A DNA stretch of 37,726 bases from Deltaproteobacteria bacterium (GTDB lineage Bacteria; Myxococcota_A; Polyangia; Polyangiales; Houyiibacteriaceae): assembly GCA_004283055.1 (NCBI GenBank), contig SHLP01000023.1:1-37726 (forward strand). Direction: 5' to 3'. The notes beneath the pieces were generated by a model. It did not search any database and had not been told where the DNA came from. It saw only the letters and a list, made by a program, of their open reading frames with translations. Below are positions 1 through 37,726 of the stretch, piece by piece. Made by a program: the position numbers and the translations under genes. The first letter of the stretch is position 1. Every line of letters begins with the position of its first letter.

Positions 1-1
1 T

Positions 2-109
2 GACGCTGGCACTGGCACTGGCACTGACACTGACACTGACACTGGCACTGACCCTGACACTAACACCGACACGGAGCCTGCCGCTGCCACAGTCACCACA
101 AGTAGTTGA
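2..109 (+). CDS. C-terminal tail of a truncated secreted/lipoprotein-type gene (5' end outside window)
   Basis: An open frame enters from the left edge and ends at a TGA at 107-109. It reads as Gly-Thr and Asp-Thr dipeptide repeats (DAGTGTGTDTDTDTGTDPDT), followed by a short Thr/Ala-rich end. Low-complexity Asp/Thr/Gly tails and linkers of this kind are common in exported myxobacterial proteins, so this is probably the C-terminus of such a protein. The start and any folded domain lie outside the window, and a non-coding hexamer-like tandem repeat cannot be excluded. The next gene follows after 70 bases on the same strand. Confidence 0.45.
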   Translation, partial: DAGTGTGTDTDTDTGTDPDTNTDTEPAAATVTTSS

Positions 110-179
110 ACAGACCTCCAGTATTCTGCTACCCACAATCACGGACGCCACGACGGGCGATGGCGAAGGAGGATGGGCA

Positions 180-608
180 ATGAAGAAACGGCAGATTCTT
201 TGGGCGATCGTGTTCGGCTCGATGTTGGCGATCACGGGCTGCGGCGACGATCCCGCCGAAAACGGCGGGGAAGCTGGGTCGGGCGGCTCGGCAGGCTCAG
301 GAGGCTCCGGGGGTACGGGCGGCAGCGCGGGTTCCGGTGGCACAGCCGGCTCGGGTGGCTCTAACGGCACCGCCGCGAGCAGTTGTGAGGCCATCTGTGG
401 CACCACGTGCTTCTTCGGAGGAATCACTCCCGGTGGAGATTTTGGTCAGTGCGTCAGCACCTGCGAGACCAACGCGCCCGAGCTCGACGACAACTGCGGT
501 CCGCAGATGGAGAGCTATCTCAGCTGTATCGTTGGCGATGATTGCAACATCGCTTCGTTTGATTGCATCGCCCAAGCCAGCGCGTGGGCCACTTGCCAAG
601 GGGGGTAG
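180..608 (+). CDS. Gly/Ser-rich, Cys-rich lipoprotein of unknown function
   Basis: This 142-residue protein has a clear lipoprotein signal: MKKR, a hydrophobic stretch, then the lipobox AITGC with the lipidated Cys at about residue 21. A low-complexity Gly/Ser/Thr linker (about residues 28-66) tethers a small C-terminal domain with at least ten cysteines in CxxxC-like pairs, suggesting a disulfide-stabilised periplasmic or surface module. A good Shine-Dalgarno (GGAGG) lies about eight bases before the ATG. I do not recognise a named family. Gly/Ser linkers joined to small Cys-rich domains are frequent in myxobacterial lipoproteins. It is convergent with the oxidoreductase at 624. Confidence 0.85.
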   Translation: MKKRQILWAIVFGSMLAITGCGDDPAENGGEAGSGGSAGSGGSGGTGGSAGSGGTAGSGGSNGTAASSCEAICGTTCFFGGITPGGDFGQCVSTCETNAPELDDNCGPQMESYLSCIVGDDCNIASFDCIAQASAWATCQGG

Positions 609-623
609 TGGCTTTCCGGCGTT

Positions 624-1484
624 TCAGAGCCCGGCCCGGGAGGCGATCAGGTCGATCGCCTTTCGGGGGTCGGACTCACCGCTGGCGCTCAGCAAGACCA
701 CCGCGCGCTTGATCCCGAGGTCCTCTAGCTCGGGTAGGGCGTCCGGCCGTTTTGCGATTCGCCAGTTCGTCGTGATGTCGATCGACTCGAATGGCCGCCC
801 CGCCTGGGCGGCCATTTCTTTGAGGAGCCCGATCTTTTCGCTGAGCTCCTGCTGCGAATCGCTCGGGGCGTACCAGCCGTCCGCGGCGCGGACCACGCGT
901 TCGAGGGTCTTGGTCGAGGTGCCGCCGATCAGAATCGGCGGATGGGGCTTCTGCGCGGGGGTCGGATGGCTTTTGAAGCCGTGCCAGGAAAGGAATTCGC
1001 TCTCGTGCTCGACCACTTCGCCGCTCCAAACCTTTTTCACGGCCGCGAGGTAGTCGTCGAAGCGCGCGCCGCGACGCTTGAACGGCGTGCCCATCGCCGC
1101 ATATTCCTCGGCAAGCCAGCCGATTCCGAGGCCCAGCGTGAGCCGTCCACCGCTGAGCGCATCGAGGCTGGCGGTCTGCTTCGCGAATAGAAGCGGATTG
1201 GTTTGAGGGAAGATGTTCACGCCCGTCCCCAGGCGAATGGTCTTCGTCGCGGCCGCAACGTGGGCGAGCGAAATCAGCGGATCGAGAAACCAAGCCTCTG
1301 GCGGAATACCCATCTTCCCGGACCGCGCGTAAGGGTAGGTCGAGTCGTAGTCGGTCGGCACCACGACATGCTCGAAGGTCCAGGCCGATTCGATGCCGGC
1401 AGCCTCGGCGTGCTGCACGACTTCGACCATGTTCTCAGCTGTGCTGGGGCCGCCCACATTGATGGAGACGATTCCAATTTTCAT
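624..1484 (-). CDS. LLM-class (luciferase-like) F420-dependent-type oxidoreductase
   Basis: This 286-residue protein has the bacterial luciferase-like TIM-barrel fold. Typical segments are the N-terminal beta strand KIGIVSI, the EAAGIESAWTFEHV motif, RLGTGVNIFPQTNP, the LSGGRLTLGLGIGWLAEEY signature and PPILIGGTS near the end. It resembles the Rv2161c-like F420 subfamily, whose members use reduced F420 or FMN on mostly unknown substrates. The ATG is preceded by AGGAGA, supporting the start. It is a single gene between two lipoprotein genes, so the context does not reveal a substrate. Whether the cofactor is F420 or flavin cannot be decided from the sequence alone. Confidence 0.88.
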   Translation of the reverse strand: MKIGIVSINVGGPSTAENMVEVVQHAEAAGIESAWTFEHVVVPTDYDSTYPYARSGKMGIPPEAWFLDPLISLAHVAAATKTIRLGTGVNIFPQTNPLLFAKQTASLDALSGGRLTLGLGIGWLAEEYAAMGTPFKRRGARFDDYLAAVKKVWSGEVVEHESEFLSWHGFKSHPTPAQKPHPPILIGGTSTKTLERVVRAADGWYAPSDSQQELSEKIGLLKEMAAQAGRPFESIDITTNWRIAKRPDALPELEDLGIKRAVVLLSASGESDPRKAIDLIASRAGL

Positions 1485-1535
1485 CTCGAATCTCCTGCGA
1501 CCGGCCTACCGCCTTCAGCCTGCCGGAAGGCAGCG

Positions 1536-2300
1536 TCACTCAACTGGAGCGCTAGCCTCGAAGCGGGCAAGCAGCTTCTTGTCGGCAAAGAGCATCAGCT
1601 TGGAGCCGTGAACTTCGTAGCGGGTGACAGCGCCGAGCACGGTGAAGAGCTCTTGCTCCTGGTCCATGCCCTCCGGGCAGGCCATGCGGGTGGCGCCCAT
1701 GGCGCCGAGCGTGAGGGATTGACCCGAGGTTTGGTACGTTCCGAAGAAGCGGTTGCAGCCGCCAAACCCATACGCGCTCGCCTTCTTCGAGTTGAGCTCC
1801 AGGTACGGCGCCTTGTCGTTCACGTCAACGCGGATCGTCTTGCCGTTCAGCTCGAGCAGCGCCCATCTCGTGTCTTCCAAAGTCACGGGTCCCATGCTTC
1901 CACACGTCTCCCTCGGCCATGTGCGTACGAAGCGCTGAACGATCAGGGTCGTCTCCTTGCCCCTGCGGTCGACTCTAGGCCTCGAGTCCAACCCGCCTTC
2001 GATCGTGACGAGCAGAGGTGAGCCCGGCGCGATCTTGGCTTCGCCGTAGGCTCGCTCCAACGATGCGTTGTCACCTTCTTGGGCGACGGGCCAGCGTTCG
2101 CGGGTGGCGCAGTCTTCGAAAATTCCGGCGTCAGCCATGTACGAGTACATCCCCTGAAGGCTCATCGTGCCCGAGGGCGGCGCAGGCTTGCGCTTTTCGG
2201 AGGCGTTGACCGTTTCCTTGCCCTTCTTGCAGGCTGAGACGGTGGAGGCTGCGACCAGCAGGCCCAGCACGAGCACGGCATTGATGGACAACCCCCTCAT
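1536..2300 (-). CDS. Lipoprotein with NlpE-type OB domain and META (HslJ-like) domain
   Basis: I start this gene at the ATG at 2300, which gives an ideal lipoprotein signal (MRGLSINAVLVLG, lipobox TVSAC). A TTG seven codons upstream would place a hairpin inside the coding region. After the Cys and a Lys-rich stretch comes a segment like the C-terminal OB domain of NlpE (YSYMADAGIFEDC, WPVAQEGDNASLERAYGEA, PLLVTIEGG). A META domain follows (RWALLELNGK, GFGGCNRFFGTY, ATRMACPEGMDQEQ, YEVHGSKLMLF). NlpE is an outer-membrane lipoprotein linked to copper and envelope stress, and META domains occur in heat-inducible HslJ. A periplasmic or outer-membrane stress role is an inference. Length is 254 residues. 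Confidence 0.85.
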   Translation of the reverse strand: MRGLSINAVLVLGLLVAASTVSACKKGKETVNASEKRKPAPPSGTMSLQGMYSYMADAGIFEDCATRERWPVAQEGDNASLERAYGEAKIAPGSPLLVTIEGGLDSRPRVDRRGKETTLIVQRFVRTWPRETCGSMGPVTLEDTRWALLELNGKTIRVDVNDKAPYLELNSKKASAYGFGGCNRFFGTYQTSGQSLTLGAMGATRMACPEGMDQEQELFTVLGAVTRYEVHGSKLMLFADKKLLARFEASAPVE

Positions 2301-2304
2301 GTGT

Positions 2305-2327
2305 GGGGACTTACCACTCAAGTCCCC
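2305..2327 (-). promoter_or_regulatory. 8-bp perfect hairpin directly upstream of the NlpE/META lipoprotein start
   Basis: GGGGACTT (2305-2312) pairs perfectly with AAGTCCCC (2320-2327) across a 7-base loop. In the minus-strand transcript the hairpin ends four bases before the ATG at 2300, and no clear Shine-Dalgarno lies outside it. It could limit translation of the lipoprotein or protect or terminate the upstream lytT transcript. No U-run follows, so a classical intrinsic terminator is unlikely. Confidence 0.35.
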
Positions 2328-2369
2328 AAACGCTAAGCGATTTCGATCGTGTCAGGCTCGAGCGCTTGG

Positions 2370-3098
2370 TCATCCCGAAAATGGGATGCGCTCGCGCAGC
2401 TTCTTCGCCCGTTCTCGCGCCAATGGGATCTTCGGCTCGTCGGGGTGATCCAGGAGAAGCTGGTAGGTGCCCGCGCCGGTAGGCTCGATGGCGCGCATTC
2501 GATCATAGCGAACGATGAAACCGCGGTGTGATCGGAAAAAGGCTTCGGGGTCGAGCTCCCCCTCCAGGGTCGCCAGCGTCTTGTCGATTGCGAACCGATC
2601 CTCCTCGGTGACCGCCCATACGAGCTCGTCTTTGACTTCGAAGTAGATCACGTCTCCGAGCTCGAGCACCACATAGGCGCCCTTGCGGCGAACGGCGATT
2701 CGTTCCAGTCGCTCGTGACCGCCCTGGGCTCCCTCGGCCTCGCCCCGAACGCGATCGACCGCTTGACGCAGCCGTTCCAGTCGCACCGGTTTCAGCAGGT
2801 AGTCCACGACGCGCGCTTCGAACGCGCGCAGCGCGCCTTCGTCGTGCGCGGACACGATGACGACTTTGAGCGCGGGATGGTTCGCCATGAGCGTCTCGGC
2901 GAGCGCAACGCCATCGGGCCCGGGCATCCGCAGATCGAGGAACGCGACGTCCGGATGCTCTTCGTCGCAGAGCTCCTGCGCCTCGGGGGCATTGCGCGCT
3001 TCCCCGACGACTTCGATGTCTTCGCACTGGCCGAGCATGAATCGTAGCTCGTCGCGGGCGAGGGGTTCGTCGTCGACGATGATCGCGCGAATGCTCAT
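2370..3098 (-). CDS. LytTR-family response regulator (LytT/AlgR-like)
   Basis: The real start is the ATG at 3098, giving 242 residues; the open frame upstream overlaps the kinase gene in another frame. The N-terminal receiver domain (residues 1-120) has the acidic pair at D9/D10, the phospho-acceptor Asp at D55 (VAFLDLRMPG) and Lys103 (LLKPV). The C-terminal LytTR DNA-binding domain (about 138-240) shows the family features VRRKGAYVVLELGDVIYFE, FFRSHRGFIV and a terminal RERAKKLRERI. It is the cognate regulator of the LytS-type kinase immediately upstream, with a 4-base ATGA overlap at 3095-3098 implying coupled translation. Target genes are unknown; LytTR regulators usually bind paired direct repeats. 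Confidence 0.93.
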   Translation of the reverse strand: MSIRAIIVDDEPLARDELRFMLGQCEDIEVVGEARNAPEAQELCDEEHPDVAFLDLRMPGPDGVALAETLMANHPALKVVIVSAHDEGALRAFEARVVDYLLKPVRLERLRQAVDRVRGEAEGAQGGHERLERIAVRRKGAYVVLELGDVIYFEVKDELVWAVTEEDRFAIDKTLATLEGELDPEAFFRSHRGFIVRYDRMRAIEPTGAGTYQLLLDHPDEPKIPLARERAKKLRERIPFSG

Positions 3099-4324
3099 GT
3101 CGGCTCTCCTTCGAGCTCGGACTGCTTGGGTAGCTCCACGGTCACCAAGGTACCGCGCTCGAGAGAAGAAAGTCGAAGTTTGGCCCTTCCTTCGTACTGC
3201 TGGTCGAGCCGCTTCCGAAGTGTTTGAAGGGCGAGCCCGGATCCCTGGGTCGATGGACCTCGATGTGGGCCATCGGCTTCGTCTTCGACCTCGATACGCA
3301 GGCGATTGCCCGCGTTCGACGCTCGAATGGTGATTCTTCCAAGGCCTTGTTTCGGCGTGATCCCGTGTTTGACCGCGTTTTCGACGATTGGTTGGAGCAG
3401 TAGCGCGGGGATGCGCGCGTTGCGCACGCTCTCGTCGATCGAAGTTTGGACCGCGAGCCTTTCGTCCCCGAGCCGCGCCTTCTCGATCGCGAGATAGGCG
3501 CAAGCGTGCTCGACCTCGTTCGCCACCGATGCGTCGTGCGGGTGGTGGAGCAGATACCGATACAGATCGGCAAGGTCCGACACGAGGTTCCGCGCTTGCT
3601 CAGGGTCTCTGCGAATGGTCGCCCGGAGCGTGTTGAGTGCATTGAACAAGAAATGCGGCTCTAGACGACTGCGCAGCGCCGAGAGCGAAAGGGCATTGGC
3701 GGCAGCCTGTGCTTCGACCAGCGCCACCGCTTGTTCCTGACGGGAGATCACGACGAGGGCAACGTTGATGAAGAGCGAGACGCCAACGGCGACCCCTGCA
3801 AGTTGAGCGGCCAAACATGGCAGCGCATGGATGGGATCGGAGCCGGAGAGCGTCATTCCGGCGGCGGTGACCGTCAAGCCCGCGAGTTGGACGACCGCTG
3901 CCGAGCCGAGGACGCGCCAACCGACGAACATCTGCTCCCGCCTCACCGACATGCGGCCGGCCAACCAACCGTCGAGAAAGGAAGCGAACACGGCCCAGGG
4001 GAAGGCCTCCGGCGCTACCCGGGTCACGTAGAAGCCGCCTCCGAGCAGCCCCGTCACGGCGCCTGCGCGAGGCCCGCCCAGGATCCCCGCGATCATGATT
4101 CCAATCGCACGAAGATTGAGATGATGGCCCAGCCACTCGAAGCCCATCGTCGAGCCCCAGAGCGAAAACAAGAGACCGAAGACCATGACGACTGCGATGT
4201 CACGCGGCTGGCCTACGCCCAGAAGGCGGTTACGGAGCGGCGGCACGAGCACTCCGAGCAGCCCAGCGGTCGCGATGAGGCTCAGCTTCTCGAAGAGCTC
4301 CGGGATCAGCAGCCGGATATCCAC
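3095..4324 (-). CDS. LytS-type sensor histidine kinase (5TM-Lyt / His_kinase / HATPase)
   Basis: This 409-residue protein begins with GTG. Residues 1-195 hold about five to six hydrophobic segments resembling the 5TMR-LYT sensor module (NLRAIGIMIAGILGGPRAGAVTG is typical). A PF06580-type dimerisation/phosphotransfer domain follows, with the phospho-His at H224 (SRLEPHFLFNALNTL). The ATPase domain has the N-box QPIVENAVKHG (N316) and Gly-rich regions near GSGLALQTLRKRL. It signals to the LytTR regulator it overlaps by four bases. In other bacteria such pairs sense extracellular pyruvate, autoinducers or cell-wall state; the ligand here is unknown. Confidence 0.92.
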   Translation of the reverse strand: MDIRLLIPELFEKLSLIATAGLLGVLVPPLRNRLLGVGQPRDIAVVMVFGLLFSLWGSTMGFEWLGHHLNLRAIGIMIAGILGGPRAGAVTGLLGGGFYVTRVAPEAFPWAVFASFLDGWLAGRMSVRREQMFVGWRVLGSAAVVQLAGLTVTAAGMTLSGSDPIHALPCLAAQLAGVAVGVSLFINVALVVISRQEQAVALVEAQAAANALSLSALRSRLEPHFLFNALNTLRATIRRDPEQARNLVSDLADLYRYLLHHPHDASVANEVEHACAYLAIEKARLGDERLAVQTSIDESVRNARIPALLLQPIVENAVKHGITPKQGLGRITIRASNAGNRLRIEVEDEADGPHRGPSTQGSGLALQTLRKRLDQQYEGRAKLRLSSLERGTLVTVELPKQSELEGEPT

Positions 4325-4394
4325 GGCCGCAGCCTAGCAGCGTTTGCGACCTCAGGCGTGGTCGAGCGTCGCGCCCTGCGCTATCGTCCCGCCG

Positions 4395-4574
4395 ATGACT
4401 GGCCGACTTTGCTGGCTTCCACTCTGCCTTTGTTTGTTGGGCTGCGGCGGGGACATCCGCCGCAAACAGCTCGACGAGCCATGCACTCGAACGGCACAGT
4501 GCGATTTGGGCTTGTCCTGCCTTGCTGGTGTGTGCAGACTCACAGCCGATGCGGGGGCGGACGCTGGCCCTTGA
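4395..4574 (+). CDS. Small Cys-rich lipoprotein
   Basis: This 59-residue protein starts at the ATG at 4395. An earlier in-frame start at 4344 would add a non-hydrophobic leader and is unlikely. MTGRLCWLPLCLC is a lipoprotein signal with the lipobox LLGC. The mature part has the pattern PCTRTAQCDLGLSCLAGVC, a small four-Cys motif very common in myxobacterial surface lipoproteins, then an Asp/Ala/Gly tail (ADAGADAGP). The stop is only three bases from the stop of the convergent IPT/TIG lipoprotein gene. It could be the remnant of a longer lipoprotein whose linker continued after the DAG repeat. Confidence 0.65.
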   Translation: MTGRLCWLPLCLCLLGCGGDIRRKQLDEPCTRTAQCDLGLSCLAGVCRLTADAGADAGP

Positions 4575-4577
4575 GGG

Positions 4578-4970
4578 CTACGGGTCCTGTTGTGGCTCCT
4601 GCGGAGCGTCCAGGAGTTGGCCCCTTTGGTCGATGTACTCGAATCCATTGCGGACCACGAATACCGAACCGTTGTCCGCGCGGATCGTCACGTCCACCAT
4701 CCCGGGGGTCCATTGCCGCGGAGTCACCGCGAGCAGCGCCTTGTCGTTCTGAATCGAGACTCGCGGCGAACGCAGCTTGCCGAAGTAGACCGCGTAGCCA
4801 ATGTCCAGTCGAATGCTCTTTCCGACGACTCGAACCGTCTTCCCGCCCTGCAGGCCACCGAAATTCGGATCCAAGCGCAGGAACGTCATCGCCGGCGTGG
4901 GCTTTTCACAGGCGCCCAGCACCAGTACTGCGCCGATGATCACGCCAAAAATGCCACCGAGCTTTCTCAT
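4578..4970 (-). CDS. IPT/TIG-domain lipoprotein
   Basis: This 130-residue protein starts with an ATG at 4970. The signal MRKLGGIFGVIIGAVLVLGAC has a good lipobox with Cys21. The mature chain is essentially one immunoglobulin-like IPT/TIG domain: LRLDPNFGGLQGG followed by a Gly-rich turn, AVYFG, LLAVTPRQWTPGMVDVTI and FVVRNGFEYI, the usual order of strands. A Gln/Pro/Asp-rich tail ends the protein. IPT/TIG domains mediate protein-protein or carbohydrate contacts at the cell surface. It diverges from the receiver/TPR gene at 5064. Confidence 0.85.
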   Translation of the reverse strand: MRKLGGIFGVIIGAVLVLGACEKPTPAMTFLRLDPNFGGLQGGKTVRVVGKSIRLDIGYAVYFGKLRSPRVSIQNDKALLAVTPRQWTPGMVDVTIRADNGSVFVVRNGFEYIDQRGQLLDAPQEPQQDP

Positions 4971-5063
4971 CGCAACTGTGTCAATTTACCACGTTGTGCA
5001 GCAGAAGGCATGCTTGACATGGGACTGTGCCCATTCGCACACTCACGCTGAACGAAGGTTGCA

Positions 5064-7520
5064 GTGACCAAGCAAAACCTCCTCGTCGTCGATGCCGATC
5101 CCCGGAGTCTCCGCGTGCTCGAGGTGAGCTTGCGGAACGCTGGCTACAACGTCGCGGGCTGTCCAAGCGTCGGCAAAGCGTTTGAGATTTTGCACGCCAA
5201 CAAGCCCGACTTGATTCTCTCGGACACGACCTTCAACGACATGAACGGCTTCGAGTTCGTCGAGCAGCTTCGGCAGAACGCGGATTGGGCCGAGATCCCC
5301 TTCATGTTTCTATCGAGCGACGGGTCGATCGAGAGCAAGATCCGAGGCCTCGAGCTCGGAATTGAAGATTATCTCACCAAGCCGATCTACATCCGTGAGG
5401 TGATCGCGAGGGTGGGGATCGAGCTCGCGCGTCAGGCCCGCGCGGGTCTCGCGCATCGGAGCAGCGATTCGAGGACGCGATTCAGCGGCTCGCTGTCCGA
5501 GATGAGCGTCGTCGACCTACTGCAAACGATTGACGTGAGCCGGAAGTCCGGGGTGCTCACCCTCATCGCGGACGATGGGCAGGAGGGCATGATCTCGTTC
5601 GATTCCGGCGCGGTCATCAGCGCGACCGTGGAAGACCTCGTTGGCGAAGACGCTGTCTACCGACATTTGCTCTGGCGCGAGGGGACCTTCGACCTCGAGT
5701 TCAGAGGTGTGAGCCTGAGTGAACGCACCGTTCACCGAACGACGCAGGCGCTCTTGATGGAAGGGATGCGCAGGCTCGATGAGTGGAGCCGGCTGTCGGA
5801 GCTCTTGCCTCCCTTCGACACCCTGCTGGAGGTCGACGCCGAGGTGCTCCGCGAGGGGCTGCAGGAAATGCCCGACGAGCAGAATGAAATGCTCCGGCTG
5901 ATCGACGGGCAGCGGACGATTGACGAAATTCTGCTCGCACACGGAGGAGACCACGTCGAGGCCCTCCGAAAGGTCGTGGACCTGTACTTCGAAGGCATGG
6001 TCCGGGAGGTCGGGCGAGATCAAGACAGCATTCCGGTCTTGACCGAGGTTTCGGTTCGCTCGTCGCCCCAGCCCCCCAAAGAGGCAGTGAACACCATCCC
6101 TGGGCCTGCGGGCTTGGCGCGGCCTCCGGTCGGCGTGCCCGCGGCGCCCCGCTTGCCGCAGGACATGGAGCTCGAGGCAGGGTCGGCGACCGTGCTGGAG
6201 CCGGCGCCCGGGCCCAGGTCCGATCGGATGTCCACACCGGTGTCCTTCCCTTCGCCGGTTTCCGAGGACGGCACGATCTCATCGGATGAGATCATCACGC
6301 CGTCCGACCGGCCCACCTCCCTTGCGCCGGAGGGTGAAGTGCCGTTTGAGGTTGGGTCCGGATGGCAACCAGCGCCGGGTCCGCTGCCGGCTCGATTCCG
6401 CCGAAACACCCTTGGGGGTTTCCAGGCGGCGCGCCCCGAGGGCTCGATGTTCAAGGGGGGAACGAATCTCGACTGGTCGGGTCGTGTCCCGGAGATCAAC
6501 ACGATCGAAGAGATATCGAGTCGGGAGACGCTCGAGGTAGGGCGCTGGGATCATTCGCTCGAAGAACTGCGCAAAGACCCAGAGGTCGAAGAGGCGATCG
6601 TCGCGATTGACTCCGATCCACCGCCGGCCGCCTTCGTGCGCTCATCGCCGCCGGGTGCAGCCACCACCGCCCGAGCGGCGATGCCGGGCAACGGCGAGCA
6701 GCCAGAGGCCCTCGTGGACTACCACGAGCCCCCAGAAGTCGATCCGCCCCCGCTCACCTACGAGCAGGTCTTCGAGGAGGAGGCGGGCAAGACAAGCCCG
6801 CCCTCAACGGGAGAGACACCAGCGCGCGCCGTTGACCCCGCCGCTTCCCGGCCGTCGATGCTGCCCTGGGCATTGCTGATCCTCGTGCTGGGCGGCAGCT
6901 TGGTCACATTGGCGTATTGGAAGTCGGTCGGGGACCTTGCGTCAGCCCCAGTCGCCGTGCCCGCGCCCGAGGCAGCGCTCGCGCCCGAGGCAGCGCTCGC
7001 GCCTGAGTCAGTGCCAGGGCCTGAGTCAGTGCCCGCGCCAGCGCCAGTGGCCGTGCCAGCGTCCGTGTCAGCGCCGGTGGCTGCGCCCGCGCCGGTGGCT
7101 GCGCCGCCGGCAGACCCGGCTCCGTCGCCGGAACCATCGACCGCCGAGCGTCCCGACGTCATCTACCCTCGGACCGGGGCGATCGACACCTTCGAAGCGC
7201 AGCTCAAGTTGGCTCGTCGTCTCAAGCGAGGGGCGCGGGCCGTGGCTGCGTACCGACGCGCTATCGAGCTCGATCCCAAATCTAGCCCTGCGCTGGCCGA
7301 GCTCGCTCGTCTGATGCTCGCGAGGAGCCACACTCGCGAAGCGTCGGAGCTTGCCGAACGTGCGACTGCGGTGGACCCGTCGAACGCGCTAGCCTGGGTA
7401 ACCCTCGGCGCCGCGCGCCAGATGCGGGGCGACCGGCAAGGCGCACGGCAGGCCTACCAGAACTGTGTGAAGCTCGGCGAGGGGCAATACGTCTCGGAAT
7501 GCCGCGCCATGCTCCGCTGA
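5064..7520 (+). CDS. Receiver-DUF4388-transmembrane-TPR signalling protein
   Basis: This 818-residue protein has a GTG start preceded by GAAGG. Residues 1-120 form a CheY-like receiver with D10, D12, phospho-acceptor D54 and K106. Residues 138-240 match the DUF4388 (PATAN) domain (FSGSLSEMSVVDLLQTI, KSGVLTL, GMISFDSGAVISA). Residues 265-320 look like its usual helical/winged partner (MLRLIDGQRTIDEIL). A long disordered Pro/Ser region leads to a single TM helix (around LPWALLILVLGGSLVTLAYW, about residue 600). An Ala/Pro/Val-rich spacer and TPR-like helices (about 705-815) follow. Predicted topology puts the receiver in the cytoplasm and the TPRs in the periplasm. DUF4388/receiver proteins are typical of myxobacteria and often take part in motility or development; the role here is unknown. 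Confidence 0.88.
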   Translation: MTKQNLLVVDADPRSLRVLEVSLRNAGYNVAGCPSVGKAFEILHANKPDLILSDTTFNDMNGFEFVEQLRQNADWAEIPFMFLSSDGSIESKIRGLELGIEDYLTKPIYIREVIARVGIELARQARAGLAHRSSDSRTRFSGSLSEMSVVDLLQTIDVSRKSGVLTLIADDGQEGMISFDSGAVISATVEDLVGEDAVYRHLLWREGTFDLEFRGVSLSERTVHRTTQALLMEGMRRLDEWSRLSELLPPFDTLLEVDAEVLREGLQEMPDEQNEMLRLIDGQRTIDEILLAHGGDHVEALRKVVDLYFEGMVREVGRDQDSIPVLTEVSVRSSPQPPKEAVNTIPGPAGLARPPVGVPAAPRLPQDMELEAGSATVLEPAPGPRSDRMSTPVSFPSPVSEDGTISSDEIITPSDRPTSLAPEGEVPFEVGSGWQPAPGPLPARFRRNTLGGFQAARPEGSMFKGGTNLDWSGRVPEINTIEEISSRETLEVGRWDHSLEELRKDPEVEEAIVAIDSDPPPAAFVRSSPPGAATTARAAMPGNGEQPEALVDYHEPPEVDPPPLTYEQVFEEEAGKTSPPSTGETPARAVDPAASRPSMLPWALLILVLGGSLVTLAYWKSVGDLASAPVAVPAPEAALAPEAALAPESVPGPESVPAPAPVAVPASVSAPVAAPAPVAAPPADPAPSPEPSTAERPDVIYPRTGAIDTFEAQLKLARRLKRGARAVAAYRRAIELDPKSSPALAELARLMLARSHTREASELAERATAVDPSNALAWVTLGAARQMRGDRQGARQAYQNCVKLGEGQYVSECRAMLR
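6947..7138 (+). repeat. In-frame Ala/Pro/Val-rich repeat encoding a periplasmic spacer
   Basis: GC-rich near-repeats (variants of gcgcccgaggcagcgctc and gcgccggtggct) encode APEAAL, PESVP and APV units after the predicted TM helix. They probably give an extended, rigid spacer between membrane and TPR domain. Repeat number may vary between strains because the DNA repeats are nearly identical. Confidence 0.7.
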
Positions 7521-7596
7521 CTCCTCGCGGTTCGCGCACAAGTTTCCGGGTCGGGCGCTCGTCCTGCTAAGCTGCTCCGATGAAACGGGGGGTCGC

Positions 7597-8631
7597 GTGA
7601 GTCGATCAGAGGCAGTGGGGATCGCCGTCGTCGGGGCCGGTGGTTGGGGCAAGAACCACGTTCGCAATTACTCGGCCATACCGGAGGCCGAGCTTCGATA
7701 CATCTGTGACCGGCACGACGGGATTCGAGAGTCCATGGCTGCGCTCTACCCGAGCGTCAGCGTCGTTTCCGAGTTGCCCATCCTCCTCGAAGACCCCGCG
7801 GTGGACGCCGTGGTCGTGGCCACGCACGCACCCTCTCATTTCGAAGTATCCGAAGCGGCACTGCGCGCTGGCAAGGATGTGTTCGTCGAGAAGCCGCTTT
7901 GTTTATCGGGAGACCAAGCCGCCGCCCTGTGTGGGCTTGCGGAGCAGAGCGGACGCATTCTCATGGTCGGTCACCTGCTCCTTTATCATCCGGCCGTAGA
8001 GCGCCTCAAAGGCCTCATCGATGACGGCGAGCTCGGCGACGTGCTTTACATCTACGCGCAGCGAGTCAATCTCGGCGTCGTTCGCCAGGAAGAGAACGCG
8101 TGGTGGTCCCTGGCCCCTCATGACATTTCCGTCGCGAACTACTTGCTCGGGTCTTCCCCCGAAGCCGTCAGCGCAACGGGGTCCTGCTACCTGCAGTCTG
8201 GGCGCGGCATCGAAGACGTCGTCTTTGCGACCCTGCACTATCCCGACCGCCGGATGGCCCACATCCACGTGAGCTGGCTCGATCCGCACAAGACCCGAAA
8301 GCTCACCGTGGTTGGCGACAAGAAAATGGCGGTGTTCGACGACACGTCCGCGGACCAGAAGCTGGCGGTGTTCGACAAAGGGGTCGAGCCTCCGGCCACC
8401 CTGTCCTATGAAGAGGGCGTCCGAATTCGCACCGGGGACATCTTGATTCCAGCTCTGAAGATGGCGGAACCGCTCCGCCGCGAATGTCTCTGCTTTCTCG
8501 AGGCGGTCCGAACGCGCAGAGCTCCGGTTGCCGATGGTGCTTCCGGTCTTCACGTCGTTCGAGCACTCGAGGGCGGCTCCAGGTCTCTGGCCGAGGGAGG
8601 CGCGCGCATCGAGCTCCCAAGGGGCGGCTGA
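7597..8631 (+). CDS. wbpB: Gfo/Idh/MocA sugar-nucleotide dehydrogenase, WbpB/WlbA-like
   Basis: This 344-residue protein has a GTG start behind a GGGGGG Shine-Dalgarno. The N-terminal Rossmann fold has GAGGWGKNHVRNY (residues 13-25), the WGKN signature of WlbA/WbpB proteins. The family motif EKP (98-100) carries catalytic Lys99, and a catalytic His sits in LAPHDISV. WbpB/WlbA oxidise C3 of UDP-N-acetylglucosaminuronic acid with NAD+. Its neighbours are an acetyltransferase (one-base overlap, TGATG) and a DegT aminotransferase, the same trio that makes UDP-2,3-diacetamido-2,3-dideoxyglucuronate for O-antigens and capsules. Pathway assignment rests on this trio; another 3-amino-sugar is possible. 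WbpA (6-dehydrogenase) is not in the window. Confidence 0.82.
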   Translation: MSRSEAVGIAVVGAGGWGKNHVRNYSAIPEAELRYICDRHDGIRESMAALYPSVSVVSELPILLEDPAVDAVVVATHAPSHFEVSEAALRAGKDVFVEKPLCLSGDQAAALCGLAEQSGRILMVGHLLLYHPAVERLKGLIDDGELGDVLYIYAQRVNLGVVRQEENAWWSLAPHDISVANYLLGSSPEAVSATGSCYLQSGRGIEDVVFATLHYPDRRMAHIHVSWLDPHKTRKLTVVGDKKMAVFDDTSADQKLAVFDKGVEPPATLSYEEGVRIRTGDILIPALKMAEPLRRECLCFLEAVRTRRAPVADGASGLHVVRALEGGSRSLAEGGARIELPRGG

Positions 8632-9203
8632 TGAAGGCCCCGTACGTTCATGCGACCGCAATCGTCGATGCTGGCGCACGAATCGGCAGCGGGACGCGCG
8701 TCTGGCACTTCACGCATGTGTCGGCCGGCTCGGTCGTTGGTGCGCGCTGTGTGCTCGGTCAGAACGTCTTCGTCGGTCCGGGCGTCGAGATCGGTGACGG
8801 CGTCAAGATTCAAAACAACGTTTCGGTGTATGCGGGCGTCGTGCTTGCAGATGACGTGTTTCTCGGTCCGAGCTGCGTTTTTACAAACGTCCTGACGCCG
8901 CGAGCCCACATCGAGCGCAAAGACGAGTTTGCTCCGACCGCGGTTGGCAAGGGCGTCACCGTGGGCGCCAACGCGACGATCGTGTGCGGCCATCGTCTCG
9001 GCGAATACTCGCTCGTTGGGGCTGGCAGCGTAGTGACCAAGGATGTGCCGGCGCATGCGGTCGTGGTAGGCAACCCTGCGCGCCGATCTGCCTGGGCATG
9101 TCGCTGCGGGGAGATCTTGCCCAGCGACGGGGTTTGTGCCCGGTGTGGGGATCAATACGAAGTGACAGCCGAGCGCTGTCGATGGGTGAAAAGCCGTGAG
9201 TGA
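8631..9203 (+). CDS. wbpD: Left-handed beta-helix N-acetyltransferase, WbpD-like, with C-terminal zinc-ribbon-like tail
   Basis: This 190-residue protein starts at the ATG that overlaps the previous stop by one base. Hexapeptide repeats (residues 8-165) include IGSGTRVWHFTHV, LGQNVFVGPGVEIGDGVKIQNNVSVY, VGANATIVCG and the family end VVVGNPAR. The fold is that of WbpD/WlbB enzymes that acetylate the 3-amino group of UDP-GlcNAc(3N)A using acetyl-CoA. A C-terminal extension contains CRCG...CARCGDQY, a CxC/CxxC pair likely to bind zinc; similar tails occur in some WbpD-like proteins. The 3' end overlaps the aminotransferase gene by eight bases. Confidence 0.85.
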   Translation: MKAPYVHATAIVDAGARIGSGTRVWHFTHVSAGSVVGARCVLGQNVFVGPGVEIGDGVKIQNNVSVYAGVVLADDVFLGPSCVFTNVLTPRAHIERKDEFAPTAVGKGVTVGANATIVCGHRLGEYSLVGAGSVVTKDVPAHAVVVGNPARRSAWACRCGEILPSDGVCARCGDQYEVTAERCRWVKSRE

Positions 9204-10320
9204 AGAAGCTATCCCAATGCTCGATGTCGTTGCTCAAAACGAAGCACTGATCGGTCGACTCACCGAGAAGGCCGCCGAGGTGCTTCGATCTGGCCGCTAC
9301 ATTCTTGGTCCCGAGGTCACCGCGCTCGAACAAGAGGTCGCCGAGTACATCGGCGTCGAGCATGCGATCGGCGTTTCGAGCGGAACCGATGCGCTGTTGG
9401 TCGCGCTGATGGCTCTCGGAATCGGGCAGGGTGATGAGGTGATCAGCACCCCCTTCACGTTCTTCTCGACCGGCGGGTCGGTCGCTCGCGTTGGCGCGAC
9501 GCCCGTCTTCGTCGACATTCGACCCGATACCTTCAACATCGACGTTGACCAGGTTGCGGCCGCCATCACGGAGCGTACGCGCGCGATTCTTCCAGTTCAC
9601 CTGTACGGACAGGCATGCGACATGGAAGGCCTCGTCGAGGTGGCCCGAAAGCACGACCTGCCCATCATCGAGGACGCCGCGCAGGCCATTGGTACGCAAA
9701 GTCCGCTCGGACCCGTTGGCAGCCTTGGCGCCTACGGTTGTTTTTCGTTTTTCCCTTCGAAGAACCTCGGCGGATTTGGAGACGCCGGGCTGGTCACCAC
9801 TCAGGACGCGGGCTTGGCGGAAAAAGCACGAGTCATCCGCGCGCATGGAAGCAAGCCGAAGTACTACCATGCGCTGGTCGGTGGGAACTTTCGGATCGAT
9901 GCCCTGCAAGCGGCGCTCCTGCGCGTGAAGCTTCCCGAGCTGCGAGGCTGGACCGCGGGCCGCCGGCGGAACGCCGCGCGCTACGACGCCGCGTTTGGTG
10001 CCGCCGGCCTGGACGAAGATCTCCTGCGCACGCCGCACAGACGATTCGACGGCCACATCTACAATCAATACGTGATCCGCAGCTCCCGGCGCGATGAGCT
10101 GCTCGCACATCTTCAAGAACAGAAGATCGCCACGACGATTTACTACCCGGTGCCTCTTCATCGCCAGGAATGCTTCGCGGCGCTCGGCTATCGAGCAGGC
10201 TCTCTCCCGGTTTCCGAGCAGGCCAGTCGCGAAGTCTTGGCGCTTCCCATCTTTGCGGGTCTCGGTGAAGCGCGTCAGGGGCGCATCATCGACACCGTAA
10301 TTGCCTTCCTCAGGCGATAG
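9196..10320 (+). CDS. wbpE: DegT/DnrJ/EryC1 sugar aminotransferase, WbpE-like
   Basis: This 374-residue protein has a GTG start inside the end of the acetyltransferase gene. It is a PLP-dependent sugar aminotransferase: IGVSSGTDALLVAL (cofactor phosphate binding), FVDIRPDTFNID, IIEDAAQAIG (Asp contacting the pyridine ring) and the Schiff-base Lys189 in FSFFPSKNLGGFGDAG. WbpE transfers an amino group from glutamate to the 3-keto sugar made by WbpB. It completes the wbpB-wbpD-wbpE operon. The C-terminal TTIYYPVPLHRQECF segment is typical of the family. Confidence 0.9.
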   Translation: MSEEAIPMLDVVAQNEALIGRLTEKAAEVLRSGRYILGPEVTALEQEVAEYIGVEHAIGVSSGTDALLVALMALGIGQGDEVISTPFTFFSTGGSVARVGATPVFVDIRPDTFNIDVDQVAAAITERTRAILPVHLYGQACDMEGLVEVARKHDLPIIEDAAQAIGTQSPLGPVGSLGAYGCFSFFPSKNLGGFGDAGLVTTQDAGLAEKARVIRAHGSKPKYYHALVGGNFRIDALQAALLRVKLPELRGWTAGRRRNAARYDAAFGAAGLDEDLLRTPHRRFDGHIYNQYVIRSSRRDELLAHLQEQKIATTIYYPVPLHRQECFAALGYRAGSLPVSEQASREVLALPIFAGLGEARQGRIIDTVIAFLRR

Positions 10321-10364
10321 AAGTGGCCTTCGCGTCGCCTCCGCCCTAGAGTGCGCAGCAGTCG

Positions 10365-11810
10365 ATGACAGCGCGCTACCATGCACCCTTTGCCGAGCAG
10401 GGGTCACATTCGATCGATGCGGACATCGCCAATCGGCTGCTGAGGATCGCCCTCCGGAAGGGCGGCGACTACGCTGACTTGTTTTTCGAGTACTCGGTCA
10501 GTGGCAGCTACGTTTACGACGAACAGATCTTGAAATCGGCGAGACGCGCCGTGTCGATGGGCCTTGGCGTTCGCGTCATGAAAGGTGATGCAACCGGGTA
10601 CGCCTATTGTGAAGACTTCTCATTTGACGCCATGAAGCAAGCGGCGGAGACCGCGGCGCAGATCGCAGCCGGAGGTCGGCCGCTCGCGCCCCTCGATGTG
10701 TCGATGCGTGAGATTCCCGATCGCTATCCCGTGCCGGCCGAATCACTCGACGTCGAAGGCGAAGCGAAGAAGGTGATGCTGGAGCGAGCGGATCGAGCCG
10801 CTCGTGCCTCCGATTCCCGCGTGGTTCGCGTCGATGCCTCGTTTGCGGAAAGTATGCGCGAAATCCTGATCGCCAACAGCCTCGGGCACATGGCGCGCGA
10901 CCGTCAGCCCCTCATCCGGTTCGGCGTCCGCGTCATCGCAGAGGATGGCGGCAATCGACAGTCCGGGTCCTCCGGAGGGGGGGGACGAGTGGGGCTCGAT
11001 TACTTCGATACGAAGACACCGGAGGCCCACGCTGAGCAAGCCGTTCAGCAGGCCCTGATCATGCTGGATGCGCGCGAGGCTCCGGCTGGCGAGATGGACG
11101 TCGTTCTGGGTCCGGGCGATAGCGGCATTCTGCTCCATGAGGCGGTCGGCCATGGCCTCGAGGCCGACTTCAATCGCAAAAAGACGAGCAACTATTCGGA
11201 CCGGGTAGGCGAAGCAGTCGCGAGCGAGCTCTGCACCGTCGTCGACGATGCTTCGCTTCACGGGTCGCGCGGTTCGATCAACGTCGACGACGAGGGACAG
11301 CTTCCGACCCGCGCCGTTCTCATCGAGCAAGGTGTCTTGAATGGGTACATGCAAGATCGTCACAGCGCCGACTTCTTCGGCACGAGCCCTGATGGACACG
11401 GCCGTCGTCAGAGCTTTCGTTCGCACCCCATGCCGCGAATGACCAACACGATGCTTCTCGAGGGAAGCGACGCTCCCGACGACATCATCCGCAGCGTGAA
11501 GCGCGGCGTCTACGCGAAGAAGTTCGGTGGCGGCCAGGTCGATATCTCGAATGGGGATTTCGTGTTCTCGCTGACCGAAGGCTATCTAATCGAGGACGGC
11601 AAGGTGACCGCGCCGCTCAAAGGTGTGAACCTGATCGGCAACGGACCGGACGCCATGCGGAAGGTCGTGATGCTGGGTCATGACTTCGAGGTGTCCGACG
11701 GGATCTGGACCTGCGGCAAGGAGGGCCAGTCGGTTCCGGTGGGCGTCGGTTGCCCGACCATCAAGATCGCCGCGCTTACCGTGGGCGGAACGCAGACGGC
11801 AGGCGGATGA
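10365..11810 (+). CDS. tldD: TldD metallopeptidase subunit
   Basis: This 481-residue protein has the diagnostic zinc site HEAVGHGLEAD (H258, E259, H263) of TldD, close to the family's usual length of about 480. Other conserved parts are FEYSVSGSYVYDEQILKS near the N-terminus, DRHSADFFGTSPDGHGRRQSF and the Gly-rich KKFGGGQVDISNGDFVFS. TldD forms a heterodimer with PmbA (TldE) that degrades unfolded or modified peptides and matures microcin B17 in E. coli. The stop overlaps the start of the partner by four bases (ATGA, 11807-11810), so the subunits are likely made together. Confidence 0.96.
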   Translation: MTARYHAPFAEQGSHSIDADIANRLLRIALRKGGDYADLFFEYSVSGSYVYDEQILKSARRAVSMGLGVRVMKGDATGYAYCEDFSFDAMKQAAETAAQIAAGGRPLAPLDVSMREIPDRYPVPAESLDVEGEAKKVMLERADRAARASDSRVVRVDASFAESMREILIANSLGHMARDRQPLIRFGVRVIAEDGGNRQSGSSGGGGRVGLDYFDTKTPEAHAEQAVQQALIMLDAREAPAGEMDVVLGPGDSGILLHEAVGHGLEADFNRKKTSNYSDRVGEAVASELCTVVDDASLHGSRGSINVDDEGQLPTRAVLIEQGVLNGYMQDRHSADFFGTSPDGHGRRQSFRSHPMPRMTNTMLLEGSDAPDDIIRSVKRGVYAKKFGGGQVDISNGDFVFSLTEGYLIEDGKVTAPLKGVNLIGNGPDAMRKVVMLGHDFEVSDGIWTCGKEGQSVPVGVGCPTIKIAALTVGGTQTAGG

Positions 11811-13183
11811 CCAACGCCGAGCAAGAAGCAAAGGCCCTGCTCGAGCTCGGGCACTCGGTGGTCGAGCGCGCGACCTCCGCGGGTGCGGATGTTGCCGAAG
11901 CGGGGATGCACAGCGGGTCTCACCTTTCCGCGAAGGTCCGCATGGGCAAGCCGGAGCTGGTCGAAGAAGCTGGCTCGCGTGCGCTCGGCTTGCGGGTCAT
12001 GGTCGGAAACCGTGTCGCTTCGACCTACACTAGTGATTTGAGTGAAGCGGGGAAGCGCACTCTGATCGAAGACGCGCTCGAGCTGGCGCGGCTCAGCGAG
12101 TCGGACGCGTTTGCAGGGCCGCCCGATCCGTCCGAGCTATCCTCGCCGGCGCAGTGGCACGACTTGGACGCATTCGACGAAGCGGTAAGCGGCATCTCCG
12201 CCGACGAAGCGCTCGAGCGCGCACTTCAAGGCGAGCGCGCTGCGTTTGAATTCGATCCTCGAGTCAGCAACAGCGAGGGCGCTTCGTTCACCCGCGCACG
12301 AGGGGTCAGCGCACTAGTCACCAGCGGCGGCTTCGTCGGCAGCGACTACGGGACCTACGCATCGATGGTCGTCAATCCGGTCGCCGATGACGAAGGCGGC
12401 AAGAAGCGAAGTGGCTACCATTGGACGGCGGCAAGGCATTACGCGGACCTCGAGGAGAGCCAGGCCGTCGGCGAAGAAGCGGCCCGTAGGACGATCGCAC
12501 AGCTGGGAGCGAAGAAGCTACCCACCCAAGAGCTGCCGGTCGTTTTCGACAAAGATGCGGCGCGTTCGATCTTGGGTCTTTTCGCGAGTTGCATCCTGGG
12601 CGGCTCGATCTGGCGCAAGAGCTCGTATCTGGTCGATCGAGTCGGTTCCCGGGTCGCGAGCGACCTAGTGGACGTCGTCGATGACCCGCTGCTCGCTAGG
12701 GCGCCGGGCTCCCGCGCGTTCGACGGGGAGGGCTTGCTCTCGCGCCGCAACACGGTCGTGGAGTCTGGGATCCTGAAGAGCTACCTGCTAGACACCTATA
12801 GCGCCCGCAAGCTCGGATTGAAGAGCACTGGCAGCGCTGCCCGTTCCCCTTCTGGCGGCGTCTCGCCGTCGAGCAGCAATCTCATCCTGAAGGCCAGCAC
12901 GCAGTCTCGAGACGAGCTGGTCGCCGACACCAGACACGGTCTGTACGTCACCGGCATGATGGGTTTCGGCTTCAATGCGGTCACGGGTGATTTCAGCCGA
13001 GGCGCCTCTGGATTCTTGATCCAAGACGGCGCCCTGAGCCACCCCGTTTCCGAAGTCACCATCTCGCTGAACCTCGATCAGCTCCTTCAACGGATCGACG
13101 CTGTCGCCAACGACCTAGATCATCGCACCGCGATCGCCTCCCCAACCTTCCGTGTGTCCTCCATGACCTTGGCCGGGTCCTGA
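11807..13183 (+). CDS. pmbA: PmbA/TldE, non-catalytic partner of TldD
   Basis: I start this at the ATG at 11807 inside the tldD stop, giving 458 residues. It shows the PmbA fold but no HExxxH motif, as expected. Family features include GADVAEAGMHSGSHLSAKVR, SRALGLRVMVGNRVAS, SGFVG-like GGFVGSDYG, and the C-terminal GLYVTGMMGFGFNAVTGDFSRGASGF, which is strongly diagnostic. It heterodimerises with TldD to close the proteolytic chamber. It converges on the minus-strand SDR gene, with 72 bases between them that hold no obvious terminator. Confidence 0.95.
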   Translation: MTNAEQEAKALLELGHSVVERATSAGADVAEAGMHSGSHLSAKVRMGKPELVEEAGSRALGLRVMVGNRVASTYTSDLSEAGKRTLIEDALELARLSESDAFAGPPDPSELSSPAQWHDLDAFDEAVSGISADEALERALQGERAAFEFDPRVSNSEGASFTRARGVSALVTSGGFVGSDYGTYASMVVNPVADDEGGKKRSGYHWTAARHYADLEESQAVGEEAARRTIAQLGAKKLPTQELPVVFDKDAARSILGLFASCILGGSIWRKSSYLVDRVGSRVASDLVDVVDDPLLARAPGSRAFDGEGLLSRRNTVVESGILKSYLLDTYSARKLGLKSTGSAARSPSGGVSPSSSNLILKASTQSRDELVADTRHGLYVTGMMGFGFNAVTGDFSRGASGFLIQDGALSHPVSEVTISLNLDQLLQRIDAVANDLDHRTAIASPTFRVSSMTLAGS

Positions 13184-13255
13184 ACAGAGCAGCCGAGCCG
13201 TTCGATGGGACCTCGTGTCGCGTTCTGCGGGGCCCGATCCGCCCGTAGTCATGGG

Positions 13256-14314
13256 TCAGTCCCGCTGCGCCCTCGCGACCATAGCGTCGACGTAGCTCTC
13301 GAGCTCAGGGCATTGGATCCCAGTTCCTGCGAGCAGCTCGCGCGCGTTGCGGTCGTCGTAGATCACGTCGGTCTTCAAGTGGTCGAGAAACGCCCGCGTC
13401 GTATTCTGAAAGCGTTGCAAACCTGGCGCGCGCATGAGAGCGGTAGCGAGGTTCAGCGGGTCGTGCTCGCGAGGGCTCGGTCGGCCGGTGGCTTCGGCGA
13501 AGAGGCGAAGGGCGTGCTGCACCGTGACCGGCTTCGGGTCGACGATGTGGAACGTGCGCCCGACGGACTGCGCGTCCTCAGCGATGCGTAATCCCGCGCG
13601 GACGGCGTAGTCGACCGGCACGGCGCTGATTCGCACGCCCGTTCGGCTCGGCGTAGGAATTCGGTAGTCGTCTGGCGCACTGAGCAAGAACCGAATCAAG
13701 AGGTACAGCCCGTTGAGATCTTCGAGCTCACCCGTGAGTGAATCCCCGACCACGACTGCGGGCCGCAGAATCACGATCGGCAGCTCCTCGGCCGACTCGC
13801 GAAGCATCCGCTCCATGTTGTACAGGGACGCCTCGACTGGATTTCGAAATCCCATGGCGTCGTCGAGATCGGTTTCCTTGACGAACCCCTCGCGATGCCC
13901 CGACACCGTGACGCTCGACCAACACACGAGACGTTTCAAGCGCGGGGCCGCCTCGGCGAGCTCGAGGATCTCCGCGGCGGCGCGCACGTTGCCGGCTGCC
14001 TCTTCCTTGGTTGCGGCAGGGTCCGTGATCGAGGCGCAGTGGTGAATGACCTCGACGCCTTCGGCGAGCACTCCGAACTCCTCGCCGCTCAACCCGAGAT
14101 CCATCGAACGCGGATCGCCGAGCCAAACCGAAACACGGTCTCGGGAGGCTTCGGGAAGTGCGTCGAGCAGCTCGATTGCGCGCTCTTGCCGGCCCTCGGT
14201 CACGAGGCAACAGACTGAGTGCTCACCACGGTTCGCCAGCTCTCGCACGAGATGCACAGCAGGTTGCCTGCCCGGAAACCCGGTCACGAGCGCCGAGCGC
14301 GCCGGCTTGCCCAC
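13256..14314 (-). CDS. Atypical extended SDR (NAD-binding / male-sterility-like)
   Basis: This 352-residue protein has a GTG start that overlaps the coaE stop by one base. It resembles extended short-chain dehydrogenases of the thioester-reductase/male-sterility type: an N-terminal VTGFPG strand-loop, EVIHHCASI, RLVCWSSVTVSG and ILRPAVVVGDS, plus a substrate-binding C-terminus. The nucleotide loop reads TGFPGRQPA, lacking the usual third Gly. The active-site YxxxK position reads Y165-NME-R169, with Arg instead of Lys. It may therefore bind a nucleotide weakly or act as an atypical or structural SDR. The link to coaE is positional only. Confidence 0.78.
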   Translation of the reverse strand: MGKPARSALVTGFPGRQPAVHLVRELANRGEHSVCCLVTEGRQERAIELLDALPEASRDRVSVWLGDPRSMDLGLSGEEFGVLAEGVEVIHHCASITDPAATKEEAAGNVRAAAEILELAEAAPRLKRLVCWSSVTVSGHREGFVKETDLDDAMGFRNPVEASLYNMERMLRESAEELPIVILRPAVVVGDSLTGELEDLNGLYLLIRFLLSAPDDYRIPTPSRTGVRISAVPVDYAVRAGLRIAEDAQSVGRTFHIVDPKPVTVQHALRLFAEATGRPSPREHDPLNLATALMRAPGLQRFQNTTRAFLDHLKTDVIYDDRNARELLAGTGIQCPELESYVDAMVARAQRD

Positions 14315-14934
14315 TACGCCTGCTCCTTTGCCGTGAACCTCGTGACGAGCTGCTCGTGGATCGTTGCAACCTGCTTTCGCGTCGAGTCGAGGTCGCCGTT
14401 GTTGGTGACGACATAGTCGGCCACGGCCGCTTTCTGCTCGACCGGCAGCTGGGACTCGATTCGGGCGTTGGCCTCCATCGCCGTGAATCCGTCGCGCGCG
14501 ATTAGGCGAAGCCGCTGGATCGATTCCTCCGCGCTCACCACGATGAGGGCCGAAAACGCCTCGTACGCGCGAGTTTCTACAAGCAGCGCAGCCTCGTAAA
14601 GCAGGTAGGGTGCAGGGCTGTCCTGATGCGCCATCATGTGTTTGGCGCCCGCAGCGCCAATGAGAGGGTGCATGATCGCGTTGAGAGCCTTGCGCGCTTC
14701 TTCGTCGTTGAAGACCATCTCGCCAACCTTCTCGCGGTCGAGGCCGCCCGACTCGTCGAGCACCACCTTTCCAAACTCGTCGACGATCATCTGCAAGCCC
14801 GGCTGTCCTGGCTCCACGACCTCGCGCGCGAGGTCGTCGGCGTCAACCACCGGAATGCCGAGGTCGGCAAACATGTCGGCAACGGTCGATTTCCCGCACG
14901 CAATTCCCCCCGTAAGACCCACAACCGGTTTCAT
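14314..14934 (-). CDS. coaE: Dephospho-CoA kinase
   Basis: This 206-residue protein starts at the ATG at 14934 ([17 protein letters not shown]); an ATG 12 codons upstream would add an atypical leader and reach toward the divergent dtd. The P-loop GGIACGKS (Lys15) is the family hallmark, followed by [15 protein letters not shown], the CoA-binding segment with the catalytic Asp, and [22 protein letters not shown]. It phosphorylates the 3'-hydroxyl of dephospho-CoA, the last step of CoA synthesis. It is divergent from dtd (start at 15000) and overlaps the downstream SDR by one base. Confidence 0.95.
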
Positions 14935-14999
14935 CGCCGAGCAGTATTGGGCATCGCTTGCTCTGGGCAAGAGGATTCGCGCTGTGCTACGCAGACCGA

Positions 15000-15449
15000 A
15001 TGCGTGCCGTCGTTCAAAGGGTCAGCGAGGCCCGTGTCACGGTCGAGGGAGAGCGGGTCGGGAGCATCGAGCGAGGCTTGCTCGTTTTTCTCGGCGCAGC
15101 GCAAGGAGATGAGGCGAAGGACGTGCAGTACAGCGCCGAAAAAATTGCGGGCCTGCGCGTCTTCCCAAACGACGATGGTCGCATGTCCTTGTCCGTCGTA
15201 GACATCGGAGGTGCCGTGCTGGTCGTTTCCCAGTTCACGCTCTTTGGTGACGTTCGACGAGGGAGACGGCCGTCTTTCGACGGCGCAGCAGACCCTGAAA
15301 ACGCCGAGCGCCTCTACATGGACCTCGTCCAGCGTTTGCGTGACAAGGGTTTGCGGGTCGAAACGGGGACCTTTCGCGCCACGATGAGCGTTCATGCGAC
15401 CATCGACGGCCCGGTGACCATCCAGATCGACAGCCGAAAGCTTTATTAG
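15000..15449 (+). CDS. dtd: D-aminoacyl-tRNA deacylase
   Basis: This 149-residue protein starts at the ATG at 15000 ([18 protein letters not shown]), the universal N-terminus of the family; an upstream in-frame start would add 14 unrelated residues. It has VSQFTLFGD and, at the end, the cross-subunit motif DGPVTI that forms the chiral-selective pocket with its Gly-Pro. It hydrolyses D-aminoacyl-tRNAs (and Gly-tRNAAla) in the cytoplasm. The transglycosylase fusion starts 35 bases downstream on the same strand. Confidence 0.96.
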
Positions 15450-15484
15450 GCTTCGCGTTTTAGACGCGGCATAATCCCATCTCG

Positions 15485-17854
15485 ATGCTGCGGTTCCTCA
15501 GCGAGCGACGCATTTGGGTGGTCGCGGCCTTCGTCGTGCTGGCGCTCGCGGTCGGCTTCTGGATCTGGGGAATGCCGCGCGTTTCTGCACGCGCGGCGGA
15601 TGCCATCGCGGCGCGTCTCGGTGTCGATGTGCAAATCGAAGAGACCCGATTGTCCTTCGGCGGCGTCGAGCTTCGGGGTATCGAGCTGAGCGGTCGCCAC
15701 GGCGGATTCGTCGCGCGCATCGAGGCTGTCGAGGCGCGCATGAACCCGCTCAGCGCGTTGCTGCACGGCGTGAGCTCCGTTCGCTCAGTCTCCGCACGCC
15801 GCGTCGAAGTGACGGCGGACCTCAGTCACCCGGGGTTCGGTGAGTCGATCGCGCAGCTTCGAACGAACGGTCCTCGTCCCAAAGCTGCTACGGCGTCTAG
15901 CAAGAGGGTCGGAGGCAAGGGCAGGACCTACGATCTCGACGAGTTGACGCTCCGTGTGATCGATGGCGATGGGCATCTCGTATCCATAGGCGATGCAAGC
16001 CTTCACAAGGATGGCGATCGGATGCTGGGGCGATTTGGGGACGCGCTGCTGGGCGAGCGGAGCGGCGACCACGCGAGCGTAGGCCCGAGCGCGCTCGAGC
16101 TGACACGCAGCGAGGGCGCTTGGAAGATTGGCGACCTCGAGATCCAAGGTGCAAGCGTGCGCTCTCTTCGAAACGGCGATGCCGATCAAAAAGCTTTGGC
16201 AACCAGGCTTAGAGATGCCGTTAGCGAGCTTCGCGACGCGCCAAGCGCCGCCGAGACCGCCAACGAGCCCCCCGATTCGATTGGCCCTCCGGCCGGCGCC
16301 CGCCTCTTCGCGCGCTTGACCCCTGATGTTCGCGTCGCTGTTTCCGGGGTGCAAATCGAGAGCAGAACTCCGGCGGGTCACGTGGAGCGCATTCGTGATT
16401 TCCGTTTGGCGTTGGACGGGGCCGACGACGGCTGGTACCGGGTACGGGTCGGTGGCCAGACCTCCGACCGCGGAGCCCTGAAGGTCGACCTCGGCGTCAT
16501 GCCGAACGAAGCACGCGCCGAGGGGAGCATCGAGCTGCGCCAGATCTCACTTGCCGTCATCGCGCCGTTCGCGCCCGAGATTCCGTTTTACGACGAAGAC
16601 GTAGGCACGCTTAGCGCCGAGCTCGAGCTTGGCGCCAGCTCTCGTGAGCGGATCAGCATCGAAGGGCGCCTTCGCTTGCGCAAGCTCGCGCTCGATTCCG
16701 AGCGCATCGCGGCAGAGCCCGTGGACAACATCAACGTCGACTTCCGAGGAAAGGGGAACTGGTACCCCGGTGAGCGTCTTCTTCAAGTCGAGCGAGGCGA
16801 AGTCCGCATGGGAAAGGTCAGCCTTCTCATCGACGGCGAGCTCGAGCGGACGCCGGACCACTACCGCGTCGACCTCAGCGCCAGGCTTCCACCCACCCGC
16901 TGCAACGACGTGATCGGAGCCATCCCCGAGGACGTCTTGAGGTCCCTCACTCGCTTCGAGTGGTCGGGCACTTGGGGCGCGCTTGCGCATCTCTCTCTCG
17001 ACTCGAGGGCGCTCGACGCGACCGAGCTCTCGATTCGCGTTCGAGACCTGTGTCAGTTCGAGAAAACGCCCCGTTGGGTACGCATCGAGCGTTTTCGAGG
17101 ACCCTTCCGTCACCGCGCCATAGAGCCCGACGATACCGTCTTCGAAATGCGTACCGGGCCCGGAGCTCCGAACTGGGTGGCCCTGTCGGACACGAGCCCG
17201 TTCATGGCTGCAGCAGCGATCAGCCACGAAGACGGCGCATTCTACGAGCACGGTGGTTTCGCGCCCTGGGCCATTCGCGACGCGCTGGTTCGGAACCTGC
17301 GGGAGGGCCGCTACGTCGTTGGGGCCAGCACGATCACGATGCAGCTCGCCAAAAACCTCTACCTGCAGCGCGAGAAGACCATCGCCCGCAAGGTGCAAGA
17401 GGTGATTCTGACCTGGTGGCTCGAGAACGCCCTCAACAAGGACGAGATCCTGGAGCTCTATCTCAACGTGATCGAGTATGGCCCGGCCGTGTATGGTCTC
17501 CGACACGCGTCAGCGTACTACTTCGGACGCCATCCTATCGAGCTCAGCCCTGCGGAATCCGCCTTCCTCGCGTGCATGCTCCCGTCGCCCAAGCGCTACC
17601 ATGTGTCGTATGAACGGGGCGCGCTCACTCGCTCGATGAGAAGCAAGGTGCGGCGTCTCCTCGAGCACATGGCAAAGCGAGAGCGCATCGGTCCCGACGC
17701 GCTCGAGTACGGGCTGCAGGAGCTCGAGGACTTTCGCTTTCGTCGGAAGGGTGACCCTCTGCCCGACGCCCGAGCGCTCCCGCCGCTTGGCGCACCCGAG
17801 TTTCCCGATCCGGAGGCGCTCGACCCGTTTGAGAACCTCTTCCTCGAGCCGTAA
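15485..17854 (+). CDS. AsmA-like/GT51 fusion: membrane-anchored peptidoglycan glycosyltransferase with large N-terminal domain
   Basis: This protein has 789 residues. One N-terminal TM helix (about 9-29) is followed by roughly 500 residues of beta-rich sequence with AsmA/DUF748-like features (ARLGVDVQIEETRLSFGGVELRGIELSG; repeated 'EGSIELRQISL', 'IEGRLRLRKLAL', 'GKVSLLIDGELE' strands). The C-terminus is a GT51 transglycosylase: ISHEDGAFYEHGGF with catalytic E582, GASTITMQLAKNLYL, RKVQEVILTWWLE and EILELYLNVIEYGPAVYGLRHASAYYFG. GT51 enzymes polymerise lipid II. There is no transpeptidase domain, so it is a monofunctional (MtgA-like) polymerase. The N-terminal part resembles proteins that bridge the envelope or carry lipids. 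No SxxK penicillin-binding motif is seen. Confidence 0.88.
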   Translation: MLRFLSERRIWVVAAFVVLALAVGFWIWGMPRVSARAADAIAARLGVDVQIEETRLSFGGVELRGIELSGRHGGFVARIEAVEARMNPLSALLHGVSSVRSVSARRVEVTADLSHPGFGESIAQLRTNGPRPKAATASSKRVGGKGRTYDLDELTLRVIDGDGHLVSIGDASLHKDGDRMLGRFGDALLGERSGDHASVGPSALELTRSEGAWKIGDLEIQGASVRSLRNGDADQKALATRLRDAVSELRDAPSAAETANEPPDSIGPPAGARLFARLTPDVRVAVSGVQIESRTPAGHVERIRDFRLALDGADDGWYRVRVGGQTSDRGALKVDLGVMPNEARAEGSIELRQISLAVIAPFAPEIPFYDEDVGTLSAELELGASSRERISIEGRLRLRKLALDSERIAAEPVDNINVDFRGKGNWYPGERLLQVERGEVRMGKVSLLIDGELERTPDHYRVDLSARLPPTRCNDVIGAIPEDVLRSLTRFEWSGTWGALAHLSLDSRALDATELSIRVRDLCQFEKTPRWVRIERFRGPFRHRAIEPDDTVFEMRTGPGAPNWVALSDTSPFMAAAAISHEDGAFYEHGGFAPWAIRDALVRNLREGRYVVGASTITMQLAKNLYLQREKTIARKVQEVILTWWLENALNKDEILELYLNVIEYGPAVYGLRHASAYYFGRHPIELSPAESAFLACMLPSPKRYHVSYERGALTRSMRSKVRRLLEHMAKRERIGPDALEYGLQELEDFRFRRKGDPLPDARALPPLGAPEFPDPEALDPFENLFLEP

Positions 17855-17995
17855 CCGTGCTCGCGTTTGAAAATTCTCGCCTCACCGGAGAGGCCGCCGG
17901 TCATTTATTGGGCGGACCCGAGGGCTGGGGGTAAACACGTCCGAGGCGCTGGGGTCGGCAGTGAATCGACTCTATTTCATTGCGTCCGAGGGATT

Positions 17996-19873
17996 ATGCA
18001 ACGGTTGCTTGGCGTTGGTGGGTTCGTGCGACTCGTTTTCGTGCTCGGTTTGCTGGTCTTCGCTTCTGAGGCGGCGGCGCAGGAGGATTCTCCCGGCGTC
18101 ATCGTGATCACGGCGAGCGACGACGCGACCTCGGGGGCCGCGATTCGCATCGACGGTGAGCCATCGGGCAACGTGCCGCTGCGAATGACGCTCACGCCCG
18201 GACGTCACCTGGTCCAAGTGGGGAAGCGCGGCTTCGTGACCTTCTCGAAATGGGTGGACCTGGTGGCTGGGCAGGTCATCACCATCCCGGTGACGCTGCA
18301 GCCTTCCGAAGCGAAAACCGGCTCGCTCCTGATCACAGCCGATGTCACGGGGTTGCCTGTGTATATCGATGGACAGCGACGAGGGGGCACGCCTTTGGTC
18401 GTCGACGGCCTCACCGAGGGCGAACACGTCGTCGAAATCAAGAGCCCGGGCGAAGGCTACCAGCCGTTCTCCCAGGTCGTCAGCATCAAGCCGGACCAGC
18501 GCACGACCATCGAAGCCACCATACGACTCGCTCCAGACCTCGGCAGCCTACGTGTGATCGCAAACGTACCGGGTTCGATCATTCGTCTCGACGGCGTCGA
18601 GATTGGCGTGGCGCCCGCAGCAAAGGGCGGCCTGTCCCCCGGCGAGCATACCGTTACTGCCGAGGCGAGCGGATACGAGAGTGTCACCCAAACCGTCACC
18701 GTCATTGCCGGGCGAGAGCGGGTGGTCTCGTTGAGATTCACGACGCCGAGCACCGAGATCCCCCGCATCCTAGTTCGTGCCAGCGTCCCGGACGCGACGG
18801 TCACAATCGACGGAGAGGAATACGGGAACCCGCCGATCACCATCGAGCCGGCGGAGCTCGGTACGCATTCCGTCGTCGTGCGAGCACAGGGGTATCGTGA
18901 AGTGCGCCGCACCTGTTCGGTGGGTCCGAGCCGGAACTGCGAGATCTACGCCGAGCTCAACGCGATGGGAGTTCCGGTTCGAGTCGAAGCCAACGTCTCC
19001 AATGCGCAGCTCTACGTAGACGGCGAGCTTCGTGGTCCCGTGCCCTGGGAAGGCGATTTGGTTGCCGGAATCCATCAACTCGAGGTCCGAGCCGAAGGCC
19101 AGGAAGACTACGTCGAGCAGATTCGGCTTCAGAAATCGCCACGTGTCCGTCTGATTCAGGTCATCCTCACCCCGACTGTCATCGCCGATGCCTCCACGGG
19201 TCGAGACAAGACCCAGGCCCGTAACGACCCGCTCCGCAATACCGTCACGCACGCCGGAGGGCCTACCCCTGCGGGCGTGGCCACCCTCGATTTCTCGACG
19301 GGCTGGCCCTGGCTGGCCTGGGTTGGCCTGCGCGCCGGGCTGACGGATTTCCTCGACGTCGGGATATCGGTCCAAACCTTCGGGCGTCTCACCGATTTCA
19401 CGCTGAGCACGAAAGCGGGATGGCGCGTGTCGCCGAATTTCTCCGTTGGCGGAGATCTGCAGATCGGCGGCGGCATTGGGCCGGCGCGCCGGGACGAAGA
19501 CGGCGACCGGCGCCCGACCAACAACTTCTTCATCAGCCTCGACGCGATTTTCAGCGTTCACTTCCCGCCTCGCGGCGCCTTCTCGGTTTGGATAGCTGGG
19601 GACTTCAACAGCGACCGATGGGACTTCGACGGTCGCAATAGCGGCAACGCTGTGAGAAACTCCAGAGAGAACTTCGCGCGCGCCAGGCTCGGCGGCTCGC
19701 TAGAAATCGTCGTGACTAAGAAATGGAACGTTTGGATTGAAGTGGAGGGCATCGTCGCCGGCAAGCGTCGGCCCATGCTCGGTGACATCTTCGGAGCTGG
19801 CCGCCCGGACTCGCTGGTTTACGGGCAGTTCGGAGCGACCTTCAAGTTCGGTAGTCCGAAGGGGGGGTCGTGA
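17996..19873 (+). CDS. PEGA-repeat protein with C-terminal outer-membrane beta-barrel-like domain
   Basis: I start at the ATG at 17996, which follows a GAGGG Shine-Dalgarno and gives a classical signal peptide (cleavage near ASEAAAQ). An open frame extends 43 codons upstream but has no signal. The 625-residue product carries about five PEGA domains (roughly 34-103, 108-178, 183-248, 256-322, 327-393), each with the xxxDG and P-G-E/R-H-xV pattern (for example VYIDGQ...GEHVVEIKSPGEGY). Residues about 420-625 alternate hydrophobic strands (VGLRAGLTDFLDVGISVQTFG, NFSVGGDLQIGGG) and end in Phe (GQFGATFKFG), suggesting a barrel. PEGA domains bind envelope partners. The gene overlaps tmk by four bases. 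Confidence 0.85.
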   Translation: MQRLLGVGGFVRLVFVLGLLVFASEAAAQEDSPGVIVITASDDATSGAAIRIDGEPSGNVPLRMTLTPGRHLVQVGKRGFVTFSKWVDLVAGQVITIPVTLQPSEAKTGSLLITADVTGLPVYIDGQRRGGTPLVVDGLTEGEHVVEIKSPGEGYQPFSQVVSIKPDQRTTIEATIRLAPDLGSLRVIANVPGSIIRLDGVEIGVAPAAKGGLSPGEHTVTAEASGYESVTQTVTVIAGRERVVSLRFTTPSTEIPRILVRASVPDATVTIDGEEYGNPPITIEPAELGTHSVVVRAQGYREVRRTCSVGPSRNCEIYAELNAMGVPVRVEANVSNAQLYVDGELRGPVPWEGDLVAGIHQLEVRAEGQEDYVEQIRLQKSPRVRLIQVILTPTVIADASTGRDKTQARNDPLRNTVTHAGGPTPAGVATLDFSTGWPWLAWVGLRAGLTDFLDVGISVQTFGRLTDFTLSTKAGWRVSPNFSVGGDLQIGGGIGPARRDEDGDRRPTNNFFISLDAIFSVHFPPRGAFSVWIAGDFNSDRWDFDGRNSGNAVRNSRENFARARLGGSLEIVVTKKWNVWIEVEGIVAGKRRPMLGDIFGAGRPDSLVYGQFGATFKFGSPKGGS

Positions 19874-20523
19874 TCGACGGCCATTTCATCGTGATTGAAG
19901 GCATCGACGGATCGGGTACGAGCACGCAGTGCTCGATTCTGGCAGACCGCCTCACCGACAAAGGCCTCCCCGTTCACACCACGCGCGAGCCGAGCGATGG
20001 ACCCATCGGGGTGCTCATTCGTCAGGTCTTGACGGGGAGGGTGGTCGTCTCAGGTCGCCAGGGGGCGCGCCCGTTCAACTGGGCGACCATGGCCGCGCTG
20101 TTTGCAGCCGACCGACTCGATCACCTCGAGGCCGAGGTCATCCCCAATTTGACCGACGGTGTCACGGTCATCTGCGATCGCTATGATCATTCCTCGGTGG
20201 CTTATCAAACCGTGAGCGGGGGAGGCGGTGAAGACATCTCGAGCTGGGTGCTCGCGCTCAACCGACACGCCAAGCGCCCTGACCTCACGCTCGTTTTCGA
20301 TGTGGACCCCGCCGCTGCTGCGGGCCGCCGCGAGACACGATCCGGCAGCCCCGAGCTGTACGAAGTCGATGAAATGCAGGCCGAGCTCGCCGGGTTTTAC
20401 GGGAAAATCGACGAACTTTTTCCAAATGATACCATTCGACACATCGATGCGAACTGCGGCATCGAAGCAGTCGCCGAGGCGGTCTGGGCCGAGGTGATGG
20501 CGCTGCGAGGAGAATCCACATGA
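19870..20523 (+). CDS. tmk: Thymidylate (dTMP) kinase with altered Walker A
   Basis: This 217-residue protein has a GTG start overlapping the previous stop (GTGA). It matches dTMP kinase: FIVIEGIDGSG at the N-terminus, VHTTREPSDGPIG (the ERGGT/REP region binding dTMP), ALFAADRLDHLE, the DR(Y/F) motif in VICDRYDHSSVAYQ, and a LID-like RETRSGSPELYE. It makes dTDP from dTMP and ATP. The P-loop reads GIDGSGTSTQ, so the usual Walker A Lys is Thr17. Everything else looks intact, so it is probably active or a lineage variant. It also overlaps the downstream PDZ lipoprotein by four bases. Confidence 0.9.
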   Translation: MIDGHFIVIEGIDGSGTSTQCSILADRLTDKGLPVHTTREPSDGPIGVLIRQVLTGRVVVSGRQGARPFNWATMAALFAADRLDHLEAEVIPNLTDGVTVICDRYDHSSVAYQTVSGGGGEDISSWVLALNRHAKRPDLTLVFDVDPAAAAGRRETRSGSPELYEVDEMQAELAGFYGKIDELFPNDTIRHIDANCGIEAVAEAVWAEVMALRGEST

Positions 20524-21134
20524 GCCGTTACCTATTACTGTCATTCGCCCTTGTCTTGGTCGCTTCTATCGCTGGCATCGCGGGCTGCGAAACCACGAAG
20601 CTGCAGCGAGACATGCTCGAGGACTCCACCTGGGAGACCTCCGAGGGTGACGAGGACTGGAACGCCGAGAAGAAGCGGCGCAGTCGCAAAGAGAGGAAGC
20701 AAGACGAGGCTTGGGAGAAGCGCAACACGCCCACGGAGGCGGTGCCCGCCGCAGAGGAGCCGAAGCCCGAGAGCGATCTCGGACAGCCATACCGGCGCGT
20801 GACCGAAGGTGTGATCGCACGCGCGGAGCTGGTGCCCGTCCTCGACGGTGGCCTTGGCCGCTTCCTGCAGAACGTTCAGACCGAGCCGACGTTTCATCAG
20901 GGCGCGTTCGTTGGCTTCCGCATCGTCAGCCTGTTTCCCGGTGAGCCGGCTTTCGCATCGCTCGACCTTCGCCCTGGGGACACCGTCACACGCATCAATG
21001 GCAAGCCCATCGAGCGGCCCGAGCAGGCGATTGCGGTCTGGGAGGAGCTGCGAACGGCGTCGAATCTGATCGTCGACTATCGACGAAACGGTGAGGCCCA
21101 CGCGCTGCGATTTGCGATCGTTGACGAGGGCTGA
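20520..21134 (+). CDS. PDZ-domain lipoprotein (GspC-PDZ-like)
   Basis: This 204-residue protein starts at an ATG overlapping the tmk stop. The lipoprotein signal ends in GIAGC (Cys23). A highly charged helical stretch (about 50-70, EKKRRSRKERKQDEAWEKR) links to a single PDZ domain (about 125-202): FRIVSLFPGEPAFASLDLRPGDTVTRING, then EQAIAVWEELRTASNLIVDYRR. The 'LRPGD...INGKPI' segment is like that of type II secretion GspC. It is probably a periplasmic, membrane-tethered peptide-binding or scaffolding protein. Its operon with tmk and a PEGA/barrel protein does not reveal a specific pathway. Confidence 0.85.
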   Translation: MSRYLLLSFALVLVASIAGIAGCETTKLQRDMLEDSTWETSEGDEDWNAEKKRRSRKERKQDEAWEKRNTPTEAVPAAEEPKPESDLGQPYRRVTEGVIARAELVPVLDGGLGRFLQNVQTEPTFHQGAFVGFRIVSLFPGEPAFASLDLRPGDTVTRINGKPIERPEQAIAVWEELRTASNLIVDYRRNGEAHALRFAIVDEG

Positions 21135-21155
21135 GTTCGACTCCATCGTTCAACG

Positions 21156-22106
21156 GTGGAGCCCGCCAATCCGCTTGCCATCCATCGGCGTTTTGCCATC
21201 GGAGCGTCCGCGCTTTTGGCCTACACGGTCGCAGTCGTGCTCTGGGGGGCCTACGTCCGTGCAACGCTCTCAGGAGACGGCTGTGGTGACCACTGGCCAC
21301 TGTGCAATGGGGTTGCCATCCCGGTCGACCCTTCGCTCAAGACGGTCATCGAGCTGACGCACAGGGTGACCTCGGGTCTGTGTTGGATTTGGACCTTCGT
21401 CATGTGGATTGTCGCGCTGCGCGTCTTCGGGCGCGGTCAGGCGACGCGTTCAGCGGCAGGGTGGAGTCTGTTCTTCATGACCACCGAAGCTCTGGTCGGA
21501 GCGGGCCTCGTATTGTTTCGCATGGTGGCCGACAACCCTTCGACGGCGCGCGGCGCCTGGATGGCGGCTCACCTGATCAATACCTTCTTGCTCCTCTCGG
21601 CCCTCACGTGGATGGCGTACAGCGCCTGGCGCGAAGGAGGGGCCCGCTTCCCGAACGACACGCGTTCGCACTGGGTTCTCGGCGGGGCGGCGACGGTCGT
21701 TTTGTTGGTCGGTGTAAGTGGTGCGATCGCGGCGCTCGGCGACACCCTGTTTCCAGCATCGAGTCTCGCAGATGGGCTCCGCGAGGACTTCTCGCCGACC
21801 GCGCATGTCTTTTTACGCCTTCGTCTTTGGCATCCGGTGATCGCCGTATTCGGATCCGGCTATTTGATTTGGCTCGCAGCCGACTTGCTTCGACGCAGGC
21901 CAGACCCACCCGTCCCGAAGTTGGCGATGATCCTTGGCGGTCTGGTGCTGATCCAAATAGCAGTGGGGCTGCTCAACGTCGCGCTCCTCGCGCCGGTGCC
22001 GATGCAGCTCGCGCATCTCCTGATCGCCGATGCGACGTGGATCACTTTAACCCTTCTTGCACTTTCCTCACGGCCGCCCATCTCCGGTGCTAACCTGGCT
22101 CCGTGA
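21156..22106 (+). CDS. ctaA: Heme A synthase (CtaA/Cox15)
   Basis: This 316-residue protein with a GTG start has about eight TM helices. Conserved features are GAYVRATLSGDGCGDHWPLCNG (with a Cys pair in the first periplasmic loop), IELTHRVTSG with a heme-ligating His in TM2, the AAHLIN His, and later LRLWHPVIAVFG and QLAHLLIADATW His residues. It oxidises the C8 methyl of heme O to a formyl group, giving heme A for cytochrome aa3 oxidase. It is followed by a protein kinase (4-base GTGA overlap), ctaB and sco1, so this is a cytochrome oxidase cofactor operon. Confidence 0.93.
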   Translation: MEPANPLAIHRRFAIGASALLAYTVAVVLWGAYVRATLSGDGCGDHWPLCNGVAIPVDPSLKTVIELTHRVTSGLCWIWTFVMWIVALRVFGRGQATRSAAGWSLFFMTTEALVGAGLVLFRMVADNPSTARGAWMAAHLINTFLLLSALTWMAYSAWREGGARFPNDTRSHWVLGGAATVVLLVGVSGAIAALGDTLFPASSLADGLREDFSPTAHVFLRLRLWHPVIAVFGSGYLIWLAADLLRRRPDPPVPKLAMILGGLVLIQIAVGLLNVALLAPVPMQLAHLLIADATWITLTLLALSSRPPISGANLAP

Positions 22107-23164
22107 GCGATCCATATCTCGGCAAAGAGGTGGCTGGCCAGTTCCGCATCGTCGAGAAGATCGGCAAGGGCGGCATGGGCGCGGTCTACAAGGCCGAGCA
22201 GCCCGACATGAATCGCTACGTCGCGATCAAGATCCTGCATTCCCGGTATCTCACCAGAAGCGACTTGGTTTCTCGATTTCGTCGCGAAGCTCGGGCGATG
22301 AGCCAGCTCTCGCACCCCAACACGGCGCGCGTGTTTCTATACGGTCAGCTCGACGACGGCGCGTGCTACTTCGTGATGGAGCACCTGGTCGGCCAGAACC
22401 TCGCGCAGCTGGTCCGCGCCGAGGGCGCGATGAAGCCCCAGCGCGCCGTTCGCATCATGTCGCAGGTCTGCGGCGCGCTCGAAGAAGCGCACCAGGCGGG
22501 GATTATCCATCGCGATCTCAAGCCGGAGAACGTATTCGTGACCACCCAGGGGGGCATACGCGACTTCCCGAAGGTGCTGGACTTCGGCCTCGCGAAAGTC
22601 ACCGAGCGGCAGATGCGGCCGGGGTCGATGGTACTCACCCAGCAAGGCATGGTCTTCGGCACTCCAGAGTTCATGAGCCCGGAGCAAGCCCACGGCAAAA
22701 CGCTCGATGCACGCTCCGATATCTACTCGCTGGGCGTCATCCTCTACGAGCTGCTCACCGGGAAGCTGCCTTTCGATGCAAAGCAGCCGATCGAATTCAT
22801 CCAGCTGCACGTCAACGCGACGCCGATTCCGTTTGCGGAGCGCCTTCCGGGGGCGGTGTTTCCGCCGGGCCTCGAAGAGGTGGTCATGGCGGCATTGGCC
22901 AAAAACCCGGAGGAGCGATATGCGTCGGCGGCCGATTTTGCCGCAGCATTGGAGGGTGTGCTCCAGCTCGAGGCCGGAGAGCGGGCCTCGATCACGCTTC
23001 CGACTCCCGTTCCGGCTGCGCCCACTGCGGAGCCCGCGCCGCCTATCGCAGCGCCTTCGAGCCGGGCGAATCGCCGCCCGAGCCGGGTTGCGCTCCTCGT
23101 CGGCATCGTCGTCGCGGTCGCTGGCGTCGTCGCGCTGCTCGCGCTTTTGGGCCCTAGGTCCTGA
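22103..23164 (+). CDS. Eukaryote-type Ser/Thr protein kinase with C-terminal membrane anchor
   Basis: This 353-residue protein has a GTG start inside the ctaA stop. Residues 14-280 are a complete Hanks-type kinase: Gly-rich loop IGKGGMGAVYKAE, K43 in VAIKIL, catalytic IHRDLKPEN (D138, N143), DFGLAK (D160), an activation loop ending GTPEFMSPEQ, and DIYSLGVILYELLTG. A Pro/Ala-rich linker and one TM helix (about 328-350) end the protein, with almost nothing beyond, so no periplasmic sensor domain exists. It lies between ctaA and ctaB, suggesting control of respiration or heme A synthesis, but the substrate is unknown. All catalytic residues are present. Confidence 0.94.
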   Translation: MSDPYLGKEVAGQFRIVEKIGKGGMGAVYKAEQPDMNRYVAIKILHSRYLTRSDLVSRFRREARAMSQLSHPNTARVFLYGQLDDGACYFVMEHLVGQNLAQLVRAEGAMKPQRAVRIMSQVCGALEEAHQAGIIHRDLKPENVFVTTQGGIRDFPKVLDFGLAKVTERQMRPGSMVLTQQGMVFGTPEFMSPEQAHGKTLDARSDIYSLGVILYELLTGKLPFDAKQPIEFIQLHVNATPIPFAERLPGAVFPPGLEEVVMAALAKNPEERYASAADFAAALEGVLQLEAGERASITLPTPVPAAPTAEPAPPIAAPSSRANRRPSRVALLVGIVVAVAGVVALLALLGPRS

Positions 23165-23217
23165 GCAGGGCGCAGGCCATTCTTGACCAGTCGTCGCGCT
23201 GGCCCTAAGCCGCCCCC

Positions 23218-23274
23218 GGCTGGGAGTTTGACGGTGTCAGCGCGGAGCGTCAGAGTCCGCGCCCGCCTCCAGCC
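23218..23274 (+). promoter_or_regulatory. Nested hairpin in the leader just before the ctaB ribosome-binding site
   Basis: GGCTGG (23218-23223) can pair with CCAGCC (23269-23274). Inside it, GCGCGGA (23240-23246) pairs with TCCGCGC (23256-23262). The AGGA Shine-Dalgarno of ctaB starts at the next base. In a GC-rich genome such pairings also arise by chance, so a role as attenuator or translation control between kinase and ctaB is only a possibility. Confidence 0.3.
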
Positions 23275-23283
23275 AGGACCAAC

Positions 23284-24165
23284 ATGACCGTAGCGATTCG
23301 CCAAGCCACGATGATGCTGACCGTGCGCGATCTGATCGCGCTCACCAAGCCGAGGATCACAATGATGGTCTTGGTGACGGCGGCCGGCGGCATGTGGCTT
23401 GCTCCAGGCTCGCTCGGCCTCGGCTCGATGATGGTGATGCTCCTCACCACCGGAATGGTCGTCGGCGCGGCCAACACGCTCAACTGCTACTTGGAACGCG
23501 ATACCGACCGCCTGATGGCGCGGACCGCCAGCCGTCCACTCCCCGACCGGCGGCTCGAACCCTCCTGGGCGCTGGCGCTCGGGCTGGTGATGGGCCTGTT
23601 CGCAGTGCCAACCCTCACACTCGCGGTCAACCCGATGACCGGCCTCCTCGGCTTCATCGCACTGTCGAGCTACGTGGCGATCTATACGCCCATGAAGCAG
23701 TACACCCCTGCGGCCCTCTACGTTGGAGCCGTCCCCGGCGCGCTCCCACCACTCATGGGCTGGACGGCCGTCACCGGCAGCATCGACCTGCCGGGCCTGC
23801 TCCTGTTCGGCATCCTGTTTTTCTGGCAGATTCCGCACTTCATCGCGATCTCGATCTTCCGGCAAGAAGAGTACGAGCGCGCCGGCCTCAAAGTCTTGCC
23901 TTCAGTTCGCGGCATTCGCGCAGCCAAGGTGCAATCCGCGGTCAATGCGGGAGCCCTCTGGGCGGTCTCACTGCTCTTGGTGCCTTACGGCCTGGCGGGC
24001 GGCTTGTACCTTTCCGCCGCCGTGCTTCTCGGCGCCTACTTCTTTGGGATGGCACTGCTGGGCTTCAAAGCCGAAGATACGCAGGCCTGGTCCAAGAGGT
24101 TCTTCTTTGCGTCCCTCATCTACCTCACCGGCCTGTTCGCGGCCCTGATCATCGATGCGCTCTAG
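23284..24165 (+). CDS. ctaB: Protoheme IX farnesyltransferase (heme O synthase)
   Basis: This 293-residue polytopic protein of the UbiA superfamily has an ATG start behind AGGA. TM1 begins after LIALTKPRITMMVLVTAAGG. The first Asp-rich motif is NCYLERDTDRLMARTASRPLP (N-x3-D-x3-D, prenyl diphosphate binding). Next come YTPMKQYTPAALYVGAVPGALPPLMGW and the second motif region FFWQIPHFIAISIFRQEEY. It converts heme B to heme O, the step before CtaA. The 3' end overlaps the sco1 gene by 11 bases. The order ctaA-kinase-ctaB-sco1 supports a cytochrome c oxidase assembly operon; the oxidase subunit genes are outside the window. Confidence 0.95.
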   Translation: MTVAIRQATMMLTVRDLIALTKPRITMMVLVTAAGGMWLAPGSLGLGSMMVMLLTTGMVVGAANTLNCYLERDTDRLMARTASRPLPDRRLEPSWALALGLVMGLFAVPTLTLAVNPMTGLLGFIALSSYVAIYTPMKQYTPAALYVGAVPGALPPLMGWTAVTGSIDLPGLLLFGILFFWQIPHFIAISIFRQEEYERAGLKVLPSVRGIRAAKVQSAVNAGALWAVSLLLVPYGLAGGLYLSAAVLLGAYFFGMALLGFKAEDTQAWSKRFFFASLIYLTGLFAALIIDAL

Positions 24166-24763
24166 GGCACTCGGCTTCGCTTTGGTCACGGCCCTCGCGG
24201 TCTTCGCGCTCGTCGGCTGCACGAAGCGAAGCGCAGAGGACATCCCCGTCCTCGGTCAGCTACCCAAGTTTTCGCTCGTCGATCAAAACGAGCAGACCTT
24301 CGACCGTGCGTCGATGGAAGACAGGCTTTCGGTCTCGGCCTTCGTGTTCACCCATTGTCGGTCGTCTTGCCCGAGAATCACGGCCCATATGAAAGGGCTC
24401 CAGTCCCGGCTTTCGGACGTCTCGAGCGTCCAATTCGTCTCCGTCAGCGTCGATCCGCGCAACGACACCCCCGAGGTCATCAAAGCCTACATGACGAAAA
24501 ACGAGCTCGACGAGAGCAACTGGCGTTTCGTCACCGGCGAAGAGGAGGTGATTCGGCGCGTCGTCGTGGATGGCTTCCGGGTCGGGCTTGGGGACGCGGA
24601 CAGCAAGGCCGCGGGCGCCGAGGAGATCATGCACTCGAATTCTTTCGTCTTGGTCGACCAGGAGGCTCAGGTCCGGGGCTACTACCGAGCCAATAACGAC
24701 GGCATTGGGGATCTCGAGCGCGATCTGCGGGCTCTAACCGCCGTCACGGCACCCAAGCGTTGA
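24155..24763 (+). CDS. SCO1/SenC copper chaperone lipoprotein
   Basis: This 202-residue protein has the lipobox ALVGC (Cys22). The mature thioredoxin-like domain has the copper-binding FTHCRSSCP (C68, C72) and the third ligand H160 in EIMHSNSFVLVD, with SVSVDPRNDTPEVIKAY typical of SCO proteins. SCO proteins deliver copper to the CuA centre of cytochrome c oxidase on the outer face of the inner membrane. Overlap with ctaB implies co-expression with heme A synthesis. All three copper ligands are present. Confidence 0.94.
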   Translation: MRSRALGFALVTALAVFALVGCTKRSAEDIPVLGQLPKFSLVDQNEQTFDRASMEDRLSVSAFVFTHCRSSCPRITAHMKGLQSRLSDVSSVQFVSVSVDPRNDTPEVIKAYMTKNELDESNWRFVTGEEEVIRRVVVDGFRVGLGDADSKAAGAEEIMHSNSFVLVDQEAQVRGYYRANNDGIGDLERDLRALTAVTAPKR

Positions 24764-24794
24764 TAGCGCAGCGCTTCGGTGTTAAGCCCGCGGC

Positions 24795-26003
24795 ATGAGT
24801 GAACCCATCCCGGTCGCGCGGCGACTCAGCGTCGTAAAACCTTCTGCCACCGTCGCGGTTGCCCAGCGGGCGCGCGAGCTCAAAGCGCAGGGCATCGATG
24901 TGCTTTCCTTCAGTGTAGGCGAGCCGGACTTCGACACGCCCGTGCACATTCGCGAAGCCGCCAAGCAAGCAATCGACTCGGGAGCCACCCGCTACACGGC
25001 GGCGCGTGGGACCGTCGAGCTTCGCGAAGCGATTTGTGATGCGTCGGCAAAGCGACGTCCAGGGGCGAGCTACGAACCTTCCGACGTCGTCGTCTCGGTC
25101 GGGGCCAAGCACACGCTCTTCAATTTGGCGCTGGCGCTCTACGACGAGGGCGACGAGGTTCTCATCCCCGCGCCGTACTGGGTGAGCTATCCGGAGCAAG
25201 TCCGCCTGGCGGGCGCCGAGCCCGTGATCGTTCAAACGAGCGAAGAACAGGGTTTCCGCATGACGCCCGAAATGCTGCGCGCCGCGATCACCCCGAAGAC
25301 CAAAGCACTCATCCTCTGCTCGCCGTCGAACCCCACGGGCGGGGCCTACTCGGGCGAGCAGCTCCGTGCGCTCGCCGATGTTGCGGCCGAGCACGACTTC
25401 TGGATCATCGTCGACGAGATCTACGGGCAGCTGGTGTATGGAGGCTTCGAGCAGAAATCGATCGTCGAGGTCGCACCCGAGCTCAAGGATCGCATCATCA
25501 TCGTCGACGGGGTGAGCAAGACCTTCGCCATGACGGGCTGGCGCATCGGTTGGATGCTCTCTCCTGCGTACGTCGCAAAGGCGTGCGAGAAGATCCAAAG
25601 CCAATCGACCACCAACCCGAGCTCAATCGCTCAAAGCGCTGCCATCGCCGCGCTCCGAGGCCCCTGGGAGCCATTGGAAGAGATGCGCCAAGCCTTCGAG
25701 GCGCGGCGAAGCATCATCGTCGAGGGGCTCAACGCAATCGAGGGAATCAGCTGCGGGACACCGGAAGGGGCCTTCTACGCCTTCGCGAACGTGCAGGGCC
25801 TCATCGGTAAGCAGGGCGGGGGAAAGCAGCTCGAAACCGACCTCGATGTCGCAGGCTATCTGCTCGAGGAAGCGCGCTGCGCCGTCGTGCCAGGGACCGC
25901 GTTCGGCGCGCCCGGCTTCGTGCGCATTTCGTACGCGGCTTCGAACGACATGATTCGTGAGGGGCTGAAGCGCATCGGGGAAGCGGTTGGAAAGCTGAGC
26001 TGA
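24795..26003 (+). CDS. aspC: Class I aspartate aminotransferase (subgroup I-gamma-like)
   Basis: This 402-residue PLP enzyme has the I-gamma features SFSVGEPDFDTP, TRYTAARGTVELREAI, CSPSNPTGGAYS (Asn179), IIVDEIYGQLVYGG (D207, Y210), the Schiff-base K242 in VDGVSKTFAMTGWRIG, and the substrate Arg near the end (PGFVRISYA). It transfers amino groups between aspartate and 2-oxoglutarate. Related enzymes also use aromatic amino acids or prephenate, which the sequence does not decide. The start ATG is 31 bases after the sco1 stop, so it may share the transcript. Confidence 0.9.
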   Translation: MSEPIPVARRLSVVKPSATVAVAQRARELKAQGIDVLSFSVGEPDFDTPVHIREAAKQAIDSGATRYTAARGTVELREAICDASAKRRPGASYEPSDVVVSVGAKHTLFNLALALYDEGDEVLIPAPYWVSYPEQVRLAGAEPVIVQTSEEQGFRMTPEMLRAAITPKTKALILCSPSNPTGGAYSGEQLRALADVAAEHDFWIIVDEIYGQLVYGGFEQKSIVEVAPELKDRIIIVDGVSKTFAMTGWRIGWMLSPAYVAKACEKIQSQSTTNPSSIAQSAAIAALRGPWEPLEEMRQAFEARRSIIVEGLNAIEGISCGTPEGAFYAFANVQGLIGKQGGGKQLETDLDVAGYLLEEARCAVVPGTAFGAPGFVRISYAASNDMIREGLKRIGEAVGKLS

Positions 26004-26022
26004 GCTTCGGCAGCGCGAGCCG

Positions 26023-27060
26023 TCAGCGTGAACGCTGTGCGAGCGCGACCGCCGTTCTCGTGAGTAGAGCGACCCCGAGAACCGTCATCAAGAAGGCACT
26101 GGGCGTCCTCGGGGCGTAGCCGGCGCTCAGCAGTAAGAGGAGGGCTCCGCCGAGCTGTCTGCAAAGCCCGTCCTTCGACAGCGTCGCCGAAACGGTCACG
26201 GCGGCGCAGACGCTCAGCGGAATCGCATAGAGGATGAAGTCGCGATCGGGTAAGAAGTCGAGTCGGAGCGCGCCGTAAAGCAAGTCGGGGAGGTTTCGTC
26301 CGACCGCGTACTTCCACGCGATTATTCCCGCCGCGACGACCCCCCCAGCGAGCGCGGACAGGCCGAGCGCAGCCTTGCCGCGTAGCTCTCGCCAAGGGAT
26401 CGAGATGGCAAACCCAAGTGCGATGGGGACCGCCAGATAGGCCAGCTCACCAGACCAGCGAAACGCGTTGGCGAGACGCTCGGTGTGCTCCCAGTAGTTA
26501 CGTTCGCCAACCAGGCTCACCGCCATGGACAGGACGCCGCTCAGCGCAGCGACGAGCGTCAACACCAATGCGACCAAGACGGGGCGGGTAGAGCGCCATT
26601 GCATTCCGGCGAGGACCAGTAGGAGGATCGTTGCGTTGGCGAGGCCCGCGACCACGATGACCAGCTCGGGTCTGGTCCATGCGCGAGGCAAGAACGTCAT
26701 CAAGGTGAGGATGGGAACCAGCAGCCAGCCGAAGCTCGCGATGCCCGCGCGCGCAGAGAACGGGAGGCCGCTCTTCGGCGACGAAAGCGATGCAAGGCAG
26801 AACCCCAGCGCGACGAGGGCGCTCACCACGCTGAGATTGCGCGCGAAGCCACCCCAGGTACCGAGCCGAACGAGCGCATCGGTCGACCAGGTCTCGTGGC
26901 CCATGAGAATCAGAACTCGATTGATGATCAGGTCGGCGAGAGCAGAGACGCCCGCCATCCACGCCAGGGGAGGGGCCAGCGCTAGCTGGGGCAAACCTTG
27001 CTCTTCTGCGGGCGCGACGGCGGCCACGGCGGCTAGCGATGAGTCGATGCCCTCGGTCAA
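26023..27060 (-). CDS. Polytopic membrane protein of unknown function
   Basis: This 345-residue open frame begins with TTG at 27060, about ten bases after AGGG; the first in-frame ATG lies 34 codons later, so the start is uncertain. About nine or ten hydrophobic helices are visible (for example [26 protein letters not shown] and [18 protein letters not shown]). The short loops contain [26 protein letters not shown] and [16 protein letters not shown] do not recognise the family. It is divergent from bioB and convergent with the aminotransferase gene. Confidence 0.7.
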
Positions 27061-27121
27061 GATTCAGGGACCCTACGCGGGCAATCTAGCGTATTCAAGG
27101 CTCTCTGCTAGAACCGCTCAG

Positions 27122-28096
27122 ATGACCGCTGTGCGCAACGACTGGACGCGAGACGAAGCCCGTGCGCTTCACGATCTGCCACTCACCGATCTCCTGTTTC
27201 GGGCGCAAGAAGTGCATCGTGCGACGCAGCCGCGCGACGCAGTGCAGCTCTGCTCGCTGCTCTCCATCAAAACCGGAGCGTGCCAAGAGGACTGCTCGTA
27301 TTGCCCGCAAAGCTCCAAGTACGACACCGGCGTGGAAGCGGAGCGGCTGATGGACGTTGCAGACGTGCTCGGCAAGGCGCGCGAGGCCAAAGACGCCGGC
27401 GCTAGCCGCTTTTGCATGGGGGCGGCATGGCGCAGCCCAAAGAAGGGGAGCCGGCAATTCCGGCAGGTGTTGGAAATGGTGCGTGGGGTGCGTGCGCTCG
27501 GCATGGAGGCTTGTGTCACTCTGGGAATGCTCGATGATGAGCAAACCCAGGAGCTGAAGGACGCCGGCCTCACCGCGTACAATCACAACCTCGACACCTC
27601 CGAGGAGTACTACGGCGAAATCATCACGACCCGGACCTACAAGGACCGGCTCGACACGATTGCTCGGGTTTCCGCCGCTGGGATCTCCGTCTGCGCCGGG
27701 GGCATCATCGGCATGGGCGAAAGCATCGACGATCGCGTCGGCATGCTGGTGACGCTGGCCAATCTCTCTCCGCAGCCCGAGAGTGTTCCGGTCAATGCGC
27801 TCGTAGCGGTCCCAGGAACTCCTCTGGGCGACCAAAAGCCGGTTGATTCGCTCGAGCTCGTTCGCATGTGCGCTACCGCGCGCATCATGATCCCAGGGGC
27901 GCGTGTCCGGCTCTCGGCTGGGCGGGCTTCCCTCAGCCGCGAGGCACAGCTGCTCTGTTTCATGGCGGGCGCAAACAGTGTTTTCTTCGGCGACAAGCTG
28001 TTGACGACGGGGAACCCGGACCACGACGCAGACCTCAGCCTGCTCCGCGATGCGGGCCTCTCGGCCTTGGTCTCGGCGTCCGACGCCGCTGAGTGA
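27122..28096 (+). CDS. bioB: Biotin synthase
   Basis: I start at the ATG at 27122, giving 324 residues; the open frame upstream runs antisense to the membrane protein gene. It is a radical SAM enzyme with [14 protein letters not shown] (C54, C58, C61 bind the 4Fe-4S cluster). Cluster residues of the 2Fe-2S site lie in [18 protein letters not shown] and [11 protein letters not shown], with the Arg ligand in [21 protein letters not shown] is also diagnostic. It inserts sulfur into dethiobiotin. No bioA or bioD is nearby; the alpha-oxoamine synthase at 32974 could be a BioF but is 5 kb away. Confidence 0.97.
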
Positions 28097-28119
28097 GGTC
28101 TTTTCACCTGGAATCATTC

Positions 28120-28139
28120 AGCTTTTGGCAGGCCAAGCT
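28120..28139 (+). terminator. Possible terminator downstream of bioB
   Basis: AGCTT pairs with AAGCT around a short GG/CC extension (28120-28139). It is followed by an AT-rich run containing ATTGAATTTGATTT, which fits a weak intrinsic terminator between bioB and bfd. Confidence 0.35.
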
Positions 28140-28146
28140 ATTGAAT

Positions 28147-28174
28147 TTGATTTGCAACATCTATCGCGTATAAA
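28147..28174 (+). promoter_or_regulatory. Possible sigma70-type promoter for bfd
   Basis: TTGATT (28147-28152) and TATAAA (28169-28174) are separated by 16 bases in an unusually AT-rich patch of this GC-rich DNA. The predicted transcription start would fall at about the ATG at 28181, so the mRNA may be leaderless or have a very short leader. No Shine-Dalgarno is seen before the ATG, which fits that reading. Confidence 0.38.
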
Positions 28175-28180
28175 GAAACC

Positions 28181-28381
28181 ATGCTCGTGTGCCACTGCCA
28201 CGCGGTCAACGACCGAACGATTCGTCAGTGCGTCAACAATGGCGCGCGGAGTGAGAACGAAGTCCGAGAGGCCTGCGGCGCAGGCTCTGGCTGCGGCAGC
28301 TGTAAGCCGGCGATCGATCGCCTAATCGAGCTTCACCACGACTCCCAGAGCGGGCTCGGCGGCAGCGGCGCGCAGGGCTGA
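28181..28381 (+). CDS. bfd: Bacterioferritin-associated ferredoxin
   Basis: This 66-residue protein has the Bfd 2Fe-2S pattern: CHC at residues 4-6 (LVCHCHAVNDRTIRQCV) and CGSC around residues 38-41 (GAGSGCGSCKPAI). In Pseudomonas and E. coli, Bfd binds bacterioferritin and passes electrons to its heme to release stored iron. Bfr is encoded 105 bases downstream, confirming the pairing. The short Gly/Ser tail is not conserved. Confidence 0.93.
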   Translation: MLVCHCHAVNDRTIRQCVNNGARSENEVREACGAGSGCGSCKPAIDRLIELHHDSQSGLGGSGAQG

Positions 28382-28408
28382 CCTCCCCGCGCAGCGCTGA
28401 CATCGCCC

Positions 28409-28423
28409 TGATAACGCATATCA
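28409..28423. promoter_or_regulatory. Candidate Fur box (iron regulation) upstream of bfr
   Basis: TGATA (28409-28413) and TATCA (28419-28423) form a perfect inverted repeat around ACGCA. Compared with the core TGATAATCATTATCA consensus, 11 of 15 positions match. It sits between bfd and bfr, in a short AT-richer patch about 65 bases before the bfr start, a sensible place for iron-dependent control of iron storage. This was found by eye only. Confidence 0.35.
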
Positions 28424-28486
28424 AGTTCAGCTTTGATGCATTGCCACGGGCAACGGCCTTCTCTATGTTCCCGCGAAGGGAGATAC

Positions 28487-28963
28487 ATGAAGGGCAACGA
28501 CGAAGTCATCACAGTGCTCAATGAGGTCCTGACCTCCGAGCTTACCGCCATCAACCAGTACTTCATCCATTCGAAGATGTGCGAAGACTGGGGCTTCCAA
28601 AAACTCGCTGCAAAGAAGCGCGAGGAGTCTATCGAGGAGATGAATCACGCCGACATCGTCATCTCGCGCATCTTGTTCCTAGAGGGCGTGCCGAACATGC
28701 AGCGCTACTTCCCGGTGAAGGTAGGCGAAGATGCGATTGAACAGCACCGGGCCGATCTCGAGGTCGAATACGACGCCGTCAAACGTCTCAACGCCGGGAT
28801 CGCGACTTGCGCGGAGAAGGGCGACAACGGCACCCGCGAGCTCCTGCAAACGATTCTTCAGCAAGAAGAAGAAGGCATCGACTGGCTCGAAGCTCAGCTC
28901 CATCTGGTCGAAATGATTGGCAAGGAGCGATACCTCGCCGAGCAGATGGGCGACGGCGCCTAG
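28487..28963 (+). CDS. bfr: Bacterioferritin
   Basis: I start at the ATG at 28487 behind AAGGGAG, giving 158 residues, exactly the E. coli Bfr length. The four-helix-bundle protein begins [13 protein letters not shown] and keeps the heme ligand M52 (EEMNHAD). Ferroxidase ligands E18, E51, H54, E94 and E127 are present. The sixth position, His130 in E. coli, reads Gly here ([11 protein letters not shown]). It should store ferric iron in a 24-mer cage and receive electrons from Bfd. The missing His could weaken the second iron site or mark a subunit that works with another ferritin. Confidence 0.96.
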
Positions 28964-28995
28964 CCCCCGCTCCCACGCCTGCTAAAAGTCTAGCG

Positions 28996-30645
28996 ATGAA
29001 CGCGCACCCGCTCGCCGGCCAGCCAGCGCCGACAAATGTTCTCGTCGACGTCGCAAAGCTGATCACTGCGTACTACGAAGACAAACCCGACTCCAATGAG
29101 CCGAGCCATCGCGTGAGCTTCGGCACCTCCGGGCACCGTGGCTCCTCGTTTCGCCGCAGCTTCAACGAGGCTCACATTCTCGCTACCACCCAAGCGATCT
29201 GCGACTATCGCCGGACCGAGGGAATCGACGGCCCGCTCTACATCGGCATCGACACACACGCGCTGTCAGCGCCGGCCGGCAGGACCGCGCTCGAGGTCCT
29301 CGCCGCAAACGGCGTCGAGACCTGCATGGCGCCGGAGGGCCACTTCACGCCAACGCCGGCTATTTCGTTTGCGATTCTCGAGCACAACCGAAACAGCGCG
29401 AGCGATGGCGACGGGATCGTCGTGACGCCATCGCACAACCCGCCCGAAGACGGCGGGTTCAAGTACAACCCGCCGCACGGCGGGCCCGCGGACACCGAGG
29501 TCACCTCCTGGATCGAACGCCGGGCCAATCAGCTCTTGGCGTCGGGGCTCAAAGACGTGCGACGCCTCACCTACGAGGCCGCGCTTCGCTCCGATTCCAC
29601 GCATCTCCACGATTTCATCACGCCGTATGTAGAGGCCCTCGAGACCGTCCTAGACATGCGGGCGATTTCGAGCGCGGGCCTCAGAATCGGCGTCGACCCA
29701 ATGGGCGGCGCGGGCATCGAGTACTGGCCCCGCATCGCGCAGCATTACGATCTCCGGCTGGAGATCGTGAACGACGCAATCGACCCGACGTTTTCGTTCA
29801 TGACGCTCGATCGCGATGGCAAGATCCGCATGGACTGCTCTTCGCCCTACGCGATGGCCAGTCTGGTCGACCTCCGAAATCAGTACGACATCGCTTTCGG
29901 CAACGATACCGACTTCGACCGGCACGGGATCGTGACGAGTAGCTGGGGGCTCCTCAACCCGAACCACTACCTGAGCGTCGCGATCAGCTATCTGTTCACC
30001 GAGCGAGGCTGGGATGCGCGAGCAGCGATCGGAAAAACGCTCGTGAGCAGCGCGATGATCGACCGCGTCGCCAAGGATCTGCGCCGCCGGCTTGCAGAGG
30101 TCCCCGTCGGCTTCAAATGGTTCGTTCAAGGCTTGCTCGACGGCTCTTACGGATTCGGCGGGGAGGAAAGCGCGGGTGCCTCGTTCCTGCGCAAAGATGG
30201 CAGCGTTTGGACGACCGACAAGGATGGCATTCTTCTAAACCTTCTCGCCGCGGAGATCACCGCCACCACGGGCCAAGACCCAGGCGAGTGCTACCAGAGC
30301 CTCACCAGGCAGTTCGGCGCACCCGTGTACGAGCGCATCGACGCGCCGGCGACGCCCGAACAAAAAGCCGCCCTCAAGGGGATGAGCGAGTCGGACCTCG
30401 ATGCCTCGGAGCTCGCCGGCGAACCCATCGAACAAGTCCTCACCAAGGCGCCAGACAACGATGCGGCAATTGGTGGGCTGAAGGTCACCACGGCGAACGG
30501 CTGGTTCGCCGCGCGGCCCTCCGGCACCGAGGATGTGTACAAGATCTACGCCGAAAGCTTCGCCGGCCGCGAGCATCTGGCGTCGATCCAAAAGGAAGCC
30601 AAAGAGCTCATCGGCCGCGTGTTCGAACAGAGCGCGACCGCTTGA
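28996..30645 (+). CDS. pgm: Alpha-D-glucose phosphate-specific phosphoglucomutase
   Basis: This 549-residue protein starts at the ATG at 28996, 32 bases after the bfr stop. Catalytic Ser146 lies in [21 protein letters not shown], at the same position and context as in E. coli Pgm. It also has [10 protein letters not shown] near the N-terminus, the metal loop [10 protein letters not shown], sugar-binding [15 protein letters not shown] and phosphate-binding [16 protein letters not shown]. It interconverts glucose 1- and 6-phosphate, feeding UDP-glucose and envelope polysaccharides. Length and motifs are complete. Confidence 0.97.
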
Positions 30646-30677
30646 GCGTCTGGCTCAATCGTGTTTAGCTCCGCCGC

Positions 30678-31658
30678 GTGGTAGCGCTCGTAACCGGTGG
30701 AGGCGGCCGCCTTGGTAACGTTCTGGTTCGAAGGCTTCTCGAGCGCGGTGAAAAGGTGCGGGTTTTGGAGCCAGGAGGCTTGCCCGAATCGCTGAGGGGT
30801 CTCGACATCGACTTCTCGTCTGGCTCGGTGCTCGACGCTGGCGACGTCGCGCGCGCCGTCGACGGCACGGGGGTCGTCTATCATCTCGCAGCCAAGATCG
30901 ACCTCAGCCCAAAAAAAGACCCGATGATGTACAGCATCAACGTCGAGGGTACGAGAAAAGTCGTGGAAGCTTGTCTTGCTCGTAAGCTGAGGTTGGTTCA
31001 CACGAGCTCCCACCATGCGCTCGTGCGCGAGCCCCTCGATGAGCCCCTCACCGAAGACAAACCGCTCGCTCTGAACGAGAAATGCGAATACCACCGTTCC
31101 AAAGCCATCGGCGAAACCATCGTCCTGGACGCCTGTCAGCGCGGGCTCGATGCCGTGATCGTGAACCCCGGGTCGATGATCGGTCCGCACGACTACGCGC
31201 CATCGATGATCGGCGCAGCTCTCATCGACATGTACCTCGGGCGCGTTCCCGTCTTGCTCGACTTGCTGAGTGACTATGTCGATGTGCGTGACGTCGCGGA
31301 CGGCATGATCTCGGCTGCACAAAAAGGACGGCGCGGCGAGCGATACTTCCTCACCGGCGACGTCATTCCCATCATGGAGATGGCCTCGCTCTATGGAGAG
31401 GTCACGGGAGTAAAGATGCCTGCCCGTGCGTTGCCGCTTTGGGTGGGTTGGGCCCTTCTGCCAATCTCGCTCCTGGGTAGCGCCATCAGCAACAAGGAGC
31501 CCTTCCTCACGGCCGACATGCTGAGGGCCAGTGTGTCGAATGAAGTCGTCTCACACGACAAGGCGCATCGCGAGCTCGGGTACACGATTCGCGCGCTCCG
31601 CGAATCGCTCACCGATGCAGTCGCTTGGTATCGGGAGCGGGGCTGGCTCGACGGATGA
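30678..31658 (+). CDS. Extended SDR (NAD-dependent epimerase / 3-beta-HSD / reductase-like)
   Basis: This 326-residue protein has a GTG start. It has the extended SDR loop VTGGGGRLGNVLVRRL (residues 5-20), the acidic Asp after strand 3, YHLAAKIDLSP, the active site Y138-HRS-K142, and VNPGSMIGPHDYAPS. Its C-terminus has a hydrophobic segment (LPLWVGWALLPISLLGSAI) as in membrane-associated 3-beta-hydroxysteroid dehydrogenase/dihydroflavonol reductase-like members. The substrate is unknown. With the alpha-oxoamine synthase and ACP nearby, a keto-lipid reductase of the CerR type is one option. Confidence 0.85.
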   Translation: MVALVTGGGGRLGNVLVRRLLERGEKVRVLEPGGLPESLRGLDIDFSSGSVLDAGDVARAVDGTGVVYHLAAKIDLSPKKDPMMYSINVEGTRKVVEACLARKLRLVHTSSHHALVREPLDEPLTEDKPLALNEKCEYHRSKAIGETIVLDACQRGLDAVIVNPGSMIGPHDYAPSMIGAALIDMYLGRVPVLLDLLSDYVDVRDVADGMISAAQKGRRGERYFLTGDVIPIMEMASLYGEVTGVKMPARALPLWVGWALLPISLLGSAISNKEPFLTADMLRASVSNEVVSHDKAHRELGYTIRALRESLTDAVAWYRERGWLDG

Positions 31659-31709
31659 TGATGCGGGTTTCGCCGTTGACATGCTGCCCGTGCTACACAT
31701 GAATCAGCC

Positions 31710-32603
31710 ATGAGCGGAAGGGAGCCAAAGCGCCATCAGGACCTCGAAGACTTGATCGATGTCATCGCCGCGTCTTACGACGGCGACGAGGAAATCAACA
31801 ACCTCGATAGCGCCGCCCTTCCAAACAAGCGCGCGGTCATCGAGGCCTTCAACCACATCACACCCGTTCTCTACATGGGTTTCTACACGACCCGCGCTTT
31901 GAACCGCACCAATCTTCGCTACGCGATCAGCGAGCACCTTTACCCAGCGCAAGACATCTTGGTGGAGCAGATCGATCGTGCGATTCGCTATCAAGAGCGC
32001 ATGGGTCAGGTGTCTGACACGAAGCCTGAAGGCTGGAGCGAAGATGTCGTCTTGCGCCTCTTCCACAAGATCCCCGAGCTTCGGCGTGTTCTGAATACCG
32101 ACATTCGAGCTGCGTACGATGGAGATCCTGCTGCCGCCAGCATCGAAGAGGTGATTTTCAGCTATCCGAGCGTCCAGGCCATAACTGCGTATCGTGTCGC
32201 CCACGAGCTGTGCATGTTCAACGTCCCAATGATTCCCCGAATCATCACGGAGCACGCGCACAGCAAATCTGGCATCGACATCAACCCTTGCGCGCAGATT
32301 GGCGAGAGCTTTTTCATCGATCACGGTACCGGGGTCGTGATCGGCGCAACGGCCGTCATCGGGCGCAACGTTAAACTCTACCAGGGCGTGACCCTCGGAG
32401 CGCTCAGTGTATCTTGGGACGAAGCGCGCGGTTGCCACGGGACGAAGAGGCACCCCACGATCGAGGACGACGTGACGATCTACGCCGGAGCGTCCATCCA
32501 CGGGGGCGACACGATCATCGGGAAAGGCTCGGTGATCGGCGGGAACGTCTGGCTCACCAAGTCTGTTCCGCCAGGGTCTAAGATCTTCGGCCGGGCGAAG
32601 TAG
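31710..32603 (+). CDS. Serine O-acetyltransferase (EpsC/CysE-like)
   Basis: This 297-residue protein has an all-helical N-terminal part and a C-terminal left-handed beta-helix. Diagnostic segments are FSYPSVQAITAYRVAHELC, the active-site region SKSGIDINPCAQIGESFFIDHGTGVVIGATAVIG with its catalytic His, VTLGALSV, RHPTIEDDVTIYAGASI and NVWLTKSVPPGS. The long N-terminal domain is typical of the EpsC subgroup rather than short CysE. It makes O-acetylserine for cysteine synthesis. It converges on the ACP gene 13 bases away. Confidence 0.9.
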   Translation: MSGREPKRHQDLEDLIDVIAASYDGDEEINNLDSAALPNKRAVIEAFNHITPVLYMGFYTTRALNRTNLRYAISEHLYPAQDILVEQIDRAIRYQERMGQVSDTKPEGWSEDVVLRLFHKIPELRRVLNTDIRAAYDGDPAAASIEEVIFSYPSVQAITAYRVAHELCMFNVPMIPRIITEHAHSKSGIDINPCAQIGESFFIDHGTGVVIGATAVIGRNVKLYQGVTLGALSVSWDEARGCHGTKRHPTIEDDVTIYAGASIHGGDTIIGKGSVIGGNVWLTKSVPPGSKIFGRAK

Positions 32604-32616
32604 AGGATCCGCCGAG

Positions 32617-32856
32617 CTAACTGGCTTCGGCGAGCTTCTCTTTGACCTTGTCGTAGACAGCCTTGAGGTTGATCAGCTCGCCGAGCTCGTCTTCTCCGAT
32701 GGTAATCTCGTAATCTTTTTCCACATCCGCAACGATTTCGATCGCCATCATGCTGTCGATTCCCAAATCTGCGAACGGAGTATCCTCGGGGATATCCTCG
32801 ACTTCCGTTACCTCGGTGATGATCTGCCTCAGCTCGTTTTTAAGCTCGTCCGACAT
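32617..32856 (-). CDS. Dedicated acyl carrier protein
   Basis: This 79-residue acidic protein has the phosphopantetheine-attachment motif LGIDSMMAIEIVADVE with Ser35, and an ACP helix pattern throughout (ELRQIITEV, IPEDTPFADLG). It is not next to fab genes; it diverges from the alpha-oxoamine synthase gene with 117 bases between starts. That placement suggests it carries the acyl chain for that enzyme, as dedicated ACPs do for bacterial serine palmitoyltransferase or pimeloyl-ACP-dependent BioF. This link is an inference from location. Confidence 0.93.
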   Translation of the reverse strand: MSDELKNELRQIITEVTEVEDIPEDTPFADLGIDSMMAIEIVADVEKDYEITIGEDELGELINLKAVYDKVKEKLAEAS

Positions 32857-32973
32857 GACGCCCGTATATGCTTTCGTTCCCGAAGAGCGTCAAGCATTTG
32901 AAAACTGGCCGACTGGCCTGTTTCGAATGTGGTCAAGACGGGAATTTACGGTACCTTGTGCCCCTCAGGTCCC
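32857..32973. promoter_or_regulatory. Divergent promoter region between ACP and alpha-oxoamine synthase
   Basis: This 117-base region is AT-richer than its surroundings. Toward the ACP gene, TTGACG (complement of 32888-32893) lies 17 bases from CATATA (complement of 32865-32870), close to the start codon. Toward the synthase, TTGAAA occurs at 32898-32903 without a convincing -10 box. A direct repeat of ACTGGCC (two copies around 32904-32918) could be an operator half-site. These are weak matches. Confidence 0.25.
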
Positions 32974-34203
32974 ATGAGTTGGATTTCCGAAAAGGCGCAG
33001 AGCGAGTTGACGCGCGTCCGCGACGCGCAAGCGAAGAAAATCTATCCGTATTTTCGTCCGTTCGAGTCCGGCGGGCTTCACACGACGATCGCCGGGAAGC
33101 CGATCGTGAACTTCAGCTCCAACGACTATCTCGGCCTGACGACGCATCCAAAGGTCAAAGAGGCGGCGAAGGGCGTCATCGATCAGTTCGCCTGCGGACT
33201 CAGCTCGTCCCGCGTCCAGGCCACGGCAACCTTGCACGTGGAGCTCGAGAACCGACTGGCGGCCTGGTTCGGATTCGAGAAGTCACTGATCTTCACGACC
33301 GGCTATCAGGCAATGGTCGGCACCATCATGTCGCTGGCCGACAAAGACACGACGGTGGTCCTCGACAACTTGAGCCACGCATGCATCTTGGACGGCACCT
33401 TCTTGGCCGCCGGCACACCGATGCGTGCACCCGAGGTTCGCTTCTTCAATCACAACAGCGCCAAGGCCCTCGATCGCGTCCTTAGAAAACGAGATCGAAA
33501 GAATGCGCTGGTTCTGATCGAGGGCATCTATTCGCTCGACGGCGACGAGGCCAAAATTCAGGAGTTCATCGAAGTCTGCGCGCAGCATGAGAACGTAGCG
33601 ATCGTCTGTGACGATGCGCACGGCACCGGCACGCTCGGCGCCGGAGGCCGAGGCATCATCGAGAAGTACGGCCTTGAAGGGCAGATCCCTGTTGTGATCA
33701 GTACCTTTTCGAAGACGCTCGGCGGCATCGGAGGCATTCTGCTGGGCGAGGCCGACGTCGTCGACTTCATCAAGCATACGGCGCGCTCGTTCCTTTTCAG
33801 CGCGTCGTTGCCGGTTCCGATCGTGGCTGCAGCCAGTGCGATTCTCGACATGCTCGAGGCCGATGGCGAGGCTCTGGTCAGTGAGCTTCACGAAAAGGCA
33901 GCGTACATGCGCAAGGGCCTCATCGACATCGGCCTCGACCTCGGCGAAAGCAACACCCACATCATGCCGGTCATGATTCGCGACGATATCAAAGCGATGA
34001 TGACCCACGTAGGCCTCCTGGAAAACGGCGTGCTGATGGTTCCGATCATGTACCCCGCTGTGAAAGAAGGCGAAGAGCGCCTCCGATTGAACGTGACTCG
34101 CGGTCACAGCTATGAGGACATGGACATGGCGCTGGACCTGCTGCGCACCTTCGCCAGTTCGTTCTCGCTCGTCGGCGAGCCCGCAATATCCGCCGCCACG
34201 TAG
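32974..34203 (+). CDS. Alpha-oxoamine synthase (BioF/KBL/serine palmitoyltransferase family)
   Basis: This 409-residue protein starts at the ATG at 32974. It is a PLP-dependent acyl-CoA/ACP:amino acid C-acyltransferase: NFSSNDYLGLTTHPKV, SSRVQATATLHVELENRLAAWFG, FTTGYQAMVG, H135 (NLSHAC), D213 and H216 in VCDDAHGTGTLG, and the Schiff-base K247 in STFSKTLGGIGG. BioF joins pimeloyl thioester to alanine, KBL acetyl-CoA to glycine, and SPT palmitoyl thioester to serine. The TFSK form around the Lys is more like SPT, while DDAHGTG and NDYLGL are more like BioF/KBL. The divergent ACP hints at an ACP-bound acyl donor. The exact substrate is undecided. Confidence 0.88.
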   Translation: MSWISEKAQSELTRVRDAQAKKIYPYFRPFESGGLHTTIAGKPIVNFSSNDYLGLTTHPKVKEAAKGVIDQFACGLSSSRVQATATLHVELENRLAAWFGFEKSLIFTTGYQAMVGTIMSLADKDTTVVLDNLSHACILDGTFLAAGTPMRAPEVRFFNHNSAKALDRVLRKRDRKNALVLIEGIYSLDGDEAKIQEFIEVCAQHENVAIVCDDAHGTGTLGAGGRGIIEKYGLEGQIPVVISTFSKTLGGIGGILLGEADVVDFIKHTARSFLFSASLPVPIVAAASAILDMLEADGEALVSELHEKAAYMRKGLIDIGLDLGESNTHIMPVMIRDDIKAMMTHVGLLENGVLMVPIMYPAVKEGEERLRLNVTRGHSYEDMDMALDLLRTFASSFSLVGEPAISAAT

Positions 34204-34214
34204 CCGCAATCGAA

Positions 34215-34257
34215 GAACCGTACGATCGGAGAAAGTCTCGCGACGGGCGTGCTCGCG
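34215..34257 (+). repeat. Left arm of perfect 43-bp inverted repeat
   Basis: Begins GAACCGTACGATCGGAGAAA and ends GTGCTCGCG. Its exact reverse complement is at 34562-34604. It starts 12 bases after the stop codon of the alpha-oxoamine synthase. No flanking target-site duplication is evident. Confidence 0.97.
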
Positions 34258-34561
34258 ATTGGGCGCCCCGTCGCCACGGCACCCCAAGTCGACATACGAC
34301 TAGGCGCCGGCCCAATCGCTGTGCTGCCCATCCCGAGGCTTTCTCCTATTGAATGGATATGGATGGAGGGGCGCCGGCGAACGCGATGTGGGGGTTCGGC
34401 GGCGTGTGAGTGACAATCGGCAAGACAGTAACCACCCCCGATTGGCGCGAGCTCCGAGGGGCGGCTTGCGTGGCCCCAGGCCCCAAGCCACTCCGGCCAC
34501 CTTTGCAAGCCGCCCCGTCCGTCGAACCCCCGCGTCGTGTTCGCCGGCGCTCCGGTACGCC

Positions 34562-34604
34562 CGCGAGCACGCCCGTCGCGAGACTTTCTCCGATCGTACG
34601 GTTC
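34562..34604 (-). repeat. Right arm of perfect 43-bp inverted repeat
   Basis: Exact reverse complement of 34215-34257, beginning CGCGAGCACGCC and ending CGTACGGTTC. It lies 77 bases before the SDR start codon. I saw no third copy elsewhere in the window. Confidence 0.97.
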
Positions 34605-34611
34605 ATCGTTG

Positions 34612-34641
34612 CCGTGCCGGCTGGGGGGGTTGGTGGCACGG
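34612..34641 (+). other. GC-rich hairpin between the inverted-repeat element and the SDR gene
   Basis: CCGTGCC (34612-34618) pairs with GGCACGG (34635-34641) around a 16-base G-rich loop. There is no T-run, so it is not a classical terminator. It may be the last helix of the structured element or part of the SDR leader. Confidence 0.4.
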
Positions 34642-34681
34642 CTCTCTAGCCTTAGGGATCGCCCAGCACAGGAGGAGACCG

Positions 34682-35458
34682 ATGAAGCTGCAGGGCAATA
34701 CGATTTTGATCACCGGCGGGAGCGCTGGGATTGGTTTGGCGCTGGCGAAGCAGTTCGCCGCGCTTGGGAACACGGTGATCATCACTGGCCGGAACGCCGA
34801 TAAGCTCGAGGCCGCACGCAAGGAGACGCCAGCCCTCGAGATCATCCAGAGCGATGCGGCGGATCCCGGTGCCGTTCAGGCGCTTGCCACCGAGGTCGCG
34901 GAGCGTTTCCCCGCGATGAACGTCTTGGTCAACAACGCGGGCGTGATGATTCCGCGAAACCATACCGGGCCTGCCAACGATCTCGTCGCACTGACCGCCG
35001 AGCTCGATGTCAACCTTGCGGGTCCGATTCGGATGGTGTCGGTGCTGATCGATCGGCTCAAAGGGAACCGGGGGACCATCATCAACGTGTCGTCTGGGCT
35101 AGCGTTCGTGCCTCTTCAGCTCAGCCCGATCTACTGCGCTACCAAGGCAGCGCTCCACTCGTACACGATCTCGCTGCGCCAGCAGCTCAAGGATGAAGGC
35201 GTCGAGGTGATCGAGCTCATGCCCCCAGCTGTGCGTACGGAGCTGACGGCCGACATGCCCGAGGACGGAGACTTCAAGATCCTCACCACGGCCCAGCTCA
35301 TGGACGAGACCTTCAAGGGCCTTCGCGCGGGCCGTCTCGAGATTCGTCCCGGCCAAGCCAACCAGCTCTACTGGATGTCTAGAGTTGCGCCTGGGTTCAT
35401 CAACGCGCAGCTCGAAAAGGGCTCCAGGGCGATGGTCCCGCCGCCCGAGTCGCACTAG
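34682..35458 (+). CDS. Classical short-chain dehydrogenase/reductase (DltE-like)
   Basis: This 258-residue protein starts at the ATG at 34682 behind a strong AGGAGG; the open frame upstream runs through the inverted-repeat element and is not coding. It has TGGSAGIGLAL (nucleotide loop, residues 11-21), NNAGVM, INVSSG with catalytic Ser138, and the active-site Y151-CAT-K155. The order and the LMPPAVRTEL segment resemble DltE-type SDRs. It probably uses NADPH, since an Arg (TGR) follows strand 2. The substrate is unknown; reduction of a 3-keto lipid intermediate made by the upstream synthase is possible but unproven. Confidence 0.92.
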   Translation: MKLQGNTILITGGSAGIGLALAKQFAALGNTVIITGRNADKLEAARKETPALEIIQSDAADPGAVQALATEVAERFPAMNVLVNNAGVMIPRNHTGPANDLVALTAELDVNLAGPIRMVSVLIDRLKGNRGTIINVSSGLAFVPLQLSPIYCATKAALHSYTISLRQQLKDEGVEVIELMPPAVRTELTADMPEDGDFKILTTAQLMDETFKGLRAGRLEIRPGQANQLYWMSRVAPGFINAQLEKGSRAMVPPPESH

Positions 35459-35479
35459 CCCGCGTCCGATTAAACGAAA

Positions 35480-35507
35480 CGGGCCCCAAGCATTCGCTCG
35501 GGGCCCG
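35480..35507 (-). terminator. Intrinsic terminator between convergent SDR and OmpA genes
   Basis: CGGGCCCC (35480-35487) pairs with GGGGCCCG (35500-35507), with a further AGC/GCT pairing in the loop. Read on the minus strand it is followed by TTTCGTTTAAT, a T-rich tail, so it should end the OmpA-family transcript. On the plus strand there is no T-run, so termination of the SDR transcript is less sure. Confidence 0.75.
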
Positions 35508-35528
35508 CTCAGTGTGTCGGCCGAAGGT

Positions 35529-37223
35529 CTACTTCTTCGGCTTCTTCGATACGATATGGAACTCGACGCGTCGGTTCATGGCGCGCTCTTCCTTCGACTT
35601 CGCGTCTGTTACGAGCGGCCTCTTCGGCCCGAAGCCCTGCGCAACCAGTCGTGACCTGCTGACCTGCCCTCTGCCGACGAGGTAGCGCACCACGGTGTTC
35701 GCGCGCTTCTTGGACAGAATCATGTTGTACTTGAGGCTGCCGGTCCTGTCGGTGTGACCCTCGACCCGGATCCTCTTGATCTCCGGGTGCGCGATCAGGA
35801 CCGAAGCGACGTTGTCGAGCAGTGCCCAGGAGCGCTTCTGTAGCTTGGCGCTTCCGGACTTGAAGTAGACCTTTTCGAGAATCTCGAGCTGACCCGCTCC
35901 GATGACGACGAGCTGCTTTTCTTGGCAACCCTGGTTCTCGACCGTCCCCGGATCGTCGGGGCAGTTGTCGATGCGGTCCGGTACGCCATCCCCATCGCGA
36001 TCCGGGTCGGGACAGCCGTTGTTCTCGGCTGCTCCGGCGTCGTTCGGACATTGATCGTCAGCGTCCAGAATTCCATCGCCATCGTTGTCCGGGTCAGGGC
36101 AGCCATCGTCATCTTCGAAGCCGTCGATGTCTTCGGCGCCGTTCGGACACTTGTCGTCGGCATCGACGATGCCGTCTCCGTCGTTATCCAAGTCCGGGCA
36201 GCCGTCTTCGTCCTGGAAGCCGTCTTCGTCCTCGGCCTCGTTCGGGCACTGGTCGAGCGCGTCGGGGATTCCGTCACGGTCGACGTCGGGCGCCTTCTCA
36301 TCGGCCGGCATCGTGTACCCGAGCATCGCGAAGACACGCCAATCGGGCGCCCCATACCCGGCCGTCACTCCCGCGCTCCCGCCCACGCCGAGCGTGAACC
36401 CGAAGTCCGGAAGCCACTTGAAGCCGCCGAGGACCTCGACCGGGGTCTCGTTCTTCGACCACATATTGACGGTGGGATTCGCGCCGGTTCGGCCGAAGAC
36501 CTCGCCCGAGATCATGAAATGGTCGTTGCCGAGCATGACCAAGACACCGCCGCCGTAGGTGAATTCGTTGCCGACGAACAGAACCGCAGGGTCCCCACGT
36601 TGAGGGCCGATCTTGTAGCCTGCCTGGATCGGAATCCGCACGTAGTCCCCAGCGTTGAAGTTGAGGAGCAGCTCGAACCAGCCCCCGAGATACGGCTTCT
36701 GGTCTGCTTGACCGGCAAACGATTGCCGGCCGCTGGCCAGTGAGGCGGTATTGATCGTTAGCGTAGCCTGGGTCCCGATTTGGAAGATATCATCGCGGGT
36801 GCCGAAGAAGTTCAATCGGCCGCCGAAGTAGAGGTCGCCTAGGTTCGACTTCTTGAAGGCGCCGCTGTCCATCGGGTCCTTGATCATGAAGTGGTAGGGC
36901 ATGTCCACGTAGAGCACGAGACGATCCCAAAGGCCGATGTTCAGCATCAGGTGACCGGTCAACTGCTGGGCGACGACTTCCGTACCGTTGACTCTGAGGG
37001 GGTCATCCGAGTAGTCGAGCCAGACTTGAAAACCAAAGCGCGCATGGCCCTGGCCGTCAGGCGTGCTCGACGCAAAGCCGTCTGTTGCAAGCTCGGCCGG
37101 TCGGAACTGATTGAGGTCGATCTGCGCGCCTTGCGCGGTGGCGCTCGAAGCCCCTCCGATCGCGAACGCCGCCAAAATCACAACCCAACCCCAGTTGAGC
37201 ATCCTTGGGTTATTCGTATCCAT
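35529..37223 (-). CDS. OmpA-family outer-membrane protein with thrombospondin type 3 repeats
   Basis: I use the ATG at 37223 (564 residues), nine bases after GGAGGGAG; a GTG one codon earlier is also possible. A signal peptide ends near SSATAQ. Residues about 30-310 look like a beta-barrel (alternating aromatic strands such as RFGFQVWLDYSD, GDLYFGGRLNFFG, WRVFAMLGYTMP). Residues about 315-425 hold calcium-binding TSP3 repeats (DVDRDGIPDALDQCPN, DNDGDGIVDADDKCPN). The C-terminal OmpA domain (about 445-560) binds peptidoglycan: VYFKSGSAKL, VEGHTDRTGS, SKKRANTVVRYL, GFGPKRPLV, NRRVEFHI. It should link the outer membrane to the cell wall. Confidence 0.94.
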   Translation of the reverse strand: MDTNNPRMLNWGWVVILAAFAIGGASSATAQGAQIDLNQFRPAELATDGFASSTPDGQGHARFGFQVWLDYSDDPLRVNGTEVVAQQLTGHLMLNIGLWDRLVLYVDMPYHFMIKDPMDSGAFKKSNLGDLYFGGRLNFFGTRDDIFQIGTQATLTINTASLASGRQSFAGQADQKPYLGGWFELLLNFNAGDYVRIPIQAGYKIGPQRGDPAVLFVGNEFTYGGGVLVMLGNDHFMISGEVFGRTGANPTVNMWSKNETPVEVLGGFKWLPDFGFTLGVGGSAGVTAGYGAPDWRVFAMLGYTMPADEKAPDVDRDGIPDALDQCPNEAEDEDGFQDEDGCPDLDNDGDGIVDADDKCPNGAEDIDGFEDDDGCPDPDNDGDGILDADDQCPNDAGAAENNGCPDPDRDGDGVPDRIDNCPDDPGTVENQGCQEKQLVVIGAGQLEILEKVYFKSGSAKLQKRSWALLDNVASVLIAHPEIKRIRVEGHTDRTGSLKYNMILSKKRANTVVRYLVGRGQVSRSRLVAQGFGPKRPLVTDAKSKEERAMNRRVEFHIVSKKPKK

Positions 37224-37343
37224 CACGCTCTCCCTCCCATTCCCCGGCTGCGAGGCGCTAGAGCGCCTGCGAGCGACCCCTTTTCTAGCATTTCTCGGAG
37301 GAAATCGGAAAAAGGGGGCGCGCCTCGATGACGGAATGGATCC

Positions 37344-37726
37344 CTACTTGGTTGGGAAGTAGAGGCTCACAGGCTCGGCAATGCAGGCCGGCCGGTCTTC
37401 GCCTTCGATCTCGACGGTGACGCGAACCACTGAAAGGATGCCTCCCTTGGCCTCTTCGACCGACAAGATCTCCGCGCCGCCTCGGATCCGCTGGCCGACC
37501 TTCACCGGCGACGGAAAACGGACCTTGTTTGTGCCGTAGTTGACGGCGAATTCGAAGCCGCGAACCTCGAAGATCTCGGGCATGAAGGAGCTGACGAGCG
37601 ACAGCGTCAAGTAGCCATGTGCAATCGTGGCGCCGAAGGGACCGGTCTTTGCACGCTCCACGTCGACGTGAATCCACTGATGGTCGTTGGTAGCGTCCGC
37701 GAACTTGTCTACGCGATCTTGTTCCA
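37344..37726 (-). CDS. MaoC-like (R)-hydratase, 5' end beyond the window
   Basis: The frame continues to the right edge of the window: residues reading EQDRVDKFADATNDHQWIHVD precede the GTG at 37661, so that codon is not the start. The Asp-x4-His pair in NDHQWIHVD is the hydratase 2 active site. GPFGATIAHGYLTLSL follows, the MaoC/hot-dog central helix region, then VNYGTNKVRFPSPV and VEIEGEDRPACIAE. Such enzymes hydrate enoyl-CoA to (R)-3-hydroxyacyl-CoA. About 127 residues are visible, so only the first 20-30 are missing. It sits upstream of, and on the same strand as, the OmpA gene, with 120 bases between them. Confidence 0.9.
   Translation of the reverse strand, partial: EQDRVDKFADATNDHQWIHVDVERAKTGPFGATIAHGYLTLSLVSSFMPEIFEVRGFEFAVNYGTNKVRFPSPVKVGQRIRGGAEILSVEEAKGGILSVVRVTVEIEGEDRPACIAEPVSLYFPTK

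Follow-up and report, generated by a model that had tools for sequence, protein, structure and literature searches.

Small dispersed repeats of bacterial genomes are usually described as simple palindromes. Structured RNAs also spread with mobile elements: HEARO and the omega RNAs of IscB and TnpB are examples, and some of their copies have no protein gene. Among the repeats, YPAL (or RU-2) of Yersinia, about 168 bp long, is dispersed, mobile by comparison of filled and empty sites, not TA-bounded, tied to dyad symmetry, and flanked by target duplications of 3-26 bp; it is linked in transcription to upstream genes, and an effect on transcript stability has been proposed (PMC2229807). NEMIS (Correia) and ERIC elements are TA-bounded hairpins with duplications, and NEMIS RNA hairpins can affect neighbouring transcripts (PMC2229807). 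The REP/RAYT and TIR/TIRYT systems comprise high-copy palindromic repeats located mostly downstream of genes; REPs measure 20-40 bp, and the long TIRs that flank some Y1 transposases (TIRtrons) form repeat families in their own right (PMC3733652).

The element described here is nearest in kind to YPAL, NEMIS and the REP/TIR repeats, and is set apart by a multi-branched covarying core, common to several families, that is joined to ends without such a signature. Like YPAL, it is dispersed and mobile by filled and empty sites, with copies at gene 3' ends; unlike YPAL, it has a core (module B) for which no target duplications were detected, which is multi-branched and covaries across several families, and no sequence shared with YPAL is shown. 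It resembles NEMIS/Correia and ERIC as a small MITE-like repeat, but has a conserved three-way junction and separate DNA-like ends. The host genus, as in the TIR/TIRYT case, has Y1 genes with long terminal inverted repeats, but these do not match the element, which also exceeds the size of REPs. Finally, module B is structured-RNA-like and has spread with a mobile element, as HEARO and omega RNAs have; the element differs from them in that it has no Rfam match, and no protein gene, such as that of a nuclease, recurs beside its copies in 123 loci. A literature search whose reach left out most subscription journals returned no description of it.

The window, meaning the whole 37,726-nt stretch of DNA analysed, carries one complete copy between two genes. 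Its features are these:

32929..34203, plus strand: upstream gene, class I/II aminotransferase (glycine C-acetyltransferase-like)
34216..34603, plus strand: the whole dispersed element, 388 nt, made up of left arm, hairpin A, linker, module B and right arm; ends from comparison with other copies
34215..34257, plus strand: left terminal arm, perfect complement of 34562-34604
34228..34346, plus strand: hairpin A, from the alignment fold of 26 copies; also a stand-alone repeat
34368..34553, plus strand: module B, structured RNA-like three-way junction of about 186 nt, with covariation over 49 copies and a G-U excess
34368..34402, plus strand: 5' strand of P1, the long stem of module B; pairs with 34519-34553
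34390..34531, plus strand: covariance model R1, which describes the core of module B, scores 158.4 bits here (E 1.4e-27); this copy belongs to the R1 training set
34410..34448, plus strand: P2 hairpin of module B (34410-34420 / 34438-34448), conserved GUGNCAA...UUGGCNCG, order-wide
34458..34516, plus strand: P3 hairpin of module B (34458-34475 / 34495-34516), conserved CUUGCGUGG...UGCAAG
34519..34553, plus strand: 3' strand of P1; pairs with 34368-34402
34562..34604, plus strand: right terminal arm, partial inverted copy of the end of hairpin A
34682..35458, plus strand: downstream gene, short-chain dehydrogenase; its orthologues in genomes G012, G017, G018 and G002 show which sites are filled and which empty

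Judged against the copies of relatives, the element runs from about 34216 (AAC...) to about 34603 (...GTT), its left end being 12 nt past the aminotransferase stop codon (34201-34203). The pairings reported in the initial annotation are all present: the perfect 43-bp inverted repeat (34215-34257 / 34562-34604) is fully complementary, and with one mismatch allowed extends to 47 nt at 98% (34211-34257 / 34562-34608); the 32-bp pairing (34371-34402 / 34519-34550) has exactly four differences (34383, 34387, 34389, and 34399), each G-U on the plus strand; and the third stem lies at 34458-34475 / 34495-34516. The AGGAGG before which the element had been said to end does stand before 34682; it is most simply the ribosome-binding site of the dehydrogenase gene and no part of the element. 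An RNA spanning 34201-34681 has a predicted minimum free energy of -306.6 kcal/mol, whereas 100 dinucleotide shuffles average -214.2 +/- 6.7 (z = -13.7).

The 5' strand of hairpin A has alternative pairings, either locally (34310-34346) or perfectly with the right arm. Over the 26 aligned copies of this hairpin (window 34228-34346), the inner helix is nearly invariant and is interrupted at intervals of two to three bases by a mismatch or bulge (GACGGGCGTGCTCGC / GCTGTGCTGCCCATC); this regularly interrupted helix is perhaps a protein site. At the start of the window, positions 1-180 hold short tandem repeats of the CAGTGC/CAGCGT type (reading frame TLALALTLTL), and repeats of this type also stand beside several element copies, for example at loci L033 and L062.

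Module B carries the evidence for a selected fold. An alignment of 49 copies gives a 60-pair structure in which 97.8% of cells are paired and 34 pairs have changed on both sides. The covariation score is 0.281, compared with 0.110 +/- 0.005 for shuffled alignments and 0.035-0.071 for slid controls, so a covariation check of the kind proposed at the outset, made on the alignment alone, yields compensatory changes beyond both kinds of control. The mismatches are of one type: 217 G-U cells versus 9 A-C cells, or by pairs 22 versus 4 (sign test p about 5e-4), counts of non-independent events in that the copies are related. This 24:1 ratio greatly extends what had been a one-in-16 hint, from the four G-U differences, of a plus-strand fold. 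Compensatory change beyond controls and strand-specific tolerance of G-U pairs, both marks of a structured RNA, are thus found together in module B. Rfam 15 contains no family that reaches its gathering threshold for the window or for the B homologues tested.

The ends behave otherwise. In the arms of 12 full copies there are 10 G-U and 15 A-C mismatches, without strand bias; in hairpin A the count by pairs is 2 G-U versus 5 A-C, and its 23 G-U cells come almost all from one nearly fixed pair. A palindrome that acts only as a duplex is expected to accumulate the two kinds of mismatch equally, which is what the arms show, and this comparison indicates that selection acts on the plus strand of module B in single-stranded form. 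The unbiased arms belong to the same elements and so serve as an internal control, which argues against mutation bias in B. By the same measure the 43-bp arms appear to behave like DNA ends. The structured RNA of about 400 nt originally proposed consequently contracts to the ~186 nt of module B; it does not hold over the whole length, where the arms behave like DNA palindromes. Strand bias by itself cannot separate RNA from single-stranded DNA folding, because G-T pairs also form in single-stranded DNA.

A covariance model, R1, was built from the core of module B. It finds matches in 18 of the 19 genomes of the genus. Further matches come from four more genera, represented by G031 (7), G022 (3), G056 (11), and G061 (4), the last two of which belong to other families of the same order. 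Weak matches were accepted, most of which keep the same unpaired motifs. In the resulting order-wide set of 27 sequences (24 from outside the genus), 97.0% of cells are paired, both partners have changed in 25 of 37 pairs, and covariation scores 0.447 versus 0.133; the alignment was fitted to the model and hence is biased toward the structure. RNAalifold predicts nearly the same fold from it. Module B, by this distribution, predates the genus.

Searching the related genomes, as had been recommended, revealed a dispersed multi-copy family. The window's own genome (G000; 4.31 Mb in 293 contigs) has 69 stretches that match the element, many of them parts of copies and several to a copy; the covariance model of module B alone finds 22 copies there. 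Across the genus, 18 of 19 genomes contain between 4 and 66 matching stretches each. The matches in G000 often fall at contig ends, so the repeat evidently breaks the assembly. In the single-contig relative G006 (C1), most copies (L114, L117, L120, and others) contain runs of N; assemblies of these genomes therefore drop such repeats systematically, and the copy numbers given are too low. Module B copies within G000 are up to 95% identical, which makes the spread fairly recent. Hosts recovered by a pattern scan are uncultured Myxococcales/Polyangiaceae MAGs, including Myxococcales bacterium SG8_38. Matches to a 19-base pattern in Bacteroidales, Oscillibacter, and Bacillota contigs are due to chance, and do not match the covariance model. 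Phages, plasmids, and viral contigs gave no match to the element.

Copies built in the same order, from left arm through hairpin A, linker and module B to right arm, are present in G003, G004, G012, G017, G006, and others, and A and B are each also found alone. The separate matches of the modules suggested that B had been inserted into A; this is opposed by the A-B-A' order, which recurs across several species and thus points to the composite as itself an old unit. A further repeat (GTAATCCTCCCTGGCGCGGC ... CGGGCTTCGCCCTTCGGGCTCGCGCTGCCGC) often lies directly upstream of module B in G000, G012, G017, and G018 (L072:1380-1465, L201:390-475, L259, L305, L310, and other loci), so that B forms part of larger mosaic repeats. 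A single-copy "master" locus was also considered, since G011, G013, and G007 have one B copy each. The surroundings of the G011 and G013 copies differ, and so these copies have moved too.

Filled and empty sites were compared at three places. The window site, in the gap between the aminotransferase and dehydrogenase genes, is filled in G000, G017, and G012 (partly assembled in G012) and empty in G002, which has only a short spacer. In G018 a 13-nt fragment of the element's end remains, and this nearly empty site could reflect deletion as readily as non-insertion. At a second site, upstream of a gene that we take from its sequence to be EVE-domain-like, G017 and G012 have the element, while G016, G001, G013, G011, G009, and G008 lack it. 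The third site lies between convergent genes; it is occupied in G005 but not in G001. A dispersed multi-copy family together with sites that are empty in relatives indicates that the element is mobile. It is non-autonomous as far as seen, because no protein recurs beside the copies (the largest protein cluster beside module B accounts for 7 of 123 loci).

The element has three features of a MITE: inverted repeats at its ends, numerous dispersed copies, and empty sites. A MITE should also share its ends with an autonomous transposon in the same genomes; no transposase with ends like these came to light, the comparison being with the terminal repeats of the Y1 genes. Target-site duplications, also predicted, were not detected for module B (direct repeats 2.73, versus 2.78 in shuffles); the full-length copies in this comparison form too small a set and were counted on both strands. 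A classical MITE with duplications is accordingly not shown for the element. The initial annotation had offered RNA and MITE as alternatives, but each describes a different part: the family is mobile, with empty sites, and module B has compensatory change. An empty site had likewise been held to argue against a functional RNA. Empty sites do exist; that inference does not follow from them, since a functional RNA may be part of an element that moves.

The copies prefer the 3' ends of genes. Among 86 copies with neighbours called by a simple script, some of them orthologous, the gene downstream of B points toward it (antiparallel) in 59 cases and away in 17, and its stop codon is often 0-10 nt from the end of B; the gene upstream points toward B (parallel) in 36 cases and away in 11. 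Most copies thus occupy gaps between convergent genes and prefer one orientation. The copy in the window departs from this, in that its downstream gene is co-directional.

Together, these results favor a model, which we consider likely, of a small non-autonomous mobile element in which hairpin A and the arms are DNA ends and module B is a conserved plus-strand three-way junction, most likely an RNA. The ends would be used by an unlinked transposase acting in trans, with module B carried between them. The RNA would arise from transcription that runs into the element out of a neighbouring gene. Because the fold is maintained across copies, including those without A, and has relatives in several families, its most likely role is in the spread or persistence of the element itself. 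It could, for example, be bound by a protein, or form a transcript-end module through which an insertion between convergent genes does no harm.

The main rival is that the plus-strand fold is selected as single-stranded DNA: module B would be the recognition structure of an HUH/Y1-type transposase (IS200/IS605, RAYT, or TIRYT), and any RNA incidental. Preferred orientation at insertion and absence of target-site duplication are usual for single-stranded DNA transposition, and module B has both a preferred orientation relative to gene ends and no detected duplication; single-stranded DNA tolerates G-T pairs, and Y1 transposase genes occur in 13 of the 19 genomes, several of them between 44- to 80-nt inverted repeats. 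However, among the Y1 genes examined none is flanked by an element copy, and their terminal repeats have no significant similarity to the element. The copy-rich genomes G017 and G009, both incomplete, lack a Y1 match, and we know of no Y1 recognition hairpin as large as a 186-nt three-way junction with conserved unpaired bases. On balance we judge a single-stranded DNA role unlikely. A further alternative is an ordinary MITE or fold-back element whose stems are only DNA palindromes, kept by gene conversion or transposase binding and under no selection as a single strand. The lack of coding capacity fits, as do the MITE features noted above, and for hairpin A and the arms, with their unbiased mismatches, this description stands. 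For module B it is opposed by the G-U excess and the conserved loops, and as an account of the whole element it is very improbable.

Long arms surrounding a multi-stem RNA resemble the layout of retrons, and the element could be the relic of a reverse-transcribing element, either a retron msr-msd with the arms as a1/a2 repeats or a group II intron without its ORF. Repetitive msDNA-like sequences were reported in the myxobacterium Nannocystis exedens (Lampson and Rice 1997, by its title as cited in PMC6868368). Against this, reverse transcriptase (PF00078) is absent from the window's own genome and present in only 2 of the 19 genus genomes despite abundant copies; neither a group II intron nor any other Rfam family matches; and module B occurs without arms. 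Such an origin is scarcely credible.

Descent from a REP/RAYT or TIRYT system was considered separately: none of the Y1 genes examined, several with long inverted repeats, has ends that match the element. Those at L137, L141-L144, and L146-L148 are flanked by imperfect inverted repeats of 44 to 80 nt (GGGACACTCTCCACCCC... type), like published TIRtrons and unrelated in sequence to the element. In the window's own genome, a perfect 21-nt hairpin, AAAAGGGGACAGTCCCCTTTT, stands on either side of the Y1 gene (L136:8828-8848 and 9560-9580; contig C95 of G000). Similar sequences at several other loci make this a possible REP-like family.

With module B read as most likely an RNA, the element is probably a new class of mobile bacterial RNA. 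Selection is clear on the multi-branched fold of one strand in B and lacking in the ends of the same copies, so that RNA-level and DNA-level functions become separable by sequence alone. If B is an RNA, its family is new and missing from Rfam, hundreds of natural variants and usable covariance models are at hand, and a testable question arises, namely what moves and keeps an RNA element that has no protein. A bolder proposal, which we regard as possible and rather doubtful, is that module B is a new RNA class and itself the mobile unit. Its fold, as RNA or as single-stranded DNA bound by a host or unlinked enzyme, would be needed for propagation; it would have spread independently in several Polyangiales families and recruited hairpin A and the arms as DNA ends in this case and different ends in others, which would make it loosely comparable to a bacterial SINE that encodes no partner.

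In G056, homologues of B occur as divergent pairs about 210-240 nt apart: at L342 (1139-1291 minus, 1501-1647 plus) and at L354 (1503-1646 minus, 1883-2031 plus). This suggests a paired layout in that family.
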